From Cheilinus undulatus (lineage: Eukaryota; Chordata; Actinopteri; Labriformes; Labridae), in NCBI RefSeq assembly GCF_018320785.1, contig NC_054885.1:7824921-7888920 (forward strand): a stretch of DNA of 64,000 nt. Direction: 5' to 3'. This document shows positions 1-64,000 of this stretch, one piece after another (positions within the stretch are counted from its first letter, which is position 1; each line of letters begins with the position of its first letter). A model generated the notes under the pieces. That model saw nothing but the letters and a program-made list of their open reading frames with translations. It searched no databases and was not told the DNA's origin. A program made the translations under genes and the position numbers.

Positions 1-1085
1 GCCAACACCTCTCTATAGAAGGCTGCACAGCTGACATTAGGTATTAGAGCAAAACCCAAGCCATGAGGTTACAGGAACTTCCTGCAGAGTTTAGAGACAG
101 AATTGTTGCAAGGCACAGATCTGGAGAAGGCTACAAAAAATTTGCTGCACTGAAGGTTCCCAAGAGCACAGCAGCCTCCATAATTCTCAAATGGAAGAAG
201 TTTGGCACAAACAGGGCTCTTCTAAGAGCTGGTCTCCCAGCCAAACTGAGCAATTTGAGGTGAGTGCCTCAGGTAGAGAGGTGTCCAGGAACCTGATGGT
301 CACTCTGACTGAGGTTCAGAGATCCTGTGTGGAGATGGGACAAAGTTCCAGGAGGACAAACATCGCTGCAGCCCTTCACTGATCTGGGCTTAAGGAGAGT
401 GGCTTAATAGAAACATCTCCTCAATGTGAAACACATGAAAGCCCACTTGGAGATTGAAAAGAAGCACCTAAAAGACTCTCAGACTCTGAGAAGAAGATTC
501 TCCAGTCTGATGAAACCAAGATTGAAATGTTTGGTCTCAGTTTTAAACGTTGTGTCTTGAGGAAACCAGGCACTGCTCATCATCTGCCCAATACTATCCC
601 AACAATGAAGCATGGCAGTGACAGCATCATGCTGTGGGGGTGTTCTTCAGCAGCAGGGACTGGGAGACTGGTCAGGGTTGAGGGAAGCTGAATAGAGCAA
701 ATTACAGAGATGTCTTCAATGAAAACCTGTCCTGCAGTGCTCAGGATCTGAGAATGGGCTGGAGGTTCACCTTCTTACATGACAATAACCCTAAGAACAC
801 AGCCAAGACAACACAGGGACAACTCTGTGAATGTCCTCGAGTGGCGCAGCTAGAACCAGGAGAAAGGCTGTCCACATCCAACCTGACTGAGCTTGAGAGA
901 ATATTTAAAGAAGAATGGCAGAAAATCCCCCAGTCCAAGTGTGCGAAGCTTGTTGCATCACATTCACAAAGACTCAAAGATGTAATTGCTGCTGAAGGTG
1001 CTTCAACTAAGAACTGAGTAAAGGGGATGAATGCTTAAGCCAGTGTGATATTTCAGTTCATAATTTTTCATGAATTTGCTGACCC
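1..1085 (+). mobile_element. Decayed Tc1-type DNA transposon
   Basis: The stretch from 63 reads as the N-terminal helix-turn-helix of a Tc1 transposase (starts MRLQELPAEFRDRIV, then KVPKSTAASIILKW). Further pieces of the same transposase lie downstream: the [10 protein letters not shown]-like catalytic block near 610-650, the D/N-rich block near 780-800, and the C-terminal WQKIPQSKCAKLV block near 915-950, followed by GAATGCTTAAGCC tail sequence. The reading frame is broken several times, so no functional transposase is made. The left terminal repeat is off the window and no clear right terminal repeat is seen. It lies in the intron that follows the NACHT exon of the NLR gene on the opposite strand. 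Confidence 0.85.
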
Positions 1086-1102
1086 TGTATTTATCCACCT
1101 AC

Positions 1103-9515
<8,413 letters not shown>

Positions 9516-9674
9516 GTCCCCCCCAAAGAGTGGTTTTAAAGGGAGGGGCTCCCCCCCTTCTCTCCTTACACGCATTCATGGCAGAGCCTTCACACAACAC
9601 CATCAGTCATTACAACAAGCTTTACATCACATGGACACACACTGCTTTCTATTACAGTGTCGTTCCTGATTCTA

Positions 9675-9689
9675 CCACTAGATGGCAGC
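9675..9689 (+). promoter_or_regulatory. CTCF-like motif upstream of the NLR start
   Basis: CCACTAGATGGCAGC fits the core CTCF consensus closely. It lies about 160 bp upstream of the NLR start codon. Binding is inferred from the motif only. Confidence 0.4.
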
Positions 9690-9699
9690 AAAGAAAACA

Positions 9700-11610
9700 A
9701 TTTAAAAGACTTCTGCATAAGACATGTTATGTACAAACCTTCATTTTTTATAGATACAACATGGAGCCATTTAAAGTTTCCTTCTGTGAAAAAAAACAGA
9801 AGATTTGTTATTAATTTAGTTTGATTTCTGTCTGAAGAAAATAAATACTCGAGCTGAATTTAGAGCTGCATTCACATTCATCAACTTCACCTGTGGAGGA
9901 AGCAAAGAGAGAAACTGCAGCTGATCATCCTTTAACCATTCACCATTATCAATCTGATGATGTCACTGAAAATACGAGGCTTCCCACTACCACAAAAATA
10001 AGACAATTCTGATTAATCAGTTGTTTTGCAGCACGCCGTGTTATGTTTTTTTGTCTATGGGTTTTGTCACATGGTAAATGTGTTTGTCATAGTTTGTCGT
10101 AATATTTTGTCCATGGAAGTACTATTTTTGCTCACCCATTGCTATTATACTGTTATACTGTTATACTGTAACATTAAGTTTTTTTGCACCCATTTATTTT
10201 TCTTTATTGCCTGTTTTCAGTGCGTTACAAGAGTGTCTAAGAGCAATATATGCAGCTGATATAGATTTTGTAAATCAGTGATAAGTGTTTGATAATTGAA
10301 ATCTCAAAATGATTTAATTGAACAGCCCTATTGTCCACTATACATACAAGATCAATCAAACACACAAACATGTCAGAAGAAGGGGGTTTTGGGACACAAT
10401 TGGAGACCAAGGGTTTCTGAAAGTTATCCTAACAGGATAACCACTAAAATCACGAGCAATCAATGGGGAAGGGTGATTGAAAACAAAACTTAATGCTTAT
10501 ATGCAATAACTGAAAAGCTCCCTTTCAAAATATAACTAATAAACTAATAACTATAAACTAATCCACCACTGCCATGCAGCTGACCATCAATTAAAACTTG
10601 AAGGGAGAAGGAGGAACTCTCCTAAAATAAAATACAAAAGCCACAAGGCTGGTATGAAACAAAAATACTGAGCAAAGACACTCGGTACTGTCACACAGCT
10701 CTTTTGAAACAGCTAGTAATAATATTAAAAGCTCTGCAAACTCTTTTCATCACAGACACACAGGGAAACACAAGGAGACGTCATCACTATCTCTGTGCTG
10801 ACTTATTGTCTAAGCATCAGACTCTGCACTGAGTTGATTCCCCTCACCTGCCTCTGTGAGCAGTAAGAGTGAGAACCCTCACACCAACATTTGTAGAAAT
10901 TAAAATAGAAATAAAAGCGATCACATTAAACCAAGTACCAAAATAATTAATAGGGTCACATTTACAGAAGACAGCGCCTCCTTTGGGCCAGCTAAACGTG
11001 TGCAAATAAATGAAAAAACAGAGGGAAATCTACAAAGCACTTGTAAATGGGGAATCCATGCAAACTGTAGGCAAACTGTTCTGTCAAGCCGCCAGCTTCC
11101 TGGGTGCCCCTGCCCTATTTGCATACATGTAAAATAGGGAATACTCACAATTTTATGTGCAAAATTTATCCCTTTCTATGCAAATAAGCCTAGTTGTAGA
11201 TAGCAATTAATTCACAAATGCATTAATTGCTGCAGGCAATGCGTATCTTCTCCTTTCCTCTCCTTCTCTTTGCTTTTACTAGGGGTGAAGGAAAAAATCC
11301 AAATAATACTAATACAATATAATAATACTAAAAACAAAAATACAGCGTAATATTGCGATATTTTGCATTTTTTAATCAATTCACGTCCACTAAGTATAGT
11401 TTTTTTAAATTAATTGCTATTATGAACTGAAGTCTATGATACTGGAAAATAAAATCAATAGCTTTTTCCGTCCACTTTTGGCACCCTTTGTCCAATGAGG
11501 CAGAGGTGATGGCCAAGGAGCAGGAGAGAGTTAGTACAACAAATATGGCAGCACCAAAGCAGACATTATGTATGAGTCGTTGGTGTTTAAATCAAATGTA
11601 TGGACCTATT
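9700..11610. other. Intergenic, no gene recognised
   Basis: AT-rich DNA with no convincing exon, RNA gene or complete transposon. Open frames here are short and lack family resemblance. Confidence 0.5.
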
Positions 11611-11612
11611 TT

Positions 11613-12160
11613 CAATCAATCAATCAATCTTTATTTGTATAGAACTTTTCATACATCGAAATGTAGCACAAAGTGCTTTACACACAACAGAAAATTAAAA
11701 GGAAAAAATACATGAGTAACCCCCCATTCCACCCTCTTCCCCAGTCTGTAGTAAACAACATTGGCAACGATGCCATAAATAATGGATTTCTTACAAACAG
11801 GAACATGCGTACCGAGGAAACGCTATCTTAAAATTCAGAATGAGGAAACACTGGAATGTAGGCTAGAATCTTAAAAAAAAAAAAAAAAAGTGACGGTAAA
11901 TGAAATAAAAACAGAATGAGAGGATACTAAAATAAGAATTAAAACAAAATATAGCTCCATAAAGCTGTATTAAATAAGTATAAAACACACAAGAGAGTTT
12001 GGTAAAGTTATGATAAGAGCATAAACTACTAAAATTAGAATATAGTGAGATAAAACCTAAAACAGACAAAATTAAGATAATAAACTACATTTTACTTAAA
12101 AGCCAGGCTTAAAAGGAAGGTCTTGAGTTTGCTTTTAAAAACATTAATATTAGGCGCAGT
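11613..12160 (-). mobile_element. LINE-type 3' region (tail family with AAAGTGCTTTACA/TTTATTTGTATAG)
   Basis: On the minus strand the element ends with TGTAAAGCACTTTGTGCTAC, then CTATACAAATAAAGATTGATTG repeats. This is the familiar end of a teleost non-LTR retroelement family. The internal part (near 12100-12140) carries the usual AGGTCTTGAGTTTGCTTTTA block. There is no coding sequence, so this is only the 3' end of a 5'-truncated copy. Similar tails occur near 49063-49140 and 57325-57390. The exact clade is not certain. Confidence 0.6.
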
Positions 12161-13870
12161 GCAGTGGATTTCTTAAAAAGGCAGGACACAAATGAGATGG
12201 ACACGACACGTGGGGTTTTCAAGGAGTGCCGCATAAAAATAAAACACTTGAGATCTCAACCAAGTCCAGTTCACCCCTTGATGAAATTTTGGATTGCAGT
12301 TTACTTTAAACCACAGCAGATACACTTGCTGGTTACTATACTGTCCGTCATGGTTAACATGCGTCCCCACCAACATCGGCTGAGCACATCCTAAAGAATT
12401 AATGCAGCATGGCTGCAAGATGCAGTATCAACAGGACCGGAAGAGATGGAAGAGATGTGAAAGTCAACAGCAGCAGGGAACTTTAGTTTGTGTCGCTACA
12501 ACTTTGTGTGATTCAAAATTTGTTTATTATTAATGAAGGATTATTTGATCAGTATCTCTAAGACATTATTAATGTTAAATTATTTACAGAGCTCTCCTTG
12601 AACCTATTTTATTACTTTATTTCTCCTGTGAATTATTAACCAATCATAACCTGTAAATTGAGCTCAGACTAGCTCACAACAAAGTGTGAATCAAGGTCAA
12701 ATAACCTTTGATGCTGGAGTGAAAATGAAGCGTTTCAGTGAATAACTGAATTCTCTTTCAGAATTATATATAAGTAGAATCTGTGGTTTGTTTAAAGATC
12801 ATTATTGTTAATACTGAGTTGCTGTTGGCCTGCTTATAGTTAGCGTTGCTAATATAATGCTGCACATATTTACTCATATGATTCTTAAACCGATTGCTGG
12901 CCACATTTTCCCCATTTTTTCTCACTGAACTGATACCATGGTACTGCAGTACTTAAACTCTTAGCTGTATTTACTCTGTGTCCTTTTATTTTTGAGTTTA
13001 TGTTTGAAAATAATCGTAATGACAGCGTCTGTTGATTCATGTTATACATGTTCATACTCATGTCAGTTATTAAAGTACAGTCAGTTCTACTTAGAACTAT
13101 TATAGCAAAAGAAATAAGTTAACCTGTATAAAAATAAGTAAACCTGTTATTGTTTTGTTGATGGAAGTCTGAGGTTCATGGCGTTCATATATTTGTGCTC
13201 CAACATTTATCAAAGATAAAATGAGACAAAATCAGTCAACAAACCAAGACTGTCTCTGTTGTTCCCAGCTCTGTTTAATATCCACTCACACAAACGTTAT
13301 CAAAGCTGTTATTTACCTTACGATGGTGAAAATGATCGGCGTTAATCCGATGAGTGAAGGTGAAATGAATGTTCAGCTTCAACCAGGAAACCAAATTTAT
13401 ATTCTAACTGAGGAGTTGTTTATGGAAATGTGATCGCGGAGTGCCTCTGAACCTTGGAATGAACAACCTGAATAACTGCAATCAAACATTAATAGCTGGA
13501 ATAAAACCTTATCAAATCAATCATAAATGTCTCTTGATACAGAATAATACTAGTCAGTATTAGCCTGTTACGTTTGTCATTCTAAAAGACCACAAGAGAA
13601 ATTTTAAGGACTGTGTTTGTGTGGATGAAGTTAAACGGTGTTTTCTTGTACTGTGTTAAAAAAATCCTGCACTGTAAAGGATATTTCAAGCACGCAGCGG
13701 TTGGTAAGAATGCATTAGGGGTCGGGGTCGGCATTAGGGGATCACCATACATTGTAGATTGGTACAAGTCATCATCGAGAACCCCAAAGAAATTCTAACT
13801 CCCATCAGAAACCTGGGTCTAGATTTTGCAATTCTGACATTGCAGTTAGGGTTGTCACGACCTGCCTACA
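12160..13870. other. Intergenic, nothing recognised
   Basis: No exon or known repeat is identified. Open frames such as 13221-13433 have no motif, signal sequence or splice context that I can support. Confidence 0.4.
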
Positions 13871-13871
13871 G

Positions 13872-14735
13872 GTGCTGCTAGAGCAGACCTTCCCAACCTT
13901 TTTCCCTTTTTTTTAATAACTACATCTTATCCATGTTAACCTTGGTTAGTACAGATCCTCAGCTGATGGAATAGGCGCACAGAAATGTTTTGGATTGTAA
14001 CGGTACGTTTAAGACACAAAATGAAGCTGTCCTATTACTGTGGTTAGTTGGTTATGAAAGTCCAGGTGTTTCAAACTGGAGACTTCCAGGTTTGCAGACA
14101 TCAGAGCATTGCTAACAACTGCCTGGAAAAAATGCATTTTTACAGCAAATACAGTGGACTATTGAGAACAATAATGGCAAATTCTAAATGATACCAAACC
14201 AGTCCATGGATCTTTACTGATGTAATTCTGTTCCTGGACTAAATTACTGTCTGGATTTAGATTGACGGGACTCTTTCTGTTTTTATGATCAGGAGAGTGT
14301 AGGAGAGCTTCTAATGGTGAGCTGTGTCACCTTCTTTGTCTATTTTCTTACAATTCATTAATTCTGGCTACTGGTTTTATCCTGATATGGTTTACATGGT
14401 CAGAATCCTGAAAGTCAGAACTTTCTGATGGTGTATAACATGATAAATTTACATTTTACTGATAATTGAATAGTTGCAAAAATATCTGCCTGCTCACCAA
14501 TGGGCCCTCAAAATTTTATGTGGTTAAGCAGATATGAGTCTGTTTTCTCTCGTTTTCACCCACTCCTCATAGAGCAGATAGTCTGTTTTGTTTTACAACC
14601 TGACTGAGCAGTTGTGTTGCACCGAAAGTGATGTCCGTGCAAACCCCTATTGTGCTTACCATGCTCAGTGAAAGCAACCTATTTGGCACTCCCCTTCAGG
14701 GCTCCTGGACCCCAGGTTGGAAACCGAGGACCCAC
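13872..14735. mobile_element. Possible hAT-like non-autonomous relic
   Basis: The left end reads GAGCAGACCTTCCCAACCTTT and the right end reads GGACCCCAGGTTGGAAACC. These are inverted relatives of the CAGTGGTTCCCAACCTTTT-type termini of hAT-like fish repeats. There is no transposase in between. The boundaries and family are tentative. Confidence 0.35.
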
Positions 14736-14739
14736 TTCC

Positions 14740-16250
14740 ATTGCTGAAAGTGGAAAGCGTAATCTGTTAAGCAGATTTGGTTCAGTTAAATTTTATATGT
14801 ACAGGGCATTTCATACAGATGTCACTGGATTGGCTAGATTCCATGTCTGTCATCAGGCAGCTCCATTTTGCAAAGCTGAGAATGAACCGGACTGTTTGAG
14901 TAGAACAAGGTGGTAGCTAAGGTGGGGTTTAGTTGCACTGCAAGCTGGTAGCAATAGCTGCTGCCAGTAAAACAGTTAGCGCAGATGTAGCCATAGTATA
15001 GCAGCGGTTTTATCAGAACTGGACCATATTTCTTTATTAAAAAGAGAACAAACTGCCTTTCTTGGTGGAAAATGTGTTTTTGCTATTCTCCTGACCTGTT
15101 TTGGCATGAGTTTGCCATCATAACTGGCAGGGTTTCGTTGCATTGCAAGCCAGTACCAATGACTGGTGCCAGTGGAGTGATTAGCTCTGATGAAGGACTG
15201 AGCAGGGGACAACTAGAACCAGGATCCTGTTTTTTAACCTGCACCTCCTCATTGGCTTTTCCCCCACTGATGACAAAGTCTAGTGATGGAAAACCAAATA
15301 ACTGTTTTTAGTTTTTGCCTTGTAGTCATTTTCCTTTTTCCTCTGGGAAATTAAAATGAAAATCAAAACTTTATTTAACATTTACAAAAAAAAAAAAAAA
15401 AAAAAATTATATCTATGCCTTAGCCTCATATTAAACAACCAAAAGAGACACTAATCCAGTTTTATTTTATTTTTTATCTTACAGTCAGTAAACAAGCATT
15501 AAGTCACAAAAGTTTCTCTGAATTATGTCACTTTTTAAAATAAATACACCTGCACCCACAAGGAGCTGATCTTTTTAATTCAAACTTTACGGATTTGTAC
15601 ATCAGATCATCCAATGATTGATTAATTCCTTAAGTAAAGAGCTCACAACCTCAGATGAATGAATGGATGTTTGGAGTTTTTCTGTGCTGTTGGGACAGGA
15701 CACAACATGTCATACTCTGTTAGCTTTGTTAGTTATAATCTACAGCCAGAAGCCAAACCCCACTAACAAATGACCCAAAGCTCTCTAAAAATATTACATA
15801 ACTGTGAGTCAGAGGCTTATTTTAGTTTTTCATTTGTTTTTTAGATGACTAAAGCATCAGGAGGCTCATTTTTCTGCTCAAAGTCATAGAGACCATGAGG
15901 TGTTTCCCCTCAGGTGTGAACGGGGCCTTTATGAATAACAGATTTATCCTCTGTATTTATGGGTTAATGTTAGAATACATGAGTCAGCCTGGATCAAACC
16001 TGATTGATGAGTATGACTTTGTTGACAGTCTGAATGTGTGTGAAGAAAAAACCTGACCTGATTTGACTTTTCACAAACAGAGACGTAAATAACACTGCTT
16101 TGAATTCTGATCACTGCTGACGAGGCTTTTGTTCTATCTAGGGACTAATGCTGTGGGCAACCCAAAACCTGGAGTTGTGCTACAGCTGTGATAAAGTTAA
16201 CTTAAAACCAATAAACATATGGTACTTAAATGCATTTATGTGACACAGAG
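14740..16250. other. Intergenic, nothing recognised except an A-run
   Basis: A poly(A) run lies at about 15385-15405. No coding exon or RNA gene is supported. Confidence 0.4.
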
Positions 16251-16252
16251 GA

Positions 16253-17285
16253 CACTTTGTCAAATTTTGTATACCAAGAAGGCATCAGAGAGGGCACTTT
16301 GTCAACTTTTGTCTGCTTAGAGGGCACTAAAGAGGGCCGTTTGTCAAGTTTTTAAGAGGGCACAAAAGAGGACCTTTTGTTAAGTTTTGTCTGCTTTGAT
16401 GGCACTAAAGAGGACACTTTGCCAAGTTCTGTCTACTTAGAGGGCCCTTTGTCAAGTTTTGTCTACTTCAAGGACACTAAATAGGGCCCATTGTCAAGTT
16501 TTGTTTACTTTGAGGGCACTTTAAAGGGCCCTATGTCAAGTTTGTCTACTTCGATGGCACTAAAGAGGGCCCTTTGTCAAGTTTTGTCTACTCCGATGGC
16601 ACTAAAGAGGGCCCTTTGTCAAGTTTTGTCTACTCCGATGGCACTAAAGAGGGCCCTTTGTCAAGTTTTGTCTACTCCGATGGCACTAAAGAGGGCCCAT
16701 TGTCAAGTTTGTCTACTCCGATGGCACTAAAGAAGGCCCTTTGTCAAGTTTTGTCTACTCCGATGGCACTAAAGAGGGCCCTTTGTCAAGTTTTGTCTAC
16801 TCCGATGGCACTAAAGAGGGCCCTTTGTCAAGTTTGTCTACTCCGATGGCACTAAAGAGGGCCCTTTGTCAAGTTTGTCTACTCCGATGGCACTAAAGAG
16901 GGCCCTTTGTCAAGTTTTGGCTACTCCGATGGCACTAAAGAGGGCCCTTTGTCAAGTTTTGTCTACTCCGATGGCACTAAAGAGGGCCCTTTGTCAAGTT
17001 TTGTCTACTCCGATGGCACTAAAGAGGGCCCTTTGCCAAGTTTTGTCTACTCCGATGGCACTAAAGAGGGCCCTTTGTCAAGTTTTGTCTGCAAGGTACT
17101 TCAGAGGACCCTTTGACAAGTTCTATCAACTTAGAGGGCACTACAAAGGGCCCTTTGTCAAGTTTTATTTACTTCAAGGACACTAAAGAGGGCACTTTGT
17201 CAATTTTTTTTCTCCATTTGGAGGGAGCCATAGGGGGCATTTTGTCAAGTGTTGTCCATTAGAAGGGCACTAAAGAGGGCACTTC
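16253..17285 (+). repeat. 42-bp minisatellite with homogenised core
   Basis: The unit contains CTACTCCGATGGCACTAAAG followed by AGGGCCCTTTGTCAAGTTTT (42 bp, with 41-bp variants from a changed T run). About thirteen nearly identical units occupy roughly 16540-17090. Increasingly diverged units extend to both sides, where CCGA is replaced by TTAGAGG or TTCAAGG. Because 42 is a multiple of three, long open frames run through it (14-residue period, MALKRALCQVLSTP). They have no start context, splice context or domain and are probably chance. Confidence 0.93.
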
Positions 17286-17325
17286 TGGATCTTGAGGCTA
17301 GCCCAGTTGAGAACCAGTGGCTAAG
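17285..17325 (+). mobile_element. hAT-like terminal sequence abutting the minisatellite
   Basis: GAGGCTAGCCCAGTTGAGAA, then CCAGTGG, matches the right terminus of the element at 60072-60525 almost base for base. It directly follows the minisatellite. I found no matching left terminus, so the element may be broken or the minisatellite may have grown inside it. Confidence 0.5.
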
Positions 17326-17929
17326 ATGGCTTAGAATATGCCAGATCCACATTCTTTGCAACTGGTCATAGACACCAAACATCATGGTTGCTTTTAAAAA
17401 GGACCATTTATCAAGCAGCAACTGTGTTTTCAAAGAATGCCTAAAGGGACTGACTAAAACCTAAAACAATAATTAACAATCTATTAAATCTTGTGCTATG
17501 GAAACATTCACTCCTATAACCAAGATTACACTTAGATAGAATGTGGTACCATTTGTAAAACAAAAATGTGGTAAAAACGAACTAAAATTGCCCTTTAAAC
17601 ATTTGTCTTATTTTCTGAGTAAATTCCCTTAGTCTGTTAAATTTTCATTATGGTTGCCATGGTTACCAGTGAGTTTAATATGTCAAACCCTAAAGTTCTG
17701 ACTGTTCTTTTTTTTTTTACAATAAAGCTTTCAAAGGGATCATTAACTCTTTAGACAGACATGAGTGAGTCACTGCACTGTCACTGTATTTAAGTGTTTG
17801 TGTAAAAATAACAATCAGACTAGTTAAGTTTGATGATGCTTTAATAAATCTGAGTGTGACACAAGGGACAGCAAACAATAGATAAAAAAAAGATGAATAA
17901 ATATTAAATATATAAAAGTATCAAAAATA

Positions 17930-18040
17930 CTCTCAATGAATAAATAAATAAATAGATAAATAGTTCAATAAATAATTATTAACATGATCAATTAGTTTGG
18001 TCACAGTAGGCGTCATTTCAATCCTGAGGGGGCGTGGCCT
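17930..18040 (-). promoter_or_regulatory. AU-rich elements in interferon-1 3' UTR
   Basis: On the minus strand, overlapping ATTTA pentamers (ATTTATTTATTTATT near 17938-17955, more near 17890-17910) follow the stop codon by roughly 90-150 bp. Such elements commonly make cytokine mRNAs short-lived. The role here is inferred from family knowledge. Confidence 0.6.
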
Positions 18041-20532
18041 CTACAATCTTTTGTTGGATGCAGACCTCCATGTGAAGCAGGAATGGTGGGTCTGCAGGAT
18101 GGATTTCAGGAACAGCAGCAAATCTCTCCTCAAAGCCATCCAGCCACAGTCAGAACTTTCCTGAAGGACAGAAAAGAGTAGAGTTTTATTTTCCCTCAGT
18201 GAAAGACTGAAGGTTTACAATGAATTAGACATTAAACTTTAAAGGTGACTTGTCATATCCTTTATCAAACTTTTAACACAGTCCCCTGTGGTCTAAATGA
18301 AACATCTGTGCCATGCTTTGGTTGAAATATGACATGGATCAAGCACTAGATGAGATTTTTGACCCTGTATAAACCATTTTGTATTATAATACAAATCACT
18401 TATTTGCTCACTTATTTTACCTTTTGTGGGTTGATAAACACTTCAGATACCCAAATATGTGTGCAAAAATACTCAAAAGTGGATTTCCCTGATATTTTCT
18501 CTTTAACTACAACACATTTGCGTGAAAGACTGAAGAAGAGTTAAATCTGCATCAGGTCTTTCTTCGTTTTCTTGTTTAGTTATTGCACAGAGGTTAGCTA
18601 GAATTTAACAAAGTATTTAACTTCCATAAACACATTTCATTGTTATTGAAAAACCAGCTTTTTTATTCTTTAAGTCTTGTCTGGAAAAAATTAAGCTTAT
18701 GCATGCCAGTTGTCTTGCAGTGACATGAAAAAACCAACTGGGAAACTAGTACAGAAATAAATGAAAAAAGAAGCAGCTGCTACAGTGAAAGAAAACTGCA
18801 GTTCCTTTTGTGACCACTTGAGGCTGACTCTAAGAGCGAGTCAATCCCCATAGAGTGCCATGTTAAAATGCCTGACTTTGATGCCTGACGCTAGTAAATT
18901 TTCCCCCTACATTTCTCTTTTTCTGACTATGATGATGCACTAGAGATGGTCTAAAATAAGATACAATTAAAAGAAAAAAAAAAAAGGATTAAAAGGGGAC
19001 AGGGCTGCACAGTTGTGCAGTGGTTAGCTCTTTCACCTCACTGCAGGAAGGTTTCCTATTCAAAGCCCAGTTGGACAGAGCCTTTCTGTGTGGAGTTTAA
19101 GTGTTATCCCTATGCATGTGTGGGCTCTTTCTGGGTACTACAATTTCCTACCAGTCTATAGACATGCTTGAAAGGTTAATTGGTGACTCAAAATTGCTCA
19201 TAGGTGTGTGTGTGTGCCTGGTTGTTAGTCCCTCCATTTCAGCCATGTAACTGATTAGTAGCCAGTCCAAGGTGTAGCCCACCTCTTGCCCAGTCACAGT
19301 TGGGATTGGTTGCAACTACAAATGGTATAAATTGTATGGGTAATGGATCAATGGATAAAAGGGGCTAGATGTTTTGGAGAAGAGCTGCTTTTTTTCAGAA
19401 GAATTAGGAGATGAATTTAGGGTCTAAAGGTCTAAACTTCTGAAATCTGAAAACCAGAACTTCTCAGATTTGATGGCCAAAAATATAAAGAAATAAAATA
19501 CATTTTCTTCTCACTGTCTTCTTATAAACTGAAAATCTGTTGTGTTTGAAAGCTTACCTGCTGCTTCACAACAGCGGCCACACTTTGGAAGTAAGGCGTT
19601 AAAACACTGGAGCCACTTGACAACTACAGAGGAGAGAGAGAGGAAAATATAAATTATTAAATAGAGTTAGAGCAACAGGTGGATAAGGACTGTAAGGTAA
19701 CAGACAGGGACTCTCCATTTTAATAAGACTTGTTATGGTAGCTCTGTAACTATAAGGGATGATGCTTCCTTGTGTCCAACACAGAGGATGTTTTTTCTGG
19801 GAATCATGCAGATTTTCATTGGATTTTATAGAGTTCCAGTTGACATGTCTCCATACACATTTTTAAATGGGAACAAGTTCCAGATTGACAGGTGTGCAGG
19901 TACTTACACAGCTTGCTCCTCTCATGATTCGGTCCTGCAGACTCAGGAAGAGGTCAAGTTTGTCTTCGTCCCAGGTGGTGGGGAAAGTAGCGTCAGGATC
20001 ATCGAACATTTGCCCCGCCTCCCACAGAGACTCGTTCACCATACTTAAAACACGACCGCACTGCAAGAAACAAAACAGTGTTTGAAATCTTAGCAAGGTT
20101 TATCTAGTAGAAAATGAAAGCATCTCTGTGGTTGGACAACATCACAAATGAAATTACCTGAAGGTGATTGGCTGCGGGAGTGAGGGCGGAGCTTGGAAAG
20201 GAGATGTTTGCATTATAAGGCAGGCAGTGGATAGGAAACTCCCCCCCCTATAGGACAGATAGGGAACAGATTTAGTCATTCAAACATGTAGAATGCTTCT
20301 GGTCTGCTATCATTAGCTAATAAACACAAATATCCATCTATCACACAGAGTAAACAAAGCTGAAATGTCTCCTCTGTCAGCAGATAAGTTTTCATCATCG
20401 TACCAAGTCCCTGAGCTGGTCGTGGGCAGACTTGACGAGGTCGCCCTGCAGCCGACAGGTTGGCCTGGAATCCACAATCAGCTGGAGGCTGCAGAGCTGC
20501 AGGAAGACGATTAGGACTGAGGACAGCATCAT
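18041..20532 (-). CDS. Type I interferon, gene 1 (185 aa, five exons)
   Basis: A secreted antiviral cytokine of the fish type I interferon family, acting through class II cytokine receptors and JAK-STAT signalling. The exons are 20404-20532, 20158-20247, 19908-20060, 19558-19623 and 18041-18160 (with stop). All junctions are phase 0, which is the classic five-exon layout of fish type I interferons. The protein starts with a signal peptide (MMLSSVLIVFLQLCSLQL), then SRPTCRLQGDLVKSAHDQ. Exon 2 carries PIHCLPYNANISF, exon 3 carries CGRVLSMVNESLWEAGQMF and ends RGASC. The last exon holds the helix-F block CGWMALRRDLLLFLKSIL and ends HSCFTWRSASNKRL. Possible N-glycosylation sites are NIS and NES. 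About six mature cysteines and the CRLQG start suggest a different subgroup from gene 2, but I do not assign it. No frame break is seen. Confidence 0.92.
18990..19375 (+). mobile_element. Common teleost interspersed repeat in interferon-1 intron 4
   Basis: It begins GGGCTGCACAGTTGTGCAGT, then GGTTAGCTCTTTCACCTCA (an A-box-like start). The middle reads GCCTTTCTGTGTGGAGTTTA and AGGTTAATTGGTGACTCAAA, and the end reads ATGGGTAATGGATCAATGGAT. It is the fuller counterpart of 8958-9107 and diverged from the expected consensus at many places. Confidence 0.7.
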
Positions 20533-20653
20533 GGTTCTGCTTTGTGTTTTTTACAGATGATCTGGTTCTGATTCTTCAGGTTGTTCTGACCCTTTTTCTG
20601 GTCGAGGATGGAGATAGAGTGTGATCCAGCAGCTTCAGGTGAGCACAGGTAAC

Positions 20654-20836
20654 CTTATAAAAGCAACACACTGTGAGTCATTTAACCACAAAGAGTCTCA
20701 GACCTGAACCAGGAGACGTCTCCTTCACCAGGTGAGTCACCGCTGGTTCAGCTATGTGCATAATAATGGAATTAATAGATTTATGATTTATACAAAGATA
20801 AAGTTGTTTTTCTGGTTTTGAAATTCAGTTTCGGAA
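20654..20836 (-). promoter_or_regulatory. Promoter region of interferon gene 1
   Basis: A TATA-type sequence (CTTTTATAAGG on the minus strand, about 20654-20663) lies about 125 bp upstream of the ATG. An AP-1-type site (TGAGTCA on plus, 20674-20680) lies just upstream. An ISRE-like CCGAAACTGAATTTC (20820-20834) lies about 165 bp above the TATA box. The sites are visible; their use is inferred. Confidence 0.5.
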
Positions 20837-20839
20837 TTC

Positions 20840-22465
20840 AGCTAACACTGATCAAGTTTGAAGCATCTTTGGTTTGATTTGTTTGATGCAATTTTAATTC
20901 ATTTCAACTTTTATATCTTCACTGCTTGAGACTTAATAACAAGAAAATGTATTTATTTAGATTTCCCTGGCTCTTGCGAAAACCCTGCACCTCTTTTACT
21001 TAAAGATTAAGTACTTAGCTGTACTGGTTCGAAACTGGTGCAATAACAAAATCATAAATCTGACAGACTTTGTAAATAAGTCAAAAGGCACAGCTTTAAT
21101 GCTCCTCTTATTATGTTGTAGGGCTATCACTGCAAATATGCTCTGGCATGCGGAGACACTGAGCCATTATGCAGCTATTTGGTCTTGATTGCAAATTAGC
21201 CTTATTTCATTAATTTTGTCTTGTTTTCTCATAAATATGAGTAACAATGGGGTGTTTTAAAATTAAGAGTAGGTTTTAGATCATGTTATGCCTGCCAAGA
21301 AGAAGAAATTAGAATAGTTATTCCTGGCACCCTCTTGAGTCAACATTTGTTCATGATCCATGCAGACAGTGGAGTCCATCCTGCTACTATGGATGTGATT
21401 AGTGTTTATAAGACGACAACAACGACCTTATGTCTACTTCAATATCTACCATGTAACTCAGAGGATGAAACAGGCCTGTGCTGCACAGATACAACAACCT
21501 TTGAGGAGACAGGAGACATTCAAAGTCGCCTTACCGCTCTATTCTCTAAAGAATACCCAGTTCTCGGGCATTGTTGCTCTCACATCGCCCACGTACCGTA
21601 CCTGAGACCAGCAGACTCAGACATGGAGCCTGAGCACAGTATGCTTGCACTCACACTGAGGAACCAGTGTTGAGAAGTGATGCACATGGAAATATTAAAG
21701 GCATCTCAGATTTTAAGTTTCATTTCAGAGCCACAGCAGTGACATCCCAACCGTGCTGAGTCATCATCAGTCGACCGGTGAACGCTCATGAAGGCGAGTC
21801 AAATCAAGAAGCTGCTTGTGACTCAAACTGGTCAGTGATTCCACCAAACTAACAGCGTCCTCATCATGGTTTCTACAAACCGACTAATATTTCCAGCTCT
21901 GCTCTGATATGTTGGGTTTCTGACCGCAGCAGACACAGACACTCGACGTGTGGAAATCCTGTGACGATAACTTAAGACTTCATCATGGAGCGCCAACATC
22001 AGGTTAGATTTTTCATTATTTTAGAAAAGTAGTGTCATAACTTTTTACAAAACTGGCCTCATAGTTTAAAAGGAACACGTTTGATTTTTTTTAATTTGAT
22101 GAGGATTTAGTTGTTCGTGTTTGTTTGAGTTCTAAACAGAGTGATGCCTCTGCACGATAGGATCTTTGAAATGATCTCAAACAGCAAAGGAGGAAGTTCT
22201 CAGATATTTAACTGATTAAGACTCAGCTGATGTTTGTACCACGTTTCTGTGATGAGTAATAGTTCTATTTTTTATACAGATATCCAGTTAGTACGTATCA
22301 GAATGGGAAATACTTTAGCAGAGTTAAAAAAAAATGTAAATAAGATTTCAAGTCAGAAGTACAACAAACTCTATTGAAGGTATATATAAAAGTGCAAGAT
22401 TAAGGTAATCATTCCTTATGCCTACATTTTATAGCTGGAATTTATGTTAGAGCTCATTTTTAACT
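20840..22465. other. Spacer upstream of interferon 1, no gene recognised
   Basis: An open frame of 112 codons at 21335-21673 has no motif I recognise and no clear splice context. No RNA gene is seen. It may belong to an old repeat. Confidence 0.35.
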
Positions 22466-23249
22466 ATTTATACCAGGGCTGCCAAATGATTAAAAAATAC
22501 TGCAGTTAATCTCAAAATTTCTCTAGTTAATCACAATTAATCACATCCTTTATATTGCATTTCAAAATCCTACTATTTTAACATGTTAAGGACTTCTTTT
22601 ACTGTCTTAAACTAAGGGTAATTGACTTCCTGTTTGGATACAAACCTGATTTTATTGGTAGATCAAAACTTATGAGACGAACAGACTACGGAAAAAGGAA
22701 TTTGTTGTGGATTGTGGAAGAAAATAAAGGAACAGTAAAAAGGTTGGACTTATTTTACATCACGTTGCAGAGGATTGAAAGCCAAAGTGTGCTGAAAGGG
22801 ACGATAAAGCATGCAACTTGTTGCGATTAGAAAATTAATGCACTAATTGTGGATCCAAGGCAATCTCAATTAATGTGATTAAACAGCAGCTAACTAAGCA
22901 ATCATTCTAAATTCAGTGATTTTCTCATTTAATTGGTATTTTTTTCTGTGAATTGTGACAAAAACATTCATATCAATCAAATAAAAATGACTAATCCACT
23001 TAGGAAAAAGGTTTTTAACAAGTACAAGTATTGCATTAAAAAGCTCCCTCAGAGGAGTGTGTTTAGGTTTAAGAAGAGATGCCTTTAATGTTGGAGAAAC
23101 TACGGCTGTGTCACATGAGCTGAAAATTTAATCTGAATTTTATTTTAGTGGAGTGTAGATGTAAAAACTCATCTTAAAAAGTGCACTACAGTTTAAGGAT
23201 AGGGAAGTTATTTAAATTAACACTCAGGGTCTTAAAGTTCTAGAGTAGG

Positions 23250-23700
23250 GGTGTCAAACTCAAGGGCCGGGGGCCAAGTCCGGCCCATGGTGCAGTTTTA
23301 CCCGACCTGCAGGATCATGTCATATTTTAGACAGAACTGGCCTGAAGTCTGCAGATTTCCTCTAGTATAGAAATGAGAATTTAACCTTGAAAATTTTATA
23401 TACCCTTTTGTTAATTCATAAAAATGAGAAAAAGTGAATCTTAAAAATAATGAGACTGAAAGTAAGGAATGAGGGAGAGAAATTAATTTGTGCGTTCATT
23501 TAATATTTTAAATGGCATACTTTTGGTCAAAACATTAATTTTCTTTGGACATATTTTGTTGGCCATATTGTAACGTAAATAAAGATGTAAAAACATATGA
23601 ATGAATAATCAATCATCTATGTACTTTAAAATGAACTAAGGAAAATACTGTCTATGCCTGTGCTTTTATACCCACTATGAAGAAATAAGGATTTTGAACA
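23250..23700 (+). mobile_element. hAT-like non-autonomous element, left end
   Basis: It starts AGGGGTGTCAAACTCAAGGG, followed by GCCAAGTCCGGCCC, a very common fish repeat terminus. The same terminus ends the nested insert at 43961-44210. The right end is not clear. Confidence 0.5.
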
Positions 23701-23717
23701 TCCAACATTCTAGCTCT

Positions 23718-23800
23718 TTTTTTTTTTTTTTTTTTTTTTTTAAGGTTTTATTTTGGGCATTTTTGTGCCTTTATTCGATAGAGGAGGATAGTTATAAACA
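23718..23800 (-). mobile_element. 3' fragment of a tRNA-derived SINE
   Basis: A long T run followed by AAGGTTTTATTTTGGGCATT and TTTATTCGATAGAGG matches the tail region of the SINE at 24662-24850, with the tRNA head missing. A T run on plus means an A tail on the minus strand. Confidence 0.55.
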
Positions 23801-24661
23801 GATAAAAACATCTTAAGTTATCAAAGTCAATATGCGCTGATAGTAACGTGACATCCCTAATAAAATTTCTATATTTTCACAAAATTGCCTTTATAAAGAC
23901 ACTGCAGTGTGTTTTGGTGAAGCGGGAAAAAATAAACTGTAGATTCTAGCACAGTTTGTTCTATCATAAGCCTATTAATTTGCAGCTCCTAACACTCAAG
24001 TGACAGGGGAGGGCATGGGAGATAATTTTGATCATGCATGCTGGGATAGCTGCTAGTCTGCATTGTTAAATTTGAAAATATTCTGAAAGCAACCTTGACA
24101 ATGCAGAAGGCACTGAGTAGGCTGGTTTATGTAACACGGAATTTGACTCCTGCCAGCTTTGCTCTCAATTATTAGATTTGAACAATAAGTAAAGTATGAA
24201 ATGTAAACATTTACAAGCTCTTGTTTGGTATTCAACTTGAATGTATAAATCTGTGTGCATGAACAGTATAGTTGTAAGAAGTGCGAAAGCTGTAAGGATG
24301 CTGTTGGGCACAATCAGAAGTATAAATATTAACGATGCTGGCAAATTTACAAAAAATAGATTATCAGTGCAAATGTGCACATAAAGTGAGTTTTCTTCCA
24401 GTGATAGATTTAGTTGAAAAACTTAAAAGTGGTCAGCAGAATGGCTTTCTTTTTCTGTAAATACACCTGCTGATTAGTAATAATGAAAATTAATAATATT
24501 AATATTCTTTTTTATTTTTAGTTGTTTTTGTTTGCTTGTTTTCATTTCTTACTTTTCTTTTTGTTACCCCTTTTCTCTGTTACTTTAAATGCAGATATAT
24601 AATTTTAGGAGGTCTTTCAGGTTGAATTGAGTTAATCGCGATCAATCAAGGTCCACAATTA

Positions 24662-24850
24662 GTGCCATCATTTATTTTTTTTTTAAAGATTTATTTTTGG
24701 CCTTTTTTGATAGGACAGTGGATAGAATTGGAAATAGGGGAGAGAGCGGGGAGAGACATGCAGGAAATAGTGCCACGGGCCAGATTCGAACCCGGGTCGC
24801 CTGCTTATACGGCGTGTGCCTTAACCACTCGACTACTGGTGCGCCAGTGC
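24662..24850 (-). mobile_element. tRNA-derived SINE
   Basis: On the minus strand it begins GGCGCACCAGTAGTCGAGTG, then GTTAAGGCACACGCCG (A-box TGGTTAAGGC region of a Ser/Leu-like tRNA head) and GACCCGGGTTCGAATC (B box), followed by a tRNA-unrelated body and an A-rich end (T run on plus at about 24670). The head is intact enough to fold partly like a tRNA, but it is a SINE and not a tRNA gene. Confidence 0.8.
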
Positions 24851-25910
24851 TATCATTTTTAACCATGATTAATTTCATGCTTTATTGTCCCTTTTAAACA
24901 CTTTGGTTTAGTCACGTCAGCGTCTCCCTGCAGTCACAGTGATGCAAAGTAAGCCCACCACCGCTCCTAAATGTATTATTTCACTTTAAAAACTCACAGA
25001 CAAGACAGAAGTCATCTGAACCTTATATAATCAAACATTTAGCAGTTTACTGTTCACTTGTTTCTGTGACAAATTCCTTTTTTCATGGATAGATTCATGT
25101 TAAGATCTTCAGTTGACTTATAAAAGCAGGTCCGAATCCAAGCAGGACGCCATTCAACCTTAATTTCAGACACCAAAGCAGTTCTGAATGAAAAAAGTGC
25201 AATTTTAAGAAGTGATAACGAGGGTGCAATTAATTACAATTAACTACAGAAAGTCTGAGATTAATCAGGATTAAGATTTGTAATCCTTTAACAGGCATAA
25301 TTTGTAGGTATGTATAAATATGAGAAATATGAGTCATCTGATTTGTCGATTGAAATGTGATAATGTTAATGAAAAATTAATATAATTTTGATTATTAAAC
25401 AATAAAATATGTATCAATTTTTTAAAGTAGACACCAGAATAAAGTTTCTAACAGTAGCTTTAACCTTTAATATGAAGAGAAAGCCAAAAATCAGAATCTC
25501 ATCGATAAGATGGCTTTGTCACACCGGCCTAGGAGAAACTCTACTGTTGTTTATTTTATCCTGACATTATTCATCTGTTTGCATTTAAACTTCATTTTGC
25601 AGCAGACTGCAACAAACGATAATTCTTATTCTGGATTATTCTGCTGCTTGTTACTCTTAAAGGAAAGACAAAACATCTGGGAAACTGGAACCACAATCAA
25701 AAATGATGTTCATCATAAGTAATCAATAATCTGAGTAATCTGAGTAGTTTTAGCTGGATTGTGAGTAATTCAGCGATACCACTGTTAACTGTTCAGGAGT
25801 TTAGTAATGACAATGTCCTCATGTATGAGCTTAAACTTAGTGCTCCTTTTTTAATCATCACTTCAGAGAATATTTCATAACTTTAAACAACAAAACAGGA
25901 GCTAAACTTA

Positions 25911-26060
25911 CAGAGATCGTTGTCGTCGTGTGTCTGCCGGAGGGTCTTGAAGTCGTTGAAGGCGTTGAGTTTCTCCTGGAGGTTCAGCTGTTTGTCTTGA
26001 TCTGGTGGTTGTTGTGGTTCTGATGAGCTTCACTGTCATCTTGTGGGTTTAAATACATCC
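25911..26060 (-). other. Possible isolated exon, unrecognised
   Basis: On the minus strand an open stretch reads QDKQLNLQEKLNAFNDFKTL then RQTHDDNDL, and runs into a good splice donor (CTCT then GTAAGTTT, below 25913). Its GC content is higher than that of the flanks. I do not recognise the family, cannot place a convincing acceptor, and find no partner exons, so this may be a relic or a non-coding exon. Confidence 0.25.
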
Positions 26061-26749
26061 TCCTCCTGCAAAAAAAGAAACTGAAATTCTGATGTCAACA
26101 AAACAAAATCTGAGCAAAGGAGAAAAAAAAATTCTTCGAATGTCGGAAATTTCCCTTTTTGAAGACGCGTCACACCCCCCTACTACGCTCAGCCCCGCTC
26201 CTACAACCACAACACATTCAGAGTGCCAACATGTGTGCATCTGCTTCCTACTACACAATACCAACCACAACAGGAACACAAGAAATAGAAATGCAGAAGT
26301 TCCTAATATATCCATTAATCTGAAATGTCATCTTTGAAAAGTTCACTTTTAAAGTAAAACCAAAATACTGTCACCAGACCTTCTTTAATCCTTTACTTTT
26401 AGACTTGATCAGCTGACTTTGTTTCGGCTTTCCTTTGTTTTTCCTGTTTTCTGACAAATACTAAAATTTAATTCTGATAGTGTGGAGATAGTAAATGATT
26501 TATGGTCACATATTTATTTAAATAACAGAAAGATTCATCGACTTTATTGGGGCTTCTTAATGACTTTCATGTTGCTCTATAGTGATCGTTAAGGGTTAAC
26601 ACTTCTTAGAATTTTCCAGATTACATCATATGAACCATTTGTCTTAATGGATTTTATTAAGTCATTTTTAAAGATTCCTCCCCCCTAAAATAAAAGATGA
26701 TCATACCTCTGTGTCAGCGATAGCTGAGGCCGGGGTCATTGTTTTTAGA

Positions 26750-27060
26750 TTGTCCATCTGTAGGTCCGTCCTTTACGGTCATTCTTGTGAACCCGATAAC
26801 TCAACAACACTTTGACAGATTTTCTGTAAACTTTGCAGGAATATCCACCCTGACTCAAGGTTTAACTGGTTAGATTTTGAAGGTCATGTGTCAGAGGTCA
26901 AGGTCATTAGACCCCTTGCATTTCTAGACCATCCTTGTGAACACAGTATGCTTTGTGGGCTTTTCTCCAAACTGTGCAAATGATCGTCCTGACTCAGACA
27001 TGAAGTGATTTTATTTTGTAGGTCAAAGGTCAAGGTCGCCAGTCTCATGCCCATCCCCTG
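26750..27060 (+). repeat. Degenerate repeat with AGGTCAAAGGTCAAGGTC blocks
   Basis: Blocks of the type CTTGTGAACACGATAACTCA, TTTTCTCCAAACTGTGCAAA and AGGTCAAAGGTCAAGGTC recur at about 26760-26910 and 26930-27035, a pattern that is common in teleost intergenic DNA. No coding content is seen. Confidence 0.55.
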
Positions 27061-27489
27061 TGTTACTGGTTGTGTCTGTCTGCTGGGCTGTTATGGTTGT
27101 GTCTCTGAAGGACGCCATAAGTTGCTCTCACTCTGCAGCTGGTGTTAAAATAACAGAACGCAGTCAACAGTACCGCAACTGTGAGAGCTCATGAGCAGTT
27201 TCCCATTTTACAATATTTTTATCACATCACAAATCATTTTATTTTAACATATTAGCCAACAAGTGATCATATAGTGGAATGAATATTTTTAGGAACCATA
27301 TATTAAGAGCATTTTTAAGTTGTATGTACAACAGAAACACCATACATGCCTATCTAAAGTAAGACATAGTTCAAGCCTGTTGCAATAACTTGTTATTTTG
27401 GATTACCAGAAACATTTAATTCCTCAATCCTGCTATCTACGTATTAAAAAAAATGTGTCTGGAATTGTATTGAGATATTTAGACAAGAA

Positions 27490-29165
27490 AGTAGATTTGT
27501 TAAGATTAAAGCTTTTACAATATTAATCTTAAAAACCCTTGCTGCATTGGCAGATACTTTTCACTAACTACAAACATTAATAGCTTTATTTACAGTCTTT
27601 TATAAATTGAAATAAGATTTCTTTTAGGACTCGTAATGATATATTCATATAAGAAATCAGACTCGTTAAGATTTGAGCTTTTACAGTGTAAATTTTTAAC
27701 ATTTTAGGTTTGGTACAATGGCAGATATTTTTGATAATGACAGAGATTTAATGCCCTAATCTTTTCCATTTCAAATTTGAAGAATAGAATTTTGTCTTGA
27801 CTTGTAATGTGTTAGTTTTATGATAAATTAGACTTTCTAAGATTTGACCTTTCACAGTGGTAACCTTGAAGTTTCAGCCTTGCTGTATCGGCAGGTATTT
27901 TTTAAATTCCTGTGAACATTTACAGCCTAATTTTTAGTCTTTTATATGTTTTATTTTTGGACAATTCATTAGATACTTTCACAAGAAATTAGAGCGTTCA
28001 GATTTAAGCTTTTACAGTGTAAATTTCAGGCTTGGTGCACTGGCTGATATTTTTGATCACCACAATCAGACAATTAATGCCTTAATTTTAGCTATTTATA
28101 TCTTGAAAAACAGAATTTTGTCTGGACTTGTAATGAGATAGTTACACAGAAAAATTCAACCTGTTAAAATTTTGAGCTTTTATAGTGTAAATCTTCTCAA
28201 TTTTAGTCTTGCTACATTGGCAGATATATTTTTTACTGACTACAAACATTTAAAGCCTTATTTTAAGCCCTTTTTATCTTGAAATAAGATGCCTTTCAGG
28301 AGTTGTAATAACATATTTTGAAAAGAAATTGGACTTTACTGTGTATATTTTAACACTTCAGGCTTGGTGCAATGTCTAATTTTTGATTATCACAGACATT
28401 TGATACCTTAGCATTTGTTATTTATAGCCTGAAAAATATAATTTATCTGGACTTGTAATTGGACATGTATTTAGGATTTTAAGATTGAGTTTTTACAGTT
28501 TAAATTTTTGCATTTCAAGTGTGGTGCAACAATTAATATTCTTGATAACTCCAAGCCTTTAATGCTTTAATATTTGCTGTTTATATATTGAAAACAAAAA
28601 ATAATTTTATTTGGACTGGTAAAGATGTATTAATTACTAGAATTTGGATTTGAACTTTTACATTGAAAATCTTGGAAATGTCAGCCTTGCCATATTGACA
28701 GATAATTCTTACTTAGTGCAAACATTTAATTGCTTTTTTTAGTCTTTATTTATATATTGAAATAAAATGTCTTTCTGGACTTTTTATGAGATATTTTGGT
28801 GAGAAATTTGACTGGTTAAGTTTTCACAATGTAAATGCATGACATATTAGACTTGGTACATTGGCTAAAATCTTTTATTATCACAAACATTTAATGCTTT
28901 AATCTTTGCCTTTTATAACTCGAAATAAGGTGAAATTTTTGGGACTTGTAATGAGATATTTTGACAAGAAATTAGACTCATTAAGATTTAAGCTTTTACA
29001 GTGTAAATCTTAGCCATTTCAGTTGTGGTGCAATGGCTGATATTTTTGATTGTTACAGACTTTAAAGGCTGTAGTTTTTCTTTTTATACCTTAAATAGAT
29101 TATTTTATCTGGGCTTGTATTTGTCCAAAAATAGACTTGTTAAGATTTGAGTTTTTGCAGTGTTG
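27490..29165. repeat. Diverged satellite-like tandem array, about 165-bp monomer
   Basis: The motif GTTAAGATTTGAGCTTTTAC, then AGTGTAAAT, recurs near 27499, 27672, 27836, 27997, 28158, 28320, 28478, 28640, 28815, 28982 and 29130. Each copy is followed by a TTGGTGCAATGGCAGATATT-like block, a CATTTAATGCCTTAAT-like block and a GGACTTGTAATGAGATATT-like block. The spacing is 148-175 bp, giving ten or eleven units. The units are strongly diverged, so the array is old. Confidence 0.85.
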
Positions 29166-30110
29166 AGGTCAAACTGAAGACATTCAGGTGAGGCGTCAGA
29201 TGGAAATAAATGCTTGCTACGGTATGATGACCTGTGGTGATGGTTTAAATGCAGACCGTGCTTTTTAAAGGAGTTAAAGGTCACAAAGTATGGAAACTTA
29301 AAACGCATACTAAGTGTGCTGCATCATTAACGCTCGATGAATGCTCATCTCAGAAGGCTTTAAGATTCTGTTCAGCAACAGTTTGTAATTTCTATATGAA
29401 TCAATGAAAAACCCATCTCTGTCATCAGATTCAGACTAGCTCAGGATGCGGTTTAACCCCCAAATCTTCAGTTTGCATTTACCACGAAGAGTGAGCAGTG
29501 ACAGAGAGAGAGAGCGGGAGTGCTGCCTGAGATGGCAGGAGACAGGAAGTTCAGCCTTAGTTTACATTTAGACAGAAAAGAAAGAACTACGGAGCCGGGG
29601 ATGTGAAACAGGAAGGAAACCACGACGCCCCCCCCCCGAGGGGTTTCTCCTCGACTGCCACGTTTGATTTCTGAATGAGTCTCAGATGCTGTTTGTGGAG
29701 AAGTAAGACAGTGATGAAGATGATGCTGATGATGCAGAAAGAGGAGGAAAGTCCGACTCATTGACTTCATATTCACTTTCCACATTAGGTAGCTTTAGCC
29801 TTCAGGAAAAATGATGAAACTGCTCCGCATTCCTGCCTGCAGACTCATCAGTCCTGTCAGCTGCTTCAGCACATTTTACTCCAACGTAGAAATTTACAAC
29901 GGGTATGTTTATGTGTGTGTGGAATTTGGTTAGGGGGCATATTTTAAGGTAATATCCCTAACTAAGTTATTGTTGGTAGTGACATTTTTGTTAAAACTAA
30001 AGCCAATAATGAGAGTTTTTAAAGTATGTTGTGACTGTATTTATTTCCCTATGAATGTCCAATAGAAATAAATACAGTGTTGTTAAAAAGCATGTTGAAT
30101 TGCTTTAATT
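29166..30110. other. Spacer, no gene supported
   Basis: An open frame at 29468-29785 (minus) is low-complexity, His-rich and contains a G run. An overlapping frame has a hydrophobic stretch (IISIIFITVLLL) but no supporting exons. A purine-rich AGAGAGAGAGAG run lies near 29504. Nothing else is recognised. Confidence 0.35.
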
Positions 30111-30114
30111 GGAG

Positions 30115-30650
30115 GGTTTCCCAGCATGAACGGCCTGTTTAAAGCCATGCCACAGCATCTTAATCAGATTTAAGTCCAAACTCTGACTTGGCCACTCAAA
30201 AACCTTCATTTTGTTGTTAAACCATTCAGAGGTGGACTTGCCGGGTTTTGGATCGCTGTCCTGCTGCATAACCTAAGTGCTCTTGAGCTTGAGGTCATGG
30301 CCAGACATCCAGTCATCAAGATAGTTTTTGTTGAATCTGAGACAAGTCTTTGTGTTTTCTCCTTCGAACTCTCCCATGGATGCCATTTTTGCCCAGTCTA
30401 TTTCTTATTGTTGAATCATGAACTCTGACCTTAACCGAGTCAAGCGAGGCCTGCAGGTCTTCAGATGTTCTGGGTTCTTTTGTGACCTCCTGGATGAGTC
30501 GTCGATGCGCTCTTGGAGTTATTTTGTTAGGCTGGCCACTCCTGGGAACATTCACCACTGTTCCAAGTTTTCCCCATTTGTGGATAATGGCTCTCACCAT
30601 GATTTGTTGGTGTCTCAAAGCCTCACAAATGGCTTTGTAGCTCTTTTCAG
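30115..30650 (-). mobile_element. Tc1 transposase relic
   Basis: On the minus strand, MRHQQIMVRAIIHKWGKLGT (HTH1) begins at 30618 and is followed by PRSGQPNKITPRAHRRLIQ and DSTIRNRLGKNGIHGR (HTH2). After a gap come the DDE-domain pieces QQDSDPKPGKST and SQSLDLNLIKMLWHG near 30150-30270. The frame is broken and the catalytic middle is partly missing. No clear terminal repeats are seen. Confidence 0.8.
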
Positions 30651-30659
30651 ACTAATTTG

Positions 30660-32560
30660 AAAATCACATGTGGCATGTTTGAAATGCCAGAGCTGTTATG
30701 GTAAGAGATTTTACTTTTTCTGGTTATTAGTGCGACCATAAAGGCAGGAAGGGTTACCACAACTCCACTGGGATGTTTCAGAAAATAAAACTTAAAGCAC
30801 ATCTTATGATGAACATTATAAGATATGCAACAGATGTCCAACATACAGTTGGACATCTGATACAAAAAATGAAGTTGTATTTGAAAAATTTAGGGTTTAA
30901 AGTGTGCTTAATGTGTTTTGTTCCAGAGCAGAATTCAATTGTCTTGTTCACACATGTGCAGACCAAAGATAGACCACCCCTTTGTTTTGAAAAAATCATC
31001 CCCAAACAATCCATGAAAGCACTCTTAAAAAATGTTAAAATCTTTATTTGTAGTTTTGATTGTTTTAAGTCTCTGTGGTTATATATTATTCTAAGTAATT
31101 TGAAAATCAACAAATGGTTGTTAAAAGTTTAAAAGTCAGAGTGGTTTTGCTCTCAGAGATGAAAATACATCATGCTCCAACCTCCAATGTTTAGTATAAA
31201 GCTAGCAAGGAAAGCTGCAGTTCCTTAAGTGTCCACTTGAGGCTGGTTCCAAAACCTAATAAAGCTCAACTGGATCCAATTTTAAAGTGACATTTGTAAG
31301 TAAAGAAGTGAACATATTAATATGAAGTTTAGTTGGCTACCACCATCAGTGGACTTCAGAATTGTACTTAAGTAACCAATAAGTAATGTCACAGAAACTA
31401 TGCCCATGTTTATACAGTTATAAAATACATACAAGGTATCAGTTACTAATTTTTTTTGTCTTTTAAGGTCTCCTGATGATCTTTTTGTGCCTCTATGTGC
31501 ATCCATGGGCGAAGCAAGGGGGGAGAAATGGCACTGATTACCTTGAAGGGGCCCTTGGGAAGCCTGCAATGAAGAGTGTGTTTTTTTTTTTTTTTTTTTT
31601 TAATTATTAGTAATAAGTGTCATTATTGAATCAAAAGCAGCTTGTTTGGTGAAGCACTGAACGGCATCCAAATGCAGAGAGATGCACAGTTCATGACGCG
31701 TAAAAAAAAATCCAGGGGGTTCAGATAGTACACGGACACGCTGAGGAATGACTGTAGGGGCTCATAGGAGTTAAAAAAGTGGGGGTTTTATTCAGCAGAA
31801 GTGCTCGGAACTCTGATCAGGCTCAAGATTATATGCTGTGAGCGATAATTCTCCGCTATAAACCGCTTTCTCTCTCCCTCTCTCTCTCTCTCCTCACTGT
31901 ATAGTTAATGTAGCTACTGATGCACTGATGCACTACTGCTGCAAAATAATTCATGTAAATTTAAATCAACCAGAGTAGGAATATTATTCATACATTGGGA
32001 AATCATGGTTTAGAAGTACATTTAAATGCATAGACATTTGTAAAAATGATGCATTTGTTGCCTGCCTAGCAGGGTAAGGGGGGGTCCTATGTAATATTCT
32101 TTCTCGGGGCCTAAAGTCACTAGCTTTACCCCTGGTAGCATCTCTCTAATGTTTTTTTTGTAACTTTTATTTCATTGCTCTTTTCTTTTTGGTTATTTTG
32201 TGTCGTATTTTAATTATAAAAATCTCTGCTGTTTTTTCATGTCTTTGGAGATTTATTGTGGGTTTTTTCCTTCCCTTTGTGGTTGTTTTGTGTCTTTTCT
32301 TTCTGTTAAACTCTTGTTAAAGTCTCACCAAAACAGATGTTTTTTTAATTTGCTTTTATTTATTTTTTTTACTTTTTTTTGTACAAACAATGGCAGCTTT
32401 GTTTAGCTGAAAAATCACAATACATGTTCACAAGCTTAATTTTTTTCAAGTTTTTCAAGTGTCAGTGGTAGACAAAAAAGTTCTCTCACAATCATGGAGT
32501 CGCAGTAGGAATTGTTGATATCATGTAGAAAAGGTACCAAAGAATAAAAATGCAGCTGTA
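30660..32560. other. Spacer with assorted old repeats
   Basis: Near 31207-31250 is a CTGCAGTTCCTTAAGTGTCC, ACTTGAGGCTGG block, related to 18795-18835. A T run lies at 31580-31601 and a CT-rich microsatellite near 31868-31895. At 31500-32140 the paired sequences ATGGGCGAAGCAAGGGGGG and CTAGCTTTACCCCTGG may be ends of a small DNA transposon. No gene is recognised. Confidence 0.35.
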
Positions 32561-32568
32561 ACATAGTA

Positions 32569-32948
32569 TGTAGCGACTCCAAAAACCAGCCTTGTCGCTT
32601 GAGAGGAAAGGTGTGGGTCCTGTATTTTGTCCGACGCGCTGCCGGCTTGTCAAGAGAAGCACACTGAGGCTCTGAATGCACTTTAGGTGTTTTTAATGAA
32701 ACAGCGGCTTGCACGGTTACACACTGGACGGATTCGAGTGCACAGTAGCAAACGAAAGGCGAAGCGAAGCGGTCAACAAAAATTACGGCTACCCCGCTCC
32801 CCTCTCTCCCCCTGACTGCAGGTAAACACGCCTCTAAGTCCTAACCGGCATTCACCACATACATCACGTGACCCAAGCTCCCGTGCGTTACCACAGCAAC
32901 CCAAACACCACGTGACACATACACACATACTACATTATGGCTCCTACA
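32569..32948. mobile_element. Solo LTR of an old LTR retroelement
   Basis: A 380-bp GC-richer block begins TGTAGCGACTCC and ends GGCTCCTACA, i.e. TG...CA with a short inverted repeat. It is flanked by identical 5-bp direct repeats TAGTA (32564-32568 and 32949-32953). There are no internal genes, so this is the product of recombination between two LTRs. The family is not assigned. It lies just downstream of the interferon-2 3' end. The intact target duplication suggests moderate rather than great age. Confidence 0.78.
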
Positions 32949-33059
32949 TAGTACCTGGTTTACTATACTCTAAAGCTATCTTTTTTCAAGTAAAAAACAG
33001 ACTCAGAGTTTGAAATACAGAACCGTCAGTTCAATATATTATAAAGTTATATAAATAAC

Positions 33060-33198
33060 ATCAGAAGGGCACTTAGTTCATAAATAAATAAATAACGATA
33101 AAAAAATAAATTAAAAATAAATAAGATAATTTAAGAATCGTCTCTCACAGAGTAACAGAATAAAAACAGAAATTCAAAAAACTATTCGATCAGATGTG
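33060..33198 (-). promoter_or_regulatory. AU-rich elements in interferon-2 3' UTR
   Basis: On the minus strand, ATTTATTTATT and neighbouring ATTTA motifs lie near 33083-33125, about 75-115 bp after the stop. They match the cytokine-type instability elements also seen after interferon gene 1. Confidence 0.55.
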
Positions 33199-35812
33199 TC
33201 AGTGATGCTGTCCAGTATTGCGCCTCCTGTTGGCAAACGACTCTTTGATGAAGTTCATCATCACATCCAGGCGATCCAGGTGGCGTTTGGTTACCTCTCT
33301 GATCAGCTCCCAGGACGCGGCACTGCCACCCTGTACACACAAAACGGTCAATGTTAACACCTGCATAATTTTAGTTTAATGATTATTTCGGTTTATGAAT
33401 ACCATCCAGTTTATACTTACAGTGCGGCCCAGTGTGCTTTGAGTTAACCTCCTGTAGTAATTTCTCAGTTTTCTGTCCATTTGTTCGCCAGGCGACACCT
33501 GAAGACAAAGACAGGACAAATGTTTTACTTTTTTGTCTTAAGTTGTACAATAAAATAATAATCAAGACAGCAAGTTGATGTGGCAGCGATAGATACTGAA
33601 AGATTCTGAAGTAAAGGCATTTCTTAAAGTACAACTGAAAAAGGATTGTTTGTAATGAAGATGGTTTGAATCTAGTGTTAGCCTGAAAAGAAGTCTTAAA
33701 GTTTTTACATGTAGGTAGTAAGTGAAGTAGTCTAAAGGGTTAAAACCACTTAAAAATGTGTTAGCATTAAATGGAGACAAAAAGAAAATAAGTTTAAATA
33801 AGTTCAAAATTTAACAAAATGAAAAAACAACTAGTTTGCACTGAAATGAGTGAAAGTTTTGGCTATTTTAAAGAAACTAAGCTTTTGCCTTCAAAGAAGA
33901 GCAGGCAGTTTCAAAAGTTCAAGCATTGGTTGTAGGTTTAGTTGAAGAAACGGGTTAAAGTGTTTAAATTTCTTTCTACTCACACAAACGTTCAGCTCTT
34001 CTACTTGTCTGTGGATGATTGATCGGAAGTCCTCCAATTTTCTGTTATCCCAGGAAACTGCTGTGAGGTTATCATGGTAATAGAGATGTGAAATCAGCTT
34101 CAGACTGTCTCTGACGAAAACCAGCTGAGAGTCCACCTGAAGAGAGGTAAGAGAGAGGTGAATAGAGTTCTGATTGGCTTACAAACCTATTATCTGATGT
34201 ATCATGTTGATGTTGAATGATTATGTAACAGAAGTTGTAAAATGTCTAAATAGATAGATTGATTACCTGAGCCTTGCATATTGCAGTGTAGAGTTTGTCT
34301 GGAAAGGGAACTGGACACTCGTCCTTTGTCAGTGGACCGCCCTGAAAGCAGAAGACACAAATAAAGCTTTATTTCACACTTTATGAGCTTTATGTTTAGA
34401 AACAATAGAAGCACAAAACATTGCCATTTAATAATAAGAGATCATGTTTAAGAATTTGACAAAATACTGGAATTATTTGCATGCACAATTGGAAATTTAA
34501 TCTGCTCATATGCTCTGATTTTATGATCAAATTATCATCTTTATGCTTTTTTTTTTATCATTTTGTGTAACTTTTGCATTATTTTTTCCAATAGACACTG
34601 ATCAATCAATTTAATATTTTTCTTATTTGATATGTACTAAATCAGATGTGATGTAATGTTTTTCCATGGATGGAAAAAAATGATGGTTAATATATTTAGG
34701 GTTCGTACAGATCCTTGAAAAGTCTTTAAACAGTCTTAAATTAGACTTTTGAAATTTAAGGCCTTTAAAAGTCTTATTTTCACTTGAGAGGTCTGAAATT
34801 TCAGATTGCATTTTGTATAAGACATGTCTATAAAATCTAACAACCTTGTACAATTTGTTCTTTTCTCTTTCTTTGTTTGTCTAGTTATTATACGACTCAC
34901 CAACATTAAATAATCCAAAAAAAAAAAAAAAAGTGTAAAGTCCACTCTTATTTTGAAAGGTCATTCTCCTTTTTATCAATCAAAATGTTTAAAGAACACG
35001 AATCATCTCAGCAAGTTTTGTGTAGCTGTGTTATGATAAATATTACTATACACTATAATGATAAAATAGAGGAATCAAATGTGACAGGAATCAGAAATTT
35101 GGGGGTTTATGACCCAAAACATCTTCTGTCATAAACAGTCCATTAAATCAGAAAGTTCAGTCCTGGTCAAACAATCTCACAGGCCAATATTTTTTTTTAT
35201 TTTGACTGCTTGTTTTGCAAAAAGTGGTATTCATTTTTCTTGGTTCAGGTGTGGAAAAAGTCTTTTTTTTTTTTAGTCAATGCATGAAGATTTATGTCAC
35301 TTCCTTGAATTGTGACTGATTCCATTATTTATTTTTAACTTAATGATAAAAATTTACCGAGTTTGCTGTGTTAATAAAATCCAGAAAAATAATTTCCATA
35401 AATGTAAAACAGTTTTGTGCATGTTTCAGTATTTTTATAAACGTCATCTGTACACGGGTATTAACATCAGTCTCAGATTTACAAATTTTATCTGTTTATC
35501 CTTTTTTGATTGTAACCACTGGTAGAGTCGTGAATCACCTCCAGTACCTCTGAGGAACAATTTTAACACTTGAAACTCTGTCAAGAACCCTCCAAACCCT
35601 CTTTAAGGACCCCTTACAGTTACTTAAGGCCCCTTTGAAGCCCCCCACACCCCTGAGGTAAGTCAGTAAAGTTATTTTGGACTTACCATTTGCAGGATGA
35701 GATCCATGGATTGGCCACTGAGGTGACCAAAGCGACTGCTGACCCAGTCACAGCAGAGAGCAGGTGACAGGACGCTGCAGAGCACGAAGAATACGTTTGT
35801 CCAGCTTGGCAT
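33199..35812 (-). CDS. ifnd: Type I interferon, gene 2, group I IFNd-like (187 aa, five exons)
   Basis: A secreted antiviral cytokine. The exons are 35687-35812, 34267-34341, 33984-34136, 33421-33498 and 33199-33330 (with stop). All junctions are phase 0 with GT-AG borders. The signal peptide is MPSWTNVFFVLCSVLSPALC, and the mature N-terminus CDWVSSRFGHLSGQS is typical of group I fish interferons. Exon 2 has GGPLTKDECPVPFP, and exon 3 has SQLVFVRDSLKLISHLYYHD then NLTAVSWDNRKLEDF, ending ELNVC. Exon 4 has RNYYRRLTQSTLGRT and exon 5 has GGSAASWELIREVTKRHLDR. The group I disulfide pair would be CDW with ELNVC. Two further cysteines (DEC, AIC) are present. The gene is in the same orientation as gene 1, 12.7 kb away. 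The IFNd name rests on remembered family motifs and should be read as IFNd-like. Confidence 0.94.
34680..34830 (-). repeat. Short AAAGTCTTAAA-type interspersed repeat in interferon-2 intron 1
   Basis: The plus strand reads CAGATCCTTGAAAAGTCTTT, then repeated AAGTCTTA/TTTAAGG units. This resembles a common fish repeat rich in AAAGTCTTGAAATTTAA. No coding content is seen. Confidence 0.4.
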
Positions 35813-35889
35813 GATGAAGATAAAAATGAGTTAAATGATCGCGGGCTGCAGACTGAGCTGTGAATGAACATCCTTGTAATCTGAGCTCA

Positions 35890-35935
35890 GGATTTTTATT
35901 CCAGTCAGAAAAGAGAAAGCCTGTAAGAAATTCCC
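35890..35935 (-). promoter_or_regulatory. Proximal promoter of interferon gene 2 (TATA-like, IRF, kappa-B)
   Basis: Within 125 bp above the ATG, in gene orientation, lie a kappa-B-like GGGAATTTC (35927-35935), an IRF-type element that reads GAAAAGAGAAAG on plus (35908-35919), and a TATA-like AATAAAAATCC (35890-35900). The order and spacing suit virus-inducible transcription. Function is inferred. Confidence 0.5.
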
Positions 35936-36321
35936 TCAGTCTTTCTACTCTCCCTTTCTACACACACAACACCCATGCAGGCACACACAGTGACCTGCTG
36001 GTTAGGGGTTTTTCCCTCCACTATAAGATAATCTATAAAGAAGTAATGAGACTATTGCAAAAAAAAAAAAAAAAAAAAATCACAATAAAAGAATCGCATT
36101 ATAAACATTTTATTACAAGTTCAGAACTGATGCTGATGAAGATTTAACTGTAATCAGATTAGTTTTATTCAAGAATGTAAATGTGACAGTGTTCATTTAA
36201 AATAAGAATATATTTATTTTATTTATTCATTCAAATGTATACTAGTATAAAAATACTTCTGCCTTCAGGTTTACAACTGAAATGTTCTTTTTCTCACTGT
36301 GGGAAGTTTATTTAGCACTGT

Positions 36322-36358
36322 GGAAGTCCCTTCACTTTCATTTTCCGAACCAGTTTCA
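36322..36358 (-). promoter_or_regulatory. Distal IRF + NF-kappa-B composite element of interferon gene 2
   Basis: In gene orientation the sequence reads GAAACTGG, then GGAAAATGAAAGTGAA (36331-36346), directly abutting GGGACTTCC (36322-36330). GAAAATGAAA is a perfect GAAANNGAAA ISRE core. The arrangement resembles the PRDIII-PRDI-PRDII order of the mammalian IFNB1 enhancer. It lies about 510 bp above the ATG. Confidence 0.55.
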
Positions 36359-36359
36359 A

Positions 36360-37515
36360 GAGGAAGTCTCTCTAACTTGAGGCTTAACAAAATAAAAGCG
36401 CACACCCGTTGTATCTGCTTTTAGAAGTGCAAAGATTCAACAGTTAAACAAAGCAGAGCTTAAAAAGAGTGTTTGTGTGAGAAAGCAGTAAACTTATGTC
36501 TCAAAACAGCACGCCCAGTGTCAGTTTGTAGGTTTTATTGTTTTATATTGAAGGCAGAGCTATCTCTAGTTTATACAGCTGACATCATCGTTGTTTCCTT
36601 TTTCTCTTGCCTAGTTTTCACGTTTTGGTTGTCAAGGGAACTGTTACTGATGATGAAATTTCATGTTGTCATCCTAAAGGTGAAAGCAAAAAAAAGGTGT
36701 TTTCATTTTTTTTTTTTTTTTTTTTTTTTTTACACTTTGAAATTGTTTGTCATTAGAAAAAGTTTGAAGGGTCCAAGCCAGTCTTTTTTCCATTTTTAGT
36801 CAGGTTTACCTCACTTTATAACTCCCTGATCTTTGAAGAGAAAGAAAATGTAAAAGATTCCTTTAATAATTACAAAGATGTATTCAGTGAACACCTTAAT
36901 ATTCAATTAAATATATATTTTTGATATATACTTTTACATATTATAGAAGATATTGTATAAAATACATTAATTCATGCATACTTTCAAAGAGATAAATCTA
37001 TTTTATTTGAGTTTTTCTTTACAGTGACTGTTGTGATGTTATATTTATGATATATTTTACATTTTTTAACATTTTAAACTCTTTAAAACATTATCTTATA
37101 TTACATTGTGCAGCAGCTCTCATGTTTTCAGTTATTATCTTGTTGTTTGACACAACACATGAAAATGAAAAAATGTTAAATTTTTTTAAAGAAATTTTTG
37201 TTGATAAATTCAAATTCAGAAAACTGCATTTCCCTCTCAGGAGAGCAAGTCAAGATTCAAGATATCAATTTTCAGATGGAATCAATGCTTATTGATTATC
37301 AGACTTCTACGTCAGTTTGGCAAAAGTCACACAAACTGCCACTAATTTAACTGATCAGGGATTTTATTAGGCCTATTTGATTAGAATTATGTCAAGATAG
37401 AATGCATTTTTTAAAAACCTGCCTTAATCTTCATTATAAAACAGTTTAGGGCATATGCTCAAAGAATATAAAAGTCTGAAAAAGCTTCATAACAGGCACA
37501 GTGAGATTATATTGT
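36360..37515. other. Spacer, AT-rich, no gene recognised
   Basis: A T run of about 27 lies at 36706-36732. Several short AT-rich open frames occur but none has a motif or codon pattern that I can support. Confidence 0.4.
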
Positions 37516-37520
37516 ACCTT

Positions 37521-37994
37521 ACTGTTATGTGGTAAAGTGTAGACCCAGAAGGCAGAACCAGACTTGACAAAGTTTTAACAGATTTATTGTAAACAGAATT
37601 CTTTTCACAGTGAGGGGAGGGAATCTGGTGAGTGAGTGCCGAGGCTGGCTATGGTGAGGCAAACGAGAGAGGCGCCGGAAGAGAAGAACGCAGGGCAGGG
37701 TTAGCAATGAGGTCAAAAACACTGGAGACAATCTTCACAAGAAATATCAGTAGAGATTTTGAGACCAATGTTTACCACGAGGAGGAGCTGTCAATTCTCT
37801 GGCACTGAGGAGAGTCTCTGCAGGCTTCTTAAAGGGAGCATGATCACCAATCAGAGACAGGTGAGTCCGATCAACCTCAGCGCTGCGGGGGAAGGGAGCA
37901 AACTCAGAGGAAACAAAGTGGAGTTAACCACAATCACCACCAACAGGAACCAGAAATGCCCAAAATAAAACCAGAATCAAAGAAACCACCACAC
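37521..37994 (-). mobile_element. LTR-like fossil (probable solo LTR)
   Basis: On the minus strand this block reads TGTGGTGGTTTC to CCACATAACA, starting TG and ending CA. It contains CTGATTGGTGATCATG (CCAAT-like), CCCTTTAAGAAGCC, an AATAAA at about 37577-37583 and a CTGCCTTCTGGGTCTACAC stretch after it, in the order expected of promoter, poly(A) signal and U5 in an LTR. ACCTT occurs at both flanks but does not fit cleanly with the TG...CA ends, so the borders are approximate. No internal genes are seen. Confidence 0.45.
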
Positions 37995-38011
37995 CTTTTT
38001 ATATTAAATAT

Positions 38012-38075
38012 AATTGGATAACAATGATAATAATAGTAGTAGTAGTAATAATAATAGTAATAATAATAAGCTGCT
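38012..38075 (+). repeat. AAT/AGT trinucleotide microsatellite
   Basis: Imperfect run of AATAAT and AGTAGT units. Confidence 0.85.
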
Positions 38076-38508
38076 ATAAGGCTAATTGGCCCATAATTAG
38101 TGTAGTTTTGTGTGTGTTTCTTTTTAGTAATATAATGTAATAATCCAGATGTAGTGTACTTTAAATATATAGATAGATATATACTTGAACTTCAAAAAAA
38201 CCTGAAATGTTGAAGTTTTTAAACTTTAATGTAAAGATTACTGCATGAAGACAAAAATAAACTGAATCAATGAAACCGAATCAAGATGCTGAAATGAAGG
38301 AAACAACAGTTCCTGTGCGGCACTGTGATTGGTCTAATGTAGAGTACACCGATTAATTCTGCATTCTAGGATTCAGAAAACAAGCGTTACAGGATGTTAT
38401 TTCAGTATCTCAGACAAACAGTTGATAGACTATGTTTTTTTATTTTTTTTTTTAAATACATTTAATTAAAGTGTTAGTTTTAGATAGTCTGGTCCACTTC
38501 TTACCAGT

Positions 38509-38575
38509 AGGTGGCGGAAATGCACCATTTCGTTGTTTGCCAACCGCCAATTAATCCCAAGAAAGAAGAAGAAGG
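38509..38575 (+). repeat. Short AGTAGGTGGCGG...GAAGAAGAAG repeat at the rdm1 promoter
   Basis: AGTAGGTGGCGGAAATGCAC, then TTTGCCAACCGCCAATTAAT and AAGAAAGAAGAAGAAGG, is a widely dispersed short vertebrate repeat. It abuts the putative rdm1 promoter. Confidence 0.55.
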
Positions 38576-38587
38576 ATCCTGCATTCT

Positions 38588-38671
38588 GATTGGTTATTCC
38601 AGCAGATCCCGCCCCTTAGCAGAAACGCGGCAAACTTTCAGCGAGTACCAAGTAGAAAACGAAAACAAGCA
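38588..38671 (+). promoter_or_regulatory. Putative rdm1 promoter and non-coding first exon
   Basis: An inverted CCAAT box (CTGATTGGTT, 38587-38596) and a GC box (CCCGCCCC, 38608-38615) precede a GC-richer stretch. That stretch ends in a good donor, AAGCA then GTGAGT (exon end at 38671). The coding start is 3 kb further on and has an acceptor just before it, so a 5' UTR exon is expected upstream. This is the best candidate, but the transcription start is not shown. Confidence 0.4.
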
Positions 38672-39529
38672 GTGAGTAAATTCAGTTTTCTCGACTTAAA
38701 AGACAAAAAATGAGCCTCAACGGGTAGCCAGTTAATATTCAGATATGTGCTATTGTCCGTAACTGTAAGAAACCACCCTAAAACTTAATTTTAAGGCTGT
38801 ATCCTTATTGCATGTAATACTTTTAACTGTTAAAACATTTTCTAATAAGTGTCTTTCCCCGGTCTTTTCCTGCCTAATTTTTTAGTGGCAAATCGCTAAT
38901 GATTAGAGAATTGATATATTCAGTTGTGTTTGCAGTATACTTCGGTAAAAAGGGTTAAATTAGGAGATTTTTAAGTAGAGTTTGGACTTTGCTCCCTGTC
39001 TGTTGCCTGCTTCCTGCTACAAATGCATGATAGTGGATTTGTGCAGATGTCAAATATGCCGATATTTGCGGATTTATTTTTTCAGATACCTTAATAAACA
39101 CCCTTTAATTTTATCATAAAGATTTGAGTTGTATTTCTTAGCATATAGAAAACACAAAACCATGTGATTTTATTTCCTTTCTTTCTTAATATTGCAACAT
39201 AAACTTTAACCTCCTGGGACTTGAGCTTTTGTTTGGAAAGCATGTTTAGTTTTTCTCACTTATTTGGGAGCAGTAGGACCTGATCAGTTTAAAACCTAAA
39301 CCTTGTCTTTGAACAGGAAGTAGTTTTCACCAAAACATGATGTCTGCATCTGTGGACAGCGGGCTTATCTTACTATAGGACACATAAGAAAGTTTGGTTT
39401 TATTAATATTTTGAATTTTTTTATGCATTTTGAGTGTGTTTCAGTCAGTGAGAAAATGAGTCAGTCATTCAGACATATGGTGTAGTCTTTCTGATGAAGT
39501 AACTTGTTAAGGACTAACTAACTAACTCA

Positions 39530-40374
39530 GTGACATCTTTTAAATCACTTCTTAAAACTCATTTTATAGACTCGCTTTTATGTGATGTCTTCTAATGTCT
39601 TCTAATGTCTTTTATTCCCTCTTTCTAACAGTTTTCTCTTTAAATTTCCCTCTGCTTCCTGAACCTTTACCTTAATGCTTCTGTCTGCTCCTCTCTGATT
39701 TTTTTATCTTGCTTGTTTCTTATTGCCACCGTATCTCTTCTTTTCTCCCAGTTATTTTCAGAGCTTTTACCCCTCCTCCTCTTTTATTCTCTTAACCTCT
39801 TTATGTCGCTGTGTCCTTAAATATTGTTATTATGATTTTATCAGGACTAGTATTTTACCACTTCGTGCGTTTTAATTTTTGTATTATGACTCATTTATCC
39901 GTACACATCTTAATTGCTTTGATTCTACTTCTTACTGCTTTGATTCATATTCCTTTTTGTCTCCCCCTATTATTTTATTGCTCTTACATTTCTGGTCCTT
40001 AGGTCTCTCTTTTATGTAGCTGGGTTTCCTGTGTTGTCTGGATTCGTCTAGGTTATTCTGGGTTTTTAGTTCTTTGTTTTATTTTTTTCTTGGTCTTTAG
40101 TTTTACTCTGGAATTTTACATATCAATGGTTTCCAGCTTGTCATGTTTTCTGACTCTGTAATGGGTCCACTAGGATGATTATGATGTTACATTGCTGGCT
40201 TTATCTTTCATGGATTCCCCTGTTGTTGCGGTTTTGTCCTGCTATGTTCTTTGCTTGTGTTATGATGATGCTCTGTTTTATTTGTGTTTCTGCTTATTGT
40301 CAAAGCACTTTGCAAACCTCTGTTTTTAAAGGTGCTATACAAATAAAGTTATTATTATTATTATTATTATTATT
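39530..40374 (+). mobile_element. L2-like LINE 3' end with (TTA)n tail
   Basis: Near 39527-39580 the translation SVTSFKSLLKTHFIDS resembles the C-terminus of L2-type ORF2. The 3' UTR runs to CAAAGCACTTTGCAAACCTC, then GGTGCTATACAAATAAAGTT, ending in (ATT)n at 40347-40374, the typical L2-type hairpin tail. It is heavily 5' truncated and lies in the probable first intron of rdm1. Confidence 0.7.
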
Positions 40375-40389
40375 AAGCTTCCTTAAATG

Positions 40390-41690
40390 TTGTGGAGATC
40401 CTGGAAAATTCCCTTTAAAATAATAAGAGATTCCCCAAACATAAAACATCCCTCTAAATCCACTAAAATGTCTCAGACATAACCAAAAATATGTCTAGAA
40501 ATTTAAAAATATTTCAAAATGTCCTCAAATATTCAACAAATTTTCTGTAAGCTTTTCTGAAAAAGACCCAAAGATTTACATTAAATTCCTGAAAAATTTC
40601 AAGCACATTCCCCCAAATTTTAAATCAGATTCATGTAAAAAATACAAATAAATTTTCTCATAGTTCCATGGAAAATCATGTAAAAATTTCCAAACATGTT
40701 TCCTCAAAATATCCAAACAAATTTCCTAAAAGTTAATGAAAATTTAGAAGAAATTTCCAATTAAATATCTAAAAAAAATTAAGTCAATTCCTCAAAACCC
40801 TGTAAAGGTGCCAAAATATTTTAAAGCACTCTACCAAACAATTTGAACATATCCCAACTAATTTTTCAGGAAAATTCCTGACAATTTCAAAATGAATTCT
40901 CCAAACATTCTGAGCAGATTATTTAACATCAAATTTTATTTAGTTGTTTCTGAATTGATTTCTGTAGAAAAAGTAGGAAAGCCTCATTGTGCTCGTAGGA
41001 TCTCAGGAGGTTAAACCAGTTGTATTAAAATAACAGATCACATCTTGCAACAGTGTCAGCTTTATGTATAAGGTGCATATTTAATTATTAATATGTAGTC
41101 CTTGTATTATTCTAGAACTCTAACCACATATTTTTGCTTCTATTTTCAGCAGATTGCAGGGCATTGCGTGTTAGATGCTCAAACTTTCAGGGGAAGGACC
41201 CCCATACAAACTCTCGCTACTCGCGCCTCACTTTAGATGTTTTCACTGTGAATTTCTACAACCGCACAGAAGCGAAGCTTCGCTGCCACTGCGCCTTACA
41301 GCATTCATACTGAGACTGTGAGGGTGTGATATTACTCATCTAAGAATTCACAGTGAAGATGAAACCTCACAGGGGAGTAAATATCATGGCTTTAAATCCG
41401 TGAACTAGGCTCTCGTTTACTTTATTTGATGACTCTGGGGGTTAAGCTTTTGGATCTGACTAGCTGGTTCCTCTTTTCCACAGGCTGACAACTCCATAGA
41501 TTAGTGGAAAGCTCTGTCAATGCTTAACCCTTTAAGGCAAAGCATTATGGGACATTTGTTCACTGTGCCAGCATGTAAGGCCAAATATCAACTGTACATA
41601 TCTGCAGAAAATATTCATATTCCTGCAAATAACCTTAATGAACTTTGAGCTGTTATCTACTGATAAAATGATATGATCCTGATTTTTCTG
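40390..41690. other. Rdm1 5' intron, nothing further recognised
   Basis: AT-rich DNA with recurring AAATTTCCTAAA-like words (40380-40900), possibly a very degenerate repeat. No exon is seen. Confidence 0.35.
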
Positions 41691-41706
41691 TCTGTGTGCA
41701 GGTGTG

Positions 41707-44700
41707 ATGGAGGTGGACATCCTGGAGTTCAAGGTTCCCATGGAGAACAACAAAACTCTGTTTGTGTGGGGCATCCAGCCATCTCACACTGAAGCTCACA
41801 TCTATGTGAGTCCAACAGGCTGAATATCTTTATAGTGTTAAATCTGTACTGACAGTTGACATTGTAAAACCTCCTAATCTTAGAAAATCTCTCTTCATCA
41901 GACAGTTTTTTTATGTCTGTGTTCTTCTTCAGGACAGGTTGCATCGTGTGTTCTCCTCCTTCGGGCCCCTCTACCTGTTGAAGGTGTGTCCTAACGCTCC
42001 CCTCAGCCCGCCCGGGTTTTACGCCCTCATCAAGTTCTACTCCGCTGCTCAGGCCTCGAAGGCTCAACGGCAGACTGACGGACGCTCGCTGTTCCAGGAC
42101 TCTCCCGTCAAGGTCGTTACCTCATGGTGGTCTTCTTCTCGACTTAAAGCTTTGGCACACTTTCTCTGTTGACTTCTAGTTGACTTCTTTTTCTGCTATT
42201 CTTTAAAACCTACAAATGCACACTGCAGTTTTAAACAAACTTTGCCTCTTTCGTCCTTCTTCCACCATTTTTAAAAGCGCATGTATGTCTTCTCTTCTTT
42301 TTTATTCATCTTCTTTCATGTATGTTAGCTTGAGGGTAACTAGAGGTTACATGCTGCACCTCTCCAGCTCCTTTTTTTTTAACTGATTTGAAATTCTCAA
42401 CCCCCCTTTTTACAACAAAATTAACAGCTAAAATTAAAAATTGAGTCAAGACGTAAACGAGGCAGAGAGAGCAGTTTAAATTTTATGAATAGAATACAAA
42501 ACAACAAAATAATAAGCATTCATAAATAAATATAGAACATGCAGATTAAAGGAGAAACACTTTGATTAATCCAGATGTTTCCTGCAGTGTGTACTTGTGC
42601 CTCTAGGAGATGAATGTAGTTTTAGTTGTTGAGCAGAAGGGGGCAGTGTTGTTCAACATGAGGCTCAGGACATGTTTGCATGAATCTGGCAGTCAAAGAT
42701 AACAAAGCTGGGGTTTTATGATAATCTCATATTATTTCTCTCTTTGTCAAGATTACTGCCTTTATTTAATACCCACAAAATCATATTAAATATGTATATT
42801 TTTAACTGTTTTATCATTTTCTTTTGAATGATGATCCCCTATGATGTAGGTCACTTGCAACTATAACTTACTGTGTTTATGCAATCAAGCAAGAGTAAAG
42901 TTACACATAACCTTTAGTATAAAAATTCACATAAACTTTGAATTTAGATAAACATCACATCAGGATCAGAAATTCTTTTTTAAAACCCAGGGGGAAATTT
43001 GGCTGTTAGAGTCAAGGTCAGGCTAGTTAAAACCAACTAAATAACAAAAACTAGAAATGTAAACATAATTGTGTTAAACTGAGATTGAAATATAAAATAG
43101 GCTTAACAAATACATGAAAACTAACTTAAACTTCATTGCGTGCTTGCAAAACTAACTAAAACAGCCTTTGATTTAGTCTTTGACACGTGCATATTGACTG
43201 CAACCAACACCCAAAGCTGAGGAGAGTAAAATGACCTGATTTGATTGAGTAGGACTCCACACAAAGGTAATTTTTTGGCCTTGAGTTGAACTCAAACATC
43301 AAATACAAATGAATGAATTAAGGAGTGAAGAGTAGCCTATTTTAATGTATTTTTAAAAATGATATAATATTTACTTTTTTCTGGTCCTGGGGCTCCCCCC
43401 TTGATAAATATCCCATATTAGTATGGGTGCTGGATATTATTGGTCTGATATTGGTGTCGGCAGATTTCAATATATCTGCTGGTATTCACATCCAATATTT
43501 TGGCTGTGAATATCAGCATATATTGACTGTAAATTTTGGCCATATCTATACATATATAAATTAGTTTCAAGATCAGGCTGGACCAACAGACCTACAGTAC
43601 CAGTCAAAAGTTTGGACACACCTTGTTTTTCAAAGGTTTTTCTTTACTTTTATGGTTTTTCTACATTGTAGATTAATAACAAAGACATCAAAACTTTGAA
43701 CGAACACATATGGAATAATGTTTAAACCAGAATTAAACCAAAATATGTTTTGTATTTTAGATTCTTCAAACTAGCCGTCTTTTGCTCTGATGACAGCTTG
43801 GCACACATCTGCCATCCTCTCTGTCAACTCATGAGGTAGTCACCAGGAACGGCTTTCCAACCATCTTGAAGGAGTTCTCAGAGGTGCTGAGCACTTGTTG
43901 GCTGCTTTGCCTTCACTTTGCAGTCCAACTCATCCCAAACCATCTCAAATGGGTTAAGGCACGGGTTCAGTTTCATGTTTTGACCTTTTTGAACAAATTA
44001 ATTTACTTTTCTCAGATTGTGAGCTTTTAAACTTATCTTTTTAGCTTGTTAAATGTCAAAACTTTTATCATCAGTGCTGTTTTTTTCATATTTTATTACT
44101 GGTGAAATGAGATTGACAGTTTCTGGTTAAAAAGATGACCCTGTTAGGCCTTCAGGTTAGACCTGAATCCAGAGTCCGGCCCCTGCTGTGATTGAGTTTG
44201 ACACCCCTGTGTTAAGGTCTGGTGTTTGCAGAGGCCAGTTCATCTGATGCAGCACCTCATCACTCTCTTTCTTGATAAAATAGACCTTACATAGTTTGGA
44301 GATGTGTTTGAGGTCACTATCTTTTAAAAAAAAAACAAATGATAGTCCCACTAAGTGGAAACCAGATGGGGTGGCGTGCCCCTGCAGATTGCTGTGGTAG
44401 CCATGCTGGATGAGCGAGCCTTGAATTTTGAAAAATCCCCAACTGTGTCACCAGCAAAGCACCTCCACACAATCACAGCTCCTCCTCCATGCTTTATGGT
44501 TGGAACAACACCTATAGGAAACATCCACTCACCTTTTCTGCATCTCACAAAGACACAGCAGGTGGAACAAAAATCTCAAATTTCTACTCATCAGACCAAA
44601 GATTACTACATTATTCCATACGTGCTCTTTCAGATTTTGATGTCTTTGATATTAATCTACAATGTAGAAAATAGTAAAAATGGAGAAAAACCTTTGAAAA

Positions 44701-47700
44701 ACAAGGTGTGTCCAAACTTTTGCCCGGTACTGTACATATAATTAGTTTCAGCAGTTTCAGGCTGGACCAAGAGAGCTACATCAGCTGAGGTCATTTTCTT
44801 TATTCTCATTCTTTAAACTTTGAAGTGTGTTTGAAAGACTAAAGTTTGTTTCTTTGTTCATCCTCAAACCTTAAAGTGTGTTCAAAGGACTGAAGATTTA
44901 AGTCTGAAAAAATATTTGAAAATTTACCTTCTGCTAACTCATGAATTGTTCCATATCTGAAAAAGCTAAGAAAGGAGCACCCTCCAAACAAAAAAAACTT
45001 TTTTTAAGGTGCCTGACAAAAAGACTTACAAAGAAAGGAGAAGTGTCAGCACTCAAAATGTCCTTTTTGGTAGTTTTATTCAAGGCAGCAAGGCACAACG
45101 GACGCGTTTTGACTTAGTCTTCCTCAGCATTGTGAAACAATACATGGAAGGGCATCTTAGATACAGGAAGTGTTCAGGTACAGCTTTCAAAATAAAATAC
45201 AATGAAATAAATTTAATAGGTTTCCTGGTAGGGGCTCTAATGCGTAGCAATACCTTGTACAAAGATCAATGTAAATTTAAATATAGAAATGCATTACAGT
45301 GACAATACAACAAATATTATCAACACCAATACCCAAATAGTACAAAAAAATGTGTACCTACAAAAATTTAGCCGACCCTTGACATGACTCCCCAGTCATA
45401 CTGACAAAGTATTAAACACTGTATCAGATGAATAATCAAAGAAAAGAGCAATAAATATTCAAGAGAAGAACTTACATTTGTCTTGAATGCATAAGGCTCC
45501 CTCTAGTGGCTAAAAATGTTAGAATTGAAAAAAAGGTCCCAAAATTGTAAACAGCAACATAACCACAAACTCATATTGGAGAGTCACTGAATAAAACATC
45601 TGTTCAAAAACACTTAATGCAATGCGTTAAATGGTGTCACTAGATAGATAAATCTATTAGGCTTATAAATACCTCAAAAGATTTTATAAAAGGAAATGAT
45701 TTGAAATGGATTAAAATACATTTCTATTATCAAGTAGACCCTGGACATGACTCTCCAGTCACAAAGACAAAGAATTAAAACACTATCAGATAAACAATCA
45801 AAGAGAAGAGCAATAAATATTCAAGAGAAGAAGCTACATTTCTTATATAAGTCTTGAATGCATAAGGCTCCCTCTAGTGGCTAAAAATGTTAGAATTGAA
45901 AAATGTTAGAATTGAAACAAAATGTCCTAACATTACTGAGAACAAGATAAACACAACTCGTATCGGAGAGTGATTGAAACCAAACGTCTGTTCAAAAGCA
46001 CAAAATGCCATGCATAAAACGGTGTCACTCAGTGAAACAAATCTATTGGGATTGTACATACTTCACAAGGATTCATCAAAAAATATCTATTGATATGAAA
46101 TACAATAAACATTATATCCAGGGAGAGGTAGACTTTTCGTGGATTTTTTAAGGCAAAACAGCCATAAATAAAAAAAAAAAAGAAAATGAAAATTTCAACC
46201 TGGTAACAAAAGGAAAACAATATGAAACTATGATGAAAAATGAAAAATGAAAAATTTCTTATAGTGACAATAGGCACAAAAGAAAAAGAATAATTAATCT
46301 AATAGTAGTGGTGACTGAGCCAATGCCACCACAAAATCACAAAGTCCCCCATCCCTAAGCACACTAATGAAATGTACTGAATCAAAATCAAGGACACCAA
46401 AAAACAGAAAAATCGGCTTACTGCTCGAAATGATGATGAACAGGATGTGTGGGTGTACCCAGTATAATATAACACAATTAATACAGACCACTCTTACAAC
46501 ACTTTTACAAAAAGCATCCAAGAAGGAGCTCCTCATTCAGACCCCTGGGGTGCTCTGTTTGTAAAGTGTGAATCCAGAACGCCTCTCTTTGGAGTAATAA
46601 TTTGTCTCTGTCCCCTCCTCTCTGAGGGTTTTTGACCTCTTCGATACCTTGAAACCGAAGAGTGCAAACTTTATGTCCCACTTCATTAAAATGTCTGGCT
46701 ACTGACGATTTATCGTCTTTATTTCTGATAGAGCTCTGATGTTCAGAAATACGAGTTTTAAGTTCTCTGGTGGTTTTTCCAACGTAGCACAAGCCACACG
46801 GGCACTTCAACAAGTAAACTACAAATTTAGTCCTGCATGTTATAATTGTTTTTATTGGAATCTTTTTCCCTGAATGCGGGTGACAGAAGAAGCCTCCTTC
46901 ACCATAGCATTGCACTGCACACAACTGGAACAAGGGAAGTTACCCCCATAAGATTAGACAAGAAATTCTCAGGTGCTTTATAACAATCTGCTCTGGCAAC
47001 TCTATCTCTAATGTTACTCGCTCTTTTGTGGGCAAAAATTGGAGGGTTTTTGAATAGATGGCCTACCTGAGGGTCACTAGATAAAATGTACCAGTTCTTA
47101 CTAATACATGTCCTTATAGCGTTAGAAGCAGGGGAAAAAGTTATGGCACAGACTAAGTAGTCTTTCTTCTCTGGAGGGTTTGGAGGACAGCGTGCAGGGA
47201 AATGTATTTTATTTTGAAAGCTGTACCTGAACACTTCCTGTATTTAAGGTGCTCTTCCTTGTATTGTTTTACAACGCTGAGGAAGACTAAGTCGAAACGC
47301 GTCCGTTGTGCCTTGCTGCCTTGAATAAAACTACCAAAAAGGATATTTTGAGTGCTGACACTTCTCCTTTCTTTGTTCCATATCTGACCTACTGTGCTGA
47401 AGTTTGGGGTTGTGCGTGTAAGACATTTAGTCATTTAACTTTTATTTTACAAAAAAGAGCTGTAAGAATTATCAGTGGAAGTCAACATAGTGATCCATCA
47501 AACCTGTTGTTTATTCATTTAAAATGGTAAAAATTTCATAAATGTGATCAAGAAACCATCAGTACTCTATGTAAAGTAACTCTTGTGTTCATGAAAACAT
47601 AAAACCCTCCTCTTTACTGAAGGAGGAGACTTAACATTGATTTCCAGAATTGTGGTTGCTATGGTAACCAGCTGATTGTCTATTTGTGCGTGTTCAGGTG

Positions 47701-48656
47701 AGGCTGAGCTCCAAACAGACTCCTCACTTCATGTCAGACAGCAGCAAACTTCTAAGCCACGCCCGCTGTGTGGATCTGGCCAATAACTGCCTGGGATTCA
47801 ACGGCTGGACCTCTGACATCATCACAGTGAGTAGTGCATCCATACGCTTTACCTGTACTCACTTAAACACACAGGTGAGTTAATATCTGTTTGGCTTCAG
47901 CTGAAGGAGCTGACTGATGAAGATGAAGGTGTGGAGCAGGAGGAAGAGGAGGGTGGAGACGGGGAGAGGACACTCAGGTTTGGCTGCTTGCTGCAGCTCT
48001 CCTTCCCTTCTCATGGACAGATGGCCAGAGCATCAGCTGTGGTGGAGGAACGCTTCATCTGCACAGGTGAGGAAAGATTCACCTGCACAGGTGAGGAAAG
48101 ATTCACCTGGGGCTGCATGACTCTCTCCAGATTGATAATCATATCTTTTGTCATCGCTTATTGATTATTTTAGATGACTTATTTAAAAACAGAGAATAAA
48201 TGAAGCAGAAACAAATAATTAAACATCATCAAATGTGTTTTTGTGTCTGCAGGTCCAGATGTTCTTCTGCAGAGACGTTGTAAACTACAGAAGGTGGTCA
48301 GAGAGAAAGCTTTAGCCCAGGCCTTTTCTACAGTCCTGTTCATACTACTAGGTAGTCATGCTTTCAACACTAACCCTGCTCACTGCTGCTCATGCAGATT
48401 TACAGACTGAGCTAAACTCAGGCCGGCTGCTGTCTGCAGGTAACGGTAAGGTGATGGTGGAGGTGAAGCAGACGTCAGATCAGCTCTTACCTGAGGAGTC
48501 AGAGGGAATCCTGCAGGTAAATTCACCTGTTCTGTTCACATCATCACACTGTTTACGCTCTCTGTCGCTAACTCCTGTCACTCTCAGGTAAACGAGTTCA
48601 CTCATGTTGAAGATGAGTGGGAAGAGGATGAAGAGTGGGACCTGACTGTATCATGA
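41707..48656 (+). CDS. rdm1: RAD52 motif-containing protein 1 (272 aa, seven coding exons)
   Basis: RDM1 is an RNA/DNA-binding protein linked in vertebrates to the response to DNA damage such as that from cisplatin. The coding exons are 41707-41805, 41933-42112, 47698-47826, 47901-48066, 48253-48351, 48440-48516 and 48588-48656. The phases join, giving 272 aa against about 284 in human. The N-terminus (VDILEFKVPMENNKTLFVWG) starts an RRM-type domain (RNP-like LFVWGI near residue 18, GFYALIKFYSA near 61-71). Next is the RAD52 motif region SPVKVRLSSKQ, with ELANYYFGFNG-like VDLANNCLGFNGW. Later come QKVVREKALAQAFSTVLF and an acidic C-terminus (EDEWEEDEEWDL). The exon-2 donor is GTCGTT, weaker than usual. 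Intron 3 at 42113 to 47697 is expanded by transposons. A poly(A) signal AATAAA lies at 48713-48718. Confidence 0.94.
42113..43590. other. Rdm1 large intron, left part; nothing recognised
   Basis: AT-rich intron with a GCAGAAGGGGGCAGTG stretch near 42632-42647, which resembles a CTCF core. No exons and no clear transposon are seen before 43593. Confidence 0.4.
43593..44734 (-). mobile_element. Tc1-type transposon with about 120-bp inverted ends
   Basis: Left TACAGTACCAGTCAAAAGTT, then TGGACACACCTTG, and right CAAGGTGTGTCCAAACTTTT, then GCCCGGTACTGTA, are inverted repeats that stay alignable for about 120 bp. TA lies at each outer edge, as expected for the target duplication. On the minus strand are Tc1 transposase remnants, including VVPTIKHGGGAVIVWRCFA near 44470-44515 and a PLQTPDLN block near 44180-44240. 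The frame is broken and the interior shortened. It is interrupted by the insert at 43961-44210. Confidence 0.88.
43961..44210 (-). mobile_element. hAT-like insert nested in the Tc1
   Basis: A 250-bp block ends GAGTTTGACACCCCTGT, the reverse of the terminus at 23250, and contains GAGTCCGGCCC. It is flanked by 8-bp near-identical repeats GTTAAGGC (43953-43960) and GTTAAGGT (44211-44218), the duplication length typical of hAT. It splits the Tc1 catalytic region. Confidence 0.7.
44961..47372 (-). mobile_element. Penelope-like retroelement, broken, with inverted ends
   Basis: On the minus strand at about 46505-46900 is a GIY-YIG endonuclease domain (VVYLLKCPCGLCYVGKTTRE, LKTRISEHQSSIRNKD). It is preceded at about 46930-47220 by a region like the C-terminal part of the Penelope reverse transcriptase (FSPASNAIRTCISKNW, RASNIRDRVARADC). 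The core of the reverse transcriptase is absent, so the copy is a fossil. Its ends are about 170-bp inverted repeats (45031-45200 and 47205-47372). A 15-bp target duplication TTGTTCCATATCTGA lies at 44946-44960 and 47373-47387. It is inserted into an older LINE inside rdm1 intron 3. The intact target duplication suggests a fairly recent arrival. Confidence 0.85.
45370..46090. repeat. Two direct copies of a 360-370 bp block inside the Penelope-like element
   Basis: The blocks 45370-45720 and 45730-46090 share GAAGAGCAATAAATATTCAA, GCATAAGGCTCCCTCTAGTG (45489-45508, 45858-45877) and a GTGTCACT...AAATCTATT...CTTCA order. Both carry a CTCF-like core (GCCACTAGAGGG on minus). Confidence 0.75.
47655..47668 (+). 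promoter_or_regulatory. RFX X-box-like motif
   Basis: GTTGCTATGGTAAC is a near-perfect imperfect palindrome of the RFX X-box class. It is intronic in rdm1, 30 bp before an exon, and its function is unknown. Confidence 0.3.
48043..48114 (+). repeat. 24-bp tandem duplication covering the rdm1 exon-4 splice donor
   Basis: CACAGGTGAGGAAAGATTCA occurs twice, with GTGAGG donors at 48067 and 48091, exactly 24 nt apart. Using the second donor would add eight in-frame residues (GEERFTCT) without a stop. Confidence 0.85.
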
Positions 48657-48719
48657 AAACACAGAGAGGTGCATTCTGGGAAACACTGTGAGAGCTTGAT
48701 TTTAATTTATTCAATAAAT

Positions 48720-50090
48720 ATTTTACTATGAATTGTCACAAGTTTTGTATTTTATCTTTCTATGCATGGCTTTCACGTGATGTTACATGCTTGTATGCCG
48801 TATGCTGTGGAGTTGTTGACGGTTTTGATTGCCAGCTGTGTGGTTTTGCCTTTTTTATGTTTTAATGAAAGAAAGTTGCTCTTCAATTGTATGCATTAGC
48901 TAATAAGGAGACAAGATGTGGTTATTCTTCTGCAGATCCTCATGTGAGAAAGAGAACTATCAGGTTAGAAGCTCTGCTGTCCCTGTAGGTTACAATAGTT
49001 GCAACACTTCTAATCCTATATCCTATATAATCGTAAAGTACTGGTAACTCAATCAGTCAGTCAAAACTTTATTTATATAGCACCTTTCAGACAAATTCAG
49101 TTGCAGTTCAAAGTGCTTTGCAGGATTGTACAAAAATGATTGACAAAAAGGTAAAATGGTTAAAAGGTTTAGAGACTGCACACAAAAGTAGTTTACTAAA
49201 ATAGCTAAAAAGATGAATGATAAGAAAAGAGACAAATAAAAGACAAAGCAGAAAAGGTAAGAATTTATAAAATAACAAACATTAAAATTTGCATAAAAAC
49301 AGTAAAAGTAAAAATATAACAATGATAAAAGATTCAATGCGTATAAAACTGGACATTAAAACATAAATGATCATAACTAGAGTTAAATAAAAGCGTAAAA
49401 CCCCTAAAATTAAGATTTAAAATTTTCAATAAAGAAATATAATAAAATAGAACAATGATTGATAATAATCCGTATAGTCATAAAAATTATAAAGTACTAC
49501 ATACAAGCCAGACTGAATAAATAAGAATCACCATACTTTTTAGTTCTGCTCTGTGGAACAGCCGAAAGAGAAACTGTTAGCTTATTATCACTCACCTGTA
49601 CTTTAAACCCTCTGAGGTAGGCCCCATATTTGTGACGTTTTAAATTCACATCTTTGTCATTTTACGTCGTAGTGGTGGGGTCAAACGAAACAATACAACA
49701 TCTACTACTGCGCTGACAAATAAACCTGTTAATCAACACTTTGCGAACACTCTTCGGTCAATATCTTGGTCAGACAGAGCGGAAATAACTCCAAGAACTT
49801 CAATAAATCCCTCTGCTTTGCTAGCCACATGCTCAGGGTCCAAAATTCCAGCGTCAGCGTGTTCTGACAGGACTAAAATATCTGTTATTAACTCATGGGA
49901 GAGCTCATGCAGATCCTCAGTGATAGCGGCCATGTTTGTGTGTTAGTTTGTTTGGTGGGAAACGCCCTCGTCTGGCAGCCCTGCAGACCAAACCAATGGT
50001 TTGTGACTGTTCAGCGTTAGTCCCGCCCACTGAGTTTGATGGGAGAGGATGACAGATAAAATACATTCATGATGCACTGCTGGAGCAGGA
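48720..50090. other. Region between rdm1 and the hairpin array; LINE-type tail and an unrecognised small frame
   Basis: At 49063-49140 the minus-strand end of a LINE-type repeat is seen (AAAGGTGCTATATAAATAAA type, here reversed as TTTATTTATATAGCACCTTT), with AT-rich sequence to about 49520. A 66-codon open frame at 49733-49933 (minus, MAAITEDLHELSHELITDIL) has a good start context (AACATGG) and non-repetitive composition. I do not recognise the family and it may be a repeat-encoded peptide or a 5' exon. Confidence 0.4.
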
Positions 50091-50093
50091 ACA

Positions 50094-50480
50094 ATGAATT
50101 AATTAAATGTGTCATGAATGAATTAAATGTGAATTACACACTTAATTCATTCATGACACATTTAATTAATTCATAAATTACACATTTAATTAATTCATGA
50201 CACATTTAATTAATTCATAAATTACACATTTAATTAATTCATAAATTACACATTTAATTAATTCATAAATTTCACATTTAATTAATTCATGGCACATTTG
50301 ATCAATTAATGGCACATTTAATCAATTAATGGCATATTCAATGAATTCATGGCACATTTAATTTATTTATAAATTACACATTTAATTAGTTAATAAATTA
50401 CACATTTAATTAATTGATGGCACATTTAATTAATTAATGGCACATTTAATTAATTCATGACACATTTAATTAATTAATGA
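50094..50480. repeat. AT-rich array with a 33-bp-arm perfect hairpin at its head
   Basis: Positions 50094-50126 and 50142-50174 are perfect inverted repeats with a 15-nt loop. After them, units of about 20-24 bp (ACACATTTAATTAATTCATA and variants with GGCACATTTAATTAATTAAT) repeat to about 50480. No coding content is seen. Confidence 0.9.
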
Positions 50481-50639
50481 ATTATATATTTCATTTTGGC
50501 ACTCTCAGTCCTCCATACCTATGGGGATAAAAGCATGTGATGTAGTAGTAAAGGTTAACTGCTGTTAGTTTCCAATGAGTGGCGCCTTTATCCCACTGCT
50601 AGCTACTGACTGAAGTTCACGTTTTTGCTAAGGCGGAAA

Positions 50640-50870
50640 ATGATTAGCTAAAAATTTGAGCAATGCATTAACTTTAAAATTTCCTGTGAAATTGAACAAA
50701 ACAGCAGCTGAATCTTTTAGTACTTTAACTGAGGCGTTCAGGGACCACTACATGTCACATGCACGTGTGTTTAAATGGCACAAATGCTTTAGTGAAGGCA
50801 GAGAGGATGTCTAAGATGAACACTATGGGCGCCATGCACATCAAAAACTTCTGAAAACATTCAACAAAAT
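50640..50870 (+). mobile_element. Mariner-type transposase N-terminal fragment
   Basis: The plus strand encodes KFPVKLNKTAAESFSTLTEA, then FRDHYMSHARVFKWHKCFSE and GREDV. This matches the HTH region typical of mariner (SETMAR-like) transposases. It breaks off after GREDV. No DDD domain is seen. Confidence 0.75.
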
Positions 50871-52080
50871 TGTAGCTGCAACTGTCCTAACCTTTTTTGC
50901 CCTCCAGATGCCCTGCAGTCATATGACTGAATACTATGATCATATTGATTCCTGTGTGTTTTCTGCATTTTTTAAAGGGCTCTGATTGGCTGTTTTTGCT
51001 CAGACTGTCACAGACACATACAATATGGCCATTAATGACAGAGCCAGTTTCAAACTCAGGTAAAAAATTAGGGCTGACATTTAGGAAAATAATCTAATTG
51101 CAATTTTTTTCCTCCAGTTCTGCAATTTGATGTGCTATTATTTCTTATTATCCTCATCGAATGCATTTTCCAACAAACACAAACAATAACTTATTCTATA
51201 TTATAACCAACAAAATATTAGATTAAACATGGGCTGAACATTAAAAAGCTCGTTCTGAATATTTTTACTTGTATGAAAATGGATTGTTGTGTTAAAGGAA
51301 ATTATATATTTTTTGTCATCCCATATTTGATGAGAAAGAAAGTGCAAAAATGAAGAAGATACAACTTTTTTGTAGCCTATTTTAAAAAAATGGTTCTTGA
51401 ATGACTGCATGATATGTAATGCATAACATCTTTGCTAAAAAATGTTTTAAACTGGCATTTTGACACAAATTTCAGGTTACAAAAGTATTACACTTTCTGC
51501 GATTTGAATATTGCAGCAGGCCATATTGTGATATAGTCTAATTTTTGATTAATCGCCCAGTCCTAGTAAAAATGAATCAGGAAAGATATAAAATATTTAC
51601 AGATAATAAACATTTTAAGACATAAAATCTATTAAAAACAACTCTAAATGGCTTCAGTTACTTGTAAAGTATTTGAGAAAGTTAAATTTAAGTTTGGACT
51701 GAATTTCAAGTAAAATCAGAAGATCTGTTGCTAAAGTTTGCTTTAAGAAGGTATTGAAAATAAATAATGAGAGGCTGTCATGAAAATAGTTTGGAGAAAG
51801 CATTTAAAAAACAGGATAGAAAAATAGGAAGAACACAAAAACTCAAAGATAGGTTTTTGTGCCTTTGCTCCTGCTGCTTACTGTCAGTTGTCCATTTTTT
51901 CCTTTAAAGACAGCAATGTTTCCGCTGAGAGTTGTCAAAGAAGCAGTCTTGTGGAGCTTGAAAAATCATCTTTGATCAGAGGTGGTTCCCTTTGTATAAA
52001 GCAGTCCTGGATTCCCTTCCTTTCCTTTATCCGTAAAAGTTCTCTGAAGCCACACATCCCCTTTATAAAGCAATGAATAA
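50871..52080. other. Spacer, nothing recognised
   Basis: AT-rich sequence; no exon or complete repeat is supported. Confidence 0.4.
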
Positions 52081-52121
52081 ATGCAGGAGAGTCCAAAGGC
52101 TACCAAAAATGGATCGAGTCT

Positions 52122-55100
52122 TTATACTTTCTTCATTATTTCTTCAAATTTCTTCTTGACCTTCTTCGCTGCAGCTGGAGTGACATCCAAACATCCCCGG
52201 ACCGTCACAAAGCCCTGCACACATCCAGTGACACAAAACCAGCAGTTAGTAAAAAGGAAGTATATAATGTAAACATAAAGTATGTGATAGAAATGCACCT
52301 CTATTTACCAACACAACAACAGATGTAAAACATTTTTCTTAGTTTTTCTTAAAGTATTTGTGCACAAAACTAAAACTAAAAAATCTACAGACTGGAATGG
52401 TTTTGATATGTCCTTGATTAAAAAAAAATTGTGATTGTATTTTTACACCTTTAACTGATGAAATGAAAATAGCCAAAGTCATTCCACTATACAAATCAGG
52501 TGATAAACACATGTTCTCAAATTATAGACCCATTTCTCTGTTATCACAATTTTCAAAAATTTTAGGAAAAAATATATGTAAAAAGCTTAATGACTTAATT
52601 TCCAAACACAACATACTTTGTAAACAACAATATGGATTCAGAAAAAAATGAACCACCTCACTTGCTCTCATAGATTTCATAGAGTAAATTACAAATGCTA
52701 CAGAGAGAAATGAATACACCGTTGGGATATTTCTGGATTTACAAAAAGCATTTGACACCATTGGCCATAAATTCTTAATGTCTAAATTACAGATCTTATG
52801 GTATCCGAGGACTGGCTCATGGTTGGCTAACCAGCTATTTGGAGGACAGGCACCAATTTGTCCACATTAATAATACAAACTCAAACCTTTTAAAAGTTAC
52901 GTGTGGGGTGCCGCAGGGTTCAGTGCTTGAACTGTTGTTGTTCACATTGTATATAAATTATTTATATTTAGTTTCTAAGTCACTCAAGTGTATTTATTTG
53001 CTGATGATACAACGATCTTTTGTAGTGGGAAACATCAAAAAATACTTCTGGATACAGTAGAGAGTGAACTTCAGATACTTAAAAAATGGTTTGATGCTAA
53101 TAAATTATCACTTCACCTTGGTAAAACAAAATGCATGGTTTTTTGGAAACCAGGCATCGGATCGGAGCTATAAAATCAGAATAAATGATGTTGAAATTGA
53201 AACCGTGTCTGAAAATAAACTTTTGGGTGTAATGATTGACGATAAATTGGAAATCCTATATAAACCATGTTACAACCAAAATGTCTTGATCCATTGCAAT
53301 TCTGTATAAAGCTCAAGATTTCTTAAACCAAAAATCTCTGTTCACTCTCTATTACTCACTCATCGTCCCATACTGACGTACTGTGTAGAGGTTTGGGGAA
53401 ACACTTATAAAGCAAATACAAACTCTATTTTTCTGTTACAAAAAAAAAAAGCCATACGTATTATAAGTAAAAAAACCCTATTGTGAACCAACCAATCCTC
53501 TATTTTTGCAACTAAATATACTAAAATTTCAGACTTAGGTGAATACAATATAATACAAACAATGTATAAAGCTAAAACTGGACAATTACCAGAAAGTATC
53601 CTGAAGTTGTTTAAAATGAGAGATGGTCAATACAATCTGAGAGGAACATTTATTTTATTTTTAAAAAACCAAAAATTCGCACAAATGTCAAATCTCATTG
53701 TCTGTCAATCAGAGGGGTACGTTTGTGGAATACATTGGTAAGGCTGCAAAGACTATAAAAGTCAGTTGGTTTTGAAACACACCATGGAAAATGTAAGTCA
53801 ATATGAGTATGTTATTATGCATAGATTGACTAATGAATGTAAACAACAACAATGCCTCTGCATTGTTCTTGCTATGCACTTATTTCTGTGAATTTATTTG
53901 TAAAATAAAAGGGGTAGGCTTTAATAAGCTTTAGCTTCTGCCTACATCCTTTTGTTTTTTTTTTTGTTTTTTTTATAATTTCGTGTACACCCTTTCAGTT
54001 TGCTTGGAAATTTAGAAATTGCACCTTGATCCTGTAAATTGCTTTATTTGTGCAAGTGAACCGAAATAAATTTCTTTCATTCATTCATTCAGTATTTTTG
54101 ATCCCCAGATAATAAAATGTCCGTAATTCCTAAATAATAAATACTAGGGAAACCCGTAAATTAAAACTGAAGGCGATGGCCTCATTTTCCATCAGTTGTG
54201 TCGATAAAGGCAGAAGTTTGGTGATGTAATATAGGAGATTTATTAGAAAATTTTCAAAACAGTGTCACGTTTTCTGATCAACACTTGCTCCACATAAACT
54301 AATAAAGGCATAAAAGTTGTGATGGGATCTTTACCTTTGCTTTTGTTTGTGATATGATATCAGACCATAAATCAGCCAGCTGAAAAATATCTGAGCTTTA
54401 GCATGTAATATCATGGAGGTTAAATTCTAAATGGAGACAGACTCACATCATAATAGTTGATCTGTCCCTGAGTGAAGTTCACTACTTCAGGAAGAGGGAT
54501 CTGTAAGTCTTTTGTGAAGCGGCCTGCACAATAAACACAAGCAGAAATACATGACATTAGTTAAAATGCTCTCTGAAGATGTGTGCTTTAAAATTTGAAA
54601 GCTAAGTTACGCTTTGAATTGTTTGTAATGATTTTAAGCTTGTAAGCTAACGTCCTGTCTGGCTGTATAAGAGGAACTAGGGTTATCACAGTAGCAGAAT
54701 TTTAAACTTTTGATATGGTACTGGTTAGAGTCAATTTTCATACCTGGTTTTACACCACTGCAATTAAAAAAACAGAAGTCCTAGGCACTCAATAGACCAT
54801 TATCCCCTGTTTTTGATTATAAGAAATTGCTAGAAACATTGTCAATGTTTTTGTACAAGAACGACAGTTCAGTCAGGAGCACTGTTGTCATAAATGTTAT
54901 TGACAAAATCAGTTTTACTTGGCAGATTTATGGCAATGCATACTGAACACAATAAAATTAGTTCAAAAGCATCAAATGCATAGTGGCATGAATGTGAATG
55001 AGGTTGCAACAAGCTTGATGCTATAAAGGAGGAGGCTGGGGTGGAGGAGGTAAAGCTCTGCCAGCAGCAGCGTGGTGCATCAGCATTAATCTAAGCAGGG

Positions 55101-58100
55101 ATTTGTGAGAAGTATGTCATATTTAAATACACCTCTGTTAAGAGATTGGCTGTGATTGGCTGTGGGAACTGGAAGGTGATAAATGCTGATCACAGCTGGG
55201 CCTATGACTACCGTGTCCTGCTAACACTGAGCTTCATTATGAAGGAATTTGCCTGCAATTTTTTGATGGATTTATTAATCACCTAACCACCTGTCCACTA
55301 AATAGGTTTAGACAACTCAAGTGACAATGTGACTGTACAGTTAATCATGTCAGCGTGCTTACCACAAATTAATTCTTCCACCTTACTCGTCAGAAAATAG
55401 TTCAAATTCTTCGCCTGCACAGAAGGAACACACGGCACTATTATTACTTCTTTTATTACCCATATACAGCAAGACAGATGGACTGTTCTTACCAGAGCAT
55501 CTCTGAACTTGTTTTTGGTAACAATGGTACAGCTGGAAAAAAAAATCAAAAGGTTAGCATGAAATGAAGGCTGAAGGAATTCTGTTTGCACTCTTGAAAC
55601 GTGTGATTGTCTTCTTACAGGACTTGATGTGAAAGGAGAGTCAGATGCTGTCCTTGAATAGCAACCTCCGCTGCAACCCTAAACATCTGGTGGAGACAAA
55701 TGATCATTGCCTTTCTGAAGTTTGGTCAATTTCCACAATTTATCAAAAAAATTATGAAAATGTCAACTTAAAATGAGGCTGCTGCAGAAGTTGAACCCCC
55801 TGATTAATGTGTAATGGAATGACTATGAAATAAATGGGGAGGTTCAACTTTTATGCGTGGAATTATCTTGCTATACCAATCATTTCTGAATTGTGATCCT
55901 GATATCCTACCCCTCCCCCCAGCCAACCCAAAACGTTGAGTCTGTTTACCGCTGACACAGAGAGGAGATTTTTCTGTTTTTTGGAGGCTCTGATCTTGTT
56001 TGACGTCTTCACTGTGAACACTCGGACTCTGGCTCTGGCGTTGACCGTGATGCCATCCTGTTGTCTGATGTTGAAATTTGGCGCTTCAGAGAGTCCCACT
56101 TCAATGAAGAGAGTTTTCGTCAGCCCGAGTGGTTGCTGTAAAAACACAGTAATAATAAATCAATGAAGAAAGTGGTAAAATAATAGCAGTGGCACTCAGG
56201 GGCCCTTTCTTATAAAAACATACTCATAAAACACTGATCATTGTAACCTGCTTTGGTTGCGAAATGTATTGACCAGCTCCTTTTAGTGTCTTGACTTATT
56301 TTGAGTGATTATCTCTGACTTGAAACTAATAGATTGATAGAAAATATTTTTAAAAACAGGATGAAGCTGTAGTCAGTCATTAAACTATGAATTTTTGGAA
56401 ATAATATCAATTAAAGACTGCTGGAAAATTAGAGTTTAACATTTCTGTAGGGCCTCTCAAAGAATTCTACTTCATATCACTGATCTTTACTGATGTTGCA
56501 CATCTTGTTATAGAAGTTCCTATTCATTACTACAAAATTAAAGCTGGTCCACGAACCTTTCTTTGAGGAATACAAAACCCATCAATCAATCAATATCATC
56601 AACCACCAAACAAACCAGCCAACAAAAAAAGAAAAAACCCAGCTAAAAAGCCACCCAATTGTCCAGCCATCCAACCAACCAGCAAAAAAACAGCCAGTAA
56701 ACAGTCCATCCAGTAAGCCAACCCAAAAAGTAGCCAAAGAACCAGCCAGCCCTCCAACCAACCCACCAGCCAGAATACAAGCCAGCTAACCAACCAACCC
56801 ACCACCAGGCAACCAAAACACATCCCAGCTAGCCAGCCAGCCAGCCAGCATACTAACCAGCTAACCAACTTGCCAACCAACCAGCAGACATCCAGCCATC
56901 CATCCAACCAAAAAACTAAACAGCCACTGAACTGTCCACCCAATCTACCAACCAGCAAACAAACCAGCCAGAAAACAATCCATCCAGTCAGCCCACCAAC
57001 CACCCAACCAAAAAACTTACCAGCCGACCAACCAGCCAGCCATCTAACCTACCTGCCAGCCGTCCAACCAACCAACCCGCCAGCCAGCATACTAACCAGC
57101 TAACCAACCATCCACCAGCGAATAATCCAGCCAGCACACCAAAAAACTTACCAGCTAACCAGCAAACCAACTGGCCAGCTAGCCAACCAACGAGCCAGCC
57201 AGCCCAACAACTAACCAACCAACCAGCAAGCAATTTGGCCAGCCAACTCACTTACCAGCTAGCCAGCGAACCAGCCAGCCAACCAACCTGGGGAAGTTAA
57301 TGCTCGTTAGTTTAAAACAGTAATAATAATAACTTTATTTATGTTGCACCTTTAAAAATAAATGTTTATAAAGTGCTTTAACAGACAGCAAAAGCAAGTA
57401 TAGTATAAATGTCCAAAATGAAACAGAGTTTTGGATGCAAACTAGAGAAATTTAAAACACAACCAAAAAAGGGCGGGGGGATTAATCACAATTACCTATA
57501 GAATTCCAGAGATGAACACAGGTATACAATGTTACAGTAGTGGACGCTTTTATCCAAAGTGACTTATATCTGGGACAGTTGTTCCTGGTGTTAAGGACCT
57601 TGCCCAAAGGTCCACACTACTGGACTCTTGTGCTCTGACAGAAATCTCCCACACCACAGCCAACAATGTAAACCACTGAGCTATCCAGCCAAATAGATGT
57701 AGATGGTTTTAAACACTTTATAACCGTTAGATAATTATTTTAGCTTTGAGATCTGAACACAGTATACTTATATATATCAAGAACATTATCTATAACACAT
57801 TAATACAACACTCAGACACGTGTCAGTGCTTACCCTGAAAAACTGCAGAGTTTTGAAAATTGTCTTCGCAGATGCATTGGTCACCTGGTGAAAGTGGTTC
57901 AAAATCACAAAAAAGAGATTCAGTTCAACTAAAAGAACTATTAAATAACTGAACCATCTATGATCACGTTACATTGTACCTTTGCTTGTGATTTTATAAA
58001 GTCTCGTGCAGTCAAAGTGAAAGTGCTGATAAACTCTGTTGTGTATTTTTCTCACCAGTTTGGCCTGCCTCAGAGCTCCTTCGTTGTAAAGAGACTCGGC

Positions 58101-58151
58101 TACGGTGTTGAAGAGGCTCTCTGAAATAGTTAGATCCATTCCTCTTAAAAA
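52122..58151 (-). CDS. BPI/LBP/PLTP-family lipid-binding protein, C-terminal half (eight exons)
   Basis: The family comprises secreted proteins that bind lipids or lipopolysaccharide with two BPI folds. The exons are 58056-58151, 57834-57884, 55950-56135, 55619-55686, 55493-55532, 55363-55414, 54447-54523 and 52122-52214 (with stop). The phases join, giving 220 residues. The first exon, FLRGMDLTISESLFNTVAES, matches the start of the second BPI fold (ISEYFFNS-type in the family). Later come LQIPLPEVVNFTQG and a final YYDGFVTVRGCLDV, like the IPLPEGINF...GFLTIGADL end of PLTP. The last residues, a Lys-rich KKVKKKFEEIMKKV, are unusual. I found no exons for the first BPI fold upstream in the window, so the gene may be 5' incomplete, spread further right, or a relic. 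The reading frame seen is intact. PLTP-like is my preference over BPI. Confidence 0.82.
52440..54092 (+). mobile_element. LINE (Jockey/CR1/L2-type) with decayed reverse transcriptase
   Basis: The plus strand encodes KVIPLYKSGDKHMFSNYRPI, SLLSQFSKILGK and QQYGFRKK near 52463-52650. GVPQGSVLELLLFTLYIN lies near 52910-52965, the YLFADDTTIF catalytic block near 52991-53020 and YCVEVWGNTYK near 53378-53410. Frameshifts and stops (for example after FRKK and around 52680) break it. It ends with AATAAATTTCTTTCATTCAT and (CATT)n at about 54066-54092. It is 5' truncated, lacking the endonuclease, and lies in the last intron of the BPI-family gene, antisense to it. Confidence 0.85.
56588..57290. repeat. 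CCAA/CCAG compound repeat array
   Basis: About 700 bp built from CCAACCAACCAGCCAGCC and relatives, with insertions such as AAAAAAC and TACTAAC. It lies in an intron of the BPI-family gene. Trp/Leu/Gly-rich open frames on the minus strand are by-products of the tetranucleotide structure. Confidence 0.92.
57325..57395 (-). mobile_element. LINE-type 3' tail fragment
   Basis: TAATAATAATAACTTTATTT, then ATGTTGCACCTTT and TATAAAGTGCTTTA, is the reversed tail of the family seen at 11613 and 49063. Confidence 0.5.
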
Positions 58152-58419
58152 CTGGAGCTTTTTCTATTGAACCTGACAGAAGAGACTCATATGATCCACA
58201 GTGTACAGAACTATAAAGGGGTCCAAGGTTCAAATGTTGTTCTGTGCGATAGCTACGCTAAAAATACAACTAAAGTATTTTTAACTCGGTGATTTCCTCA
58301 GAGGAATTGGTAGTTATCTTTGCTTTCAGTATTAAGGTAACTACAGCATGTAAATATTTCTAAATAGTTGAAGTGAAAGTGCTGAGATAAGCTGAAGCTG
58401 ATAAACTCTGCTGTTTTCA

Positions 58420-58515
58420 TGCAGTTTCGTCCGTCTCAAAGATCCTTTATTGTTAAGGGAATAGCCACAGCAGCTCCTAGAAACAGTCAGACTCAGTCCT
58501 CAGAAGTTGTCCCTT
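58420..58515 (-). pseudogene. Decayed duplicate of the BPI-family exon at 58056-58151
   Basis: On the minus strand, LSLTVS and YSLNNKGSLRRTKL align with MDLTISESLFNTVAESLYNE and GALRQAKL of the real exon. The flank is duplicated too (GCTGATAAACTCTG at 58026 and 58397). The copy needs a frame change to follow the original, and its donor GTGAG has become CATGA, so it cannot be spliced normally. Confidence 0.7.
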
Positions 58516-58519
58516 AAAC

Positions 58520-59300
58520 CAATGCAGCATCTCAGCAGGAGCAATGTGAAACAATTCTAAAATACAAGATGCTTTCACCACACGTTCTATTAACTATTTC
58601 AAAATTAACACAGCAAACTTAATCACTTTAAATGTTTTGCTCTGACTTTTTCGTTTGGCTGTCCCATGCAGCCTGTCAACGCTTTACAGAGGTTAATCCG
58701 GATGAAGGTTCCCAACCTTGTTTTCAATGGAACCCCCATACTTGTAGTGAAGAAAAACTGTGGTCGGGGTGAGAAAGATCCAGCTATGTTTGATTCAGGA
58801 CATGACATGATAGCAGGAACCTTGGCTAGAACAGAAGATTTCATGTGACCCGTGTGGTTAAAACTGTCAAGAATAGTCAGAAGAGTCACAGATGAGGACT
58901 ATTGCCTTAAGTTTGAATATAGATCTTGTATTTAGACATTTCTATCAGATACAAAATATTCAAACTTTGTGCTCAATCCTGAAATGTTTTTAACCCTGTC
59001 TTTATTCCCCATTCTTCACAATAACACTATTACATTCTGATGTCCTGTGATTATTATATGGTAATTTCAAAAGTCATTAGAGAAGTTCTGAATTTGAGCC
59101 TCTTTCTGTCACAGAGGTGAACTTGTATCTCATGTGATGTTGAGGTGTTTCCTGGTTTTCCCCTCGCTTCCCATGGATGCTCTAACTTTCTGTTTTTGTT
59201 CTGTTTTTTTTTTTTTTTTTTTTTTTGTTTGGCAGAAGTTTATGCAACATTTATGACATTATTTTGTAGCTTAAAGTGTGTTCTGTGAACTTGAAATATG
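58520..59300. other. Upstream of the BPI-family exons, unassigned
   Basis: An open stretch near 58660-58850 (both strands) looks repeat-like, with GGTTCCCAACCTTGTTTTCA. No exon of the missing N-terminal BPI fold is found. A T run lies at 59206-59226. Confidence 0.4.
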
Positions 59301-59304
59301 CCAA

Positions 59305-59832
59305 TATATATTAGACCACTCTAACCCTAACCAAAGTAAGGTTTATGCCACAGCTGCCCTAAATTAACAGCACTGGTAATTACCAAAATCATTTTTTATG
59401 TTTCTGCAATGGTTAATACGCCAATATGTAGAAGCTCTTTAACCCAAATGATATTTTTAATGCTAAAATATAAATATTATTGTTATCCATGAATTTTCAA
59501 ATTTACTGATTTACAAAATAAAAAATAGTAAAGCACGTCGATATTTCTTGATTAATATGTCAAATTATAGTTATTTACTTGCATTCCTGAACAGAAAAAT
59601 GAGTTTTAGTGGTTGAATGTTATACTTGATTCATTTCTGACTTCTCAAAGAAGCCCAGTGAGCCGGCTCAAATTTGGGTGAATTCAGTTTGAAATTCCTC
59701 ATTCCTGTTCAAAATGGTAAAATGTGGAGAGCTCACTGAAAATGAAAGAGTCTGCATTAAAGCACTTCATGATGCTGGATGGTCTCTGAGACAAATATGA
59801 CAGGTGGTCTAATAAATTTGTTAAGCACTGTA
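59305..59832 (+). mobile_element. Small Tc1-derived element
   Basis: Near the right end the plus strand encodes MVKCGELTENERVCIKALHD, then AGWSLRQI, the first helix-turn-helix of a Tc1-type transposase, directly followed by GTGGTCTAATAAATTTGTTA, then AGCACTGTATA. A related ATATTAGACCAC lies at the left. Everything between HTH1 and the right end is deleted. Confidence 0.6.
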
Positions 59833-60071
59833 TATACATACACACATATATATGTTTTAGTTAAAGAAGCAAGGCTTATAATTTTACTCAAGGGAAAGTT
59901 CTGGCTTTTGAAGTAAGGTTGTAAAGGGCACTTATTAACAGTGAATTAAGCATAAACAGTAGATAACAGTGCAGTCTCTGATTGTACAAGCTGCCTGGAG
60001 TTTCTACACGTAAGCCTTAGTTATTATTCTGCCCTATGGCAAACATGTGGCCTTGTTCTCGCTCTCTAGCG

Positions 60072-60525
60072 CAGTGGTTCTCAACTGGTGGGCCAAAAGT
60101 GGTTCGCAGAGCATTTTTCAATGGGTCGCGAATATGTGTTTGGAAAAAAAGGTGGCAAAAGTCTTTAAAGAACATGCATACTGATTTTACTCTGTTTTAT
60201 TGAGATAATGGGTAATTTTAAATGTTTTGTCAATATTTGAATTCATTTATCTCCCCTTCTTGCAATAAAAGAGTTGCTTTTACAATGTTCATGAATTTCT
60301 CAAAATGTCTGGAAAATTGGCTAAAGTTTGCACGTTATCATGGGGAAAGAAGGGTGTAAAGTGTCCGTATTGCCCTGCCTCTTGTTCCTGCCATAAATTC
60401 TGTTCCATACAAGATCATAAGTGAAACATTTTTATTTACTAAACGGGCATTGTTGAAAATTTGGGTTAGCAATTTGTCATGAAAGATATTGAAGGGTCCT
60501 GAGGCTAGACCAGTTGAGAACCACT
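60072..60525 (+). mobile_element. hAT-like non-autonomous element with inverted ends
   Basis: Left CAGTGGTTCTCAACTGGTGG and right ACCAGTTGAGAACCACTC form clear terminal inverted repeats. The flanks CTCTAGCG and CTTTAGGG may be a diverged 8-bp target duplication. TGGGTCGCGAA follows the left end, as in many fish copies. There is no transposase. Confidence 0.7.
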
Positions 60526-60539
60526 CCTTTAGGGTATCT

Positions 60540-61490
60540 GGTAAGGCAGAGAGAGCACGCCTCTACCTTTGACCTACAGTTTCTGGAATTTTCAATACTT
60601 TTCTAGACATCATCAAACTTTTCTTGAACTACTGTCTCGATTTTAATGACAATATAAAAAAGTACCAAAGCTTTGAAATAAAACTTGTCATTCAGTTATG
60701 TTTTTCACCAATAATCGTTGCAAGCTACAAAGAGCGCCCCAACTTTTTTGGAGCTGGGGTTTTTATACACATATTCAGTCCAGGAGCTTAAACTACTCCC
60801 CTGTTCATGTGGTGACAGAATGCATCAAACAAAACTGATTGACTCTGGGGCATCATGGCAAGAACTGACAAAAAAATTATCCAAAAATACTTTAATATCA
60901 TCGACAAACAGGAAACATACTGACAACAGTTCACCACAGTGATGACACACCACAATGTTATACACAAGCATGTGCTGCTTTCAAGTGCTGTCAGAAATAT
61001 TACAATTATATAAAACACCTAAAAAAGACAAAAACAGTACTTTTTAAGCCAGCTGTCATATTTCTAATAACAAAATCAGTTTTCTCCTTCAGCACCTAAA
61101 CACAACACCTGCACAAGAAAACACCAAACAAACAAAAAAAAAAAAAACAGATTAATACAGGAAATCTCTCCTGTTTGGTATTGTCAGTCCTTTCCATCTT
61201 ACTCTGAATCAACAAGGATGCTGGGAAATTCAGTTCACTCACATACATATAAAAAGACACGAAGAACAACAAACATAAAATAAACGTCAAACCAAAGGTC
61301 GTAAACAAGGAGAAAATAAAACCTGCCAACAGATCAAAACCTCTGCGTTTAAATTCATAACAGTTGTGAAAACAAAATAATTTCATAGGGCAGCAGACAA
61401 AGACACTCAGAGTGGCAGGTATTAAATGGCAGTGCACTGGTTCACATTGGTCTGGTTTGGTTCATAATTCATTGAACCTGTTGACTGTGT
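60540..61490. other. Spacer, nothing recognised
   Basis: A CGCCCCAACTTTTTTGGAGC fragment at 60735 looks like a DNA-transposon end. No exon is supported. It could be part of the integrin 3' UTR or lie beyond it. Confidence 0.35.
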
Positions 61491-61499
61491 GTTGGTTAA

Positions 61500-61800
61500 A
61501 GGTGCAGTGTGTAATATTTAGCCTATTAGCATTTAGCAAAACAAGCTTGGTTAAAATGAAACATAACATTTATAAGTAGATTTTATTCATACGTAGGGAG
61601 GGTCCCCTCTATGGAAGCTGCCATCTTGGATTTTTGCATTTTGCCTGTTTCTATGGCACCATAGAAGGAACCAAATAACAGTTAAGCATGTATTGATTTT
61701 TAAACTTCACTGGTTCCCACAGTTATCACCAGAGAAATGAGCATCACACTCCAGAATTGACTGTTAGATGTCGATAGTCCCATTTTTACACACTGTACCT
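61500..61800. mobile_element. TTAA-flanked MITE (piggyBac-like)
   Basis: A 301-bp block begins AGGTGCAGTGTGTAATATTT and ends TTTTTACACACTGTACCT, near-perfect inverted ends of 15 or more bp. TTAA lies at each flank (61496-61499, 61801-61804). It has no coding capacity. Confidence 0.78.
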
Positions 61801-61959
61801 TTAAGTTTAAGATGTTTTGTACTGGTTTAGATGGATTGGCAGTGGAACCTAGAACCCTGTGATGAGGCCTTTAGCTTCTCTATATGGGGCACCTTCTCTT
61901 TCAGGTGAGCTAAACCAGTGGCCCCATGTTGGCCTAGTTTGGTGAAAAAAGTGTAAATA

Positions 61960-63480
61960 CTAATGTGTATTTGTCCGGTCAAGGATGTACTGGTGTGGTT
62001 TGGTTCTGGATGCATTGGTCCAGTCCAATTCATATTGAGTTGGTCTGGTTTGTTCTTGTTGAGGATATGTTTGCCATGGTTTGGTTAGTTTGAGGATCGA
62101 TTGACTTTTTTTTTGGTCTGTTTAGGATTTGTTGGTCTGGTTTGGTGTGATTTAGGATGTCATGGTTTGGTTAGTTTGAGGATTTGTTGGTCTGGTTTTG
62201 TTTGGTTAGGATTTGTTGGTCTGGTTTTGTCTGGTTAGGATTTGTTGGTCTGGATTTGTCTGGTTAGGATTTGTTTTTCTGGTTTGGTCTGTTTTAGGAT
62301 GCCATGGTTTGGTTAGCTTGAGGATCAGTTGGTCTGGTTTTGTCTGGTTAGGAGTTGTTGGTTTGATTTGGTCTGTTTTAGGAGGCCATGGTTTGGTTAG
62401 AATTTGTTGGTTTGGTTTGGTCTGATTTTTAAGGCCATGATGTGGTTAGTTTGAGGATCAGTTGGTCTGGTTTGGTCTGTTCAGGATTTGTTGGTCTGGT
62501 TTGGTCTGGTTAGGAGTTGTTGGTCTGGTTTGGTCTGATTAAGGATGCCGTGGTGTGTATAGATTGAGGATTGAATGGTCTGTTTTGGTCTGGTTAGGAT
62601 TTGTTGGTCTGGTTTGGTCTGATTGATGACAGTTTTAGCTTTTTGTCCTGGATAGAAGTTGTTGGTCCAGTTGGCCTCATAATTAACAACTGTTTATTTT
62701 TTTTTTTGGTCTGGTTTTTGTTGTCAGCCCTTTGAAGACATTTTTGTCTGGTCAGCCTTTAATTCCTCAGCCAGTTCAGGCCAACAAATGGTTGGTGACC
62801 TGGCTAAGTCTGATTCACAGTTTGTTGGTCTTGTTTGGAATTTTCTAGCATGTTTGTTCTGGTTTGGTCCTCTCCAGGCCAAACTGATCATTTTAGGTTT
62901 TAATCTAGATGAGCTTCTCTGGTGTTGTCTCAATTAGGATGCCCTGGTTTGGTTGGTTTACAGGACAGTTCTGGGGTTTGTTTTGGTCTGGTTATAAATT
63001 GTCAAGTGGCTCAGGATGTGTTGGTCTGGTTTGGTTAAAACCACTTCTAAGTCCAGTCCAGAATGTTATTGTGTGGTTTAATTCAGGATATGTTGATCTC
63101 AATCAGGATAAGTTGGTTGAGACTGATTACAGACATTCTGGTTCAGCTCAGGATAGATGCATAGAAAACAGACAGTTTGCAATGCAGTCATCAGGCTTGG
63201 CATGGATCAGAAAGCTGTGTTCTGACCAAGTCTGGTTCAGGATTTGTGGTCTGGTTTGGTCTGGCTAAGGATGTACTACTCAGGTCCAGGATGGGCTGAT
63301 GTGGCTTGGTCTTTTTTAGGATGAGTTGATCCATCTCGGTTTTTGTTCAGGCTTTGTTGGTCTGGCTCAGTAGGGGTCAGGATACATCGGCTCCAGTCAA
63401 GTTGTGTTGGTTTGGACTTGTTAAGTTCAGTTTGTGTTGGTCTGGTTTGGTCCAGTTCAAGATGTTTTAGTCCACAAAGG
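61960..63480 (+). repeat. GGTCTGGTTTGGTCTGGTTA-type irregular minisatellite
   Basis: Units of about 25-35 bp built on TTGGTCTGGTTTGGTCTGGT, then TAGGATTTG, repeat with wide variation. They are most regular at 62160-62640 and decay towards both ends. It lies immediately downstream of the integrin stop codon and may form its 3' UTR, where it would be C/A-rich in the mRNA sense. Confidence 0.85.
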
Positions 63481-63491
63481 TTGCTGGTTTC

Positions 63492-63677
63492 TTAGTTTGT
63501 CTCAGTCCAGGAGGTGACCCAGTGTTTTGGGGACTTCCTGCCTCTGGATGAAGACACTTTGTCTTGAATCAGGAAACCATCAGCATCAGTATACTGCTGC
63601 TGCTTGTCTTTATCCATGATCCTCCCCTGGTGGAGCACTGTAGCCCGCCACGCCCTCTGGCGTTCAAAGAAACCACA
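63492..63677 (-). CDS. Integrin alpha subunit, last coding exon (cytoplasmic tail)
   Basis: This is the membrane-proximal and cytoplasmic end of a cell-adhesion receptor. The exon starts after CTGCAG at 63678 with CGFFERQRAWRA, the GFFxR motif that all integrin alpha tails carry and that pairs with the beta subunit. In the laminin-binding subfamily (alpha 3, 6, 7) the last alternative exon begins exactly at CGFF. The tail continues HQGRIMDKDKQQQYTDADGF and ends KHWVTSWTETN, resembling the KQWITKWNEN end of alpha-6B. It gives 61 residues in phase 0, with a TAA stop at 63492-63494. The canonical Lys after GFF is Glu here. The transmembrane and ectodomain exons lie right of the window. Alpha 3, 6 and 7 cannot be separated from this exon alone. 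Confidence 0.85.
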   Translation of the reverse strand, partial: CGFFERQRAWRATVLHQGRIMDKDKQQQYTDADGFLIQDKVSSSRGRKSPKHWVTSWTETN

Positions 63678-64000
63678 CTGCAGACAACACAGAGAACAGG
63701 ATAAAGGTAAACAGGAGATGGACACTGTGGTAGAGTAGATAAAAAGGAAGGAGACAGAGTGCTTTAACATTGACTTGAATATCCTGGTTATTAGGCTTAT
63801 CCCAGTTTTAAACATATTCATGGTTTGGTGATTACATGCACACAGAGAAATCAGGTTTTTCATATCTCTATAAACATGAAACATGCCAGTATCCCACTTT
63901 CTAAATTTTGGATCTTATTTTCCATGTTTTTTAATGGTGATTTATTCTTGTAAAGGGGACATTATAAATGATTTTTCCACCTTTCACGTCGCTGTTGAGG

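Follow-up and report, generated by a model that had tools for sequence, protein, structure and literature searches.

The DNA upstream of a type I interferon gene of Cheilinus undulatus appears to contain two, perhaps three, regulatory modules, and we assign a probability of about 0.72 to the reading that it controls this interferon, which is nearest to group I, and makes it inducible by viruses. Throughout, the window is the whole 64-kb stretch of DNA that was analysed. Judged by its sequence, the two-module upstream region is probably genuine as a virus-responsive promoter, though of a fairly ordinary kind, since both modules are partly preserved in a sister gene; inducibility through IRF3/IRF7 and NF-kappa-B is proposed by analogy with described fish interferon promoters. 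Infection would activate IRF3/IRF7 and NF-kappa-B, which would bind together to the ISRE and kappa-B site of a distal block (block B) and would also occupy the looser IRF and kappa-B sites of a proximal block (block C), and binding at the two blocks would raise interferon transcription. A third block farther upstream (block A) may contribute IRF and ATF/CRE sites, and block B could both start transcription itself and enhance the proximal start.

The preliminary description of this DNA placed the motifs above a fish interferon gene, and database comparisons agreed: the protein, with exon boundaries set by eye on open reading frames, matched Pfam PF00143 (E = 1.1e-8), and its best PDB match was 3piv (“Interferon”; E = 6e-22), followed by 7wkh (5e-19), “Interferon 4” (7e-19), and “Interferon d” (8irq; 1e-18). 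“Interferon C” (7wz5; 0.002) and “Type I interferon 2” (3piw; 0.02) matched more weakly. We take 3piv to be the zebrafish group I structure, 3piw to be that of group II, and 7wkh to be group I as well. The group I label given earlier is in keeping with the nearest structures but stays tentative in view of the cysteine pattern (residue 12, in the signal peptide region, and residues 20, 21, 51, 64, and 118, with no plain pair). The gene does not read as a member of the IFNd subgroup, with an E value to 8irq of 1e-18 versus 9e-59 for one gene of a second interferon pair, on contig C20, whose other member reads alike.

Four type I interferon genes were detected in the assembly, a count that may miss more divergent ones and that leaves out stretches on C18 (E = 0.19, two stops), C2 (E = 4.3), and C5 (E = 9.8). 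All three weak matches were set aside before the count; a further tblastn gave nothing on C2 and one match with an E value of 1.8 on C5. The sister of the window gene (C21:7980740-7985967) is encoded on the other strand, with about 120 kb between the two starts, and the starts of the IFNd-like pair on C20 are about 29 kb apart. On these two different contigs, the members of each pair have opposite orientations and their upstream regions face each other. The two pairs are possibly copies of a duplicated ancestral pair.

Table 1. Features of the interferon gene and its upstream DNA (positions in the window; distances from the ATG are negative)
Feature	Positions	Strand	Description
Type I interferon gene	33199..35812	-	187 aa, five exons, all introns phase 0
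Coding exons	35812-35687, 34341-34267, 34136-33984, 33498-33421, 33330-33199	-	
Proximal TATA-like GGAATAAAAATCC	35890..35902	-	AATAAAAA starts at 35900; 25 bp after kappa-B
Antisense IRF-like GAAAAGAGAAAG	35908..35919	+	Downstream of proximal kappa-B
Proximal module (in block C)	35926..35958	-	Sense GAAAGGGAGAGTAGAAAGACTGA, then kappa-B GGGAATTTCT
GTGCTAAATAAACTTCCCACA	36298..36318	-	TATA-like TAAATAAA at 36314-36307; paralogue 21/21 identical
Whole conserved block B	36298..36349	-	-537 to -486 from ATG; 84.6% identity over 52 columns
Distal module (block B)	36322..36346	-	ISRE GGAAAATGAAAGTGAA and kappa-B GGGACTTCC
Block A	36577..36655	-	-843 to -765; IRF-like sites and ATF/CRE-like TGATGTCA; paralogue TGACGTCA

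An ISRE/IRF stretch had been described as running straight into a kappa-B site, and it does: on the minus strand, GAAAATGAAAGTGAA (36345-36331) adjoins GGGACTTCC (36330-36322) with no gap, the two together covering 36345-36322. An extra GAAAC starts nearby, at 36357. The exact 24-mer of this composite occurs a single time in the whole 1.17-Gb assembly. Searched for on both strands of the window, a strict composite (GAAANNGAAANNGAA followed no more than 6 bp on by GGGRNTTCC) was found once, and it was found in none of 120 64-kb sequences simulated with a first-order Markov model and in none of 120 simulated with a third-order model. When the kappa-B part was instead written as the 10-base GGGRNNYYCC, no composite was found in the window; the distal kappa-B site is therefore of the 9-base form. 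Each part alone is ordinary in number. Exact GAAANNGAAA occurs 17 times in the window, with 7.8 (first-order) or 6.9 (third-order) expected, and GGRRNTTCC occurs 6 times, with 6.0 or 4.2 expected. A looser rule (two GAAA words within 32 bp upstream of a kappa-B site, at most one mismatch), whose motif classes were set after the sequence had been seen, gave 4 matches at 3 places in the window, compared with 1.2 matches expected from 80 first-order Markov sequences of 64 kb. The interferon promoter contains two of these places, and the third (23857) is outside it. Applied to 57,494 further bases from eight loci, some of them overlapping (L018 lies inside L023 and L019 inside L022), the looser rule found the distal block of the sister gene and one unrelated place; within the same bases it found nothing in the IFNd-like pair.

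We considered whether the distal module could be a chance cluster of AT-rich GAAA words. The exact GAAANNGAAA count, about twice the first-order simulated number, would fit such a cluster, as would a direct alignment to the window of the 57-bp human IFNB1 enhancer, taken from the excerpted text of three papers (PMC4743414, PMC10308904, and PMC2662838). Equal or better scores were obtained elsewhere in the window: block B is absent among the seven matches listed, of which four score 14, and the proximal module ranks sixth with 13, a score shared by one other place. However, the strict composite arose in no simulation and block B is conserved in the paralogue, and we regard a chance origin as very improbable. 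An RNA family scan of the window gave no match. A literature search, with subscription papers largely outside its reach, did not find the distal element. In a check of sequence strings against the literature, the papers containing GGAAAATGAAAGT were unrelated by title and the other four fish strings were absent, while the human string was present.

Conservation of the upstream DNA was assessed by comparison with the sister gene and thus concerns two paralogues of one species. Block B aligned at 55.4 bits and block C at 74.3 bits, whereas the best score from 300 dinucleotide shuffles of the sister sequence, 292 of which gave any match, was 34.6 bits. The ISRE of block B (GGAAAATGAAAGT) is identical in the sister gene, but the kappa-B site differs (GGGACTTCC in the window gene versus GGGGGTCTC in the sister). 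The pairing of ISRE with kappa-B thus holds for the window gene, and only its ISRE half is shared; we rejected a conserved IRF and kappa-B pair in the paralogue, where the ISRE and TATA-like parts hold and the kappa-B part fails. The conserved 21 bp also include GGGAAGT, presumably an ETS-like site. Block B ends about 485 bp from the ATG in the window gene and about 755 bp from it in the sister.

A longer comparison of the two genes at a threshold of E = 1e-3 aligned block B, exon 1 together with block C, a stretch from exon 2 through the short second intron to exon 3, and exon 5 plus 3' DNA. Introns 1 and 3, exon 4, block A, and the remaining upstream DNA did not align at that threshold. This pattern bears on whether block B might be a leftover of gene duplication with little present function. 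Divergence of the kappa-B half between the two genes could be explained in this way. Yet introns 1 and 3 and most of the upstream DNA do not align, and block B has nonetheless kept 85% identity; we think this origin unlikely. A repeat origin is likewise disfavored: a 191-bp query around block B, run against the 1.17-Gb assembly in a search that skips very common words, gave two matches at E values up to 1, namely, itself and the upstream DNA of the sister. Since only the sister genes were matched, block B does not look like a repeat.

Blocks A, B, and C stand in the same order upstream of both sister genes, and the distance from block A to block B is 228 bp in the window gene and 221 bp in the sister. 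The block A alignment (79 bp) scored 35.6 bits against a best shuffle of 34.6 bits (n = 300) and is absent at E = 1e-3, so block A is weak on its own; the comparison suggests, but does not prove, that it is conserved.

Nearer to the gene, a second IRF and kappa-B pair had been reported at 35908-35935. The pair exists, although the IRF-like half lies on the other strand and is one mismatch from GAAANNGAAA. Sense-strand GAAA sites directly before the proximal kappa-B site (35958-35936) had been overlooked; this stretch, GAAAGGGAGAGTAGAAAGACTGA, resembles human GAAAGGGAGAAGTGAAAG. The kappa-B site itself, GGGAATTTCT (35926-35935), is one mismatch from GGGRNNYYCC. Both the proximal and the distal TATA-like boxes are noncanonical.

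The preliminary description left the choice between a distal enhancer and an alternative upstream promoter undecided; a TATA-like box at a promoter-like distance in the distal block now favors the alternative promoter. Upstream of each of the four interferon genes, TATAAA or TAAATA is preceded by an ISRE (no more than one mismatch) whose start lies 26 to 33 bp before it; this distance range was also chosen after the sequence had been seen. In three of the four regions the ISRE is exact. Among 400 random 1.5-kb sequences matched to the window's composition only, such a pair was present in 0.25% (exact) or 1.5% (one mismatch). Across both strands of the window, the exact form occurs once, in block B, and the one-mismatch form occurs seven times: two overlapping matches in block B, three overlapping ones in and just below block A, and two unrelated ones (22301 and 54002). 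The unit of the IFNd-like pair lies about 100 to 140 bp from the ATG and is therefore presumed to be the promoter of those genes. Given this geometry in four of four regions, the distal block is more readily seen as a promoter unit than as an enhancer alone. Because its conserved TATA-like box lies 31 bp from the ISRE start, as in the IFNd-like geometry, block B can probably both initiate transcription and enhance the proximal start. A shared ISRE-to-TATA unit is thus suggested upstream of all four detected type I interferon genes, and such a unit would make the question of a distal versus a proximal start directly testable.

A more specific proposal, which we advance tentatively and consider rather unlikely in its full form, is that block B represents an additional, full interferon promoter (ISRE, kappa-B site, and TATA-like box) with IFNd-like core geometry that stayed behind upstream after a new proximal promoter had formed by the coding exon. 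The two starts would then yield infection-timed messages that encode the same secreted interferon behind different leaders, the distal message being restrained by upstream ATGs. Alternatively, block B may act from upstream solely as an enhancer for the proximal promoter, with no start of its own and with TAAATAAA serving another factor. To this alternative, which is a narrower form of our main reading and whose odds overlap with it, we give somewhat less than an even chance. It would account for the conservation of block C with the sister through the 5' leader into exon 1, for a proximal module with the human 25-bp gap between kappa-B and TATA, and for a distal leader with multiple ATGs and, in the window gene, no GTRAG donor. 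It fits less well with the best-conserved 21 bp, which span a TATA-like element at the IFNd-like geometry, and with the proximal TATA-like box, which is not kept in the paralogue (the sister has GGAGCAAAAATTC at that position, with GCAAAAAT in place of the box). As an enhancer alone, block B would be ordinary.

Under the reading in which block B does start transcription, the leader of the distal message can be described. The distal TATA-like box is 502 bp upstream of the ATG in the window gene and 772 bp upstream in the sister, and the intervening DNA contains 6 and 20 ATGs, respectively. In the window gene, a search for splice donors of the form GTRAG found one at -485, which precedes the distal start, and none downstream of that start; the paralogue has one at -202 that is not conserved. 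As far as donors of this form are concerned, we therefore rejected a spliced upstream leader giving rise to a signal-less interferon. With an unspliced leader holding 6 ATGs and no conserved donor, a distal message would more plausibly be a poorly translated or untranslated by-product, and most of the secreted protein more likely comes from the proximal start.

The human IFNB1 enhancer consists of the elements PRDIV, PRDIII-I, and PRDII, and the order of the last two had been likened to that of the fish sites. As in human IFNB1, GAAA half-sites are followed by kappa-B in sense orientation in both fish modules, and an ATF/CRE-like site is also present upstream. The distance from kappa-B to TATA is 25 bp in the fish proximal module and 25 bp in human IFNB1, as measured on the sequence in the excerpted portion of PMC2662838. 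In contrast, the last GAAA is 2 bp from kappa-B in the human enhancer but 5 bp (distal) or 6 bp (proximal) from it in the fish modules; the human ATF-like site abuts, whereas the fish site, found in a search for CRE-like sites over 1.5 kb upstream of the interferon, is at -775 in block A, more than 200 bp above block B; the fish distal gap from kappa-B to TATA is 7 bp; and the human gene has one module where the fish gene has two or three. The proposed likeness to PRDIII-I/PRDII thus stands for the order of IRF sites and then kappa-B but not for rigid spacing, and it is a likeness of order rather than of letters, because the direct 57-bp alignment does not have block B among its seven listed matches. 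This suggests that the IRF-then-NF-kappa-B order of human IFNB1 operates without rigid spacing in the control of one fish interferon.

Described fish promoters offer further parallels. According to the excerpted text of PMC5127012, fish IFNa/phi1 promoters typically have two regions with alternative starts. Like the salmonid and zebrafish genes, the window gene has separate proximal and distal regions, here blocks C and B with their IRF and NF-kappa-B sites. Salmonid messages with a long leader and many start codons were initially ascribed to one promoter per form, and later work explained the two trout forms by alternative splicing, not by two promoters (PMC3828176, in excerpt). A distal start in the window gene would likewise produce a long, ATG-rich leader. 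As far as the excerpted accounts go, the long forms of trout and zebrafish lose the signal peptide, whereas an unspliced distal transcript here would keep exon 1. In large yellow croaker, the excerpted text of PMC5013148 reports that the IFNd and IFNh promoters have several IRF sites as well as predicted sites for NF-kappa-B and ATF-2, an arrangement similar to the present one; in reporters, the distal IRF site was needed, and constructs whose only IRF site was the proximal IRF3 site were inactive. The essential croaker sites given there are at -306 (IFNd) and -171 (IFNh), whereas in the window gene the ISRE of block B lies at -533 from the ATG.

Possible distal modules were also seen in the IFNd-like pair. 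About 1.43 kb upstream of the second gene (about -1431), a reversed ISRE adjoins a full kappa-B site (TTTCATTTTCTTTCTGCGGGACTTCCC), which on its sequence is a possible further distal module; the other gene has a looser ISRE and kappa-B form at about -728. Their comparison gave an E value of 0.28, and an E value of 0.5 was not reached with 2.5 kb and low-complexity filtering. For these reasons, this pairing is not relied on.

Elsewhere in the window, a fish-type NLR exon with FISNA, NACHT, NOD2 winged helix, and NLRC4 HD2 domains lies at 1099-2907 on the minus strand. Fragments of Tc1/mariner-type transposases (Pfam HTH_Tnp_Tc3_2) are at 7701-8099 (plus) and 30316-30651 (minus), and a GIY-YIG domain fragment at 46505-46939 (minus) is perhaps the end of a Penelope-like retroelement. 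The divergent neighbor of the interferon gene has an RRM-domain exon (41810-42172, plus; E = 1e-4) that looks like RDM1. A second exact ISRE-like GAAAACGAAA (38655-38664, plus), 2.3 kb from the distal module, lies beside a CCAAT-like stretch and what may be the first exon of a gene on the plus strand.
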